From contig JAKATI010000010.1 of NCBI GenBank assembly GCA_021828045.1, positions 1-36,579 on the forward strand: a stretch of DNA of 36,579 nucleotides, written 5' to 3'. The stretch is from Pseudomonadota bacterium (GTDB lineage Bacteria; Pseudomonadota; Gammaproteobacteria; JAKAQQ01). The notes beneath the pieces were generated by a model that did no database searches, was not told where the DNA came from, and saw only the letters and a program-made list of their open reading frames with translations. Shown here in pieces: positions 1 to 36,579 of the stretch (position 1 is its first letter; the number at the start of each line of letters is the position of its first letter). The translations under genes and the position numbers were made by a program.

Positions 1-957
1 CAGCCCGGCACCGACCCAGGGCTGGATCCGGTCGACTCTCATATTCAGGCGACCGGAAAGTGAGCGGAGCGTGCTCGGATCCAGTCTTCCTTTCGCAGTT
101 AAAAATCCTGAAAATCCATTACCTTGAAGATTGATCTTGCGAATCGAGATGAATTCTTTGGAAAGGCTCACACCGAGCTTTTCGGCCTCTCCACGGAGGA
201 CCAGGTGACGGGGTTTCGTCACCGTCAGGCGGAAGGAGGTCTTTTGGAGATTGAGCCCATCCTTGGGCTGGTAGAGGACCTCGCTTTTGAGTTCCAGCCG
301 GGCCGAGACGCTCTGGGGGTGGCGGGCCGAAAAACCTGCCTTGAGGAGGAAGGGGAAACGCCGTCCCGGCTCGATGGGTCCTGCCTCGAGTTCGCGGAGA
401 TGGAGGTGGTCGACGGCTCCCGTCTTCTGGTTGATCTCGCTGATCGTGACATGCTGGAGACGGATCCGGCCGAGCGCCGCGAATGGAAGGCCCGGAGTTT
501 GGCTTCGGTGCCCGCGGGTCCTTGGGGCTGGCTTGGACGAGGCCGCCATCCGGAGGAGGGGGGCATAGTTGGTTTTGCCACCCGGGTTCGTCAGGAGCGT
601 GAGCCCGATGTGATTCAAGCGGAGTTCGGTCACCTCGATATGACCGCTGATGAGGGGGAAAAGACCGACCCCGACCGCTGCCTGGCCGACAGAAAGGAGC
701 GGCGGTCCCCGGAACCCCGGCGGGTTATCCAAAGTGGTTCGGCTTAGGGTGAGCCCAAGCGTCGGAAAAACCGAAAGCCGGACCGATCCTTTGATCCGGA
801 GCGTGAGCCCGGTTTCCCGGTGGACGACTTTCGTGATCTCCCGGCGGATGAATCCGGTCGGAACGAGCAGGGGGGCGATGAAAACCACAAGGAGGAGCAG
901 CAACAGTATGCTCCCGGCGATCCAGATTCCGCGGGGGCGCCTCTTTGCAGGGTTCAT
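1..957 (-). CDS. AsmA family protein, N-terminal part (cut by window edge)
   Basis: An open frame runs from ATG at 957 to the first base of the window without a stop, giving the first 319 residues. The N-terminus is a basic stretch followed by one hydrophobic segment (about residues 11-35), so the protein is probably anchored in the inner membrane with its bulk in the periplasm. The following text fits AsmA-family N-terminal domains: TGLTLRIKGSVRLSVFPTLG, then DNPPGF, then a segment ending in FPLISGHIEVTELRL. AsmA-like proteins take part in envelope lipid homeostasis or phospholipid transport between the membranes; that role comes from the family. The gene lies downstream of tRNA-Gly on the same strand. 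The C-terminal part is outside the window, so total length and exact AsmA subtype are unknown. Confidence 0.85.
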   Translation of the reverse strand, partial: MNPAKRRPRGIWIAGSILLLLLLVVFIAPLLVPTGFIRREITKVVHRETGLTLRIKGSVRLSVFPTLGLTLSRTTLDNPPGFRGPPLLSVGQAAVGVGLFPLISGHIEVTELRLNHIGLTLLTNPGGKTNYAPLLRMAASSKPAPRTRGHRSQTPGLPFAALGRIRLQHVTISEINQKTGAVDHLHLRELEAGPIEPGRRFPFLLKAGFSARHPQSVSARLELKSEVLYQPKDGLNLQKTSFRLTVTKPRHLVLRGEAEKLGVSLSKEFISIRKINLQGNGFSGFLTAKGRLDPSTLRSLSGRLNMRVDRIQPWVGAGL

Positions 958-995
958 GGTGAACTCCTTCCGGGGCTCGGCGTGATTTCAGGCGA

Positions 996-1069
996 TGGAG
1001 CGGGTGATGGGAATCGAACCCACGTCACCAGGTTGGGAACCTGGAACTCTACCATTGAGCTACACCCGC
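996..1069 (-). tRNA. tRNA-Gly, anticodon CCC
   Basis: On the minus strand the cloverleaf is complete. The 7-bp acceptor stem GCGGGTG pairs with CACCCGC. The anticodon stem CCAGG/CCTGG closes the loop TTCCCAA, which puts CCC at positions 34-36. The T arm contains GGTTCGATTCC. The discriminator base is T and CCA is encoded in the DNA (998-996). Confidence 0.95.
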
Positions 1070-1149
1070 GGATGCGAGCCGGGTTACAGCTTACGGGCTT
1101 GCAGGCGCTCTGGCAAGCGGGGGGCTCGGCGCGGGGGACGAAACTCCTC

Positions 1150-1155
1150 TATAGT
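1150..1155 (+). promoter_or_regulatory. Candidate -10 element (TATAGT) for the TPR gene
   Basis: TATAGT lies 30 bases upstream of the ATG at 1185 in an otherwise GC-rich gap. No convincing -35 hexamer is seen at 16-18 bp spacing, so this is a moderate call from base composition and position only. Confidence 0.4.
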
Positions 1156-1184
1156 GTGCAGAGGAGAGATGCTTTTTCAACCCG

Positions 1185-2852
1185 ATGACCGAAACCCGTA
1201 GCCGAAAACTGGGGATGGGAATGTCCCTTGCGGCCCTCCTGATGGGTGGTGGAGCCGTTTCCGGAAGGCTCCCGGCGCGGACCCTGGCCCCCGCACCGCC
1301 GCTCGCGGGCATGCCGCACTCCCAGCGCCAGGCGGCCAAGGATCTCCTGCAGGCTGCAGAGCTCCAGTCCGATACCGTACTCGCGGCACGTGCTGCCTGG
1401 CTGGCCTACGAGCGGGCCCATTTCCGCCTGGCTCGCCGGGCCCTCCTCTACTGGCAGACCCTGGATCCCCGGGATCTCCGGATCGACAATCTCCTGGTCC
1501 TGACCGATCTCGAGACGGGTCACTTGGGACAGTCGCTCACCGTCCTGACCGGGCTGGTCCGCCATTCGATGCATCCCCACCAGGCCATCGAAGCCCTCCT
1601 CCAGGTGCTCGCCCGGGCTTCGGAACGGGCCCCCCGCCTCCTTCTGTTCCAGAACTGGGTGCGGGAGGCCCCGACCGACCCGCTCGCCCACTGGTCCCTT
1701 GCCCGCGTGGCGGAAGCCGAGGGTTTGACCGGGTTGGCTGCCCACGAGTACGAGGAGTTGTTTCGCAAGAAACCCGAGGACCCCATGCTGGGACTCGCGC
1801 TGGCCAAATCCTGGATCCTCCTGGGAAGGACCCGGCGCGGGCTGGCCTTGGTCGGGAAGCTCGAAAGGAAAAACCTCCTGGGCACGGTTCCGGCCCGCGT
1901 CAAGACGGCGGATCTCTGGGTGCTGGCCGGGCATCCGAAGAAGGCGATCGGCCTGATCGATCGCCTCCCGGTCACAGCCGCCCCCTTTGTCCCACTCACC
2001 CGGATCTGGATCGAGATCCGTCAAAAACATGATCACCAGGCCGAAAGGATGCTCACCCGGCTGCTTGAGGAGAACACTTCGAATCGCACGGCGGGCTATT
2101 TTCTGGGTTATGTCGAGGCCGATCTCAAGCATTTCCGTCGGGCCCGGGCCTGGTTCCGCTATGCCCGGGTCGGTGCCCATTTCGTCAACTCGACGCGGGA
2201 AATTGCCCGGATCGAGATGGAGGCTCGGCCGCCCCACTTCCAGAAGGCGCTTTTGACCCTCGAGAAAATGTCCGGACTGGTTCCGGTCTGGGGACCCAGG
2301 CTCGTGACCGGTGGCGTCAACCTGTTTGTGCGGGCCGATCAGTCCTCGCGGGCGGTCTCGATCTTGGCCTGGGGACTCAAGCGCTGGCCGAAGAACACCG
2401 ACCTAGAGTACGCCCACGCCCTGCTCGAGATTCACCTGGGCCATTTTGCGAAGGCGATCCGGCTGCTCAAGGCGCTCATCCGGCGCTATCCGTCCGATCC
2501 CCTGTTCCTCAATGCACTGGGATATACCTGGACGATCCGTGGCCGGCATCTGCTGCAGGCAGCGATCCTGATCCACCACGCCCTCCTGCTTGATCCCTCG
2601 GATCCGGCGCTCCTGGACAGCCTGGGCTGGGTCGACTTCAAACTGCACCACTGGCAATCGGCCTATCGTCGCCTGGCCCTCGCGCATACGCTCAGGCCCG
2701 AGGAACCCACGATCGCATTCCATTGGGGCCGGGTCCTCTGGCAATCGGGTCATCCACAGGCGGCACGCCGCGTCTGGCAGGAGGCCCTGGAGCGGGCCCC
2801 CGAGGATGCGCGACTCAAGCGTGCCCTGAACCAGCCTTTGCCGCACCCTTGA
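1185..2852 (+). CDS. Tetratricopeptide repeat protein upstream of lolB
   Basis: A 555-residue protein, with a hydrophobic N-terminus (about residues 10-30) that may be a signal peptide or anchor. The rest is helical repeats with TPR character; the clearest are around residues 405-540, where A..LL..A, LNALGY and LLDSLGWVDFKL motifs occur with roughly 34-residue spacing. In many proteobacteria a TPR lipoprotein or periplasmic protein of about 550-590 residues lies directly before lolB, and this gene sits in that place. The function is probably a protein-interaction scaffold at the envelope; no substrate can be read from the sequence. The ATG at 1185 has a weak ribosome site; an alternative is the ATG at 1215-1221. 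Its stop codon TGA (2850-2852) overlaps a TTG that may have been the original lolB start before an IS element inserted just downstream. Confidence 0.8.
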   Translation: MTETRSRKLGMGMSLAALLMGGGAVSGRLPARTLAPAPPLAGMPHSQRQAAKDLLQAAELQSDTVLAARAAWLAYERAHFRLARRALLYWQTLDPRDLRIDNLLVLTDLETGHLGQSLTVLTGLVRHSMHPHQAIEALLQVLARASERAPRLLLFQNWVREAPTDPLAHWSLARVAEAEGLTGLAAHEYEELFRKKPEDPMLGLALAKSWILLGRTRRGLALVGKLERKNLLGTVPARVKTADLWVLAGHPKKAIGLIDRLPVTAAPFVPLTRIWIEIRQKHDHQAERMLTRLLEENTSNRTAGYFLGYVEADLKHFRRARAWFRYARVGAHFVNSTREIARIEMEARPPHFQKALLTLEKMSGLVPVWGPRLVTGGVNLFVRADQSSRAVSILAWGLKRWPKNTDLEYAHALLEIHLGHFAKAIRLLKALIRRYPSDPLFLNALGYTWTIRGRHLLQAAILIHHALLLDPSDPALLDSLGWVDFKLHHWQSAYRRLALAHTLRPEEPTIAFHWGRVLWQSGHPQAARRVWQEALERAPEDARLKRALNQPLPHP

Positions 2853-2870
2853 CCAAATTTGCCGCGCAAG

Positions 2871-2890
2871 CCCTTGGCTTTAGCCATGGG
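2871..2890 (+). repeat. Left-end subterminal palindrome of the IS element
   Basis: An imperfect hairpin CCC.TGGCT-TT-AGCCA.GGG. It is nearly the same sequence as the palindrome at 4881-4901 at the other end of the element. In IS200/IS605 elements such hairpins are the single-stranded TnpA binding sites. Confidence 0.7.
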
Positions 2891-2910
2891 GTGAGCGGGA
2901 TTCGCTGGCA

Positions 2911-3317
2911 AATTCGGAATACAAAGTCAGGTACAAGTTGAGCCACAACGTGGTATTCTCTTGCAAATACAAGGTGGTATAGTGTCCAAAGTATCGCCGC
3001 GATGTATTGGTAAACGGCGCGGATACTCGGCTCAAGGCTGTTATACAGCAGGTGTGCGATGAGACGCGGAGCGAGATACTGGAAATGGAGGTGATGCCGG
3101 ACCATGTGCATCTGCTGGTCGAGGTGGACCCGCAGTTCGGCGTCCATCATCTGGTGAAACGGATCAAAGGGCGATCCTCGCGCCTGCTGCGTCAGGAATT
3201 TCGCTGGTGTCGCACCGGTTCCCGAGCCTCTGGACCAACAGTTACTTCGTTTCTGCCGTTGGCGGTGCTCCGTTGGAGATCGTCGAACAGTACATTGAGC
3301 AGCAGAAGCATGTCTAA
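2911..3317 (+). pseudogene. tnpA: tnpA remnant, Y1 (HUH) transposase, nonsense and frameshift mutations
   Basis: The frame from about 2911 reads LSHNVVFSCKYKVV, then a TAG stop at 2980-2982, then CPKYRRDVL. In intact relatives the stop position is usually Trp (VVWCPKYRR), so one TGG-to-TAG change explains it. The HUH motif follows in MPDHVHLLVEV, and the conserved VKRIKGRSSRLLRQEF is present. About position 3207 one base has been lost: the family's C-terminal part continues in another frame as FPSLWTNSYFVSAVGGAP and ends in EQYIEQQKHV with a stop at 3315-3317. The catalytic Tyr (in EQYIEQ) is thus cut off from the HUH domain. Because of the frameshift, the tnpA frame now reads straight into tnpB (open from 3007 to 4893), which looks like a fusion but is best explained by decay. 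The element is not expected to move unless TnpA is supplied in trans. Confidence 0.85.
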
Positions 3318-4893
3318 AGCGTCTGGCCCATCCTTCGTCCTGGAACTCCCGCTCGTGGTGAATCCCCACGAGAACCGGGTGTTGTCCGCGCGCTTCGAGG
3401 CGGGACGGCAACTCTATAACGCCGTGCTGGGAGAGGCTTTGCGACGGCTGGACCTCATGAAGCAGTCCAGGATTTGGGCCGCGGCACGCAAGATGCCCAA
3501 AGGCCCGCCGAAGTCCGCCGTACAGAAAGCGCGTGCCGCCGAATTTTCGCGGATTGCAAGGACGGTTGGTTTCACGGACTACGATCTGCAACGCTACGCC
3601 ACCCAATGCAAGAACGCCTGCTGGATGGGTGACCATCTGGACGCGCACGCGACGCAAAAAATCGGCACCCGGGCATTCCGGTCCGCACAACGCTATCAGT
3701 TCCGCACAGGCGGTCGTCCGCGATTCAAGCCCAGGTGGAAGGCGCTGGAATCCATGGAAGGCAAGAGCAATGCTACCGGGTTGCGCTGGCGGGAGGACCA
3801 TCTGGAATGGGGAAAGCTCCATCTCCAGGCATTCTTCGACCACAAGGACAAGTACGGCGTCCAGACCTTCGCTTTGCAATGCCCGGTGAAGTATTGCCGC
3901 CTGCTTCGGCGGACCATTCGCGGAAAAACTGTGTGGCATGTGCAGCTAATTATGGCCGGGGTTCCGAAATGGAAAGACAAAAACCCGATCCGCGCAGGCA
4001 AAACCAGCATCGACATTGGCCCGTCCACGATTGCCGTAGTCTCGGAAACCGATGCCTTTCTGGAGAAATTCTGCGCCAAGGTGCCCGACTTGCAGAAGGC
4101 AATTCGCCGGATGCAGCGGGCCATGGACCGCTCCCGGCGCGCATCCAACCCCGACAACTACAACCGAGACGGGACGATCAGGAAACCGGAGAAAGGCGAG
4201 AGGCTGCAATGGGTGTTCACCCAAGGGTACTTGCGTCTGCGCTCCCGTCTGAAGGAATTACATCGTCGGTTGGCGGCCTATCGCAGAGCAGAACACGGTC
4301 ACCTGGCGAACCGGGTCATCACCACCGGCGATACGGTGATGGCTGAGAAATTGAGTTACGAGGCTTTTCAGCGGATGTTTGGCAGAAGCATCCGCGACCG
4401 GGCTCCTGGGGGATTCATGAATCATCTGCGTCGCAAGGCTGCCAGTGCCGGTGGCGAGGTGGTGGAGTTCCCGACCCGGACCACCCAGCTCTCGCAAAGC
4501 TGTCAGTGCGGAGAGGTGGTGAAAAAGCCGTTGTCGCTACGCTGGCACGATTGCTCGTGTGGCGTACATGCGCAACGGGATTTGTATAGTGCGTATCTTG
4601 GCCTCCATGTTCAGAAAGAGTGTGGGGGCTGGAGACTGGACACCGAATCGGCCCGCGAGGGTTGGTGTGCTGCGGAATCGCTGCTGGAGAAAGCGGTGTC
4701 TGGTACCGTACAAGCTGCGAATGGCAGGCCGTTGCCTGCCAGCTTGGGCATTCGTGCCCGAGACAGAGCGGTTCTTTCTCGAAGGTGTAACGGTGCAGAG
4801 GAAGATCCCGGATGTTGTAGCCATGCTGCCGTAATGGGCATGGCGAGAGCCGGGAAGACCTCTGCATCCACCACTAAAACCCCCCGGCTTTAG
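3310..4893 (+). CDS. tnpB: TnpB, RNA-guided nuclease of an IS200/IS605 element
   Basis: A 527-residue TnpB (OrfB) whose ATG overlaps the end of the decayed tnpA, as in intact elements. TnpB proteins are RNA-guided DNA nucleases related to Cas12, and use a guide RNA made from the element's right end. The three RuvC acidic residues are present: Asp235 in SIDIGP, Glu346 in MAEKLSYE and Asp424 in HAQRDLYSAYL. The zinc-binding segment before the last one has two Cys pairs written CQC and CSC, so the first pair has one residue fewer than the commoner CxxC. Residues 1-200 are the basic N-terminal region. The last about 100 residues lie beyond the RuvC III motif and are coded by DNA that probably also encodes the guide RNA. 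The stop TAG at 4891-4893 lies inside the right-end palindrome, two bases before the GTG used for lolB. Confidence 0.88.
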   Translation: MSKASGPSFVLELPLVVNPHENRVLSARFEAGRQLYNAVLGEALRRLDLMKQSRIWAAARKMPKGPPKSAVQKARAAEFSRIARTVGFTDYDLQRYATQCKNACWMGDHLDAHATQKIGTRAFRSAQRYQFRTGGRPRFKPRWKALESMEGKSNATGLRWREDHLEWGKLHLQAFFDHKDKYGVQTFALQCPVKYCRLLRRTIRGKTVWHVQLIMAGVPKWKDKNPIRAGKTSIDIGPSTIAVVSETDAFLEKFCAKVPDLQKAIRRMQRAMDRSRRASNPDNYNRDGTIRKPEKGERLQWVFTQGYLRLRSRLKELHRRLAAYRRAEHGHLANRVITTGDTVMAEKLSYEAFQRMFGRSIRDRAPGGFMNHLRRKAASAGGEVVEFPTRTTQLSQSCQCGEVVKKPLSLRWHDCSCGVHAQRDLYSAYLGLHVQKECGGWRLDTESAREGWCAAESLLEKAVSGTVQAANGRPLPASLGIRARDRAVLSRRCNGAEEDPGCCSHAAVMGMARAGKTSASTTKTPRL

Positions 4894-4928
4894 CCGTGGG
4901 GAGATTCAGACCGGGTCGTCCCATTCCG
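4760..4928 (+). ncRNA. Predicted TnpB guide RNA (omega-RNA) with guide in lolB
   Basis: Inference from the family: TnpB-bound RNAs cover the 3' end of tnpB and the right end of the element, and finish with a guide of about 16-20 bases copied from the flanking DNA. Here the scaffold would end with the right-end palindrome (4881-4901), and the guide would be the first bases after the element, about 4909-4928, which encode the start of the LolB signal peptide. The 5' limit given is only indicative. No direct evidence of transcription can be seen. Confidence 0.4.
4881..4901 (+). repeat. Right-end subterminal palindrome of the IS element
   Basis: Hairpin CCCCCGGCT-TT-AGCCG.GGGG, matching the left-end palindrome at 2871-2890. 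It contains the tnpB stop codon (4891-4893) and the GTG (4896) from which lolB now appears to start. Confidence 0.7.
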
Positions 4929-5573
4929 GTCCTTCTTGCGACCGGAACCCTTTTCCTGACCGGCTGCACCCTCCCTCCACGAGGTCCGGGTCCGTCTCCC
5001 GCGCACAGCTTTCGCCGGCTGGAGGCGATTCGCGGATTCGAAATCTCGGGCGAGCTCGGCGTGGTCGACCGGCACCGGGGCTTTTCCGGCTCCTTCTACT
5101 GGCGCGATCAGCGGGGACGGAACCTTCTCGTTGTGACAGCACCGCTCGGCAGCGGCGGCTTCCGCCTGTCCGGCCACCCCGGCCACTGGCGGCTCGTGAC
5201 CTCGCGCGGACGGACCCTTTCGGTACGGCACTGCCTGCGTTGCGTGCTCGCGCACTGGTTCGCGGTCCCCGTTCCCATCCAGAGCCTGGGCTATTGGGTG
5301 CGGGGATTGCCGGACCCGGGGATCCCGGCCCGCGAGATCCGGGATTCCCACGGCCGGCTTCGGCACCTGGCCCAGGAGGATTGGCATCTCCTGTTCGAGC
5401 ACTATGGCCAGGTCGCGGGCCTGCCGGTCCCCACCAGTCTCATCCTGAGATACCGCTCGGCGAGAATTCACCTGCTCGTGGATCGCTGGACGGTCTGGAG
5501 GCCGGCCCGGAAAGACGGCCACAGGTCTCAAGACCGGCCTCGTGCGTTTGCACGCAGGGCAGCCGAGCGCTAG
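4896..5573 (+). CDS. lolB: LolB, outer-membrane lipoprotein receptor
   Basis: A 225-residue lipoprotein that accepts lipoproteins from LolA in the periplasm and inserts them in the outer membrane. The N-terminus has a hydrophobic signal and lipobox LTGC, giving mature Cys24. LolB traits include TAPLGSGGFRL (the protruding loop region, compare NPLGS in E. coli), VPIQSLGYWVRGLPDPG and WHLLFEHYGQV. The C-terminus after about residue 205 is an extra basic tail. The usual neighbour, a TPR protein gene, lies upstream but is separated by the IS element. The only in-frame start before the signal peptide is a GTG at 4896 inside the IS right end, with no Shine-Dalgarno; translation may depend on reinitiation after the tnpB stop two bases upstream. 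The ancestral start may have been the TTG at 2849 overlapping the TPR gene stop (inference). Confidence 0.85.
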   Translation: MGRFRPGRPIPVLLATGTLFLTGCTLPPRGPGPSPAHSFRRLEAIRGFEISGELGVVDRHRGFSGSFYWRDQRGRNLLVVTAPLGSGGFRLSGHPGHWRLVTSRGRTLSVRHCLRCVLAHWFAVPVPIQSLGYWVRGLPDPGIPAREIRDSHGRLRHLAQEDWHLLFEHYGQVAGLPVPTSLILRYRSARIHLLVDRWTVWRPARKDGHRSQDRPRAFARRAAER

Positions 5574-5576
5574 ACT
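5548..5576 (+). promoter_or_regulatory. Candidate promoter for the P460-like gene
   Basis: TTGCAC (5548-5553) and TAGACT (5571-5576) are 17 bp apart. The -10 hexamer contains the lolB stop codon TAG (5571-5573). Transcription would begin near 5583, about 24 bases before the ATG at 5607. Confidence 0.5.
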
Positions 5577-5606
5577 CGCAAAAAGGGCCGGGACGAGGGC
5601 TTTTTT

Positions 5607-6212
5607 ATGACCAAACGCGGAACAGTCCTTTTGACCGGTAGCGGTCTCCTTCTTGCGGTTGCCGTGGCCCTGGCGGCGACTCCGCTCCCGACCCGGGCGC
5701 CCTCACCCCAGGCACTCTGGAGGCAAATCCGTTTTCTCGCCCGGACGCATGCCGTCATGCCGGGAAGTCACCCGTTCCAGCCTGGTTCCCGCACGGTCGA
5801 TCTCTTTACCGTAGATCTGGCCAATGGCACCGCGCGGGCGGCGATCCTCCGGGCCGGGGGCATCCGGCGCGTCCTCCGTTATCCCGTGGGGAGCCTCCTC
5901 ATCAAGGAAAACTACGACCCGAACCGGAAACTGGATGGGGTGACCGCCATGCTCAAGCTTGCCGGCTACGATCCCACCGACCGGAACTGGGTCATGGCCG
6001 CCTATCGCCCCCAGGGTCGGGTCGTTGCCTATGGGCGGGTGGCCTCCTGCATTGGCTGTCATGCCCTGGCAAGCCGCTCCGATTTTGTCTTTGCACCTCC
6101 TCCTCGCGTGCTGCTCTCGGTTGCGGTCTGGCGGGCCTTTTTCCCGGAGCAGAAGATTTCCCCCCTCTACCGCAGGCTTCTGGCACTGCACCCCCGTGCG
6201 ATCGTGAGGTAG
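5607..6212 (+). CDS. Cytochrome P460-like exported c-type haem protein
   Basis: A 201-residue protein with a signal peptide (about residues 1-24) and one c-type haem site, CIGCH (Cys148, Cys151, His152). Around the haem site it matches the cytochrome P460 / cytochrome c'-beta family: IKENYDPNRK, then AMLKLAGYDPTDRNWVMAAY, then GRVASCIGCH followed by SDFVF. Family members act in the periplasm; some oxidise hydroxylamine through a Lys-crosslinked P460 haem and others bind NO, and the sequence does not decide which applies. The GAGGG before the ATG is a reasonable ribosome site. The gene has its own candidate promoter at the end of lolB and a strong terminator just after its stop, so it is probably a single-gene unit. 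Its position right after lolB, where ispE is often found in gammaproteobacteria, is unusual. Confidence 0.8.
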   Translation: MTKRGTVLLTGSGLLLAVAVALAATPLPTRAPSPQALWRQIRFLARTHAVMPGSHPFQPGSRTVDLFTVDLANGTARAAILRAGGIRRVLRYPVGSLLIKENYDPNRKLDGVTAMLKLAGYDPTDRNWVMAAYRPQGRVVAYGRVASCIGCHALASRSDFVFAPPPRVLLSVAVWRAFFPEQKISPLYRRLLALHPRAIVR

Positions 6213-6213
6213 C

Positions 6214-6250
6214 GTCAAGCCCCGGGGGGGCTTGACAGCTGTTTTCTTTT
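6214..6250 (+). terminator. Rho-independent terminator after the P460-like gene
   Basis: A perfect 10-bp stem, GTCAAGCCCC (6214-6223) with GGGGCTTGAC (6227-6236), has a 3-base loop and is followed by a T-rich tract (6241-6250). It begins directly after the stop codon at 6212. Confidence 0.9.
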
Positions 6251-6260
6251 CTGATATCCA
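6232..6260 (+). promoter_or_regulatory. Promoter with consensus -35 and extended -10 for the small unit
   Basis: Consensus TTGACA (6232-6237) is followed after 17 bp by TATCCA (6255-6260), preceded by TG at the extended -10 position (6252-6253). The -35 overlaps the right arm of the terminator at 6214-6236. The expected transcription start is near 6267. Confidence 0.6.
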
Positions 6261-6269
6261 ATAGGTCCA

Positions 6270-6392
6270 ATGAACAGCAACTCCAAGTACGGAGGAAGAC
6301 CACGGGGAGGGGAGCGATCCCCGGTCGTGGCTTCGCTGCTTTTCAGAAACGGACTTCGTGATGAACCGGCCAAACCCGAACCCGACCTTTGA
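6270..6392 (+). CDS. Small ORF (40 residues) in a separate transcription unit; may instead be a structured sRNA
   Basis: From ATG 6270 to TGA 6390-6392 a 40-residue frame begins MNSNSKYGGRPRGGERS and ends KPEPDL. It starts about 3 bases after the predicted transcription start, so a translated message would be nearly leaderless, and it stops just before a terminator. I do not recognise the peptide; it is basic at its N-terminus and acidic at its end, with a short hydrophobic centre (VVASLLF). The same stretch also folds strongly: CTCC/GGAG closes a hairpin at about 6281-6294; GAAG.CCACG pairs with CGTGGCTTC around 6295-6334, with an inner GGGGA/TCCCC stem; AGCA (6275-6278) can pair with TGCT (6337-6340) to close both in a three-way junction. 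Several GGA triplets are present. The unit may therefore be a sRNA, a small-protein gene or both. Confidence 0.45.
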   Translation: MNSNSKYGGRPRGGERSPVVASLLFRNGLRDEPAKPEPDL

Positions 6393-6396
6393 CTGA

Positions 6397-6426
6397 GCCG
6401 TCTCCATCCGGAGAGGGCGGGTTTTT
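6397..6426 (+). terminator. Terminator of the small unit
   Basis: GCC-TCTCC pairs with GGAGA-GGC (6397-6418, one internal mismatch) around the loop ATCC, followed by TTTTT (6422-6426). It lies 5 bases after the small ORF's stop and 90 bases before the S53 peptidase gene. Confidence 0.7.
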
Positions 6427-6516
6427 GTCCTTTCATCACGGGGCTTGGAAACTCGGCCTGACGTCGGTCATGAAAAAAACCGGAGCGGGCCGTTCAACTT
6501 AGCTTAGGAGTCATCC

Positions 6517-9261
6517 ATGAGAAAACGCATCATGTCGGCATGGGCCGTGCCCATGGCGGTGCTCTTCGCCTTGGCGGGAGCCCCCCCGGTCCTTGCCCAA
6601 TCCCTTCCCGGCGGCAGTGTCATGCAAATGCATGGCATGGTGCCGCAAGTCGTGAAACAGGCGGTCTACCTGGGGGCGCACAGTCCCTCTGCACCGATGA
6701 CCGTGACGGTGGGCCTCAAACTGTCCCATCCCAATGCCTTGAACCGCTTTCTCGGCGAACTTCAGGATCCCGCGAGTCCGATGTACCGTCATTTCCTGAC
6801 GCCCGCCGAGTTTACCGAGAAGTACGGTCCCACGAGCGCCGAAGTCACCACCGTCACCGGCTTCCTCCAGAGCCGGGGCATCCGCGTGACCGGAGTGTCG
6901 TCGAACCGTCTCCTCATCCATACCGAGGGCACGGCCGGAACCTATGAAGCAGCCTTGGGTGTGGTGCTCGAGGACTATGCCTACCATGGGCGAACGTTCT
7001 TTGCTCCCTCTCACGCGCCGGTATTGCCCGTCTCGATTGCAGGCGACGTCGAGTCGCTGATCGGTCTTTCGGATGCGGCCGTGATGCGCCCCATGTGGAT
7101 CCGGGGGCCTGTCACTACCCTCCCGAAAAGCGAAAGCACGGCGGCGGCCACTCCCTCGGGTTACTCCCCCCAGCAGATTGCGACCGTCTATGACTGGCCA
7201 TCGATCACCAATACCGCTGACGGGTCCGGGGTGACCATTGCCAATGCCACGGCCGAGAGCACGAACCTCTCGATGAGTGACCTCGATACCTTCTGGAACC
7301 AGTACGGCTTGCCCACCCATACCGTCAATGTCATTCCCGTCGATGGCACGACGCGCTCCACCGGGGGCACGATCGAGACCACGATCGACGAGGAACGGAG
7401 CGGGGCCATGGCTCCCGGCGCCACCCTCGACGTCTACGACGCGGACAGCGCGACCGACCAGGACTTCACGGACACCTACAACACGATCGTCACCAACAAC
7501 ACCGCCCAGGTGATGACCACGAGCTGGGGAGAACCGGAGTCGGATGCCTCCTCCACGACCCTGTCGACCGATGACAGCATCTTCAAGCAGGCGGCGGCCC
7601 AGGGAATCTCGGTCTTCGCGGCGGCCGGCGACAACGGCTCCTCCGACGGGACAAGCAACCCGGATACGGCGGATTTTCCGTCCTCGGATCCGTATGTGCT
7701 GGCAGCCGGAGGGACGACCCTGACCCTGACCAGCAGCAATACGCGCTCGAGCGAGATTGCCTGGTCGAGCGGGGGAGGGGCGGAGAGTGCGGTATTCAGC
7801 GAACCCTCCTGGCAGGTCGGAACCGGCGTGCCCCAGAACGGCTACCGCAATACCTCGGACCTCGCGATGGATGCCGATCCCAACACGGGGTACTCGGTCT
7901 ACGAGGCCGGAAGCTGGAGCGTCTACGGCGGGACCAGTTTCGTGGCACCGCAGCTCGCGGGACTCTGGGCGGATGGGGTTGCGGACAATGGCGGAACCCG
8001 GCTCGGCCAGGCCAACCAGGCCGAATACGGGGTTGCCAACTCGGCCAACTACGCCAATGACTTCTACGATGTGACCTCGGGCAGCAACGGCGCCTTCAGC
8101 GCGGGCGTCGGCTGGGATCACCCGACCGGCTGGGGCACCCCCGTGGCGACGAACCTGATCGCCAACATCGTGACTCCCTCCTCGGGCGGCGGTGGCGTGG
8201 CGGCGCCCACGGCCTCGAACGGCTCGGTCACGACGACCGAGAACACGGCGGTTTCAGGGACGCTTTCGGCCACCGGGCCGAGCGGTGCGGCGCTCACCTT
8301 CGCGATCGTGGCCCAGCCCGCGAACGGGTCGGTGACCCTGACCAACAGCTCGACCGGGGCCTTCACCTACACGCCCGCCAGCGGGTTCTCGGGAACGGAT
8401 TCCTTCACCTTCAACGCCTCGGACAGCGGCGGGACCTCGAATACCGCGACCGAGACCGTGACGGTCCAGGCTCCGACCGTGGCCGCGCCGACCGCGAGCA
8501 ACGGTTCGGTGACCACCAACGAGAACACGGCGGTTTCGGGGACGCTTTCGGCCACCGGACCGAGCGGTGCGGCGCTCACCTTCGCGATCGTGGCTCAGCC
8601 CGCGAACGGGTCGGTGACCCTGACCAACAGCTCGACCGGGGCCTTCACCTACACGCCCGCTAGCGGGTTCTCGGGAACGGATTCCTTCACCTTCAACGCC
8701 TCGGACAGCGGTGGGACCTCGAATACCGCGACCGAGACCGTGACGGTGAAAGCGGCCTCCACCGGACCATGTCCCACGGGCTATGCCACCTATACCGGGA
8801 GGCTTTCCGGCAGTGGGGACTATGCCTACCAGCCCAACGACAACTACTACTACGCGAGCCGCGGAAACGAGGCTGGGCTGCTCTACGGACCCGGCGGAAC
8901 CAACTTCCAGCTCTATCTCTACCAGTGGAACCCCTGGTTCGGGTGGGTCAACGTGGCCGCCGGAACCGGTGGGGGAACGGACCAGAGCGTGAGCTACGAC
9001 GGCAGTTCCGGTTACTACGTCTGGCTCGTCTACTCGAACTACGGGGCCGGAGCCTATACCTTCTGCCTGAGCTATCCGGGCGAGACCGGTGCAGTGAGCT
9101 CCGTCCATTCGCATCCGGCTGGCATGCCAAGGACCCCTCCGCAGTCGGTCCGGAGCAGCACTCCGGCCAGTGGGGGATCCGGCTCGATGGGACTCCTCGG
9201 CCTTCTGGCCCTGGCCTCGATCCTGATCGTGCGGGGATTGCGCGAACCCCGTAAATCCTGA
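6517..9261 (+). CDS. Secreted S53 (sedolisin/pseudomonalisin-type) acid peptidase with GlyGly-CTERM-like tail
   Basis: A 914-residue exported pre-pro-enzyme. Residues 1-28 are a signal peptide. Residues about 45-190 are the activation prodomain (SPMYRHFLTPAEF). The catalytic domain is about residues 215-550 and has all S53 key residues: Glu287 and Asp291 in IETTID, the oxyanion Asp372 in AAAGDNGSSDG and Ser474 in YGGTSFVAPQLAG. The family cleaves proteins at acid pH. Two nearly identical Ig/cadherin-like domains of 94 residues follow (about 562-750), then a domain resembling the bacterial pre-peptidase C-terminal (PPC) type (about 750-850, two Cys). The C-terminus SGGSGSMGLLGLLALA plus an Arg-rich end resembles GlyGly-CTERM sorting signals, which are cut by rhombosortase. 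TAGGAG before the ATG is a good ribosome site, and a strong terminator follows. Secretion is probably by a type II system (inference). Confidence 0.92.
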   Translation: MRKRIMSAWAVPMAVLFALAGAPPVLAQSLPGGSVMQMHGMVPQVVKQAVYLGAHSPSAPMTVTVGLKLSHPNALNRFLGELQDPASPMYRHFLTPAEFTEKYGPTSAEVTTVTGFLQSRGIRVTGVSSNRLLIHTEGTAGTYEAALGVVLEDYAYHGRTFFAPSHAPVLPVSIAGDVESLIGLSDAAVMRPMWIRGPVTTLPKSESTAAATPSGYSPQQIATVYDWPSITNTADGSGVTIANATAESTNLSMSDLDTFWNQYGLPTHTVNVIPVDGTTRSTGGTIETTIDEERSGAMAPGATLDVYDADSATDQDFTDTYNTIVTNNTAQVMTTSWGEPESDASSTTLSTDDSIFKQAAAQGISVFAAAGDNGSSDGTSNPDTADFPSSDPYVLAAGGTTLTLTSSNTRSSEIAWSSGGGAESAVFSEPSWQVGTGVPQNGYRNTSDLAMDADPNTGYSVYEAGSWSVYGGTSFVAPQLAGLWADGVADNGGTRLGQANQAEYGVANSANYANDFYDVTSGSNGAFSAGVGWDHPTGWGTPVATNLIANIVTPSSGGGGVAAPTASNGSVTTTENTAVSGTLSATGPSGAALTFAIVAQPANGSVTLTNSSTGAFTYTPASGFSGTDSFTFNASDSGGTSNTATETVTVQAPTVAAPTASNGSVTTNENTAVSGTLSATGPSGAALTFAIVAQPANGSVTLTNSSTGAFTYTPASGFSGTDSFTFNASDSGGTSNTATETVTVKAASTGPCPTGYATYTGRLSGSGDYAYQPNDNYYYASRGNEAGLLYGPGGTNFQLYLYQWNPWFGWVNVAAGTGGGTDQSVSYDGSSGYYVWLVYSNYGAGAYTFCLSYPGETGAVSSVHSHPAGMPRTPPQSVRSSTPASGGSGSMGLLGLLALASILIVRGLREPRKS
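8203..8757 (+). repeat. Tandem duplication of an Ig-like domain inside the S53 peptidase
   Basis: Two units with a 282-bp period (94 codons) begin at about 8203 and 8485. Over the stretch from about 8244 to 8465 I count five base differences from the second copy, all synonymous. The copies are therefore recent or kept alike by gene conversion, with protein sequence conserved. Confidence 0.9.
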
Positions 9262-9280
9262 TCACCGCTGTTTGACACTG

Positions 9281-9313
9281 ATCGGGCAGGCAGGAAGCCT
9301 GCCCGATTTTTTT
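9281..9313 (+). terminator. Rho-independent terminator after the S53 peptidase
   Basis: A perfect 11-bp stem, ATCGGGCAGGC (9281-9291) with GCCTGCCCGAT (9297-9307), has a 5-base loop and a run of Ts to 9313. Confidence 0.95.
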
Positions 9314-9397
9314 GGGAAGGAGCCGGGGATGGTTGGGCGCAAGCCGGATCTTGCAGCCGCATCCGGGAGGATGCGGGTTGGGGACGGTTCGATCCGT

Positions 9398-9403
9398 TAG
9401 ACT
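9398..9403 (+). promoter_or_regulatory. Candidate -10 element (TAGACT) for the ybiI-like gene
   Basis: TAGACT lies 27 bases before the ATG at 9430. The same hexamer precedes several other genes in the window. The -35 region is not clear. Confidence 0.35.
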
Positions 9404-9429
9404 AGGAGGGGACGAACGGGGAGGCGACC

Positions 9430-9696
9430 ATGGCGGGAGGTTGGACCCAAGACGGTGCCGTCCAGCAGCAGATCGATGCCAGCCTGGACGATGCCTTGAA
9501 GCGTGTGCGGAGACACATCCCGGCCGGGGAAAGCCTCCGCGATTGCGAACGATGCGAGGCAGAAATCCCCGAAGGCCGGCGTCTCGCACTTCCCGGGGTT
9601 CGCCTGTGTGTGGCCTGCCAAAGCGAGATCGACCGGCAAGAGATCCTCTCATCCCCCTACAACCGCCGGGGCAACAAGGACAGCCAGCTCCGCTGA
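9430..9696 (+). CDS. ybiI: DksA/TraR-family C4 zinc-finger protein, YbiI type
   Basis: An 88-residue cytoplasmic protein. The zinc finger is CERC near residue 39 and CVAC near residue 60, separated by the typical EIPEGRRLALPGVRL. The N-terminus MAGGWTQDGAVQQQID and the C-terminus YNRRGNKDSQLR closely match E. coli YbiI. DksA/TraR proteins act in the secondary channel of RNA polymerase; YbiI itself has no well-defined role, so a regulatory job is an inference from the family. A clear GGAGG lies before the ATG. The gene stands alone, between the S53 peptidase terminator and tRNA-Arg. Confidence 0.85.
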   Translation: MAGGWTQDGAVQQQIDASLDDALKRVRRHIPAGESLRDCERCEAEIPEGRRLALPGVRLCVACQSEIDRQEILSSPYNRRGNKDSQLR

Positions 9697-9770
9697 GAGG
9701 TCCGCTGCGGTAGAATCCGGTATCGAGAGCGGGCAAGTCCCGCGTTTCCGGATCCTGGTCCTCCCGCGAG

Positions 9771-9847
9771 GCCCCGGTAGCTCAGTCGGATAGAGCATCC
9801 CCCTCCTAAGGGGAAGGTCGGCGGTTCAAATCCGCCCCGGGGCGCCA
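9771..9847 (+). tRNA. tRNA-Arg, anticodon CCT
   Basis: A complete cloverleaf: acceptor GCCCCGG pairs with CCGGGGC; the anticodon stem TCCCC/GGGGA closes loop CTCCTAA with CCT at 34-36; the T arm is GGCGG-TTCAAAT-CCGCC; the discriminator is G and CCA is encoded (9845-9847). Confidence 0.95.
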
Positions 9848-10006
9848 TCCTGGAGTTTCGCGATCCCGGGGGATCCTCGAGTCGGCGGATGTCCGGATCC
9901 GGGCCTGGCTCCTGTCCCGGAACGGGCCGGACCGCTTCCCCCCGCCAGTGCGGGTTGTCCCTGGAGTGGCTAGACTGGGCGGGTTTTGTCGACATCCGGG
10001 GTTGTC

Positions 10007-10816
10007 ATGTTCGTTTCGGTCGTCCTTGTGCTCCTGGCTGGTGCGCTCGCGGGATTCCTCGGAGGTCTCCTCGGCATCGGAGGGGGACTCCCGGTGGTGG
10101 CGGCCCTGAGCGTGGTCCTTCCGACCCTGGGTGTGCCGGGATCGGCGGTCCTGCACGTCGCGGTTGCGACCTCGCTGGCTGCGATGGTGCTGACCTTCGT
10201 GTCCTCGGCCACAGCCCACATCCGGCGCGGAAGCGTGCTCTGGGCCACCTGGAAGCGGATCGCCCCGGGCATGGTGATCGGAGCACTCGTCGGAACCCGC
10301 CTTGCGGCCCGGCTTCCCGAAGAGGCGCTCCGCGGGGTCATTGCCGTGTTTTGCCTGGTCATGGCCGGACAGATGGGATTCAGGGGGGAACGGGTGCGGC
10401 CGGTCACCGATGGAGAGCAGGTTCCCCGGTCGCCCTGGCTCATCGGAGCCGGGGTCGGGATCGGAGCGCTTTCCTCGGCGGTCGGAATTGGCGGCGGATC
10501 CATGACGGTGCCGCTCCTCGTGTCGCTCTCGGCGAAACCCGTCCGGGCAGTCGGAACGAGTGCGCTCTGCGGATTGATGCTGGCCCTCGTCAGTACCCTG
10601 AGCTATGCCCTTGCGGCTTCTGTGCCGTCGCGCTCGCTGCCTTGGGGGACGGTTGGGTACGTGAGTCTCCCGGTGGCGGCACTCATCGCGGTGGGGTCGA
10701 TGTCAATGGCGCCGGTTGGGGTCCGGGTGGCACACCGGCTCTCGGGTACTGCGCTGAAGCGGGTGTTTGCGCTGTTCTTGATCGTCATGGGGGCGCTGAT
10801 CGCGCTGGGTGGCTAG
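10007..10816 (+). CDS. TauE/SafE-family membrane transporter
   Basis: A 269-residue protein with about eight hydrophobic segments. It has the two-fold internal repeat of the TauE/SafE family: GGLLGIGGGLPVVAAL near the N-terminus and SSAVGIGGGSMTVPLL in the second half. Family members export sulfite, sulfoacetate or similar small anions across the inner membrane; the substrate here cannot be read from sequence. The ATG at 10007 places the first membrane segment directly after the start; a TTG at 9986 is an upstream alternative. A TAGACT at 9971-9976 may be the -10 element. The last 32 bases overlap the 3' end of the convergent lipoprotein gene. Confidence 0.85.
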   Translation: MFVSVVLVLLAGALAGFLGGLLGIGGGLPVVAALSVVLPTLGVPGSAVLHVAVATSLAAMVLTFVSSATAHIRRGSVLWATWKRIAPGMVIGALVGTRLAARLPEEALRGVIAVFCLVMAGQMGFRGERVRPVTDGEQVPRSPWLIGAGVGIGALSSAVGIGGGSMTVPLLVSLSAKPVRAVGTSALCGLMLALVSTLSYALAASVPSRSLPWGTVGYVSLPVAALIAVGSMSMAPVGVRVAHRLSGTALKRVFALFLIVMGALIALGG

Positions 10817-11348
10817 GGGGAGGTCGTGGCGTTCCTCCGGTGAGGTGCCTGCAGTTCGGGGGAAGCGCGACTCCGGTCGGGGATTTCCCTTGCGGGTGGG
10901 TCGGCACATAGGCTGCGTATCCCTTGTAGGTGACCATCCGCTGGATCTGCGACGGGGCCGTTTGGTCGCCAAAATCCGGGTTGTTCCCCGCCATCCCGGT
11001 GTTCATGTTCCCGTTCCCCATGCCAGGGGATCCGCCCCCGCTCGGTGGCGGGTCTGCCAGCAGGACCGCGTTGGCACCCATCCGTGCCGCCTGCTGCCGC
11101 AGCTTTTCCAGAATCCGGCAGTTGAGCCCGGGGGAGTTGTCCCACCCGAGAAGGCTCGTATCCAGTTTCGCGAGAAGCACAAAACGGTGGGGCCAGGCGG
11201 GTTTGACCCAGAACGAGACCTCGTGGGGAGGCAAGGGTGTCCTCGGTGGGGCAAGAGCGGTCGGCGGGCCGACCAGGCTGCAGCCGGAAAGCGCGACGAG
11301 AGCGCCCATCACAGCGAAACACCAGGATCGCGATGGAAACGTACGCAC
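10785..11348 (-). CDS. Lipoprotein, possibly RcsF/DUF4156-like fold
   Basis: A 187-residue protein with a signal peptide and lipobox ALSGC near residue 22, so probably lipid-anchored in the envelope. GTG at 11348 was chosen because GGGAGGTG lies at the right distance upstream; an ATG 13 codons later is the alternative but would cut the signal peptide. The mature part contains LRQQAARMGANAVLLA, resembling the conserved helix-strand of RcsF and DUF4156 lipoproteins, and a later YKGYAAYV. The two are joined by a flexible linker rich in Gly, Asn, Met and Pro. Only one Cys besides the lipid-bearing one remains, so the disulfides of RcsF cannot form. Function unknown. Downstream of arsC on the same strand with a gap of 86 bases, and convergent with the TauE-like gene (32-base overlap). 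Confidence 0.65.
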   Translation of the reverse strand: MRTFPSRSWCFAVMGALVALSGCSLVGPPTALAPPRTPLPPHEVSFWVKPAWPHRFVLLAKLDTSLLGWDNSPGLNCRILEKLRQQAARMGANAVLLADPPPSGGGSPGMGNGNMNTGMAGNNPDFGDQTAPSQIQRMVTYKGYAAYVPTHPQGKSPTGVALPPNCRHLTGGTPRPPPSHPARSAPP

Positions 11349-11434
11349 GCGGCACCTCCCATTCCCCTGCGGTTGGAACCGACTTCTTAGACTACCACGA
11401 TTTTCCGTCCCCCCCTGGCCGGGACGGAATCGCA

Positions 11435-11872
11435 TCAGCCGAGTCGGCCCAAAAGTTCGCGGACCCTCCGCTCGATTTCGTCCCGGACCGTCCGGAAAAC
11501 CTCGAGAACCTCCTCCCCGGATCCACCGGCCCGGGCCGGGTCGGCGAGCGGCCAGTGTTCGCGGATGACCCGTCCGGGAACGACGGGGCAATGCTCGTCG
11601 GCGTGTCCGCACAAGGTGATGATCCAATCCGCGGCCTCGAGCAGGGAATCCGTGAGGCACTTGGAATGCTGCGTGCAAAGATTGATCCCGCGCTCCGCCA
11701 TGACCTGAATGGCCAGGGGATGGATCCCATGAGCCTCGATGCCGCCGGAGGCGGCCTGGACTTTTCCGCCGCCCAGGGTGCGCAACCACCCTTCGGCCAT
11801 CTGGCTCCGGCAGCTGTTGCCGGTGCAGAGGAACAGGATGACCGGACGGCGGCCGGGTTCGCGGATGTTCAT
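11435..11872 (-). CDS. arsC: Arsenate reductase, thioredoxin-coupled type
   Basis: A 145-residue cytoplasmic enzyme that reduces As(V) to As(III) for export by ArsB. It belongs to the low-molecular-weight phosphatase fold: the P-loop is LFLCTGNSCRSQMAEGW with the nucleophilic Cys. Two further redox Cys occur in LCGHADEHCP, and HWPLADPA carries the conserved Asp. This pattern is that of ArsC enzymes regenerated by thioredoxin rather than glutaredoxin. The ATG at 11872 overlaps the arsB stop in ATGA, so it is the last gene of a coupled arsR-arsB-arsC operon. An imperfect inverted repeat lies after its end, without a T tract. Confidence 0.93.
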   Translation of the reverse strand: MNIREPGRRPVILFLCTGNSCRSQMAEGWLRTLGGGKVQAASGGIEAHGIHPLAIQVMAERGINLCTQHSKCLTDSLLEAADWIITLCGHADEHCPVVPGRVIREHWPLADPARAGGSGEEVLEVFRTVRDEIERRVRELLGRLG

Positions 11873-13188
11873 CCGGCTCCCAGCCAGCGGATCCAGAGTC
11901 CCAGGGCGAGGAGGGTTGCGAGGAGCACGGGCGGTGTGATGACGAGACCGACGCGCATATAGGTGCGCCAGGTGATGGTTTCGCCCTTCCGGGCAAGGAC
12001 ATGGAGCCAGAGAAGCGTGGCCAGGCTGCCCAAGGGGGTGAACTTGGGCCCGAGGTCGCAACCGACCACATTGGCATAGACCATGGCGGTTTTGACCGTT
12101 GGGGGGAGGGGGCCCGCCTGGTGGATGCCGAGTGCCCCGATCAGGACGGTGGGCATGTTGTTCATGACCGCCGAGAGGGCCGCCGAGAGAAGACCCGTGC
12201 CCACGCTCGCCACGAGGATTCCTTGACGGGCAAGGGGGGCAAGCAGTTTCGCGAGGAGCGCCGTGAGACCCGCGTTCCGGAGCCCGAAGACGACGAGATA
12301 CATGCCGAGGCTGAACCAGACGATCTGCCAGGGGGCCTCGCGGAGCACCTTCCGGCACCGGATCGTGGCGCCCCGGCCGAGTTGCCACCAGCGACCGGCG
12401 ATGGCGAGGAGCAAAAGGGCTCCACTTCCTGTCACGGCAAAAATCGGAAGATGCCAGGGGGCGGTTGCGAAGTAGGCAAAAAGGAGCAGGGCCAGGATGG
12501 GGAAACTCCACCGGAACACGAGTGGGTCGCGGATCGCGGTACGCGGAGCGGGAAGCGTCTCCTGCCCGTAGCGTGGAGGGACCTTCCGGCCGAAATAGAG
12601 CCAGAGCACCCCGAGGGTCGCGAGCAGGGCGACCAAATCGACCGGCACCATGATTCCCGCGTAATGGTCGAAGGACAGGCGGAAATAGCCGGCACTCACG
12701 ATGTTGACCAGGTTTGAGGTCACGAAGGGCAGTGAGGTCGTGTCGGCCACGAAGCCCGTGGCCATGACGAAGGCAAAGGCGGCGGCCGGGCTGTAACCCA
12801 GGGCGAAGAGCATGGCCAGGACGATCGGGGTCAGGATGAGCGCTGCCCCGTCATTGGCAAAGAGGGCCGAGACCCCTGCTCCAAGCAGGATCACTAGGAG
12901 AAACAGCCGGTATCCGTTCCCGCCTCCCCAGTGGGCCACATGGAGGGCAGCCCAGTGAAAAAATCCTGCCTCGTCGAGGAGGAGCGAAATCAGGATCAGG
13001 GCCACGAAGGTCAGGGTCGCATCCCACACGATTCCCCAGACGGTCGCGAGGTTGGACCAGTGGATGACTCCGACTGCAAGCGCGATCGCCGCGCCCGCCA
13101 TCGCACCCCAGCCGATGCCGAGTCCCCAGGGTCGGATGATCACCAGGAGGAGCGTCAATGCAAAGACGGAAAGCGCGAGAATCGTCAC
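11869..13188 (-). CDS. arsB: Arsenite efflux membrane protein ArsB
   Basis: A 439-residue protein with about 11-12 membrane segments that exports arsenite or antimonite across the inner membrane. Typical ArsB stretches are ALFANDGAALILTPIVLAM, LPFVTSNLVNIVSA, SAVMNNMPTVLIG and NVVGCDLGPKFTPLGSLATLLW. The length matches the family (about 430). Its ATG overlaps the arsR stop and its stop overlaps the arsC start, both in ATGA, indicating one message. It appears complete and unbroken. Confidence 0.95.
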   Translation of the reverse strand: MTILALSVFALTLLLVIIRPWGLGIGWGAMAGAAIALAVGVIHWSNLATVWGIVWDATLTFVALILISLLLDEAGFFHWAALHVAHWGGGNGYRLFLLVILLGAGVSALFANDGAALILTPIVLAMLFALGYSPAAAFAFVMATGFVADTTSLPFVTSNLVNIVSAGYFRLSFDHYAGIMVPVDLVALLATLGVLWLYFGRKVPPRYGQETLPAPRTAIRDPLVFRWSFPILALLLFAYFATAPWHLPIFAVTGSGALLLLAIAGRWWQLGRGATIRCRKVLREAPWQIVWFSLGMYLVVFGLRNAGLTALLAKLLAPLARQGILVASVGTGLLSAALSAVMNNMPTVLIGALGIHQAGPLPPTVKTAMVYANVVGCDLGPKFTPLGSLATLLWLHVLARKGETITWRTYMRVGLVITPPVLLATLLALGLWIRWLGAG

Positions 13189-13610
13189 GAGGGGCGACGA
13201 CCGTCACAGGGATGGGATCCCGGTGCATTCTTGAGCCCCGCACCCAGGAAGGCCTGGAGCCGGGCTTGGGCCGTCTTCCGGAAGAGGAGGTTTTCAGGCT
13301 CCTGGGCGAGGATCCGGAGGATCCTCCTCTGGCGCGGGGAGAGGGAGGGGGCCAGCCGATAGTAGATCCAGGTCCCCCTGCGCCGGTCGGCCACGAGCCC
13401 GGCCCGCCGGAGCCAGGCCAGATGGCGGGAGACCTTGGGCTGGGTGGATCCGAGTGCCGCCACGAGCTCGCAGACGCAGAGCTCGCCCTGGCTTCCCAGG
13501 AAGTCGAGGATGTAAAGCCGGGTTGGATCGGCGAGGGATTCCAGGAAACGGACCGTTCCATTCGTCAAGCCGTCTTCCGACCGATGACGGGACTGTGGGA
13601 TGGGTCGCAT
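13185..13610 (-). CDS. arsR: Arsenite-responsive repressor ArsR
   Basis: A 141-residue winged-helix repressor of the SmtB/ArsR family. The metal site ELCVCELVAALG contains the Cys pair that binds As(III); the recognition helix is in STQPKVSRHLAWLR and the wing in RRRGTWIYYRL. In the family, ArsR blocks its own operon until arsenite binds. ATG at 13610 has no Shine-Dalgarno, but a TATATT lies 11-16 bases upstream on this strand, so the message may be leaderless; a TTG 16 codons later is an alternative start. It leads the arsR-arsB-arsC operon and is divergent from the tricorn-like gene. Confidence 0.92.
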   Translation of the reverse strand: MRPIPQSRHRSEDGLTNGTVRFLESLADPTRLYILDFLGSQGELCVCELVAALGSTQPKVSRHLAWLRRAGLVADRRRGTWIYYRLAPSLSPRQRRILRILAQEPENLLFRKTAQARLQAFLGAGLKNAPGSHPCDGRRPS

Positions 13611-13618
13611 GCGATCGG

Positions 13619-13650
13619 TTAATATATATGGATGAACAAATATATCATGA
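13619..13650. promoter_or_regulatory. AT-rich ars operator/promoter region
   Basis: A sharply AT-rich island in a GC-rich context. It holds two copies of ATATAT followed by ATGA (13624-13635 and 13640-13650), which are candidate ArsR half-sites, and TATATT on the minus strand (13626-13621) as the arsR -10 element. It is also only 14 bases from the -35 element of the divergent protease gene, so ArsR binding might affect both directions (inference). Confidence 0.55.
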
Positions 13651-13663
13651 AACCCGGTCCGGA

Positions 13664-13692
13664 TTGACGTTCGGGTGCGAGCGGGGTACCTT
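13664..13692 (+). promoter_or_regulatory. Candidate promoter of the tricorn-like gene
   Basis: TTGACG (13664-13669) and TACCTT (13687-13692) are 17 bp apart, upstream of the ATG at 13721. The predicted start near 13699 leaves a leader of about 22 bases. Confidence 0.5.
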
Positions 13693-13720
13693 GACTCGTG
13701 CCCGAAACCGGACGGCCCCC

Positions 13721-16700
13721 ATGCGTCATGCTGGTCTTTGCGCCCTTGCCCTTTTTTCCCTCCCGATCCTGTCCCAGGCCTCAGCCGCTCCCCTGCTCCT
13801 CCGGGATCCCACGCTTTCCGCACATCACATCGTTTTCTCCTACGGCGGAATTCTCTGGCGGGTCGGACGGCACGGGGGAACCGCCCACCCATTGATCACC
13901 GGCCACGGGAACCTCGCCCGGCCACTCTACTCCCCGAATGGGCGCTGGATCGCGTTCACGGCCACCTACCAGGGCAATACCGACGTCTATGTGGCGCGTG
14001 CCGATGGCCAGGGCGTCCACCGTCTCACCTTCTATCCCGGCCGGAACATTGCCGTCGGTTGGACCCCGGACAGCCGGGAGATCCTGTTCCGATCCACCCG
14101 TTACAGTTCAAACTACGTTCCTTCGCTCTACCTCGTGCCAGTCACCGGGGGATTTCCCGTGGCGCTTCCCCTGCCAACCGGGCAGGCCGGGTCCTTCTCC
14201 CCGGACGGGCGGGAGCTGGCCTATGTGCCGGAGCTCCAGTGGGAACGCTTCTGGCAGCACTATCAGGGTGGACAGGAGACCACGATCCGCATCGCCCGGC
14301 TCCGGAACTCCTCCGTGGTCCGGATCCCTCACGGAACGGCGGAGGACCGGGACCCGCTCTGGATCGGCCATGAGGTCTACTTCCTTTCCAACGCGCCCGG
14401 TAATTTCACCCTCTTTTCCTACAACGTGAAGAGCGGCCACATCCGCGAGCGGCTGCCGGCTCAGAGGATGGATGTGAGTTCGATCTCGGCTGGTCCGGAT
14501 GGGATCGTGCTGGACCGGTTCGGCCAGATCGGGGTCTATGACCTGGCCACGGGTCGCGAACATCCGGTCCGGATCCGGCTCCGGGGCAACGTGCCGGATC
14601 TGCGGACCCGCTATATCCAGGCCGCACCCTACATCCAGGATGCCGGGATCGCGCCCGATGGCGTGCGTGCCGTCTTCACCGCCTTCGGGAAGGTCCTGAC
14701 GGTCCCAGCCCACCACGGCAGCATCGAAAACCTGACCCTTCGACCCGGCACCATGGACCGCGATCCGGCCTGGTCCCCGAACGGGCGCTGGATCGCCTAT
14801 TTTTCGGACCGGACCGGTTCCTATGACCTCTACATCCGGCCCGATGACGGCATCGGACCGGTCCGGCGGATCGCCCTCGGCGAACCCAATGCCTTCTTCG
14901 GGCATCTCCATTGGGCGCCCGACAGCCACCGTCTCGTGTTCAGCGACCAGCGGCTCAATCTCTGGGAGGTCAATCTCGGCCGGAGCCACCCCACCCCGAT
15001 CCGGATCGCGACCGACCGCTATGCCTCGCCGCTGCATGATTTCCACGCCCGCTGGTCGCCGGACAGCCGCTGGATCGTCTACACGCGGCTTTTGCCCAAC
15101 TACCTCCATGCAGTCATGGTCTATTCGGTGAAAAACCACAAGACCCATGCCATCACGCATGGCGCGAGCGATTGTCTCGATCCGGTGTTCGGCGCGGGCG
15201 GACGGGACCTCTACTTCACGGAGAGTACTGATACGGCGCTGACCCAGGGCTGGCTGGACATGACGAGCCTCGACCACCCCATTCGCCGGAGTGTCTACGC
15301 GGTTGTCCTGCGCCACAAGGGCGTCTCGCCGCTGCCCTTGCGAAGCGGCTTTCCAGTGCTGGCCAAGCCCCGGAAACCGGCACCCAAGGCCCATCCGCTG
15401 CGGGTGCGGATCGACTTTGCGGGACTGTCCGAACGGCGGGTGGTCCTGCCCATCCCGCCGGCCAACTATACGGGTCTTTCCGCTGGCCGTCCGGGCGAGC
15501 TTTTCCTGGAGCGGGCGCCTCTCGTCCCCATCTCCCAGAACCTTGGGGGACCACCTGCCTTTTCCGTCCTCGAGTTCCACTTCGCGAACCGCCATCTGCA
15601 GACGCTCGTGGCCAAGACCCAGGTCTTTGATCTCGCGGCCGATGGCCGTTTCATGCTGACCCGGCTCGGATCCAACTGGCAGATCACCTCGATCGGGCCG
15701 CATCCCGTCCACCACAGGCTCGATACGGCTGCCATGCGGGTCCGGGTCGATCCCCAGGCCTCCTGGGACGAGATGTACCGGGATGTCTGGCGCATCGAGC
15801 ATGCCTATTTCTACAGCCCGGTTTTCGACGGCACCCCGATCGTCACCGAGGAGAGGCGTTTTGCCCGTTATCTCCCAGGCGTGGGCAGCCGCAGCGGACT
15901 CAACGATCTCTTCCGCGAGATGCTGAGCTATATCGCAGTGGGCCACATGTTCGTCTCGGGTGGACTCCACCCGAAAACGCTGAAAGTCGGGGTGGGTCTG
16001 CTCGGTGCCAACTACCGCATCCGGCACGGCCGCTACCAGATCACTCGGATCCTCCGGGGGGGAGCCTGGAACCCCACCCTCTATGCCCCCCTCGCCCAGC
16101 CCGGGCTCGGCGTTCGCGTGGGAGACTATCTTCTCGCGGTCAACGGCCATCCCCTGCGTTCCTCCGAGAACCTCTACCAGGCCTTTGAAAATCTTGCAGG
16201 GGATCGGGTTCTCCTCACCGTGGGCCCTCATCCGGATGCCCAAGGCGCACACACCATCACGGTCAAGACCCTGGCCAGCGAGCATGCCTTGCGCGTCGCG
16301 GCCTGGGTGGACCACAACCTGCGGGTGGTCGACCGGCTGAGCCATGGGCGGCTTGGATACATCTACCTCCCGAACACCGGACTCCAGGGGTTCCAGAATT
16401 TCAACCGGTACTTCTTCTCGCAGGTCAACAAGGAGGGCCTCATCATCGACGAGCGTTTCAATACCGGGGGATTTCTCTCGGACTACATCATCCAGTACCT
16501 GAAGCGGGGACCGATGAGCCTCGTCGTGACCCGTTACGGGAAACCCTACATCGAGCCACCGGAAGCCAGCTTCGGGCCCCGTGTCATGATCATCAACCGC
16601 TACTCGGGATCCGGTGGGGACGCCCTGCCCTGGTATTTCAAGATGGATCACCTGGGACCGCTGGTCGGAACCCGGACCTGGGGCGGACTCGTCGGGATCG

Positions 16701-16981
16701 GCGGCTACCCGGAACTCATGGATGACGGACACGTCACCGCGCCCCGCTGGGCGGTCGAGGGACTGGACGGACACTTCCCGGTCGAGAACCACGGCATCAA
16801 GCCCACGGTTACGGTCTGGCAGAACCCGGCCCTCGTGCGGCGGGGCGAGGATCCCCAGCTCGACCGGGCGATCGCGATCGCGTTGCGCCTGATCCGCGAG
16901 CATCCCTTGCCCCATCCCCACCGGGCACCCTACCGGAACTATCATCTGCACCTGCCGCGGATTCCGGCGTCCCCTCACTGA
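13721..16981 (+). CDS. Tricorn protease-like serine peptidase (S41 family), exported
   Basis: A 1086-residue protein close in length to archaeal tricorn (about 1070). A signal peptide (residues 1-24) suggests a periplasmic location, unlike the cytoplasmic archaeal enzyme. The first half carries beta-propeller repeats such as YSPNGRWIAFTA, WSPNGRWIAYFSD and WSPDSRWIVYTR. A PDZ-like domain lies at about residues 780-855 (GVRVGDYLLAVNGHPL), followed by the catalytic core. His742 (VGHMFVSGG), Ser964 (YSGSGGDALPWYF) and Glu1022 (FPVENHGIKP) fall almost at the tricorn positions 746, 965 and 1023. The residue after the Ser is Gly, where archaeal tricorn has Asp966, which helps select basic P1 side chains. 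Probable role: degradation of peptides made by other proteases. The 267 bases of frame before 13721 overlap arsR and are not believed coding. A TMEM175-type gene follows 32-38 bases on. Confidence 0.9.
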   Translation: MRHAGLCALALFSLPILSQASAAPLLLRDPTLSAHHIVFSYGGILWRVGRHGGTAHPLITGHGNLARPLYSPNGRWIAFTATYQGNTDVYVARADGQGVHRLTFYPGRNIAVGWTPDSREILFRSTRYSSNYVPSLYLVPVTGGFPVALPLPTGQAGSFSPDGRELAYVPELQWERFWQHYQGGQETTIRIARLRNSSVVRIPHGTAEDRDPLWIGHEVYFLSNAPGNFTLFSYNVKSGHIRERLPAQRMDVSSISAGPDGIVLDRFGQIGVYDLATGREHPVRIRLRGNVPDLRTRYIQAAPYIQDAGIAPDGVRAVFTAFGKVLTVPAHHGSIENLTLRPGTMDRDPAWSPNGRWIAYFSDRTGSYDLYIRPDDGIGPVRRIALGEPNAFFGHLHWAPDSHRLVFSDQRLNLWEVNLGRSHPTPIRIATDRYASPLHDFHARWSPDSRWIVYTRLLPNYLHAVMVYSVKNHKTHAITHGASDCLDPVFGAGGRDLYFTESTDTALTQGWLDMTSLDHPIRRSVYAVVLRHKGVSPLPLRSGFPVLAKPRKPAPKAHPLRVRIDFAGLSERRVVLPIPPANYTGLSAGRPGELFLERAPLVPISQNLGGPPAFSVLEFHFANRHLQTLVAKTQVFDLAADGRFMLTRLGSNWQITSIGPHPVHHRLDTAAMRVRVDPQASWDEMYRDVWRIEHAYFYSPVFDGTPIVTEERRFARYLPGVGSRSGLNDLFREMLSYIAVGHMFVSGGLHPKTLKVGVGLLGANYRIRHGRYQITRILRGGAWNPTLYAPLAQPGLGVRVGDYLLAVNGHPLRSSENLYQAFENLAGDRVLLTVGPHPDAQGAHTITVKTLASEHALRVAAWVDHNLRVVDRLSHGRLGYIYLPNTGLQGFQNFNRYFFSQVNKEGLIIDERFNTGGFLSDYIIQYLKRGPMSLVVTRYGKPYIEPPEASFGPRVMIINRYSGSGGDALPWYFKMDHLGPLVGTRTWGGLVGIGGYPELMDDGHVTAPRWAVEGLDGHFPVENHGIKPTVTVWQNPALVRRGEDPQLDRAIAIALRLIREHPLPHPHRAPYRNYHLHLPRIPASPH

Positions 16982-17019
16982 CGGATTGCAAACGGTCGAC
17001 CTGTTGTCGGTGGGTGGAT

Positions 17020-17598
17020 ATGGGCAAAAATCGCCTGGAAGCATTCAGCGATGGCGTGATCGCTATCATCATCACCATTATGGTCATCGAGATGAAGGTT
17101 CCCCGGGGAGAAACCCTGAAGGCCTTGCTGCCGGTCCTTCCGGTTTTCCTGAGTTATGTGATGAGTTTCCTCTACGTCGGCATCTACTGGAATAACCACC
17201 ACAATCTGCTCAAAGCCAGCGGCCCCGTCACTGGAAGCGTGCTCTGGGCCAACCTGCACCTGCTGTTCTGGCTTTCCCTCTTTCCCTTTGTGACCGGCTG
17301 GATGGGGGAAAACCACATCGCCGTCGCGCCTACGGAGCTGTACGGGATTGTGCTGCTCATGGCGGCCCTCGCCTATTTCCTTCTCCAGCAACGCATCCTC
17401 GCGGCCGGCGCACCCCTCTTGCGGCGTGCCCTCGGTCACGACTGGAAAGGGAAGATATCGCCGTTTCTTTATTTGTCGGGGATCCTTGCTGCCGTGTGGT
17501 CCCCATGGGCGGCCAAATGCATCTATCTCGGTGTGGCGCTGTTGTGGCTGATCCCGGACCGCCGCATCGAAAACCTGCTGGTCGGCAACCCGGAGTGA
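17020..17598 (+). CDS. TMEM175-family potassium channel (DUF1211)
   Basis: A 192-residue protein with six hydrophobic segments. It starts MGKNRLEAFSDGVIAIIIT, which contains the family's signature FSDGV.AI at the start of the first helix. Bacterial TMEM175 proteins form tetrameric K+-permeable channels in the inner membrane; the physiological role in bacteria is unsettled. The ATG at 17020 is preferred because the signature usually begins within the first dozen residues; a GTG at 17014 would add two residues. The gene lies 38 bases after the protease gene on the same strand and may be cotranscribed. It faces glgB, with 46 bases between the stops. Confidence 0.85.
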   Translation: MGKNRLEAFSDGVIAIIITIMVIEMKVPRGETLKALLPVLPVFLSYVMSFLYVGIYWNNHHNLLKASGPVTGSVLWANLHLLFWLSLFPFVTGWMGENHIAVAPTELYGIVLLMAALAYFLLQQRILAAGAPLLRRALGHDWKGKISPFLYLSGILAAVWSPWAAKCIYLGVALLWLIPDRRIENLLVGNPE

Positions 17599-17644
17599 GC
17601 GGGCGGAGGAGAGAGCCAGAAGGGTGGCGATCTGCCTGGAGCGG

Positions 17645-19789
17645 TCAGGGCATTCCCGGATCGAGAAGAAGGACTGCCAAGGGCGGAATATCGATCATGC
17701 CAGTTCCACCGGACAAACCCGTCCGAAAAGCAGGTGCTTCGGCCGGGCTCCGTCCGCCGTAGCAGGTCCAGTCGCTGTTGAGAAGCAGCCGGGGAAGGGC
17801 TTTTCCGGAAAAGCGGACCGGGTAGTCACATACTGCCTGGCGGCCGAAGTTGAAAATCCCAATGAGGGAGTCGCCCGTCCGGTCCCGGCGGGCGAAGGAC
17901 AGGACGGCTGAACCGGAAGCGGGACAGTCGATCCACTCGAAGCCCCGCTCATCGAAATCGAGGTCATGGAGTGGCGGATGGGTCGCATAGAGCCGGCCCA
18001 GGTCCTGGTTCAGCCGGAGGATCCCGGATCCGGGGGGACGCCCGGCCTCCTTCCAGTCGAGCCCGCCCGAAAGCGTCCACTCGCGTGAGGCGCCAAACTC
18101 GTTGCCCATGAAACTGAGCTTCTTGCCCGGGGTCAGCATCTGGTAGACCAAGAAAAGGCGCAGGTTGGCCCGGGCTTCTTCCGGAGTGCCCGACATCTTG
18201 TCGATGAGCGGACCCTTGCCCTGGGTCACCTCGTCATGGGAGAGGGGGAGGAGAAAGCGTTCGGTGTAGGCGTACATCCGGTTGAAGGTGAGGAGTTGGG
18301 GCTGGGCACTGCGTGCGGGTGCGGGGAGCTGCAGGTAGTTCACGGTATCGTGGAACCAGCCCAGGTTCCATTTGAGTGAAAAGCCGAGTCCGCCTTCCCG
18401 GGCCGGATGGGTGACCCTGGGCCAGGCCGACGACTCTTCGGCAATCAGGAGGATGCCCGTCTTCCGTCTTTCGGCCCAGCCGGTAAGCGTTTGAAGGAGC
18501 GAGACGGCCTCGAGATTCTCATGCGTCCCCAACCGGTTCGGGATCCACTCGCCGGGACCACGCGAATAGTCCCGATAAAGCATCGAACTCACCGCATCGA
18601 CCCGAAGCCCGTCCAGGTGAAATTCCTCAAGCCAGAAGACGGCACTCGAAAGCAGGAAACTCCGGACTTCAGGGCGGCCGAAATTGAAGATCAGGGTCCC
18701 CCAGTCGGGATGCCGGCCTTCCCGCGGATCCGGATACTCGTAGAGGGGCTCTCCGTCGAAGCGGCTGAGCGACCCCTCGTTGCCGGGGAAATGGGCCGGT
18801 ACCCAGTCGAGAAGGACGCCCACTCCCGCCTCGTGACAAATCTCCACCAGGGCCCGGAGGTCGTCCGGGGTCCCGTAGCGTGAGGTCGGGGCGAAGTAGC
18901 CCGTGGCCTGGTATCCCCAGGATTCGTCCAGAGGATGCTCGAGGATGGGCAAGAGCTCGACATGGGTGCAACCCAGAAGGCGGCAGTGTCGGACAAGAGC
19001 CTGTGCCAGGTCCCGGTAGTTGGGCTCGCCCGGAATCGAACCGCGTCTCCAGGAACCGAGATGCACCTCGTAGATATGCAGGGGTTGGTGTTGCCAATCC
19101 CATCCCTTGCGGTGCTCCAGCCACTCTGCATCCTGCCAGACGTGCCGCGGTTTCGGAATCCGGGCCTTGAGTCCCGGGCGCATCTCGAATGCCCGGCCGT
19201 AGGGATCGGCACGCAGGAGGATTTTCCCCTCCCGGGTCTTGAGCGCAAACTGGTAGCTGGGATCGGCCTCTTCGAGTCCGGGAATGAAAAGCTCCCAGAC
19301 CCCGCTGGTTCCGCGGGGTCGCAGGGGATGAAAATCCGGGTTCCACCTGTTGAAGTCGCCGACCACGCTCGCCCCGACAGCGCGGGGTGCCCAGACGGCG
19401 AAGAAGAGGCCCGGCACCCCCTCATGCACGATGCGATGCCCACCGAAATGGTTGTGGGCATCAAGGAGGGCTCCGCCGTTGAAGCGGGCCAGGACGGTTC
19501 CATCCAGGACCGGCCCGAAAAGATAGGGATCGTAACCTTCCCGGCAGCCGCATCCGTCCTGCCACCGGACCCGGTACGGCGAGGGGAGGAGGGAGCCCTC
19601 GCGCACAAAAAGACCCCGATCCGTGCGGGTGAGCGGGTACCGCCCGGCTTCCGTCAGGATCTCGGCGCTTTCGGCCTGTGGTAGCACCACCCGCTGGATG
19701 GCCTGTGATCCCAATCCTGTCCGGTGCTGGCCCCTCCATTCGAAGGGATCGCGAGCGATCGTGGCGCAAGCCTCCTTTCTTTGGGGCAA
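17645..19789 (-). CDS. glgB: 1,4-alpha-glucan (glycogen) branching enzyme
   Basis: A 714-residue GH13 enzyme that transfers alpha-1,4 chains to alpha-1,6 positions in glycogen. The N-terminal carbohydrate-binding and Ig-like part (YLFGPVLDG, FAVWAPRA, VVGDFNRWN) is followed by the catalytic barrel: Asp398 in LDGLRVDAVSSMLYRDYS, Glu451 in LIAEESSAWP and Asp519 in LPLSHDEVTQGKG, matching E. coli Asp405, Glu458 and Asp526. No other glycogen gene is in the window. The start is uncertain: the only normal start in this frame is TTG at 19789, 8 bases after the dsbD stop and with a weak AGG upstream. A strong AAAGGAGG lies inside the frame at about residues 5-7, but no ATG/GTG/TTG in frame follows it at a useful distance. 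Coupling to dsbD is likely. Confidence 0.92.
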   Translation of the reverse strand: MPQRKEACATIARDPFEWRGQHRTGLGSQAIQRVVLPQAESAEILTEAGRYPLTRTDRGLFVREGSLLPSPYRVRWQDGCGCREGYDPYLFGPVLDGTVLARFNGGALLDAHNHFGGHRIVHEGVPGLFFAVWAPRAVGASVVGDFNRWNPDFHPLRPRGTSGVWELFIPGLEEADPSYQFALKTREGKILLRADPYGRAFEMRPGLKARIPKPRHVWQDAEWLEHRKGWDWQHQPLHIYEVHLGSWRRGSIPGEPNYRDLAQALVRHCRLLGCTHVELLPILEHPLDESWGYQATGYFAPTSRYGTPDDLRALVEICHEAGVGVLLDWVPAHFPGNEGSLSRFDGEPLYEYPDPREGRHPDWGTLIFNFGRPEVRSFLLSSAVFWLEEFHLDGLRVDAVSSMLYRDYSRGPGEWIPNRLGTHENLEAVSLLQTLTGWAERRKTGILLIAEESSAWPRVTHPAREGGLGFSLKWNLGWFHDTVNYLQLPAPARSAQPQLLTFNRMYAYTERFLLPLSHDEVTQGKGPLIDKMSGTPEEARANLRLFLVYQMLTPGKKLSFMGNEFGASREWTLSGGLDWKEAGRPPGSGILRLNQDLGRLYATHPPLHDLDFDERGFEWIDCPASGSAVLSFARRDRTGDSLIGIFNFGRQAVCDYPVRFSGKALPRLLLNSDWTCYGGRSPAEAPAFRTGLSGGTGMIDIPPLAVLLLDPGMP

Positions 19790-19796
19790 AGAGTAC

Positions 19797-21701
19797 CTAA
19801 CCGGAGACGGAGTGCGCGCCGCCCGGAGCCGTCAATGCCACGCGGACGTGCCGGAGAAACCGGTCCATGCCGGTTTCTCCGATGAGGCGGTCATGAGGGG
19901 CCAGCTGGCCAGCGGCCGTATAGAAAAGGAAGGTCGGGGGTCCCAGGATCTGGAAATGATGGAGAAGCAGGCGGGAGTCCGGCGTGTCGCGGGTGAGATC
20001 GACCCGGATGAACGCCAGTCTCGGGGCCAGGGCGACGAGAGAGCGGTTCCCATCGAGTCGCTGGTCCATCAAGCGACAGGAGATGCACCACTGGGCCCAG
20101 AAGTCCACCACGGCGACCCGGTGGTTTTTGTGCGCTCTCCGGAGGGACTGGTTCAGCTGGCCGAGACTCGTGACCCGGACCCAGCGGACCGGATGACCGG
20201 TGGGCTCCGGGGCGACAGTGGTCGGCGAAGGGGTGAAGACGGACAGGGGTTTGAGGAGGTTCGTGCCGCCGAGGCTGGCTCCCACGATTTCGAGCACGCC
20301 CCAGAGGGTGAAGAGGACACATAGCGTCCAGAGCCAGGGAGAGGCTGCCGGGTTTTTTTCACGGCTCCGCCGTTCCGCCTGGCTCAGGAAGCCTCCGCCG
20401 AGAAGGAGCACGAGCCCGGACAGCGCGAGGATCCATGGCATCGCGAGGATATCGGACAGGTACCAGAGGGCGAGTGCCAGGAGCAAAAAGCCGAGGAGGA
20501 TATTCACGGCCCGGAGCCACGGTCCGCTCTTGGGCCAGAAACGGCCGGCGGTCAGGCCGAAGACCAGAAGGGGGAGGCCCATGCCGATCCCCAGCGAGAA
20601 AAGGAGGATCCCGCCCCGCACCACGGCCCCATGCTGGGCGATCAGGATCAGGATGGCCGCGAGGGGGGGGATCAGACAAGGTCCGACCAGGACCGCCGAG
20701 ATCACGCCCATCACGGCACTGCTCGTGAGACTGCCTGCGGCTCCTCCCCGGGGCTGGTGACGACTCGCCCAATCCTGGACGACACTCGGCAAGCGGAGCT
20801 CGAAGAGGCCGAAGAGGGAAAGCGCCAGCGCGACGAACAGGGCTGCGAGGAGTCCGATGACCCAAGGGGTCTCGAGGAGGGTGCTGAGACTGCGTCCCAG
20901 GGCGCCCGCAATCAGGCCCGCTGCGGTGTAGGAGAGGGCGAGTGCGAGAACGTAGGCCAGGGCCCGTGGCAGAAGCGAACGGATCCGCCGTGAATCCCCA
21001 CGGCTGAGAACCGTCACGACGATCGGGATCATCGGCGCCGAACAGGGAGTGAAAGCGAGGAGGATCCCCATCAGGACGAAGGCCAGGATGGCGATCGCGA
21101 GCGGTGCGTGGAGCGTGAGATGCCCTGCCTTCCGTTCCAGGTTGCCAAAGGATCCGATGAGGGTTGAATGGACCTTCATGTCACGGGAGGACGGCTGGAT
21201 GTCGGAGGCAGGCAGGTTGAGGGTCCGATGGACCGGCGGGTAACACAAGCCGGCGGCCGAACAGCCCTGGTAACGGACTTCGAGTTTGAGAGCCCGGCCA
21301 TCCGTTCCATAGACCGGAAGGGGAAGGGCCAGATGACTGAAAAACACGTGGACGATCCCGAAAGTTCCGTCGTTGCGGAGGGTCGCAGCGGGAAACTCGG
21401 GTGCGCCCAATCGCACGTGGGATGGGGTGAGCACCCGGAAACGGAACTGCCGGCGATAGAGGTAGTAGCCGGGTGCCAGCGTCCAGGTGAGCATCAGGCT
21501 CTCGCGGTCCGGGCGGGAAGCGTTCAGGACGAAAGCCTGGTTCTCGGGGAGAAAACGGTGGGATCCATGGGCCAGGAGCCGGCTCAGGATGGAGGGTTGG
21601 GCACAGGCCTGGGGTCCTGCCAGAAAGAGGGCGGGCAGCCAGAGCGCACAGAGGAGAAAAAAGGATGACCAGCGCGTGGACGATGGATACGGGCGGTCCA
21701 T
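19797..21701 (-). CDS. dsbD: Thiol:disulfide interchange protein DsbD
   Basis: A 634-residue inner-membrane protein that carries electrons from cytoplasmic thioredoxin to periplasmic thiols. All three domains are present. After a signal peptide, the alpha domain has its Cys pair in RYQGCSAAGLCYPP. The membrane domain, with about eight segments, has one Cys in LAFTPCSAPMIPIV and one in VLVGPCLIPPLAA. The C-terminal thioredoxin-like domain has WCISC (Cys539 and Cys542). The sequence after the membrane Cys is Ser-Ala-Pro rather than the commoner Val-Leu-Pro. ATG at 21701 was chosen because it begins the signal peptide; the upstream frame looks non-coding. TAGACT (21772-21767) may be the -10 element. 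It precedes glgB and may be cotranscribed with it. Confidence 0.93.
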   Translation of the reverse strand: MDRPYPSSTRWSSFFLLCALWLPALFLAGPQACAQPSILSRLLAHGSHRFLPENQAFVLNASRPDRESLMLTWTLAPGYYLYRRQFRFRVLTPSHVRLGAPEFPAATLRNDGTFGIVHVFFSHLALPLPVYGTDGRALKLEVRYQGCSAAGLCYPPVHRTLNLPASDIQPSSRDMKVHSTLIGSFGNLERKAGHLTLHAPLAIAILAFVLMGILLAFTPCSAPMIPIVVTVLSRGDSRRIRSLLPRALAYVLALALSYTAAGLIAGALGRSLSTLLETPWVIGLLAALFVALALSLFGLFELRLPSVVQDWASRHQPRGGAAGSLTSSAVMGVISAVLVGPCLIPPLAAILILIAQHGAVVRGGILLFSLGIGMGLPLLVFGLTAGRFWPKSGPWLRAVNILLGFLLLALALWYLSDILAMPWILALSGLVLLLGGGFLSQAERRSREKNPAASPWLWTLCVLFTLWGVLEIVGASLGGTNLLKPLSVFTPSPTTVAPEPTGHPVRWVRVTSLGQLNQSLRRAHKNHRVAVVDFWAQWCISCRLMDQRLDGNRSLVALAPRLAFIRVDLTRDTPDSRLLLHHFQILGPPTFLFYTAAGQLAPHDRLIGETGMDRFLRHVRVALTAPGGAHSVSG

Positions 21702-22026
21702 GGGAGGCAACCTCGACTCTTCAGGGCCGGCCCAATGGGGTGGGGGCCGCCCGAACGGGATCCCACAGTCTAACAGAACCGGGATGGGAACGATCACTCC
21801 TGACGGAGGTTTCCCGGATCCGGAAAGGAGGAAAGCGCGAGAGATTGCCCGTAGAACGGTTCCACCCAAAAACCGGTTTGAATGGGGTGGGGATCCCGGA
21901 ACGCAGGGGGTCGGCATGCCGGCGGAAGGTTCGCCTCCCGGGTGAAAAACCCGGCCCCGGACACAATCCCGGGACCGGGTTTGGATACGGGGCAGGACCC
22001 GCCTCGAGGCAAGACCAGCCCTCGAA
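21702..22026. other. Intergenic stretch between dsbD and the Spy-like gene
   Basis: 325 bases without a believable gene. It holds the terminator of the Spy-like gene (21945-21979, minus strand) and the presumed dsbD promoter with TAGACT on the minus strand at 21772-21767. I see nothing else with confidence. Confidence 0.6.
21945..21979 (-). terminator. Rho-independent terminator of the Spy-like gene
   Basis: On the minus strand CCCGGTCCCGG pairs with CCGGGGCCGGG (11 bp, one G-T) around an 8-base loop and is followed by TTTTT. It lies about 48 bases after the stop codon. Confidence 0.85.
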
Positions 22027-22575
22027 CTAGTGCATTCCGCCCATTCCATGCATCCGTCGCATGGCCTGCATCATGCGCATGCGCATCGTTGCCGCGAGTC
22101 TCTGGTAGATGGCCTGCTGGGCGGGATCAAGCAGGCGGTAGCCCTTGAGATGGAAGGGAATCATCACATAGCCGAGATAGGTCTGTGCCCGACCCACCGC
22201 CATGACATCCCCCACGAGTGCCCGGATGGAGGGGTTCGGAGCGCGGGCCGCCTTCCGGTAGTTCCGGTACGCCATCTTGAGTCGACGGACGCCACGGCCC
22301 GTCTCCATCATCATTCCCATGGCCAGATGCTTTTCCTCTGCCACCTGCTGCGGGGTCAGGTGAAGGGCCGCAGCATGCAGGAGATCCCAGTGGGGACCGG
22401 GGTGGAAGCGGAAAAAGATGAAGGGAAAGCCCAGCGAATGATGCATGAAATACATCCCCCGCTTCGCCATGGTGCCCCGCCGGCCCTGCATGGCCGCATG
22501 GGCCGGATTGAGCCCCCCCGCGAGGGCGGCCAGGGCCATTGCCAAAAAGGCGTTCTTGAGGATTGCTTTGGTCAT
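22027..22575 (-). CDS. Periplasmic Spy/CpxP-like protein, Met/His-rich
   Basis: A 182-residue exported protein. Residues 1-28 form a signal peptide ending AHA. The mature part is helical and contains LHLTPQQVAEEKHLAMGMM, resembling the LTxxQ motif of the Spy/CpxP/ZraP group, whose members act as periplasmic chaperones or metal-stress proteins. The very end, MRMRMMQAMRRMHGMGGMH, is rich in Met and His, and another such patch lies at MAKRGMYFMHHS after the signal peptide. Such clusters often bind Cu(I) or Ag(I), so a metal role is plausible but inferred. GGAGG 7 bases before the ATG supports the start. It has its own promoter candidate and terminator, and stands divergent from tyrS. Confidence 0.65.
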   Translation of the reverse strand: MTKAILKNAFLAMALAALAGGLNPAHAAMQGRRGTMAKRGMYFMHHSLGFPFIFFRFHPGPHWDLLHAAALHLTPQQVAEEKHLAMGMMMETGRGVRRLKMAYRNYRKAARAPNPSIRALVGDVMAVGRAQTYLGYVMIPFHLKGYRLLDPAQQAIYQRLAATMRMRMMQAMRRMHGMGGMH

Positions 22576-22605
22576 CGGGAACCTCCGGAGGATGTGAGTG
22601 CTCCC

Positions 22606-22636
22606 AGTATGCTCCGTCCTAACCCTACCTTGTCAA
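22606..22636 (-). promoter_or_regulatory. Candidate promoter of the Spy-like gene
   Basis: On the minus strand TTGACA (22636-22631) is followed by CATACT (22611-22606). The 19-bp spacing is longer than ideal. The start codon is at 22575. Confidence 0.4.
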
Positions 22637-22643
22637 CCGGCGG

Positions 22644-22670
22644 AGGACCTGCGTCAGGCCCGAAGGTCCT
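22644..22670. repeat. Inverted repeat upstream of the Spy-like gene
   Basis: AGGACCT (22644-22650) and AGGTCCT (22664-22670) are perfectly complementary, with a smaller palindrome CCTG/CAGG inside. It lies just upstream of the TTGACA of the Spy-like gene, so it may be an operator. Confidence 0.4.
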
Positions 22671-22699
22671 GATCGGTGCGCCGTTGAGGAATCCTGCCC

Positions 22700-22723
22700 G
22701 TTTCCGGAACGAGTGTCGGAAAC
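22700..22723. repeat. Inverted repeat upstream of tyrS
   Basis: GTTTCCG (22700-22706) and CGGAAAC (22717-22723) are perfect 7-base arms around a 10-base loop. It lies 30 bases before the TAGACT (22753-22758) of the presumed tyrS promoter. Role unknown. Confidence 0.35.
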
Positions 22724-22793
22724 TTGTCAAGAAAACCCGCTCCGGAGTTTGTTAGACTGGACACGGTTCCTTGGTCGCATCCAGGCCTCTCCT

Positions 22794-24095
22794 ATGACGA
22801 GCCCCGCCCCTTCGGGATCCGGTCTTCTGGCTGATCTCCAGGCGCGCCAGTGCATCTTTCAAACCACCGATGAGAAGGGAGTCACTGCTCTCCTGGCTGC
22901 GGGGCCGGCAACGGTGTACGCCGGCTTTGATCCCACCGCGGACAGCCTCCATCTCGGCCATCTCCTGCCATTGCTCACGCTGCGACGGCTCCAACAGGCC
23001 GGGCACCGGCCACTGGTCGTCCTGGGTGGGGCGACCGGACTGGTCGGGGATCCCAGCGGCAAACTGAGCGAGCGGGTCATGCAGAGCGTGGAAACCGTCG
23101 AGGCGCATGCCGAAGCACTCCAAAAACAGCTGGTGTCGTTTTTGGATTTCAGTGACACCCGCACGGGTGGGCGGATTCTCAACAACCGGGAATGGATCGG
23201 TTCCCTGGATCTCATCGGTTTTCTCAGGGATGTCGGGAAACACTTCCCGGTGGGTGCGATGCTCAACAAGGAGACCGTGCGAACCCGGCTCGGCAAGGAA
23301 AACACGGGACTCTCCTACACGGAGTTCAGTTATCTCCTGCTCCAGGCCTACGATTTTGATCACCTGTGCCAAACGGAAGGTTGCCGGCTGCAGATCGGGG
23401 GCAGCGACCAGTGGGGGAACATCACGGCCGGCATCGAACTCATCCGCCGCCGGCGGAACCAGGAAGCCTATGGATGGACCACGCCGCTTGTAACAACGGC
23501 ATCCGGCAACAAGCTCGGGAAGACGGAAACCGGAACCCTCTGGCTGGATGCCCGGAAGACCTCCCCCTACGCGTTCTACCAGTATCTCCTCCAGGTGGAG
23601 GATCAGGATGCCGGGCGGTTTTTGCGCTACTTCAGCGAGCGTGACCTCGAGGCGATCGAGGCGATCGAGGCGGAGCAGGTGCGGGATCCAGGGAAGCGGC
23701 CGGGCCAGAAGGCACTCGCCCGCGAGCTCACGACCCGGATCCACGGAACCGGCGAGACCGAACGCGCGATCCGCCTGAGCGAGACCCTTTTCGGATCGGC
23801 CGATGTCCGGACGCTCGACCCCGAGAGTTTTCGCCAGCTCGAGACGGCGATCCCCGGGACGGTCCTCCCGCGCGAGATCCCCAACCACACGCTGGAAGAG
23901 CTTCTGGTGACGACGGGGCTCGTCACCTCGAAAAGCCGTGCCCGGGAGGAGATCCGGGCCGGAGCGGTCTCGGTCAACCAGAAAAGGGTGGAGGGAACGA
24001 CCCGGATGATCGGGCGCGAGGATTTTCTCTGGGATCGCTATTTGCTTCTGGGGAAAGGGAAACGTCACCATGCCTGGGTCCGGCTGGGTGACTGA
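22794..24095 (+). CDS. tyrS: Tyrosyl-tRNA synthetase
   Basis: A 433-residue class I synthetase that charges tRNA-Tyr. The HIGH-type motif is HLGH (residues 53-56), the KMSKS-type motif is KLGKT (240-244), and YAGFDPTADSLHLGH and GGSDQWGNITAG are typical of bacterial TyrRS. The C-terminus has an S4-like RNA-binding domain (KSRAREEIRAGAVSVN). ATG at 22794 has no clear Shine-Dalgarno, and the signature stretches lie well inside. TAGACT at 22753-22758, preceded by TG, is a possible extended -10. The stop overlaps the start of the next gene. Confidence 0.96.
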   Translation: MTSPAPSGSGLLADLQARQCIFQTTDEKGVTALLAAGPATVYAGFDPTADSLHLGHLLPLLTLRRLQQAGHRPLVVLGGATGLVGDPSGKLSERVMQSVETVEAHAEALQKQLVSFLDFSDTRTGGRILNNREWIGSLDLIGFLRDVGKHFPVGAMLNKETVRTRLGKENTGLSYTEFSYLLLQAYDFDHLCQTEGCRLQIGGSDQWGNITAGIELIRRRRNQEAYGWTTPLVTTASGNKLGKTETGTLWLDARKTSPYAFYQYLLQVEDQDAGRFLRYFSERDLEAIEAIEAEQVRDPGKRPGQKALARELTTRIHGTGETERAIRLSETLFGSADVRTLDPESFRQLETAIPGTVLPREIPNHTLEELLVTTGLVTSKSRAREEIRAGAVSVNQKRVEGTTRMIGREDFLWDRYLLLGKGKRHHAWVRLGD

Positions 24096-24492
24096 TCGGC
24101 CTCCTTCGGTATTCGCCCGGACACCCGAGCCACCCTACTACGCGGTCATTTTTTCCTCGATCCTCCGGGGCGACGATCCGGCCTATCAACGGATGGCCCG
24201 ACGCATGGAGGAATGGGTCGTCCGACAGCCGGGTTTTCTCGGCTTCGAAACCGCACGCTCCCCGGGAGAGCTCGGAATCACGGTTTCCTTTTGGGATTCG
24301 CTCGAGGCCATTGCGCTCTGGAAGGCAGAAAGCGAGCACCAGATCGCCCAGAGGAGGGGACGGGAACACTGGTATGCGGGCTACGTGATCCGGGTTGCTC
24401 GTGTCGAGCAGGTCCGTGGATTCTCACCGGGGAATGAATCCGGTCCGGCAGGGGGGACGCCTATGCGGCGGGATCCTCCAGGCGGTCGATGA
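24070..24492 (+). CDS. Antibiotic biosynthesis monooxygenase (ABM) domain protein
   Basis: A 140-residue protein with the dimeric alpha/beta barrel ABM fold: YYAVIFSSILRG, then RQPGFLGFETARS, then GITVSFWDSLEAIALWK, then REHWYAGYVIRVARVE. Relatives are annotated as monooxygenase-like or stress proteins; the function of this type is generally unproven. The ATG at 24070 lies within tyrS; a GTG at 24088 overlaps the tyrS stop and is an equally good start. The gene is probably cotranscribed with tyrS. Its last 32 bases overlap the convergent DUF302-like gene. Confidence 0.75.
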   Translation: MPGSGWVTDRPPSVFARTPEPPYYAVIFSSILRGDDPAYQRMARRMEEWVVRQPGFLGFETARSPGELGITVSFWDSLEAIALWKAESEHQIAQRRGREHWYAGYVIRVARVEQVRGFSPGNESGPAGGTPMRRDPPGGR

Positions 24493-24829
24493 CCGTGAGG
24501 CAGTGTTCGTCGATCCGCCGGCCGATCTCGAGGAGATGCGGATTGGGGTAGGGAGCCAGGCACTCCCGCGCGGTCCGGTACAGGATCTCGGTCCGCGTTC
24601 CGCATCCGGCAAGGTACACCCGGAGAGGGATTTCGAGGACGGCACGGGGATCGGCCTCGTAAACCTCGGAGATCCATTCCGGTCGAGAGAGCAGAAACAG
24701 GATCCCCCCCGGCTCCGTCCCGGGAGGATGCTTGATCTTGGAAACGGGATCGATCCCGGCGGCTTCGAGGACGGCGAGCAGGCGTCGGGCCGTCTCGTCC
24801 AGGGGAAACGGCACGATCCAGCTCTGCAT
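24461..24829 (-). CDS. DUF302-like protein at the end of the PDH operon
   Basis: A 122-residue cytoplasmic protein without signal or membrane segment. The order of elements (FPLDETARRLLAVLEAAGID, then VSKIKHPP, then LEIPLRVYLAG) resembles DUF302 domains, whose function is unknown; the similarity is moderate. The ATG lies 3 bases after the aceF stop on the same strand, so it appears to be the third gene of the aceE-aceF unit. The 3' end overlaps the convergent ABM gene by 32 bases. Confidence 0.6.
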   Translation of the reverse strand: MQSWIVPFPLDETARRLLAVLEAAGIDPVSKIKHPPGTEPGGILFLLSRPEWISEVYEADPRAVLEIPLRVYLAGCGTRTEILYRTARECLAPYPNPHLLEIGRRIDEHCLTVIDRLEDPAA

Positions 24830-24832
24830 GCC

Positions 24833-26464
24833 TCAGGCAGGAGGGGAAAGCAGACCGGCCAGGCTTTCGATCGCCCGGGCCAGGGTGCGGGTGAAGTGCA
24901 CCGCCAGGGCCCCGTCGATCACACGGTGGTCATAGGACAGGGACAGCGGAAGCAGGAGGCGGGGTACGAATGCCCCGTCCTTCCAGACCGGCCGGATCTC
25001 GGACCGGGAGATGCCGAGAATGGCGACTTCCGGAGCATTGATAATGGGCGTGAAGGCCGTGCCGCCGATGCCGCCCAGGCTCGAAAGGGAAAAAGTCCCA
25101 CCTTGGAAATCGGAAGCCGCAAGCCGGCCCCCGCGGGCCTTGTCGGCGAGCTCCGCGACTTCCCGGGCCAGGGTCCAGAGGTTTTTCTGGTCGACTTCCC
25201 GGATCACCGGAACCACGAGTCCCTGCGGGGTGTCGACGGCAAAACCCAGGTGATAGTACTTCTTGAGGATGAGGGTTTCGAGGTCAGGGTCGAGCGAGGC
25301 GTTGAGTGCCGGATGCTCCAACAGTGCCTGGACGGCGGCCTTCAGGAGAAAAGGGAGGAGGGTGAGCTTGATGCCGAAACGGCGACCCTCGCTCTCATTG
25401 AGGCGGATCCTCAGCTGCTCGACTTCCGTGATGTCGGCCTGGTCGTGCTGGGTCACGTGGGGGATCGTGTTCCAGCTGGCCCAAAGCCTGGGGCCGGCGA
25501 TTTTCTGGATCCGGGTCAAGGGCTTTTTTTCGACCGGTCCGAAGCGGGAATAGTCGAGGACGGGAACCTCGCGGCCGGCCGCACCCCGGCCGGTCTGGAT
25601 CTGGTTCCGGACAAAGCGCTTGACGTCTTCCGGCCGGATCCGCCCGCGAACACCGCTTCCGGAGACCGCATCCAGGCTCACGCCGAGTTCGCGGGCCAGT
25701 TTGCGGACGAGCGGTCCGGCATAGGGATGGAGGCGGTTCTCTGCGGCCGGAGCTGGGGGTCCGTTCGGAGCATGGGGCGCGGACTCGTGCGCAGGCGGTC
25801 GTTCCGGCTCTGTGGACGGTGCGGATGGCATCCCGGGAGCGGGGGCGTTTTCCGGGGCCGGAGCGGTGGCCGTCTCGAGGGCGAGGATGGGAGAGCCTTG
25901 GGAGACCTTGTCTCCCGTCTTGACCCGGAGTTCCCGGACGAGCCCGCCCTGGGGGGCGGGGACGTCCATGGTGGCCTTGTCGGTCTCGAGGGTGATGAGG
26001 GAGGCGCCAGCCGCGATCCGGTCCCCGGGCTTCACGAGCACTTCGATCACATCGACGTCGTGGAAGTCACCGAGATCCGGCACGGCCACGGTTTCCAACC
26101 GGGGACCATCCACTGGAAGCGGAGCGAGGGGCCGGGGAGGGGCTTTCTGTTCCGGGATGGTCTCTTTCCGTGGAGCCTGGGGGACGGGTTGCGGGCTCGG
26201 GGCCGACTTCTCGCCCGTGTTTTCCAGGGTGAGGATGGGAGAGCCTTGGGAGACCTTGTCTCCCGTCTTGACCCGGAGTTCCCGGACGACCCCGCCCTGG
26301 GGGGCGGGGACGTCCATGGTGGCCTTGTCGGTCTCGAGGGTGATGAGGGAGGCGCCAGCCGCGATCCGGTCCCCGGGCTTCACGAGCACTTCGATCACAT
26401 CGACGTCGTGGAAGTCACCGAGATCGGGGACCGTGATCGTTTCGGGCGTTTGCGATACTGTCAT
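24833..26464 (-). CDS. aceF: Dihydrolipoamide acetyltransferase (E2) of pyruvate dehydrogenase
   Basis: A 543-residue E2 subunit that transfers acetyl from lipoamide to CoA. Two lipoyl domains (about residues 8-80 and 124-196) each carry ETDKATMDVP with lipoyl-Lys47 and Lys163. A Pro/Ala-rich linker leads to the subunit-binding domain (about 240-285, GPLVRKLARELGV and GSGVRGRIRPEDV). The catalytic domain ends with SYDHRVIDGA, providing His513 and Asp517. The lipoyl domains are almost identical at DNA level. It starts one base after the aceE stop, so the two are translationally coupled. No lpd (E3) gene is in the window. Confidence 0.95.
   Translation of the reverse strand: MTVSQTPETITVPDLGDFHDVDVIEVLVKPGDRIAAGASLITLETDKATMDVPAPQGGVVRELRVKTGDKVSQGSPILTLENTGEKSAPSPQPVPQAPRKETIPEQKAPPRPLAPLPVDGPRLETVAVPDLGDFHDVDVIEVLVKPGDRIAAGASLITLETDKATMDVPAPQGGLVRELRVKTGDKVSQGSPILALETATAPAPENAPAPGMPSAPSTEPERPPAHESAPHAPNGPPAPAAENRLHPYAGPLVRKLARELGVSLDAVSGSGVRGRIRPEDVKRFVRNQIQTGRGAAGREVPVLDYSRFGPVEKKPLTRIQKIAGPRLWASWNTIPHVTQHDQADITEVEQLRIRLNESEGRRFGIKLTLLPFLLKAAVQALLEHPALNASLDPDLETLILKKYYHLGFAVDTPQGLVVPVIREVDQKNLWTLAREVAELADKARGGRLAASDFQGGTFSLSSLGGIGGTAFTPIINAPEVAILGISRSEIRPVWKDGAFVPRLLLPLSLSYDHRVIDGALAVHFTRTLARAIESLAGLLSPPA
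25882..26425 (-). repeat. Duplicated lipoyl-domain DNA in aceF
   Basis: The stretches 25882-26077 and 26230-26425 are offset by 348 bp (116 codons). I find one base difference in about 196, giving Val versus Leu in APQGG.VREL. Third codon positions are identical too. Confidence 0.92.
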
Positions 26465-26465
26465 G

Positions 26466-29168
26466 TCAGGACAGCCAGGGCTCGATCCGTTCGGGATCCA
26501 GGTCGAAGCGTTTCAGGGCACCCTTCACGACCCGCGCCTCGATCTTTCCTTCCTGGACCAGGGCGTGGAGTGCGGCTACCGCAATCGAGGCGGCATCAAC
26601 CTCGAAAAAGCCACGCAGACGCGCACGCGTGTCGCTGCGCCCGAACCCGTCGGTTCCGAGTGATACGAAACGCCTTGTGACGAACGGACGGATCTGGTCG
26701 GCGTACAAGCGGACGTAATCGCTCGCGGCGATCACGGGCCCGGCCTGGTCGGCGAGTACCGTCTCCAGGTAGCTCGTGCGGGGCGGGTGGTCCGGATGCA
26801 GGCGGTTCCAGCGCTCGACCGCCAGTCCCTCGCGCCGCAGTTCGGTGAAACTGGGAGCACTCCATACCCCGGATGAGACGCCAAACTCCTCGGCCAAAAG
26901 CTGGGAGGCCCGTTCTGCCTCGCGGAGGATGGTTCCCGAGCCCATGAGCTGGACGGTGGGGACGGAAGGGCGGGTCTTCCCCTTCCCGCTTCGGGTGGCC
27001 GCATCGACCATGCGAAGACGGTAAAGCCCCTTCAGGATTCCTTCTTCCACTCCTTTGGGCAGCGGCGGGTGGGGGTAGTTCTCGTTCATGGCCGTGAGGT
27101 AGTAAAACACGTTCTCGTCCTTCTCGAACATGCGTTTCAGGCCATCGTGCAGGATGACGGCGAGTTCGTAGGCATAGGTCGGGTCATAGACCCGGCAGTT
27201 CGGGATGTTCGAGGCCAGAATTGTGCTGTGCCCATCGCAGTGCTGGAGTCCTTCCCCTTCGAGCGTGGTCCGGCCGGCCGTACCGCCGATCAGGAATCCG
27301 CGGGCCCGGACATCGCCGGCGGCCCAGGCGAGATCGCCCATGCGCTGGAAGCCGAACATCGAGTAAAACAAAAAGAAGGGGACCATCGTGATCCCGCGGG
27401 TCGAATAGGCGGTGGCCGCCGCGATCCAGGAGGACATGGAACCGGCCTCGGTGATGCCCTCCTCGAGGATCTGGCCTGTGCGGTCCTCCCGATAGAACAT
27501 GAGCTGTCCCGCATCTGGGGGGACATAACGCTGTCCCTCATTCGAGTAGATGGCCAGCTGGCGAAACAGGCCCTCCATGCCGAAGGTCCGGGCCTCATCC
27601 GGTACGATGGGCACGATCCGCGGACCGATCCCGGGGTCCCGGGTGAGTGCGGTGAGCATCCGGACCACGGCCATGGTGGTGGAATATTCCCGCTCCGAGG
27701 AACCTTCGAGCTGGGTCTTGAAAATCTCGATGGGGGGAAGGGTCAGCCGGTCCCCAACGATCCGGCGGCTCGGCAGGTATCCGCCGAGCGCCTTCCGGCG
27801 CTCGTGAAGGTAGCGGAACTCGGGAGAGCCCTCGGGAAAGGTGAGAAAAGGCAGGGCGTCGATCTGCTCGTCGGTGACCGGCAGGTTGAAACGGTCCCGG
27901 AAAGCGCGCAACTCGTCCAGGTCCATCTTTTTTTGCTGGTGGCTCGTGTTCTGCCCTTCACCCGCCCGCCCCATTCCGTAGCCCTTGACCGACTTGGCCA
28001 AAATCAGTGTGGGCTGTCCGACATGCTGGACGGCACGTTCGTAGGCGGCATGGATCTTGACGGCATCATTGCCGCCGCGGTTGAGCTGCCAGATGGCCTC
28101 GTCGCTCAGGTTGGCGACCAAAGCCCGGAGTTCCGGATACTTGCCGAAAAAATGCTCGCGCACATAGGCGCCATCCTTCGACTTGAAGGTCTGGTAATCG
28201 CCGTCGACGCACTCCTCCATCCGTCGGCGCAGGAGTCCCCCGGGGTCGTGGCTGAGGAGCGGATCCCAGCGAGAACCCCAGATCACCTTGATCACATTCC
28301 AGCCCGCCCCCCGGAAGATGGACTCGAGTTCCTGGATGATCTTGCCGTTCCCGCGGACCGGTCCATCCAGTCGCTGCAGGTTGCAGTTGACCACGAAAAT
28401 CAGGTTGTCGAGTTTTTCGCGGGCGGCGAGACTGATGCCGGCGAGCGATTCGGGTTCGTCCATCTCGCCGTCTCCCAGCATGCACCAGACCTTCTGCGGA
28501 GAGGCCGGGACCAGGCCACGGTGCTCGAGGTAACGCAGGAAGCGGGCTTGGTAGACCGCCTGGATGGGGCCGAGTCCCATGGAGACAGTCGGGAACTGCC
28601 AGAAGTCGCGGAAGAGCCACGGATGAGGATAGGAGGGCAGGCCGGACTGGTTGACCTCGCTCCGGAAATTCTCGAGCCGGGCTTCGTCAATGCGGCCCTC
28701 GAGAAAGGCCCGTGCGTAGATCCCGGGCGAGGAGTGTCCCTGGATGTAGAGGAAATCCGGTCCATCTTGCGCTTCCGGTCCATGCCAGAAGTGGTTGAAG
28801 CCGACCTCATAGAGAAGAAGCGAGGAGGCATACGAGGCAATATGGCCGCCGATCCCGCTGTGCGTCCGGTTGGCCCGTACCACCATGGCCATCGCGTTCC
28901 ACCGGAGGTAGGCCTCGATGCGCTTCTCGAGGGCCCGGTCACCGGGATACGGCGGTTCCTGACGGGGAGGGATGGTATTGAGGTAGGGCGTGTTGGTGGA
29001 AATTGGTGCGGTAAGGCCGGACCGGCGGGCTTCGTCGATCAGGGCATCGAGCAGGGAGTGGGCCGAGTCGAGGCCCGAATGGGTGATCAGCCCGCGGAGA
29101 GACTCGATCCATTCGGAGCGTTCTTCCGGATCCAGTGGGGCGCGTGTGGAATCGGGTGAATCAGCCAT
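26466..29168 (-). CDS. aceE: Pyruvate dehydrogenase E1 component, homodimeric type
   Basis: A 900-residue thiamine diphosphate enzyme that decarboxylates pyruvate and acetylates the lipoyl groups of AceF. The length suits the homodimeric E1 (887 in E. coli). The ThDP site is GDGEMDEPESLAG followed by NCNLQRLDGP; other E1 stretches are GHSSPGIYARAFLEGR, RGGNDAVKIHAAY and KSVKGYGMG. ATG at 29168 begins MADSPDSTR and fits the family; the frame upstream overlaps the region divergent to pyrC and is not needed. It leads the operon aceE, aceF, DUF302-like gene. Confidence 0.95.
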   Translation of the reverse strand: MADSPDSTRAPLDPEERSEWIESLRGLITHSGLDSAHSLLDALIDEARRSGLTAPISTNTPYLNTIPPRQEPPYPGDRALEKRIEAYLRWNAMAMVVRANRTHSGIGGHIASYASSLLLYEVGFNHFWHGPEAQDGPDFLYIQGHSSPGIYARAFLEGRIDEARLENFRSEVNQSGLPSYPHPWLFRDFWQFPTVSMGLGPIQAVYQARFLRYLEHRGLVPASPQKVWCMLGDGEMDEPESLAGISLAAREKLDNLIFVVNCNLQRLDGPVRGNGKIIQELESIFRGAGWNVIKVIWGSRWDPLLSHDPGGLLRRRMEECVDGDYQTFKSKDGAYVREHFFGKYPELRALVANLSDEAIWQLNRGGNDAVKIHAAYERAVQHVGQPTLILAKSVKGYGMGRAGEGQNTSHQQKKMDLDELRAFRDRFNLPVTDEQIDALPFLTFPEGSPEFRYLHERRKALGGYLPSRRIVGDRLTLPPIEIFKTQLEGSSEREYSTTMAVVRMLTALTRDPGIGPRIVPIVPDEARTFGMEGLFRQLAIYSNEGQRYVPPDAGQLMFYREDRTGQILEEGITEAGSMSSWIAAATAYSTRGITMVPFFLFYSMFGFQRMGDLAWAAGDVRARGFLIGGTAGRTTLEGEGLQHCDGHSTILASNIPNCRVYDPTYAYELAVILHDGLKRMFEKDENVFYYLTAMNENYPHPPLPKGVEEGILKGLYRLRMVDAATRSGKGKTRPSVPTVQLMGSGTILREAERASQLLAEEFGVSSGVWSAPSFTELRREGLAVERWNRLHPDHPPRTSYLETVLADQAGPVIAASDYVRLYADQIRPFVTRRFVSLGTDGFGRSDTRARLRGFFEVDAASIAVAALHALVQEGKIEARVVKGALKRFDLDPERIEPWLS

Positions 29169-29308
29169 GGCGGGAGTTCCTGCAAGGGATGCAGTAGAGG
29201 GTGACCAGATGTCGGATCCAGCCGGCACGCGGCTCCCCGATCCTGTCCACCTCTTTGAGGACGGACGCCGCGCTCGTTTGCTGCGATCCCTGATGTACCG
29301 ACGCGGGA

Positions 29309-29314
29309 TATAAT
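29309..29314 (+). promoter_or_regulatory. Consensus -10 (TATAAT) upstream of pyrC
   Basis: A perfect TATAAT lies 49 bases before the chosen pyrC start. No good -35 at normal spacing was seen. Confidence 0.5.
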
Positions 29315-29362
29315 CGCCGATGCCCGGGATTGAGTCAAGCCGAGAACGCATGCCCGGTTGGA

Positions 29363-30427
29363 ATGCCGACGCCCATGAACCTCGAAATTCGCGAGCCCGA
29401 TGACATGCATGTGCACCTGCGGGACGGGGCCGTTCTGGCCCTGGTGCTCGGGCATACGGCTGCGCGTTTCCGGCGCGCCGTCGTCATGCCCAACCTGGAT
29501 CCTCCACTCGTGACGGTGTCCCAGGTGCTCACCTACCGCGAACGGATCCGGTCCCTTGCGACCGGACGGCTGGACTTCGAGCCTTGGATGACACTGTACC
29601 TGCATGCCCAAACGACAGTGACCGAGATCGAGGCTGCCGCCCGTGAACCGTCCCTGATCGGAGCCAAGCTTTATCCCCAGGGCGTGACGACCCAGTCGGG
29701 ATCCGGGATCCACGATCCACTCACGCTCCTTCCCGTCTATGAAGCGATGGCCGAACGGGATTTCCCGCTGCTGGTTCACGGTGAGGATCCGGATCCGGCC
29801 ACTGATCCCTTTGATCGGGAGGCACGCTTCATTGATCGCACGCTCGCCCCCTTGTGCCGGAGACTTCCCCGATTGCGGATTGTTTTCGAGCACATCACGA
29901 CGGCAGGTGCGGCGGATTTCGTCCGTTCGGAATCCTCCCGGATGGCGGCCACGATCACGGCCCACCATCTCCTCTATGACCGGCGGGCCCTGTTCCATGG
30001 TGGCTTGCACCCCCATCTCTTCTGCTGGCCGCTCCCCAAGACCACGGGCGACCGGGAAGCCCTTGTGCGGGCCGCGACCGGGGGGGAGCCTTGTTTTTTC
30101 CTTGGTACCGACAGTGCCCCCCATCCCCAAAACCGCAAGGAATCGGATTGCTGCCCGGCTGGGGTCTATTCCGCGCATGCCGCGCTCGAACTCTATGCCG
30201 AGATCTTTGAGGAAGCGGGCTGTCTCGGGCGGCTCGAGGCATTTGCCAGCGAGAACGGAGCCCGTTTCTATCACCGACCGCTCAACCCGGGCCGCCTGGT
30301 CCTCAGGAAAGTTCCCTGGCAGGTGCCGGAAAGTTACCCGGTCGCAGCGGACTATACCCTGGTTCCCCTGCGGGCCGGGGAGACCTTGGCATGGTCGGTT
30401 GCGGGTCGGGAGGCGGTCCAACCATGA
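29363..30427 (+). CDS. pyrC: Dihydroorotase, class II
   Basis: A 354-residue zinc enzyme of pyrimidine synthesis that closes carbamoyl aspartate to dihydroorotate. Metal and active-site motifs are complete: DMHVHLRDG (His16, His18), the carboxylated Lys102 in GAKLYPQGVTT, LVHGE, FEHITT, TAHHLL and FLGTDSAPH. With the ATG at 29363 the Lys falls at 102, as in E. coli; the ATG at 29375 is another possible start. The stop overlaps the start of rnt in ATGA, so they form one coupled unit, an arrangement known in other gammaproteobacteria. Confidence 0.94.
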   Translation: MPTPMNLEIREPDDMHVHLRDGAVLALVLGHTAARFRRAVVMPNLDPPLVTVSQVLTYRERIRSLATGRLDFEPWMTLYLHAQTTVTEIEAAAREPSLIGAKLYPQGVTTQSGSGIHDPLTLLPVYEAMAERDFPLLVHGEDPDPATDPFDREARFIDRTLAPLCRRLPRLRIVFEHITTAGAADFVRSESSRMAATITAHHLLYDRRALFHGGLHPHLFCWPLPKTTGDREALVRAATGGEPCFFLGTDSAPHPQNRKESDCCPAGVYSAHAALELYAEIFEEAGCLGRLEAFASENGARFYHRPLNPGRLVLRKVPWQVPESYPVAADYTLVPLRAGETLAWSVAGREAVQP

Positions 30428-31086
30428 GGGCCATGGCCGAACGTTTCCGCGGATTCCTCCCTGTCGTGGTCGATCTCGAGACCGGCGGTTTTGAATCCCG
30501 GACGGATGCACTGCTCCAGATCGGCGCGGTAACCCTCACGACCGAAGCGTCGGGTGATCTCGTGCTGGCGGAGTCCCTATCGCTCGAAGTGCTGCCCTTC
30601 GAGGGAGCCCGGATCCAGCCGGAGGCGCTCGCCCTGACCGGCATCGATCCCCATCACCCGCTGCGACCAGCCCTGCCCGAGGGCGAGGCCTTGATCCGCC
30701 TGTTTCGACTGGTCCGCCGCGCGCTCGTGGCCGAGGGCTGCACACGGGCCATCCTGACCGGGCACAACGCATTTTTCGACCTCGGTTTCCTGAATGCGGC
30801 CGTCGCCCGCAGCGGGGTCAAGCGCAATCCCTTTCATCCCTTCAGTACCTTCGACACCGTGACCCTGGCCGGGATCCTGACAGGCCAGACAGTGCTCGCG
30901 AAGGCCGCCCAGTCACTTGGACTCAGCTTCGATGCGTCCCATGCACACCAAGCGCACTACGATGCCCTGCTCACGGCCCGCTTGTTCTGCCTCTTGGTGA
31001 ATCGCTGCGCCGGAATCGTCTTGGAGACCCCGGCGGGCAGGACGACGGACGAGACTCAGGATGCGGAGTGGACTCCTGCGTCCTGA
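30424..31086 (+). CDS. rnt: Ribonuclease T
   Basis: A 220-residue DEDDh 3'-5' exonuclease that trims the CCA ends of tRNA and matures other stable RNAs. Exo I is VVVDLETGGF (Asp17, Glu19), Exo II is GHNAFFDLGF and Exo III is HAHQAHYDALLTA. NPFHPFSTFDTVTLAG is characteristic of RNase T. ATG at 30424 overlaps the pyrC stop; an ATG at 30433 is possible. RNase T is largely limited to gammaproteobacteria, which supports the assignment of the organism. The 3' end overlaps the convergent grxD by 31 bases. Confidence 0.93.
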   Translation: MRAMAERFRGFLPVVVDLETGGFESRTDALLQIGAVTLTTEASGDLVLAESLSLEVLPFEGARIQPEALALTGIDPHHPLRPALPEGEALIRLFRLVRRALVAEGCTRAILTGHNAFFDLGFLNAAVARSGVKRNPFHPFSTFDTVTLAGILTGQTVLAKAAQSLGLSFDASHAHQAHYDALLTARLFCLLVNRCAGIVLETPAGRTTDETQDAEWTPAS

Positions 31087-31400
31087 ATCTTGCGGGCCAA
31101 CTCGCCAGTGCCCAACAGTTCCTCCGTGATGTCGGCGCCACCGATCAACTCCCCGCCGATGAAAACCTGCGGGAAGGTGGGCCAGTCGCTGATCTGGGGC
31201 AGACGGGAACGAATGTCGGGTTCCGAGAGGACATCCACCCAAGCGAGATCCCGGGCTCCCGCCTCGCGCAGGGCCTCGACCGCCCGGGCCGAAAACCCGC
31301 AACGCGGGAAGTCCGGCTGTCCCTTCATGAAAATCAAGATCGGGCGGGTGGCAATCAGTTGCCGGATGTGGTTGTCGGTTTCATGAGGAGAACGGGTCAT
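31056..31400 (-). CDS. grxD: Monothiol glutaredoxin (Grx4 type)
   Basis: A 114-residue monothiol glutaredoxin with the CGFS site (Cys34) in PRCGFSARAVEAL. FMKGQPDFP, WPTFPQVFIGGELIGGADI and the length agree with GrxD. Such proteins bind and transfer [2Fe-2S] clusters in the cytoplasm. Its ATG overlaps the stop of the DUF1289 gene in ATGA. It is the last gene of the sodB, DUF1289, grxD unit. Confidence 0.94.
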   Translation of the reverse strand: MTRSPHETDNHIRQLIATRPILIFMKGQPDFPRCGFSARAVEALREAGARDLAWVDVLSEPDIRSRLPQISDWPTFPQVFIGGELIGGADITEELLGTGELARKIQDAGVHSAS

Positions 31401-31606
31401 GGGGAGACCTCCGAGATGGGCAGTCCGGGTTCAGCGCGACCGGGCAATTGTCTCATGATTTCCTCACGTTCTGCATCCGTCAGGCTGGACCAGCGGGCGA
31501 TTTCCCCGAGCGAACGCCGGCAACCGATGCACCATCCCCGTCCTGGATCAAGACGGCAGACCCCGATACAGGGAGTGGGGATCCCCGGACTCCCGAAAGC
31601 CGGCAT
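31397..31606 (-). CDS. DUF1289 small Cys-rich protein
   Basis: A 69-residue protein with four Cys in PCIGVCRLDPGRGWCIGC, followed by RSLGEIARWSSLTDAER, the pattern of DUF1289 proteins. The Cys arrangement suggests binding of a metal or Fe-S cluster; function unproven. ATG at 31606 lies 5 bases after the sodB stop and the gene's own stop overlaps grxD, so it is translated within that operon. Confidence 0.85.
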   Translation of the reverse strand: MPAFGSPGIPTPCIGVCRLDPGRGWCIGCRRSLGEIARWSSLTDAEREEIMRQLPGRAEPGLPISEVSP

Positions 31607-31611
31607 GGGCT

Positions 31612-32196
31612 TCAGCGCGAGAACTGCCGGGCCACGAAATCCCAGTTGACGAGCTGCCAGAAGGATTCGAGATATTTGGGCCGTGCGTTCCGGTAATCGA
31701 TATAGTAGGCGTGCTCCCACACGTCACAGGTGAGGAGCGGGCGGGATTGTCCTTCGCGGACCGGGGTTTCCGCATTGCCGGTCTGGAGGAGATCGAACTT
31801 CCCGTTGGGCAGAAGGACGAGCCAGGTCCAGCCCGAGCCAAAGAGCGTGGCGGCCTTTTCGTTGAACGCCTTGCGGAAATCGTCGATCGACCCGAACTGG
31901 CTGGTCAGGGCACGTGCCAGTTCCCCTTTCGGTTCCGTTTTTTTCTCCGGACCGAGCCCCTCGAAGTAGAAGGTATGGTTCCACACCTGGGCCGCATTGT
32001 TGAAAATCGGCCCCTTGGCCTTGGCGATGATCGTCTCAAGCGGGGAGTCCGCAAACTCGGTCCCCGGAATCAGTTTGTTCAGGTTATCGACGTAGGTGCG
32101 ATGGTGTTTGCCATGGTGGTATTCAAGGGTTTCCCGCGAAATACGCGGTTCCAGGGCATTTGCGGGATACGGAAGAGGCGGCAATTCATGAGTCAT
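31612..32196 (-). CDS. sodB: Superoxide dismutase, iron type
   Basis: A 194-residue cytoplasmic enzyme that disproportionates superoxide. Metal ligands are His27 (EYHHGKHHRTYVDN), His74 (AAQVWNHTFYF) and Asp and His in CDVWEHAYYIDYRN. AAQVWNHTFY and LFGSGWTWLV favour Fe over Mn. GGAGGG before ATG 32196 is a strong ribosome site. It leads the sodB, DUF1289, grxD operon. Confidence 0.96.
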   Translation of the reverse strand: MTHELPPLPYPANALEPRISRETLEYHHGKHHRTYVDNLNKLIPGTEFADSPLETIIAKAKGPIFNNAAQVWNHTFYFEGLGPEKKTEPKGELARALTSQFGSIDDFRKAFNEKAATLFGSGWTWLVLLPNGKFDLLQTGNAETPVREGQSRPLLTCDVWEHAYYIDYRNARPKYLESFWQLVNWDFVARQFSR

Positions 32197-32232
32197 GGGA
32201 CCCTCCGGGGCAGGGGACGGGCGGATCGTTCT

Positions 32233-32261
32233 AGTCTAGCGGCCACAACCCGCTCCGGCAA
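32233..32261 (-). promoter_or_regulatory. Candidate sodB promoter
   Basis: On the minus strand TTGCCG (32261-32256) and TAGACT (32238-32233) are 17 bp apart. The start would be near 32226, giving a leader of about 30 bases that contains the ribosome site. Confidence 0.5.
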
Positions 32262-32291
32262 CCGTGGACAGATCGGCGGTTGGGTCCGTGC

Positions 32292-32322
32292 TTGGGCAGT
32301 CCGCCTGGCGCTTGCGTAAAAT
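32292..32322 (+). promoter_or_regulatory. Candidate nadC promoter, probably giving a leaderless message
   Basis: TTGGGC (32292-32297) and TAAAAT (32317-32322) are 19 bp apart. The expected start is at or next to the nadC ATG (32329), and no Shine-Dalgarno is present. Confidence 0.45.
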
Positions 32323-32328
32323 CGGCGC

Positions 32329-33207
32329 ATGCGAGCCGCCCCTCCCTCCGTCTTTGACGTGCCGTTCCCGGCCCCGCCCGTGCCCACGGATCTCGAGGCC
32401 ACGGTGCGGGCTGCGCTCGCGGAAGATCTTGGTTCCGGGGATCTGACCACGGAAACCCTGGTCCCGGCCGGGAAAACGGTGCGGGCCACGCTGTGGCTCC
32501 GGGAGGACGCCGTGATCGCGGGGATCCCCTGGTTCGAGGCGGGTTTCCGCCTCCTCGATTCGAGCCTCCGGATCGGGTGGAAGGTCGGGGAGGGTGACCG
32601 AGTTCGGGCGGACACGCTTCTGGCCGAAATCGAGGGCCCGGCACGGCCGGTTCTCGGCGCTGAGCGGACTGCCCTCAACTTTCTGCAACTCTTGTCGGGG
32701 ACGGCAACAGCAACCCGGCGCTATGTGGAGTCCGTGGCGGGAACGTCGTGCCGGATTCTCGATACCCGGAAAACCCTGCCGGGTCTCCGCTCGGCACAGA
32801 AATACGCCACACGGATCGGCGGGGCCACCAACCACCGTTTTGGTCTTTACGATGCCATCCTCATCAAGGAGAACCATCTGGCGAGCGTGGGAGGTCTCCC
32901 GGCTGCCCTGGAGAAGACCCGGGGGCATGCGGGAGTTCCGGTCATCCTCGAGGTGGAAAGCCTGGTCGAGCTCGAGGAAGCCCTTGCCCTCGGGGCCGCC
33001 TGGATTCTCCTCGACAACTTTCCGCTGGATGACATCCGTGAGGCCGTCCGTCTCACGGCAGGGCGGGCCCGGCTCGAGGCCTCGGGCGGAATGGATCTTG
33101 ACACCGTCCGTGCCGTGGCCGCCTGTGGAGTCGATTTCATCTCGGTCGGTGCCTTGACCAAGCACGTGCGGGCTGTCGACCTGTCGCTCCGGATCCTCGG
33201 CGACTAG
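32329..33207 (+). CDS. nadC: Nicotinate-nucleotide pyrophosphorylase (carboxylating)
   Basis: A 292-residue enzyme of NAD synthesis that makes nicotinate mononucleotide from quinolinate and PRPP. Family stretches include EDLGSGDLTTE, GAERTALNFLQLLSG, DTRKTLPGLR, LIKENHLA, LLDNF and EASGGMDLD. Its last 71 bases overlap the 3' end of the convergent nth. The ATG follows 6 bases after a TAAAAT, so translation may be leaderless. nadA and nadB are not in the window. Confidence 0.95.
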   Translation: MRAAPPSVFDVPFPAPPVPTDLEATVRAALAEDLGSGDLTTETLVPAGKTVRATLWLREDAVIAGIPWFEAGFRLLDSSLRIGWKVGEGDRVRADTLLAEIEGPARPVLGAERTALNFLQLLSGTATATRRYVESVAGTSCRILDTRKTLPGLRSAQKYATRIGGATNHRFGLYDAILIKENHLASVGGLPAALEKTRGHAGVPVILEVESLVELEEALALGAAWILLDNFPLDDIREAVRLTAGRARLEASGGMDLDTVRAVAACGVDFISVGALTKHVRAVDLSLRILGD

Positions 33208-33889
33208 CCTCGCGTGGGTCTGGCGGAGTCTTATCCTGGAAGCGGCAGAGATCGCGGATCCGGCACTCCGGACAGCGGGGTTTGCGCGCTTGGCAGACAT
33301 AGCGGCCGTGCAGGACGAGCCAGTGATGGGCCCTTGACCGGTAGCGGTCGGGCACACACTCGTCCAGGCGGGTCTCGACCGCACGGGGGGTTGTGCCGGG
33401 TGCGAGGCCGGTCCGGTTGGCCACGCGGAACACATGGGTGTCGACTGCGATCGTTCCTGCAGCTGTGAGGGTGTTCAGGATGACATTGGCGCTTTTTCGG
33501 CCGATGCCGGGCAGCTGCATCAGTGCGGCACGGCTTTGCGGAACCGCGCCGCCGAACCGTTCCAGCAAGAGTCTCGAGGTGGCCATGAGATGGCGGGTTT
33601 TCGTCCGGAAGAGCCCGAGACCGCGCAGGTGGCCGGCCAGGGCCTCAGGACCGAGCGCGAGCAGGGCTTCGGGATCCTGTGCCACCGGGAACAGGGTGGC
33701 GGTGGCCCGGTTCACGGCCTGGTCGGTCGTCTGTGCCGACAAGAGGACCGCGACCAGAAGCTCGAAGGGGGAAGCATAGTGGAGTTCGGTGGTGGGCGCA
33801 GGATTCTCCCGGGCGAGGCGCCGGAACAGGGTGCCCACCTCGCGGGCTGACCAGCGGCCGGCTCTCTCGGACCGGGGCCGGACTTTCAT
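33137..33889 (-). CDS. nth: Endonuclease III
   Basis: A 250-residue DNA glycosylase/AP lyase that removes oxidised pyrimidines. The helix-hairpin-helix motif is LPGIGRKSANVIL with catalytic Lys132; Asp150 is in AVDTHVF. The [4Fe-4S] Cys are 199, 206, 209 and 215 (spacing 6-2-5). It exceeds E. coli Nth (211) by about 20 residues at the N-terminus and about 25 basic residues at the C-terminus; the C-terminal extension is the part overlapping nadC. Its ATG overlaps the rnfB stop in ATGA. Linkage of nth to Rnf genes is also known in E. coli. Confidence 0.95.
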   Translation of the reverse strand: MKVRPRSERAGRWSAREVGTLFRRLARENPAPTTELHYASPFELLVAVLLSAQTTDQAVNRATATLFPVAQDPEALLALGPEALAGHLRGLGLFRTKTRHLMATSRLLLERFGGAVPQSRAALMQLPGIGRKSANVILNTLTAAGTIAVDTHVFRVANRTGLAPGTTPRAVETRLDECVPDRYRSRAHHWLVLHGRYVCQARKPRCPECRIRDLCRFQDKTPPDPREASRRGSGATGRQPARAWSRHRPR

Positions 33890-34533
33890 GACTTGGGGTT
33901 CCGGGGAGCCTCCCGGTGCCGGGTCAGGCGACGGGCCCGTCTTTCCTCGACCATCAGGTGGATCTCCGCCAGCAGGGCCTCACGGGAATCGGGTTCCCCC
34001 TCGGCTCCGGGTTTATGTTCCGCACCGAACCGGTCCTGGTGGCGTCCGTGCCGGTATTTGAGCCAGACCGCCTGGTGGTGGCCCGGATCCGCGCACGGAT
34101 CCGGCACGGGCCCGTCGGGTGATCGAGAGCGCAAAGTGCCCGGGTAGTCCACGAGGTGGATGCAGTCGGTCGGGCAGGAAGCGAGGCAGATTCCGCAGCC
34201 CGTGCACTCGCTGAAGAGGATCTCGTGAAGCAGGTGTCGTGCCCCGGCAATGGCATCGACGGGGCAGGCCGGGAGACAGCGGGCACAGCCGATGCAGTGA
34301 CCGGGATCGATGCGGGCCCGTTTCGGCGGGTCGGGAACGGGCGGGGTGAATCCCGTGGGGTCGATGTCGAGGAGCCTGGCCAGGGCCAAAAAGGTGGCCG
34401 TGCCTCCCGGGCGGCAACGATCGATCGCGGCCTCGCCCCGAACGAGCGCTTCCGCGTAGGGACGGCAACCGGGATAACCGCACTGGCGGCATTGCCACTG
34501 GGGCAGGACTTCGTCGAGAGACCCCGGATCCAT
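33886..34533 (-). CDS. rnfB: RnfB-like ferredoxin-type Fe-S protein
   Basis: A 215-residue protein. The N-terminal Fe-S domain has QCRQCGYPGCRPYAEA and RCRPGG; two ferredoxin [4Fe-4S] sites follow (CIGCARCLPACPVDAI and CTGCGICLASCPTDCI). This is the cytoplasmic core of RnfB, but the N-terminal membrane anchor of complete RnfB is missing, and the C-terminus (after about residue 125) is a charged helical extension. Other rnf genes are not next to it. It may be a solitary soluble electron carrier, as seen in other proteobacteria, rather than part of an Rnf pump. It lies 8 bases after metG and overlaps nth. Confidence 0.85.
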   Translation of the reverse strand: MDPGSLDEVLPQWQCRQCGYPGCRPYAEALVRGEAAIDRCRPGGTATFLALARLLDIDPTGFTPPVPDPPKRARIDPGHCIGCARCLPACPVDAIAGARHLLHEILFSECTGCGICLASCPTDCIHLVDYPGTLRSRSPDGPVPDPCADPGHHQAVWLKYRHGRHQDRFGAEHKPGAEGEPDSREALLAEIHLMVEERRARRLTRHREAPRNPKS

Positions 34534-34541
34534 GGTTTCCT

Positions 34542-36566
34542 TCAGCGAACGACCATCCCGGGGGTGGCACCGCTGTCCGGACTCAGGAGAAAGGGACCGG
34601 TAGCTCCATCGCTGGCCGCGAGAACCATGGCTTCGGAGACGCCGAAACGCATCTTTCGGGGTGCCAGGTTGGCGACCACGACCGTAAGCCGGCCCACCAG
34701 CGTTTCCGGTGCATAGGTCTTCTGGATGCCGGCGAAAACCGTTCTTTCCTCGTCGCCGAGCGAGACCCGCAGACGCAGGAGCTTGTCCGAACCTTCAACC
34801 CTTTCGGCTGCCAGGATTCGGGCAACCCGCAGATTCACCTGGTTGAACTGGTGGATGTCGATTGGGGGTATGGGATCAGGAGTCTGGTTCATGGGGGAAT
34901 CCGGAGTGGAAGTGGAGTCAAGGTTCGGAAGAAGGGATCGGGGCGATGCCGGGGGCGGAGATTCGCTCAAGCGGGTGAGCAGCGGGAAGTAAGGCGGGAG
35001 AGCCCGGCCGAGGAGCGGTCGGTCCAGGTCTTCCCAGCATGCAAGGGAGGTCCCGAGCCAGGCCTCGATGCGTCCGGTGAGCTCCGGCAGGACCGGCTTC
35101 AGGCAACCCGCAAGCAGCCGGAAGAGGTTGAGGGTCTCGGTGGCGGTGTCCCGGGCCCGTTCCGGGCTTTCCCGCCGCGTGGTCCAGGGGGCACACGCGG
35201 TGAAATACTGGTTGGCCTGGTCGGCAAGATCCATGATGGTGCGGAGTGCACGGCTGAAGTCGCGCCCCTCGTAGGCGGCACGGATTGTCTCCGCCGATTT
35301 CCGGAACTGGTCATAGAGGTCGGGATCCGGGAGAGAGGAGGAGAGCTGCGACCCGGTACCCGTGTCCAGAAAGGGAGACGATCGGGCTGCCAGGTTGATG
35401 AACTTGCCCACGAGGTCGGCATTGAAGCGTTGCCGGAGGTCCGCCAGGTCAAGATCGAGGTCCTCGATCCCCGCTCCGAGCTTGGTCGCGAAGTAGTAGC
35501 GCAGCGCTTCGGGAGGGTGGGTCTCCGCGAAATCGCGAGCGGTGAGAAAGGTTCCGCGGGACTTCGACATTTTCTGACCGTTCACGGTGAGAAAACCGTG
35601 GACGAAAAGGCCGTTGGGCAGCCGGAAGCCGGCCGCGGAGAGAAGGGCCGGCCAGAACAGTCCGTGAAAGTAGATGATGTCTTTGCCAAGAAAATGGTAC
35701 AGCTCGATCGGGGATCCCTCTTCCAGGGACTCCCCGAAATCCGTTCCGGGATGCGTCTCGGTCCAGGCGCGGAAGCTCGCCAGGTATCCGATCGGGGCAT
35801 CCAGCCAGACATAGAAGAACTGCCGGGTCCGGTCCGGGATCGGGAAACCGAAATACGGCTCGTCCCGGGTGATGTCCCAGTCCCGAAGGTCCCCGCCCAG
35901 CCATTCGTCCAGCTTTTTTGCGACCCCCCGGTCGAGGTTGACTTGTTCGTGGACAAAACACTGGAGCCGTTCACGGAAACCCTCGAGCCGGACGAATACA
36001 TGCTCGGTCTCGCGCAGTTCCGGTATCTTGCCGGACAGGATCGATCGGGGCGAAACCAGTTCACTCGGCGAGTAGCTCGCTCCACACACCTCGCAATTGT
36101 CCCCGTACTGGTCCGTGGCACCGCAACGCGGGCAGGTTCCCCGGATGTAGCGGTCCGGAAGGAACAGTCCCGCTTCCGGGTCATACATCTGGTGGATGCG
36201 CCGGGTGAGCAGGTGATGCCCTTCTTTCAGGGCTTCATAAAATCTGAGGACCAATGCCTGGTTTTCCGGTGAGTGGGTCGAGTGATAGTGGTCAAAAGAG
36301 ATGCCAAAGCGGTTGAAGTCCGCGAGATGCTCGGCCCGTACGGAGGCAATCAGCTGTTCCGGTGGGATCCGGTCCTGGGCGGCCTTGAGCATGATCGGGG
36401 TCCCATGGGCATCATCGGCACAGACGAACACGACGGAGCGTCCGGCCAGGCGCAGGTAGCGGACCCAGATGTCGGCTTGGATTGTCTCCAGCAAGTGCCC
36501 GAGGTGGAGCGGGCCGTTGGCATAGGGGAGAGCGGTGGTGACAAGAAATCGGGATGGGGCGGGCAC
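34542..36566 (-). CDS. metG: Methionyl-tRNA synthetase
   Basis: A 674-residue class I synthetase that charges elongator and initiator tRNA-Met. The HIGH motif is LHLGHLLE, the KMSKS motif is NGQKMSKSRG and the zinc knuckle Cys lie in CPRCG and CEVCG. The C-terminal about 110 residues are the tRNA-binding OB domain (HQFNQVNLRVARIL, VVVANLAPRKMRFG). The first 12 residues (MPAPSRFLVTTA) fit a GTG start at 36566, but the frame stays open to the window edge, so a start beyond the edge cannot be excluded. It heads the metG, rnfB, nth operon. Confidence 0.95.
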   Translation of the reverse strand: MPAPSRFLVTTALPYANGPLHLGHLLETIQADIWVRYLRLAGRSVVFVCADDAHGTPIMLKAAQDRIPPEQLIASVRAEHLADFNRFGISFDHYHSTHSPENQALVLRFYEALKEGHHLLTRRIHQMYDPEAGLFLPDRYIRGTCPRCGATDQYGDNCEVCGASYSPSELVSPRSILSGKIPELRETEHVFVRLEGFRERLQCFVHEQVNLDRGVAKKLDEWLGGDLRDWDITRDEPYFGFPIPDRTRQFFYVWLDAPIGYLASFRAWTETHPGTDFGESLEEGSPIELYHFLGKDIIYFHGLFWPALLSAAGFRLPNGLFVHGFLTVNGQKMSKSRGTFLTARDFAETHPPEALRYYFATKLGAGIEDLDLDLADLRQRFNADLVGKFINLAARSSPFLDTGTGSQLSSSLPDPDLYDQFRKSAETIRAAYEGRDFSRALRTIMDLADQANQYFTACAPWTTRRESPERARDTATETLNLFRLLAGCLKPVLPELTGRIEAWLGTSLACWEDLDRPLLGRALPPYFPLLTRLSESPPPASPRSLLPNLDSTSTPDSPMNQTPDPIPPIDIHQFNQVNLRVARILAAERVEGSDKLLRLRVSLGDEERTVFAGIQKTYAPETLVGRLTVVVANLAPRKMRFGVSEAMVLAASDGATGPFLLSPDSGATPGMVVR

Positions 36567-36579
36567 AAACGGATCCAGA

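Follow-up and report, generated by a model that had tools for sequence, protein, structure and literature searches.

An S53 acid-type endopeptidase with a GlyGly-CTERM-like tail as a probable passenger of the rhombosortase and type II secretion route

Cleavage after Gly-Gly with subsequent lipid attachment has been shown only for the Vibrio cholerae protease VesB, where the cut exposes the second Gly, which bears glycerophosphoethanolamine (PMC6219818). VesB is composed of a signal peptide, a propeptide, a serine protease, an Ig fold, an unstructured linker and a GlyGly-CTERM segment (PMC6219818, PMC13393428), and its host genome holds a rhombosortase together with type II secretion. Its Ig fold and GlyGly-CTERM together send beta-lactamase to the cell surface via type II secretion (PMC13393428). 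GlyGly-CTERM suffixes have also been reported on "S8/S53" proteases (PF00082) of Shewanella baltica and other bacteria, where they follow a poorly conserved spacer and where homologues without the suffix exist (Haft and Varghese 2011, PMC3237569); a protease passenger as such is thus unsurprising. In kumamolisin, kumamolisin-As and sedolisin (1t1e, 1sio, 1ga1), a prodomain and a catalytic domain with a Glu-Asp-Asp-Ser set make up chains whose solved structures stop at the catalytic domain.

The protein described here has parts in common with all of these. It resembles VesB in the series of its parts and in a host genome that encodes both a rhombosortase and a type II secretion system, whereas VesB is trypsin-like, has a single Ig fold, lacks a PPC-fold domain and comes from a neutral-pH organism. 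It resembles the S8/S53 proteases in carrying a suffix behind a variable spacer; however, those match PF00082, and our protein instead has a kumamolisin prodomain and gave no PF00082 match in a Pfam search. Relative to the kumamolisins, it retains prodomain, catalytic domain and Glu-Asp-Asp-Ser set end to end but adds Ig domains, a PPC-fold domain and the tail. We propose, with a probability of roughly 0.7, that it is an S53 acid-type endopeptidase displayed at the cell surface via the rhombosortase, GlyGly-CTERM and type II secretion route. It is well supported that the protein adds a new passenger to a known pathway and does not represent a new system.

The analyzed stretch of 36,579 nucleotides, hereafter the window, represents contig 3 in a draft genome of 1.69 Mb that is about 90% complete. 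The reading frame runs from an ATG at 6517 to a stop ending at 9261 and encodes 914 residues, exactly as delimited in the first-pass annotation; like all further features of the gene given below, it lies on the plus strand. Orthologues were found in eight of the nine genomes of the family. The ATG is preceded by a ribosome binding site-like TAGGAGT (6505–6511), and 19 bases past the stop follows a hairpin with a T run that resembles an intrinsic terminator (9280–9308). With this Shine–Dalgarno-like element and the terminator-like hairpin, the gene looks monocistronic as judged from its sequence. Large antisense frames, such as 6511–8121 on the minus strand, were dismissed as shadow frames opposite coding DNA of high GC content.

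The N-terminal half of the protein is a complete S53 pre-pro-enzyme. Residues 1–27 (6517–6597) read by eye from the translation as a signal peptide, with MRKR, a hydrophobic core and a VLA end before Q. The Pro-kumamolisin activation domain PF09286 covers residues 48–185 (6658–7071) with 93.3 bits against a cut-off of 23.5, and the catalytic domain, delimited by alignment to kumamolisin (1t1e/1sio/1t1g), extends over residues 211–555 (7147–8181). Residues 46–555 align with 1t1e through the length of the catalytic domain (E=7e-46). Glu287, Asp291, Asp372 and Ser474 are intact, align with kumamolisin and are invariant in the orthologues, as are Asp518 and Gly530–Asp534 (DVTSG...GVGWD), which resemble the kumamolisin Ca site. 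Prodomain, triad, oxyanion-hole Asp and Ca site, the features by which MEROPS S53 membership was judged, are hence all present, and the earlier assignment to an acid-type S53 peptidase with prodomain holds. The mature region has a computed pI of 4.05. The closest named relatives of the host are metagenome-assembled "Proteobacteria bacterium" records, whose isolate codes we take to resemble those of acid mine drainage sets. From these isolate names and the habit of the S53 family, the uncultured host is probably an acid-loving organism of an acid habitat; the protease would be acid-active and may serve in scavenging.

Behind the catalytic domain, two Ig-like repeats of 270 nucleotides each (8196–8465 and 8478–8747) are spaced by 282 nucleotides, that is, 94 codons, and are 94% identical in DNA (93% over the 88 codons compared between species). 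Both were delimited from the DNA repeat and from Pfam, where Big_9 (PF17963) matches two stretches with 103 bits, which bears out the two near-identical 94-residue domains seen at first pass. The same copy shares only 75–80% DNA identity between the window and other species. Likewise, the pairs within two further orthologues (G008 and G006) are 97 and 96% identical and reach about 70–80% against more distant members, although these two genomes are near-identical to each other. As identity within the gene exceeds identity between species, the copies evidently homogenize each other by concerted evolution, as tandem repeats ordinarily do. A similar Ig-type domain occurs also in other proteins of the family genomes.

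The following 106 residues (750–855; 8764–9081) form a beta-sandwich of PPC fold in an AlphaFold model of the domain alone, built with four sequences (pLDDT 78). In Foldseek, this model matches 5sv5, a PPC domain from a Bacillus collagenase (TM 0.72), and, at fold level, subtilisin Tk-SP (3afg) and the collagen-binding domains of ColG and ColH. The PPC Pfam model (PF04151) was not listed among the matches at E<=0.1. The description as PPC-like thus stands for the fold but not by the Pfam model.

The C-terminal end consists of a poorly conserved linker (residues 856–884; 9082–9168) and the tail proper (residues 885–914; 9169–9258), in which SGGSGSMGL is followed by a hydrophobic stretch and an Arg-rich end. 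The tail reads ASGGSGSMGLLGLLALASILIVRGLREPRKS. It is tripartite by all measures used, with a hydropathy of 2.66, seven Gly/Ser upstream and four Lys/Arg downstream. Against TIGR03501 it scores 13.6 bits when searched alone and 11.9 bits in the genome search, below the cut-off of 15.5, and the orthologue tails range from 9.2 to 15.3 bits. We therefore use the wording GlyGly-CTERM-like: the sorting signal proposed at first pass is borne out by a tripartite tail with a conserved core but falls short in the HMM comparison. In the core GGSGxMGL, seven of nine alignment columns are invariant, compared with 5/30 in the linker (Fisher p=0.0014 across four divergent orthologues, a value that is indicative only because the sequences are related). 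The most divergent orthologues have SGSSGSG, a core without Gly-Gly, at 9.2 bits. In analogy to VesB (PMC6219818), the cut is predicted after Gly887, whose codon ends at 9177.

Tails of this kind are not confined to the S53 protein. In the same genome, a protein unrelated to S53 (C63) carries a GlyGly-CTERM tail above the cut-off (20.7 bits). Nine tails were used to build a lineage model, which retrieved three further proteins from outside this building set with the same succession of Gly/Ser, hydrophobic stretch and Arg end (C67, C101 and C44, with E-values of 2.5e-4, 1.4e-3 and 0.46). An LPXTG match on the G008/G006 tail (18.8 bits) reflects composition and was discarded, for there is no LPXTG motif. 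At locus L133 (G000:C24), a GlyGly-CTERM-like tail does not mark the end of its frame, which runs on for about 80 residues, possibly through a lost stop or as an artefact of the contig end.

The genome encodes the enzyme that such a tail would call for. A rhombosortase is located at C81:20796-21248 with 121.9–123.1 bits against the TIGR03902 cut-off of 84, and its Ser131 (GISGVLH) and His189 (AHLYG) are invariant in eight genomes. In genome searches of the roughly 90% complete draft, it was the only rhomboid detected; no GlpG was present and no exosortase was detected. The type II secretion genes gspD, E, F, G, H, J, K and L all score above their curated cut-offs. Both checks proposed with the first-pass annotation, for rhombosortase and for type II secretion, thus came out in its favor, and an ordinary membrane anchor is an unlikely reading of the tail. 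The rhombosortase gene is divergent from the adjoining gspG, the first gene of a gspG-H-(I)-J-K-L run in which (I) is a GspI-like pseudopilin read from sequence; gspD, E and F lie on a separate contig. A pseudopilin gene adjoins rhombosortase in 8/8 rhombosortase-bearing family genomes (in L050 this neighbor was read from the GspG C-terminus in a longer antisense frame), so that the divergent pair physically ties the sorting enzyme to type II secretion in a clean way. S53 orthologue and rhombosortase occur together in eight of the nine family genomes, and both are missing in the ninth, which is 65% complete.

On the proposed route, a Sec signal would carry the pre-pro-enzyme over the inner membrane, and it would be retained there by its hydrophobic C-terminal stretch together with the Arg cluster. 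Rhombosortase would then cut at the predicted Gly-Gly site, and the new C-terminus might be joined to a glycerophosphoethanolamine lipid as for VesB. The type II machine would move the folded protein across the outer membrane, and the Ig domains are possibly a separate secretion signal for this step, like the Ig fold of VesB. At low pH, the kumamolisin-type prodomain would be removed, and the tethered enzyme could degrade outside protein with the help of the PPC-fold domain.

The main rival to a tethered enzyme accepts the rhombosortase cut but has the protease then freed by hydrolysis or by self-cleavage in the linker as a soluble exoenzyme. V. cholerae VesC frees itself by proteolysis within its linker (PMC13393428), and our passenger is a protease as well, with a long linker of variable sequence. 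However, VesB is kept on the surface by the same kind of tail (PMC6219818), and the genome is without GlpG, a rhomboid by which VesB is released in the absence of RssP. We regard soluble release as distinctly less probable than surface display, but as an outcome to reckon with. A plain C-terminal anchor, which would leave the protease unprocessed in the inner membrane and facing the periplasm, would look alike with its hydrophobic stretch and Arg residues and would fit a tail score under the cut-off. Such an anchor has, however, no need of a GGSG core, and it is the Gly/Ser core and not the linker that is conserved; moreover, unrelated proteins of the genome bear the same tail, and the genome has a rhombosortase whose gene is linked to the secretion operon. 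Simple anchoring hence appears improbable. That the tail addresses a myxosortase or an exosortase was rejected as most improbable: its MYXO-CTERM score is slightly above that for GlyGly-CTERM yet under the cut-off (14.7 vs 20 bits), the invariant Cys of MYXO-CTERM (PMC11980579) has no counterpart in residues 885–914, which hold no Cys, and the only candidate sorting enzyme found is the sole rhomboid.

How unusual is a rhombosortase-type tail on an S53 enzyme? In the class, 132/370 genomes have a rhombosortase and only 9/370 have an S53 prodomain. Outside the family, we surveyed 31 S53 proteins from 18 proteobacterial genomes of a class and phylum sample, picked by phmmer; the contig scan for S53 used a single query sequence and may miss distant pairs of S53 and GlyGly-CTERM. 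None of these 31 proteins has a GlyGly-CTERM-like tail, and none equals the tail of our protein on all three tail measures. Rhombosortase exceeds its cut-off in only two of the 18 genomes (G044 and G138), so tail absence in the other 16 is expected and gives no evidence of rarity. In G044 and G138, the S53 proteins are tail-less, and the notion that every genome with rhombosortase tags its S53 protein is therefore false. A literature search found no paper naming both sedolisin and GlyGly-CTERM. The first-pass remark that S53 enzymes are rarely described with such a tail thus agrees with the sample and the papers searched, but has to be qualified by the PF00082 proteases mentioned at the outset. 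Within this scope, the pathway extends to an apparently undescribed S53 passenger, whose lineage probably comes from acid habitats.

S53 enzymes bear more than one kind of sorting tail, as two of them (L073 in G196 and L075 in G342) end in IPTL-CTERM, the signal of another sorting enzyme, above the cut-off of that model. An S53 protein from a Thermoplasmata archaeon (L039; 1428 residues, 26% identical) ends in a hydrophobic stretch and RRRK.

The closest homologue outside the family, G138:C38 (L071), has prodomain, S53 domain, Ig-like domain and PPC-like domain in the same order. In contrast to our protein, it has one Ig copy instead of two, stops directly after the PPC-like domain (end YTFCLSHP) and has neither linker nor tail. 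A tail hidden by frameshift was not found in any of the three frames, and the stop is followed by a hairpin and a T run. Since this genome does encode rhombosortase, an S53 enzyme can evidently exist without the tail. This sequence comparison fits a gain of the suffix in the family, though with a single outgroup its loss in G138 may also be the explanation. We may tentatively speculate, at somewhat less than even odds, that an uncultured, probably acid-dwelling clade added a rhombosortase tail to an already existing tail-less S53 enzyme and thereby brought to the cell surface an acid protease that had been soluble. If so, the lipid-tether route must work in a periplasm acidic enough for zymogen activation before secretion. 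The family (f1) and G138 offer a natural pair, with and without the tail, for asking what the tail does.

Upstream of the gene, a segment of about 2.06 kb (2854–4916 of the window), between a TPR gene and lolB, is missing in the same-genus locus L036, where its flanks align within about seven bases. It contains an IS200/IS605-type element with a 628-residue frame (3007–4893) that resembles a TnpA–TnpB fusion. In view of an in-frame stop upstream and the loss of frame after the HUH region, this is probably a degraded tnpA running into an intact-looking tnpB rather than a true fusion. Between lolB and the S53 gene, 5607–6212 encodes a cytochrome P460-like protein (30 bits, cut-off 27); it is also present in L036, while L034 and L037 have the lolB–S53 neighborhood without it.
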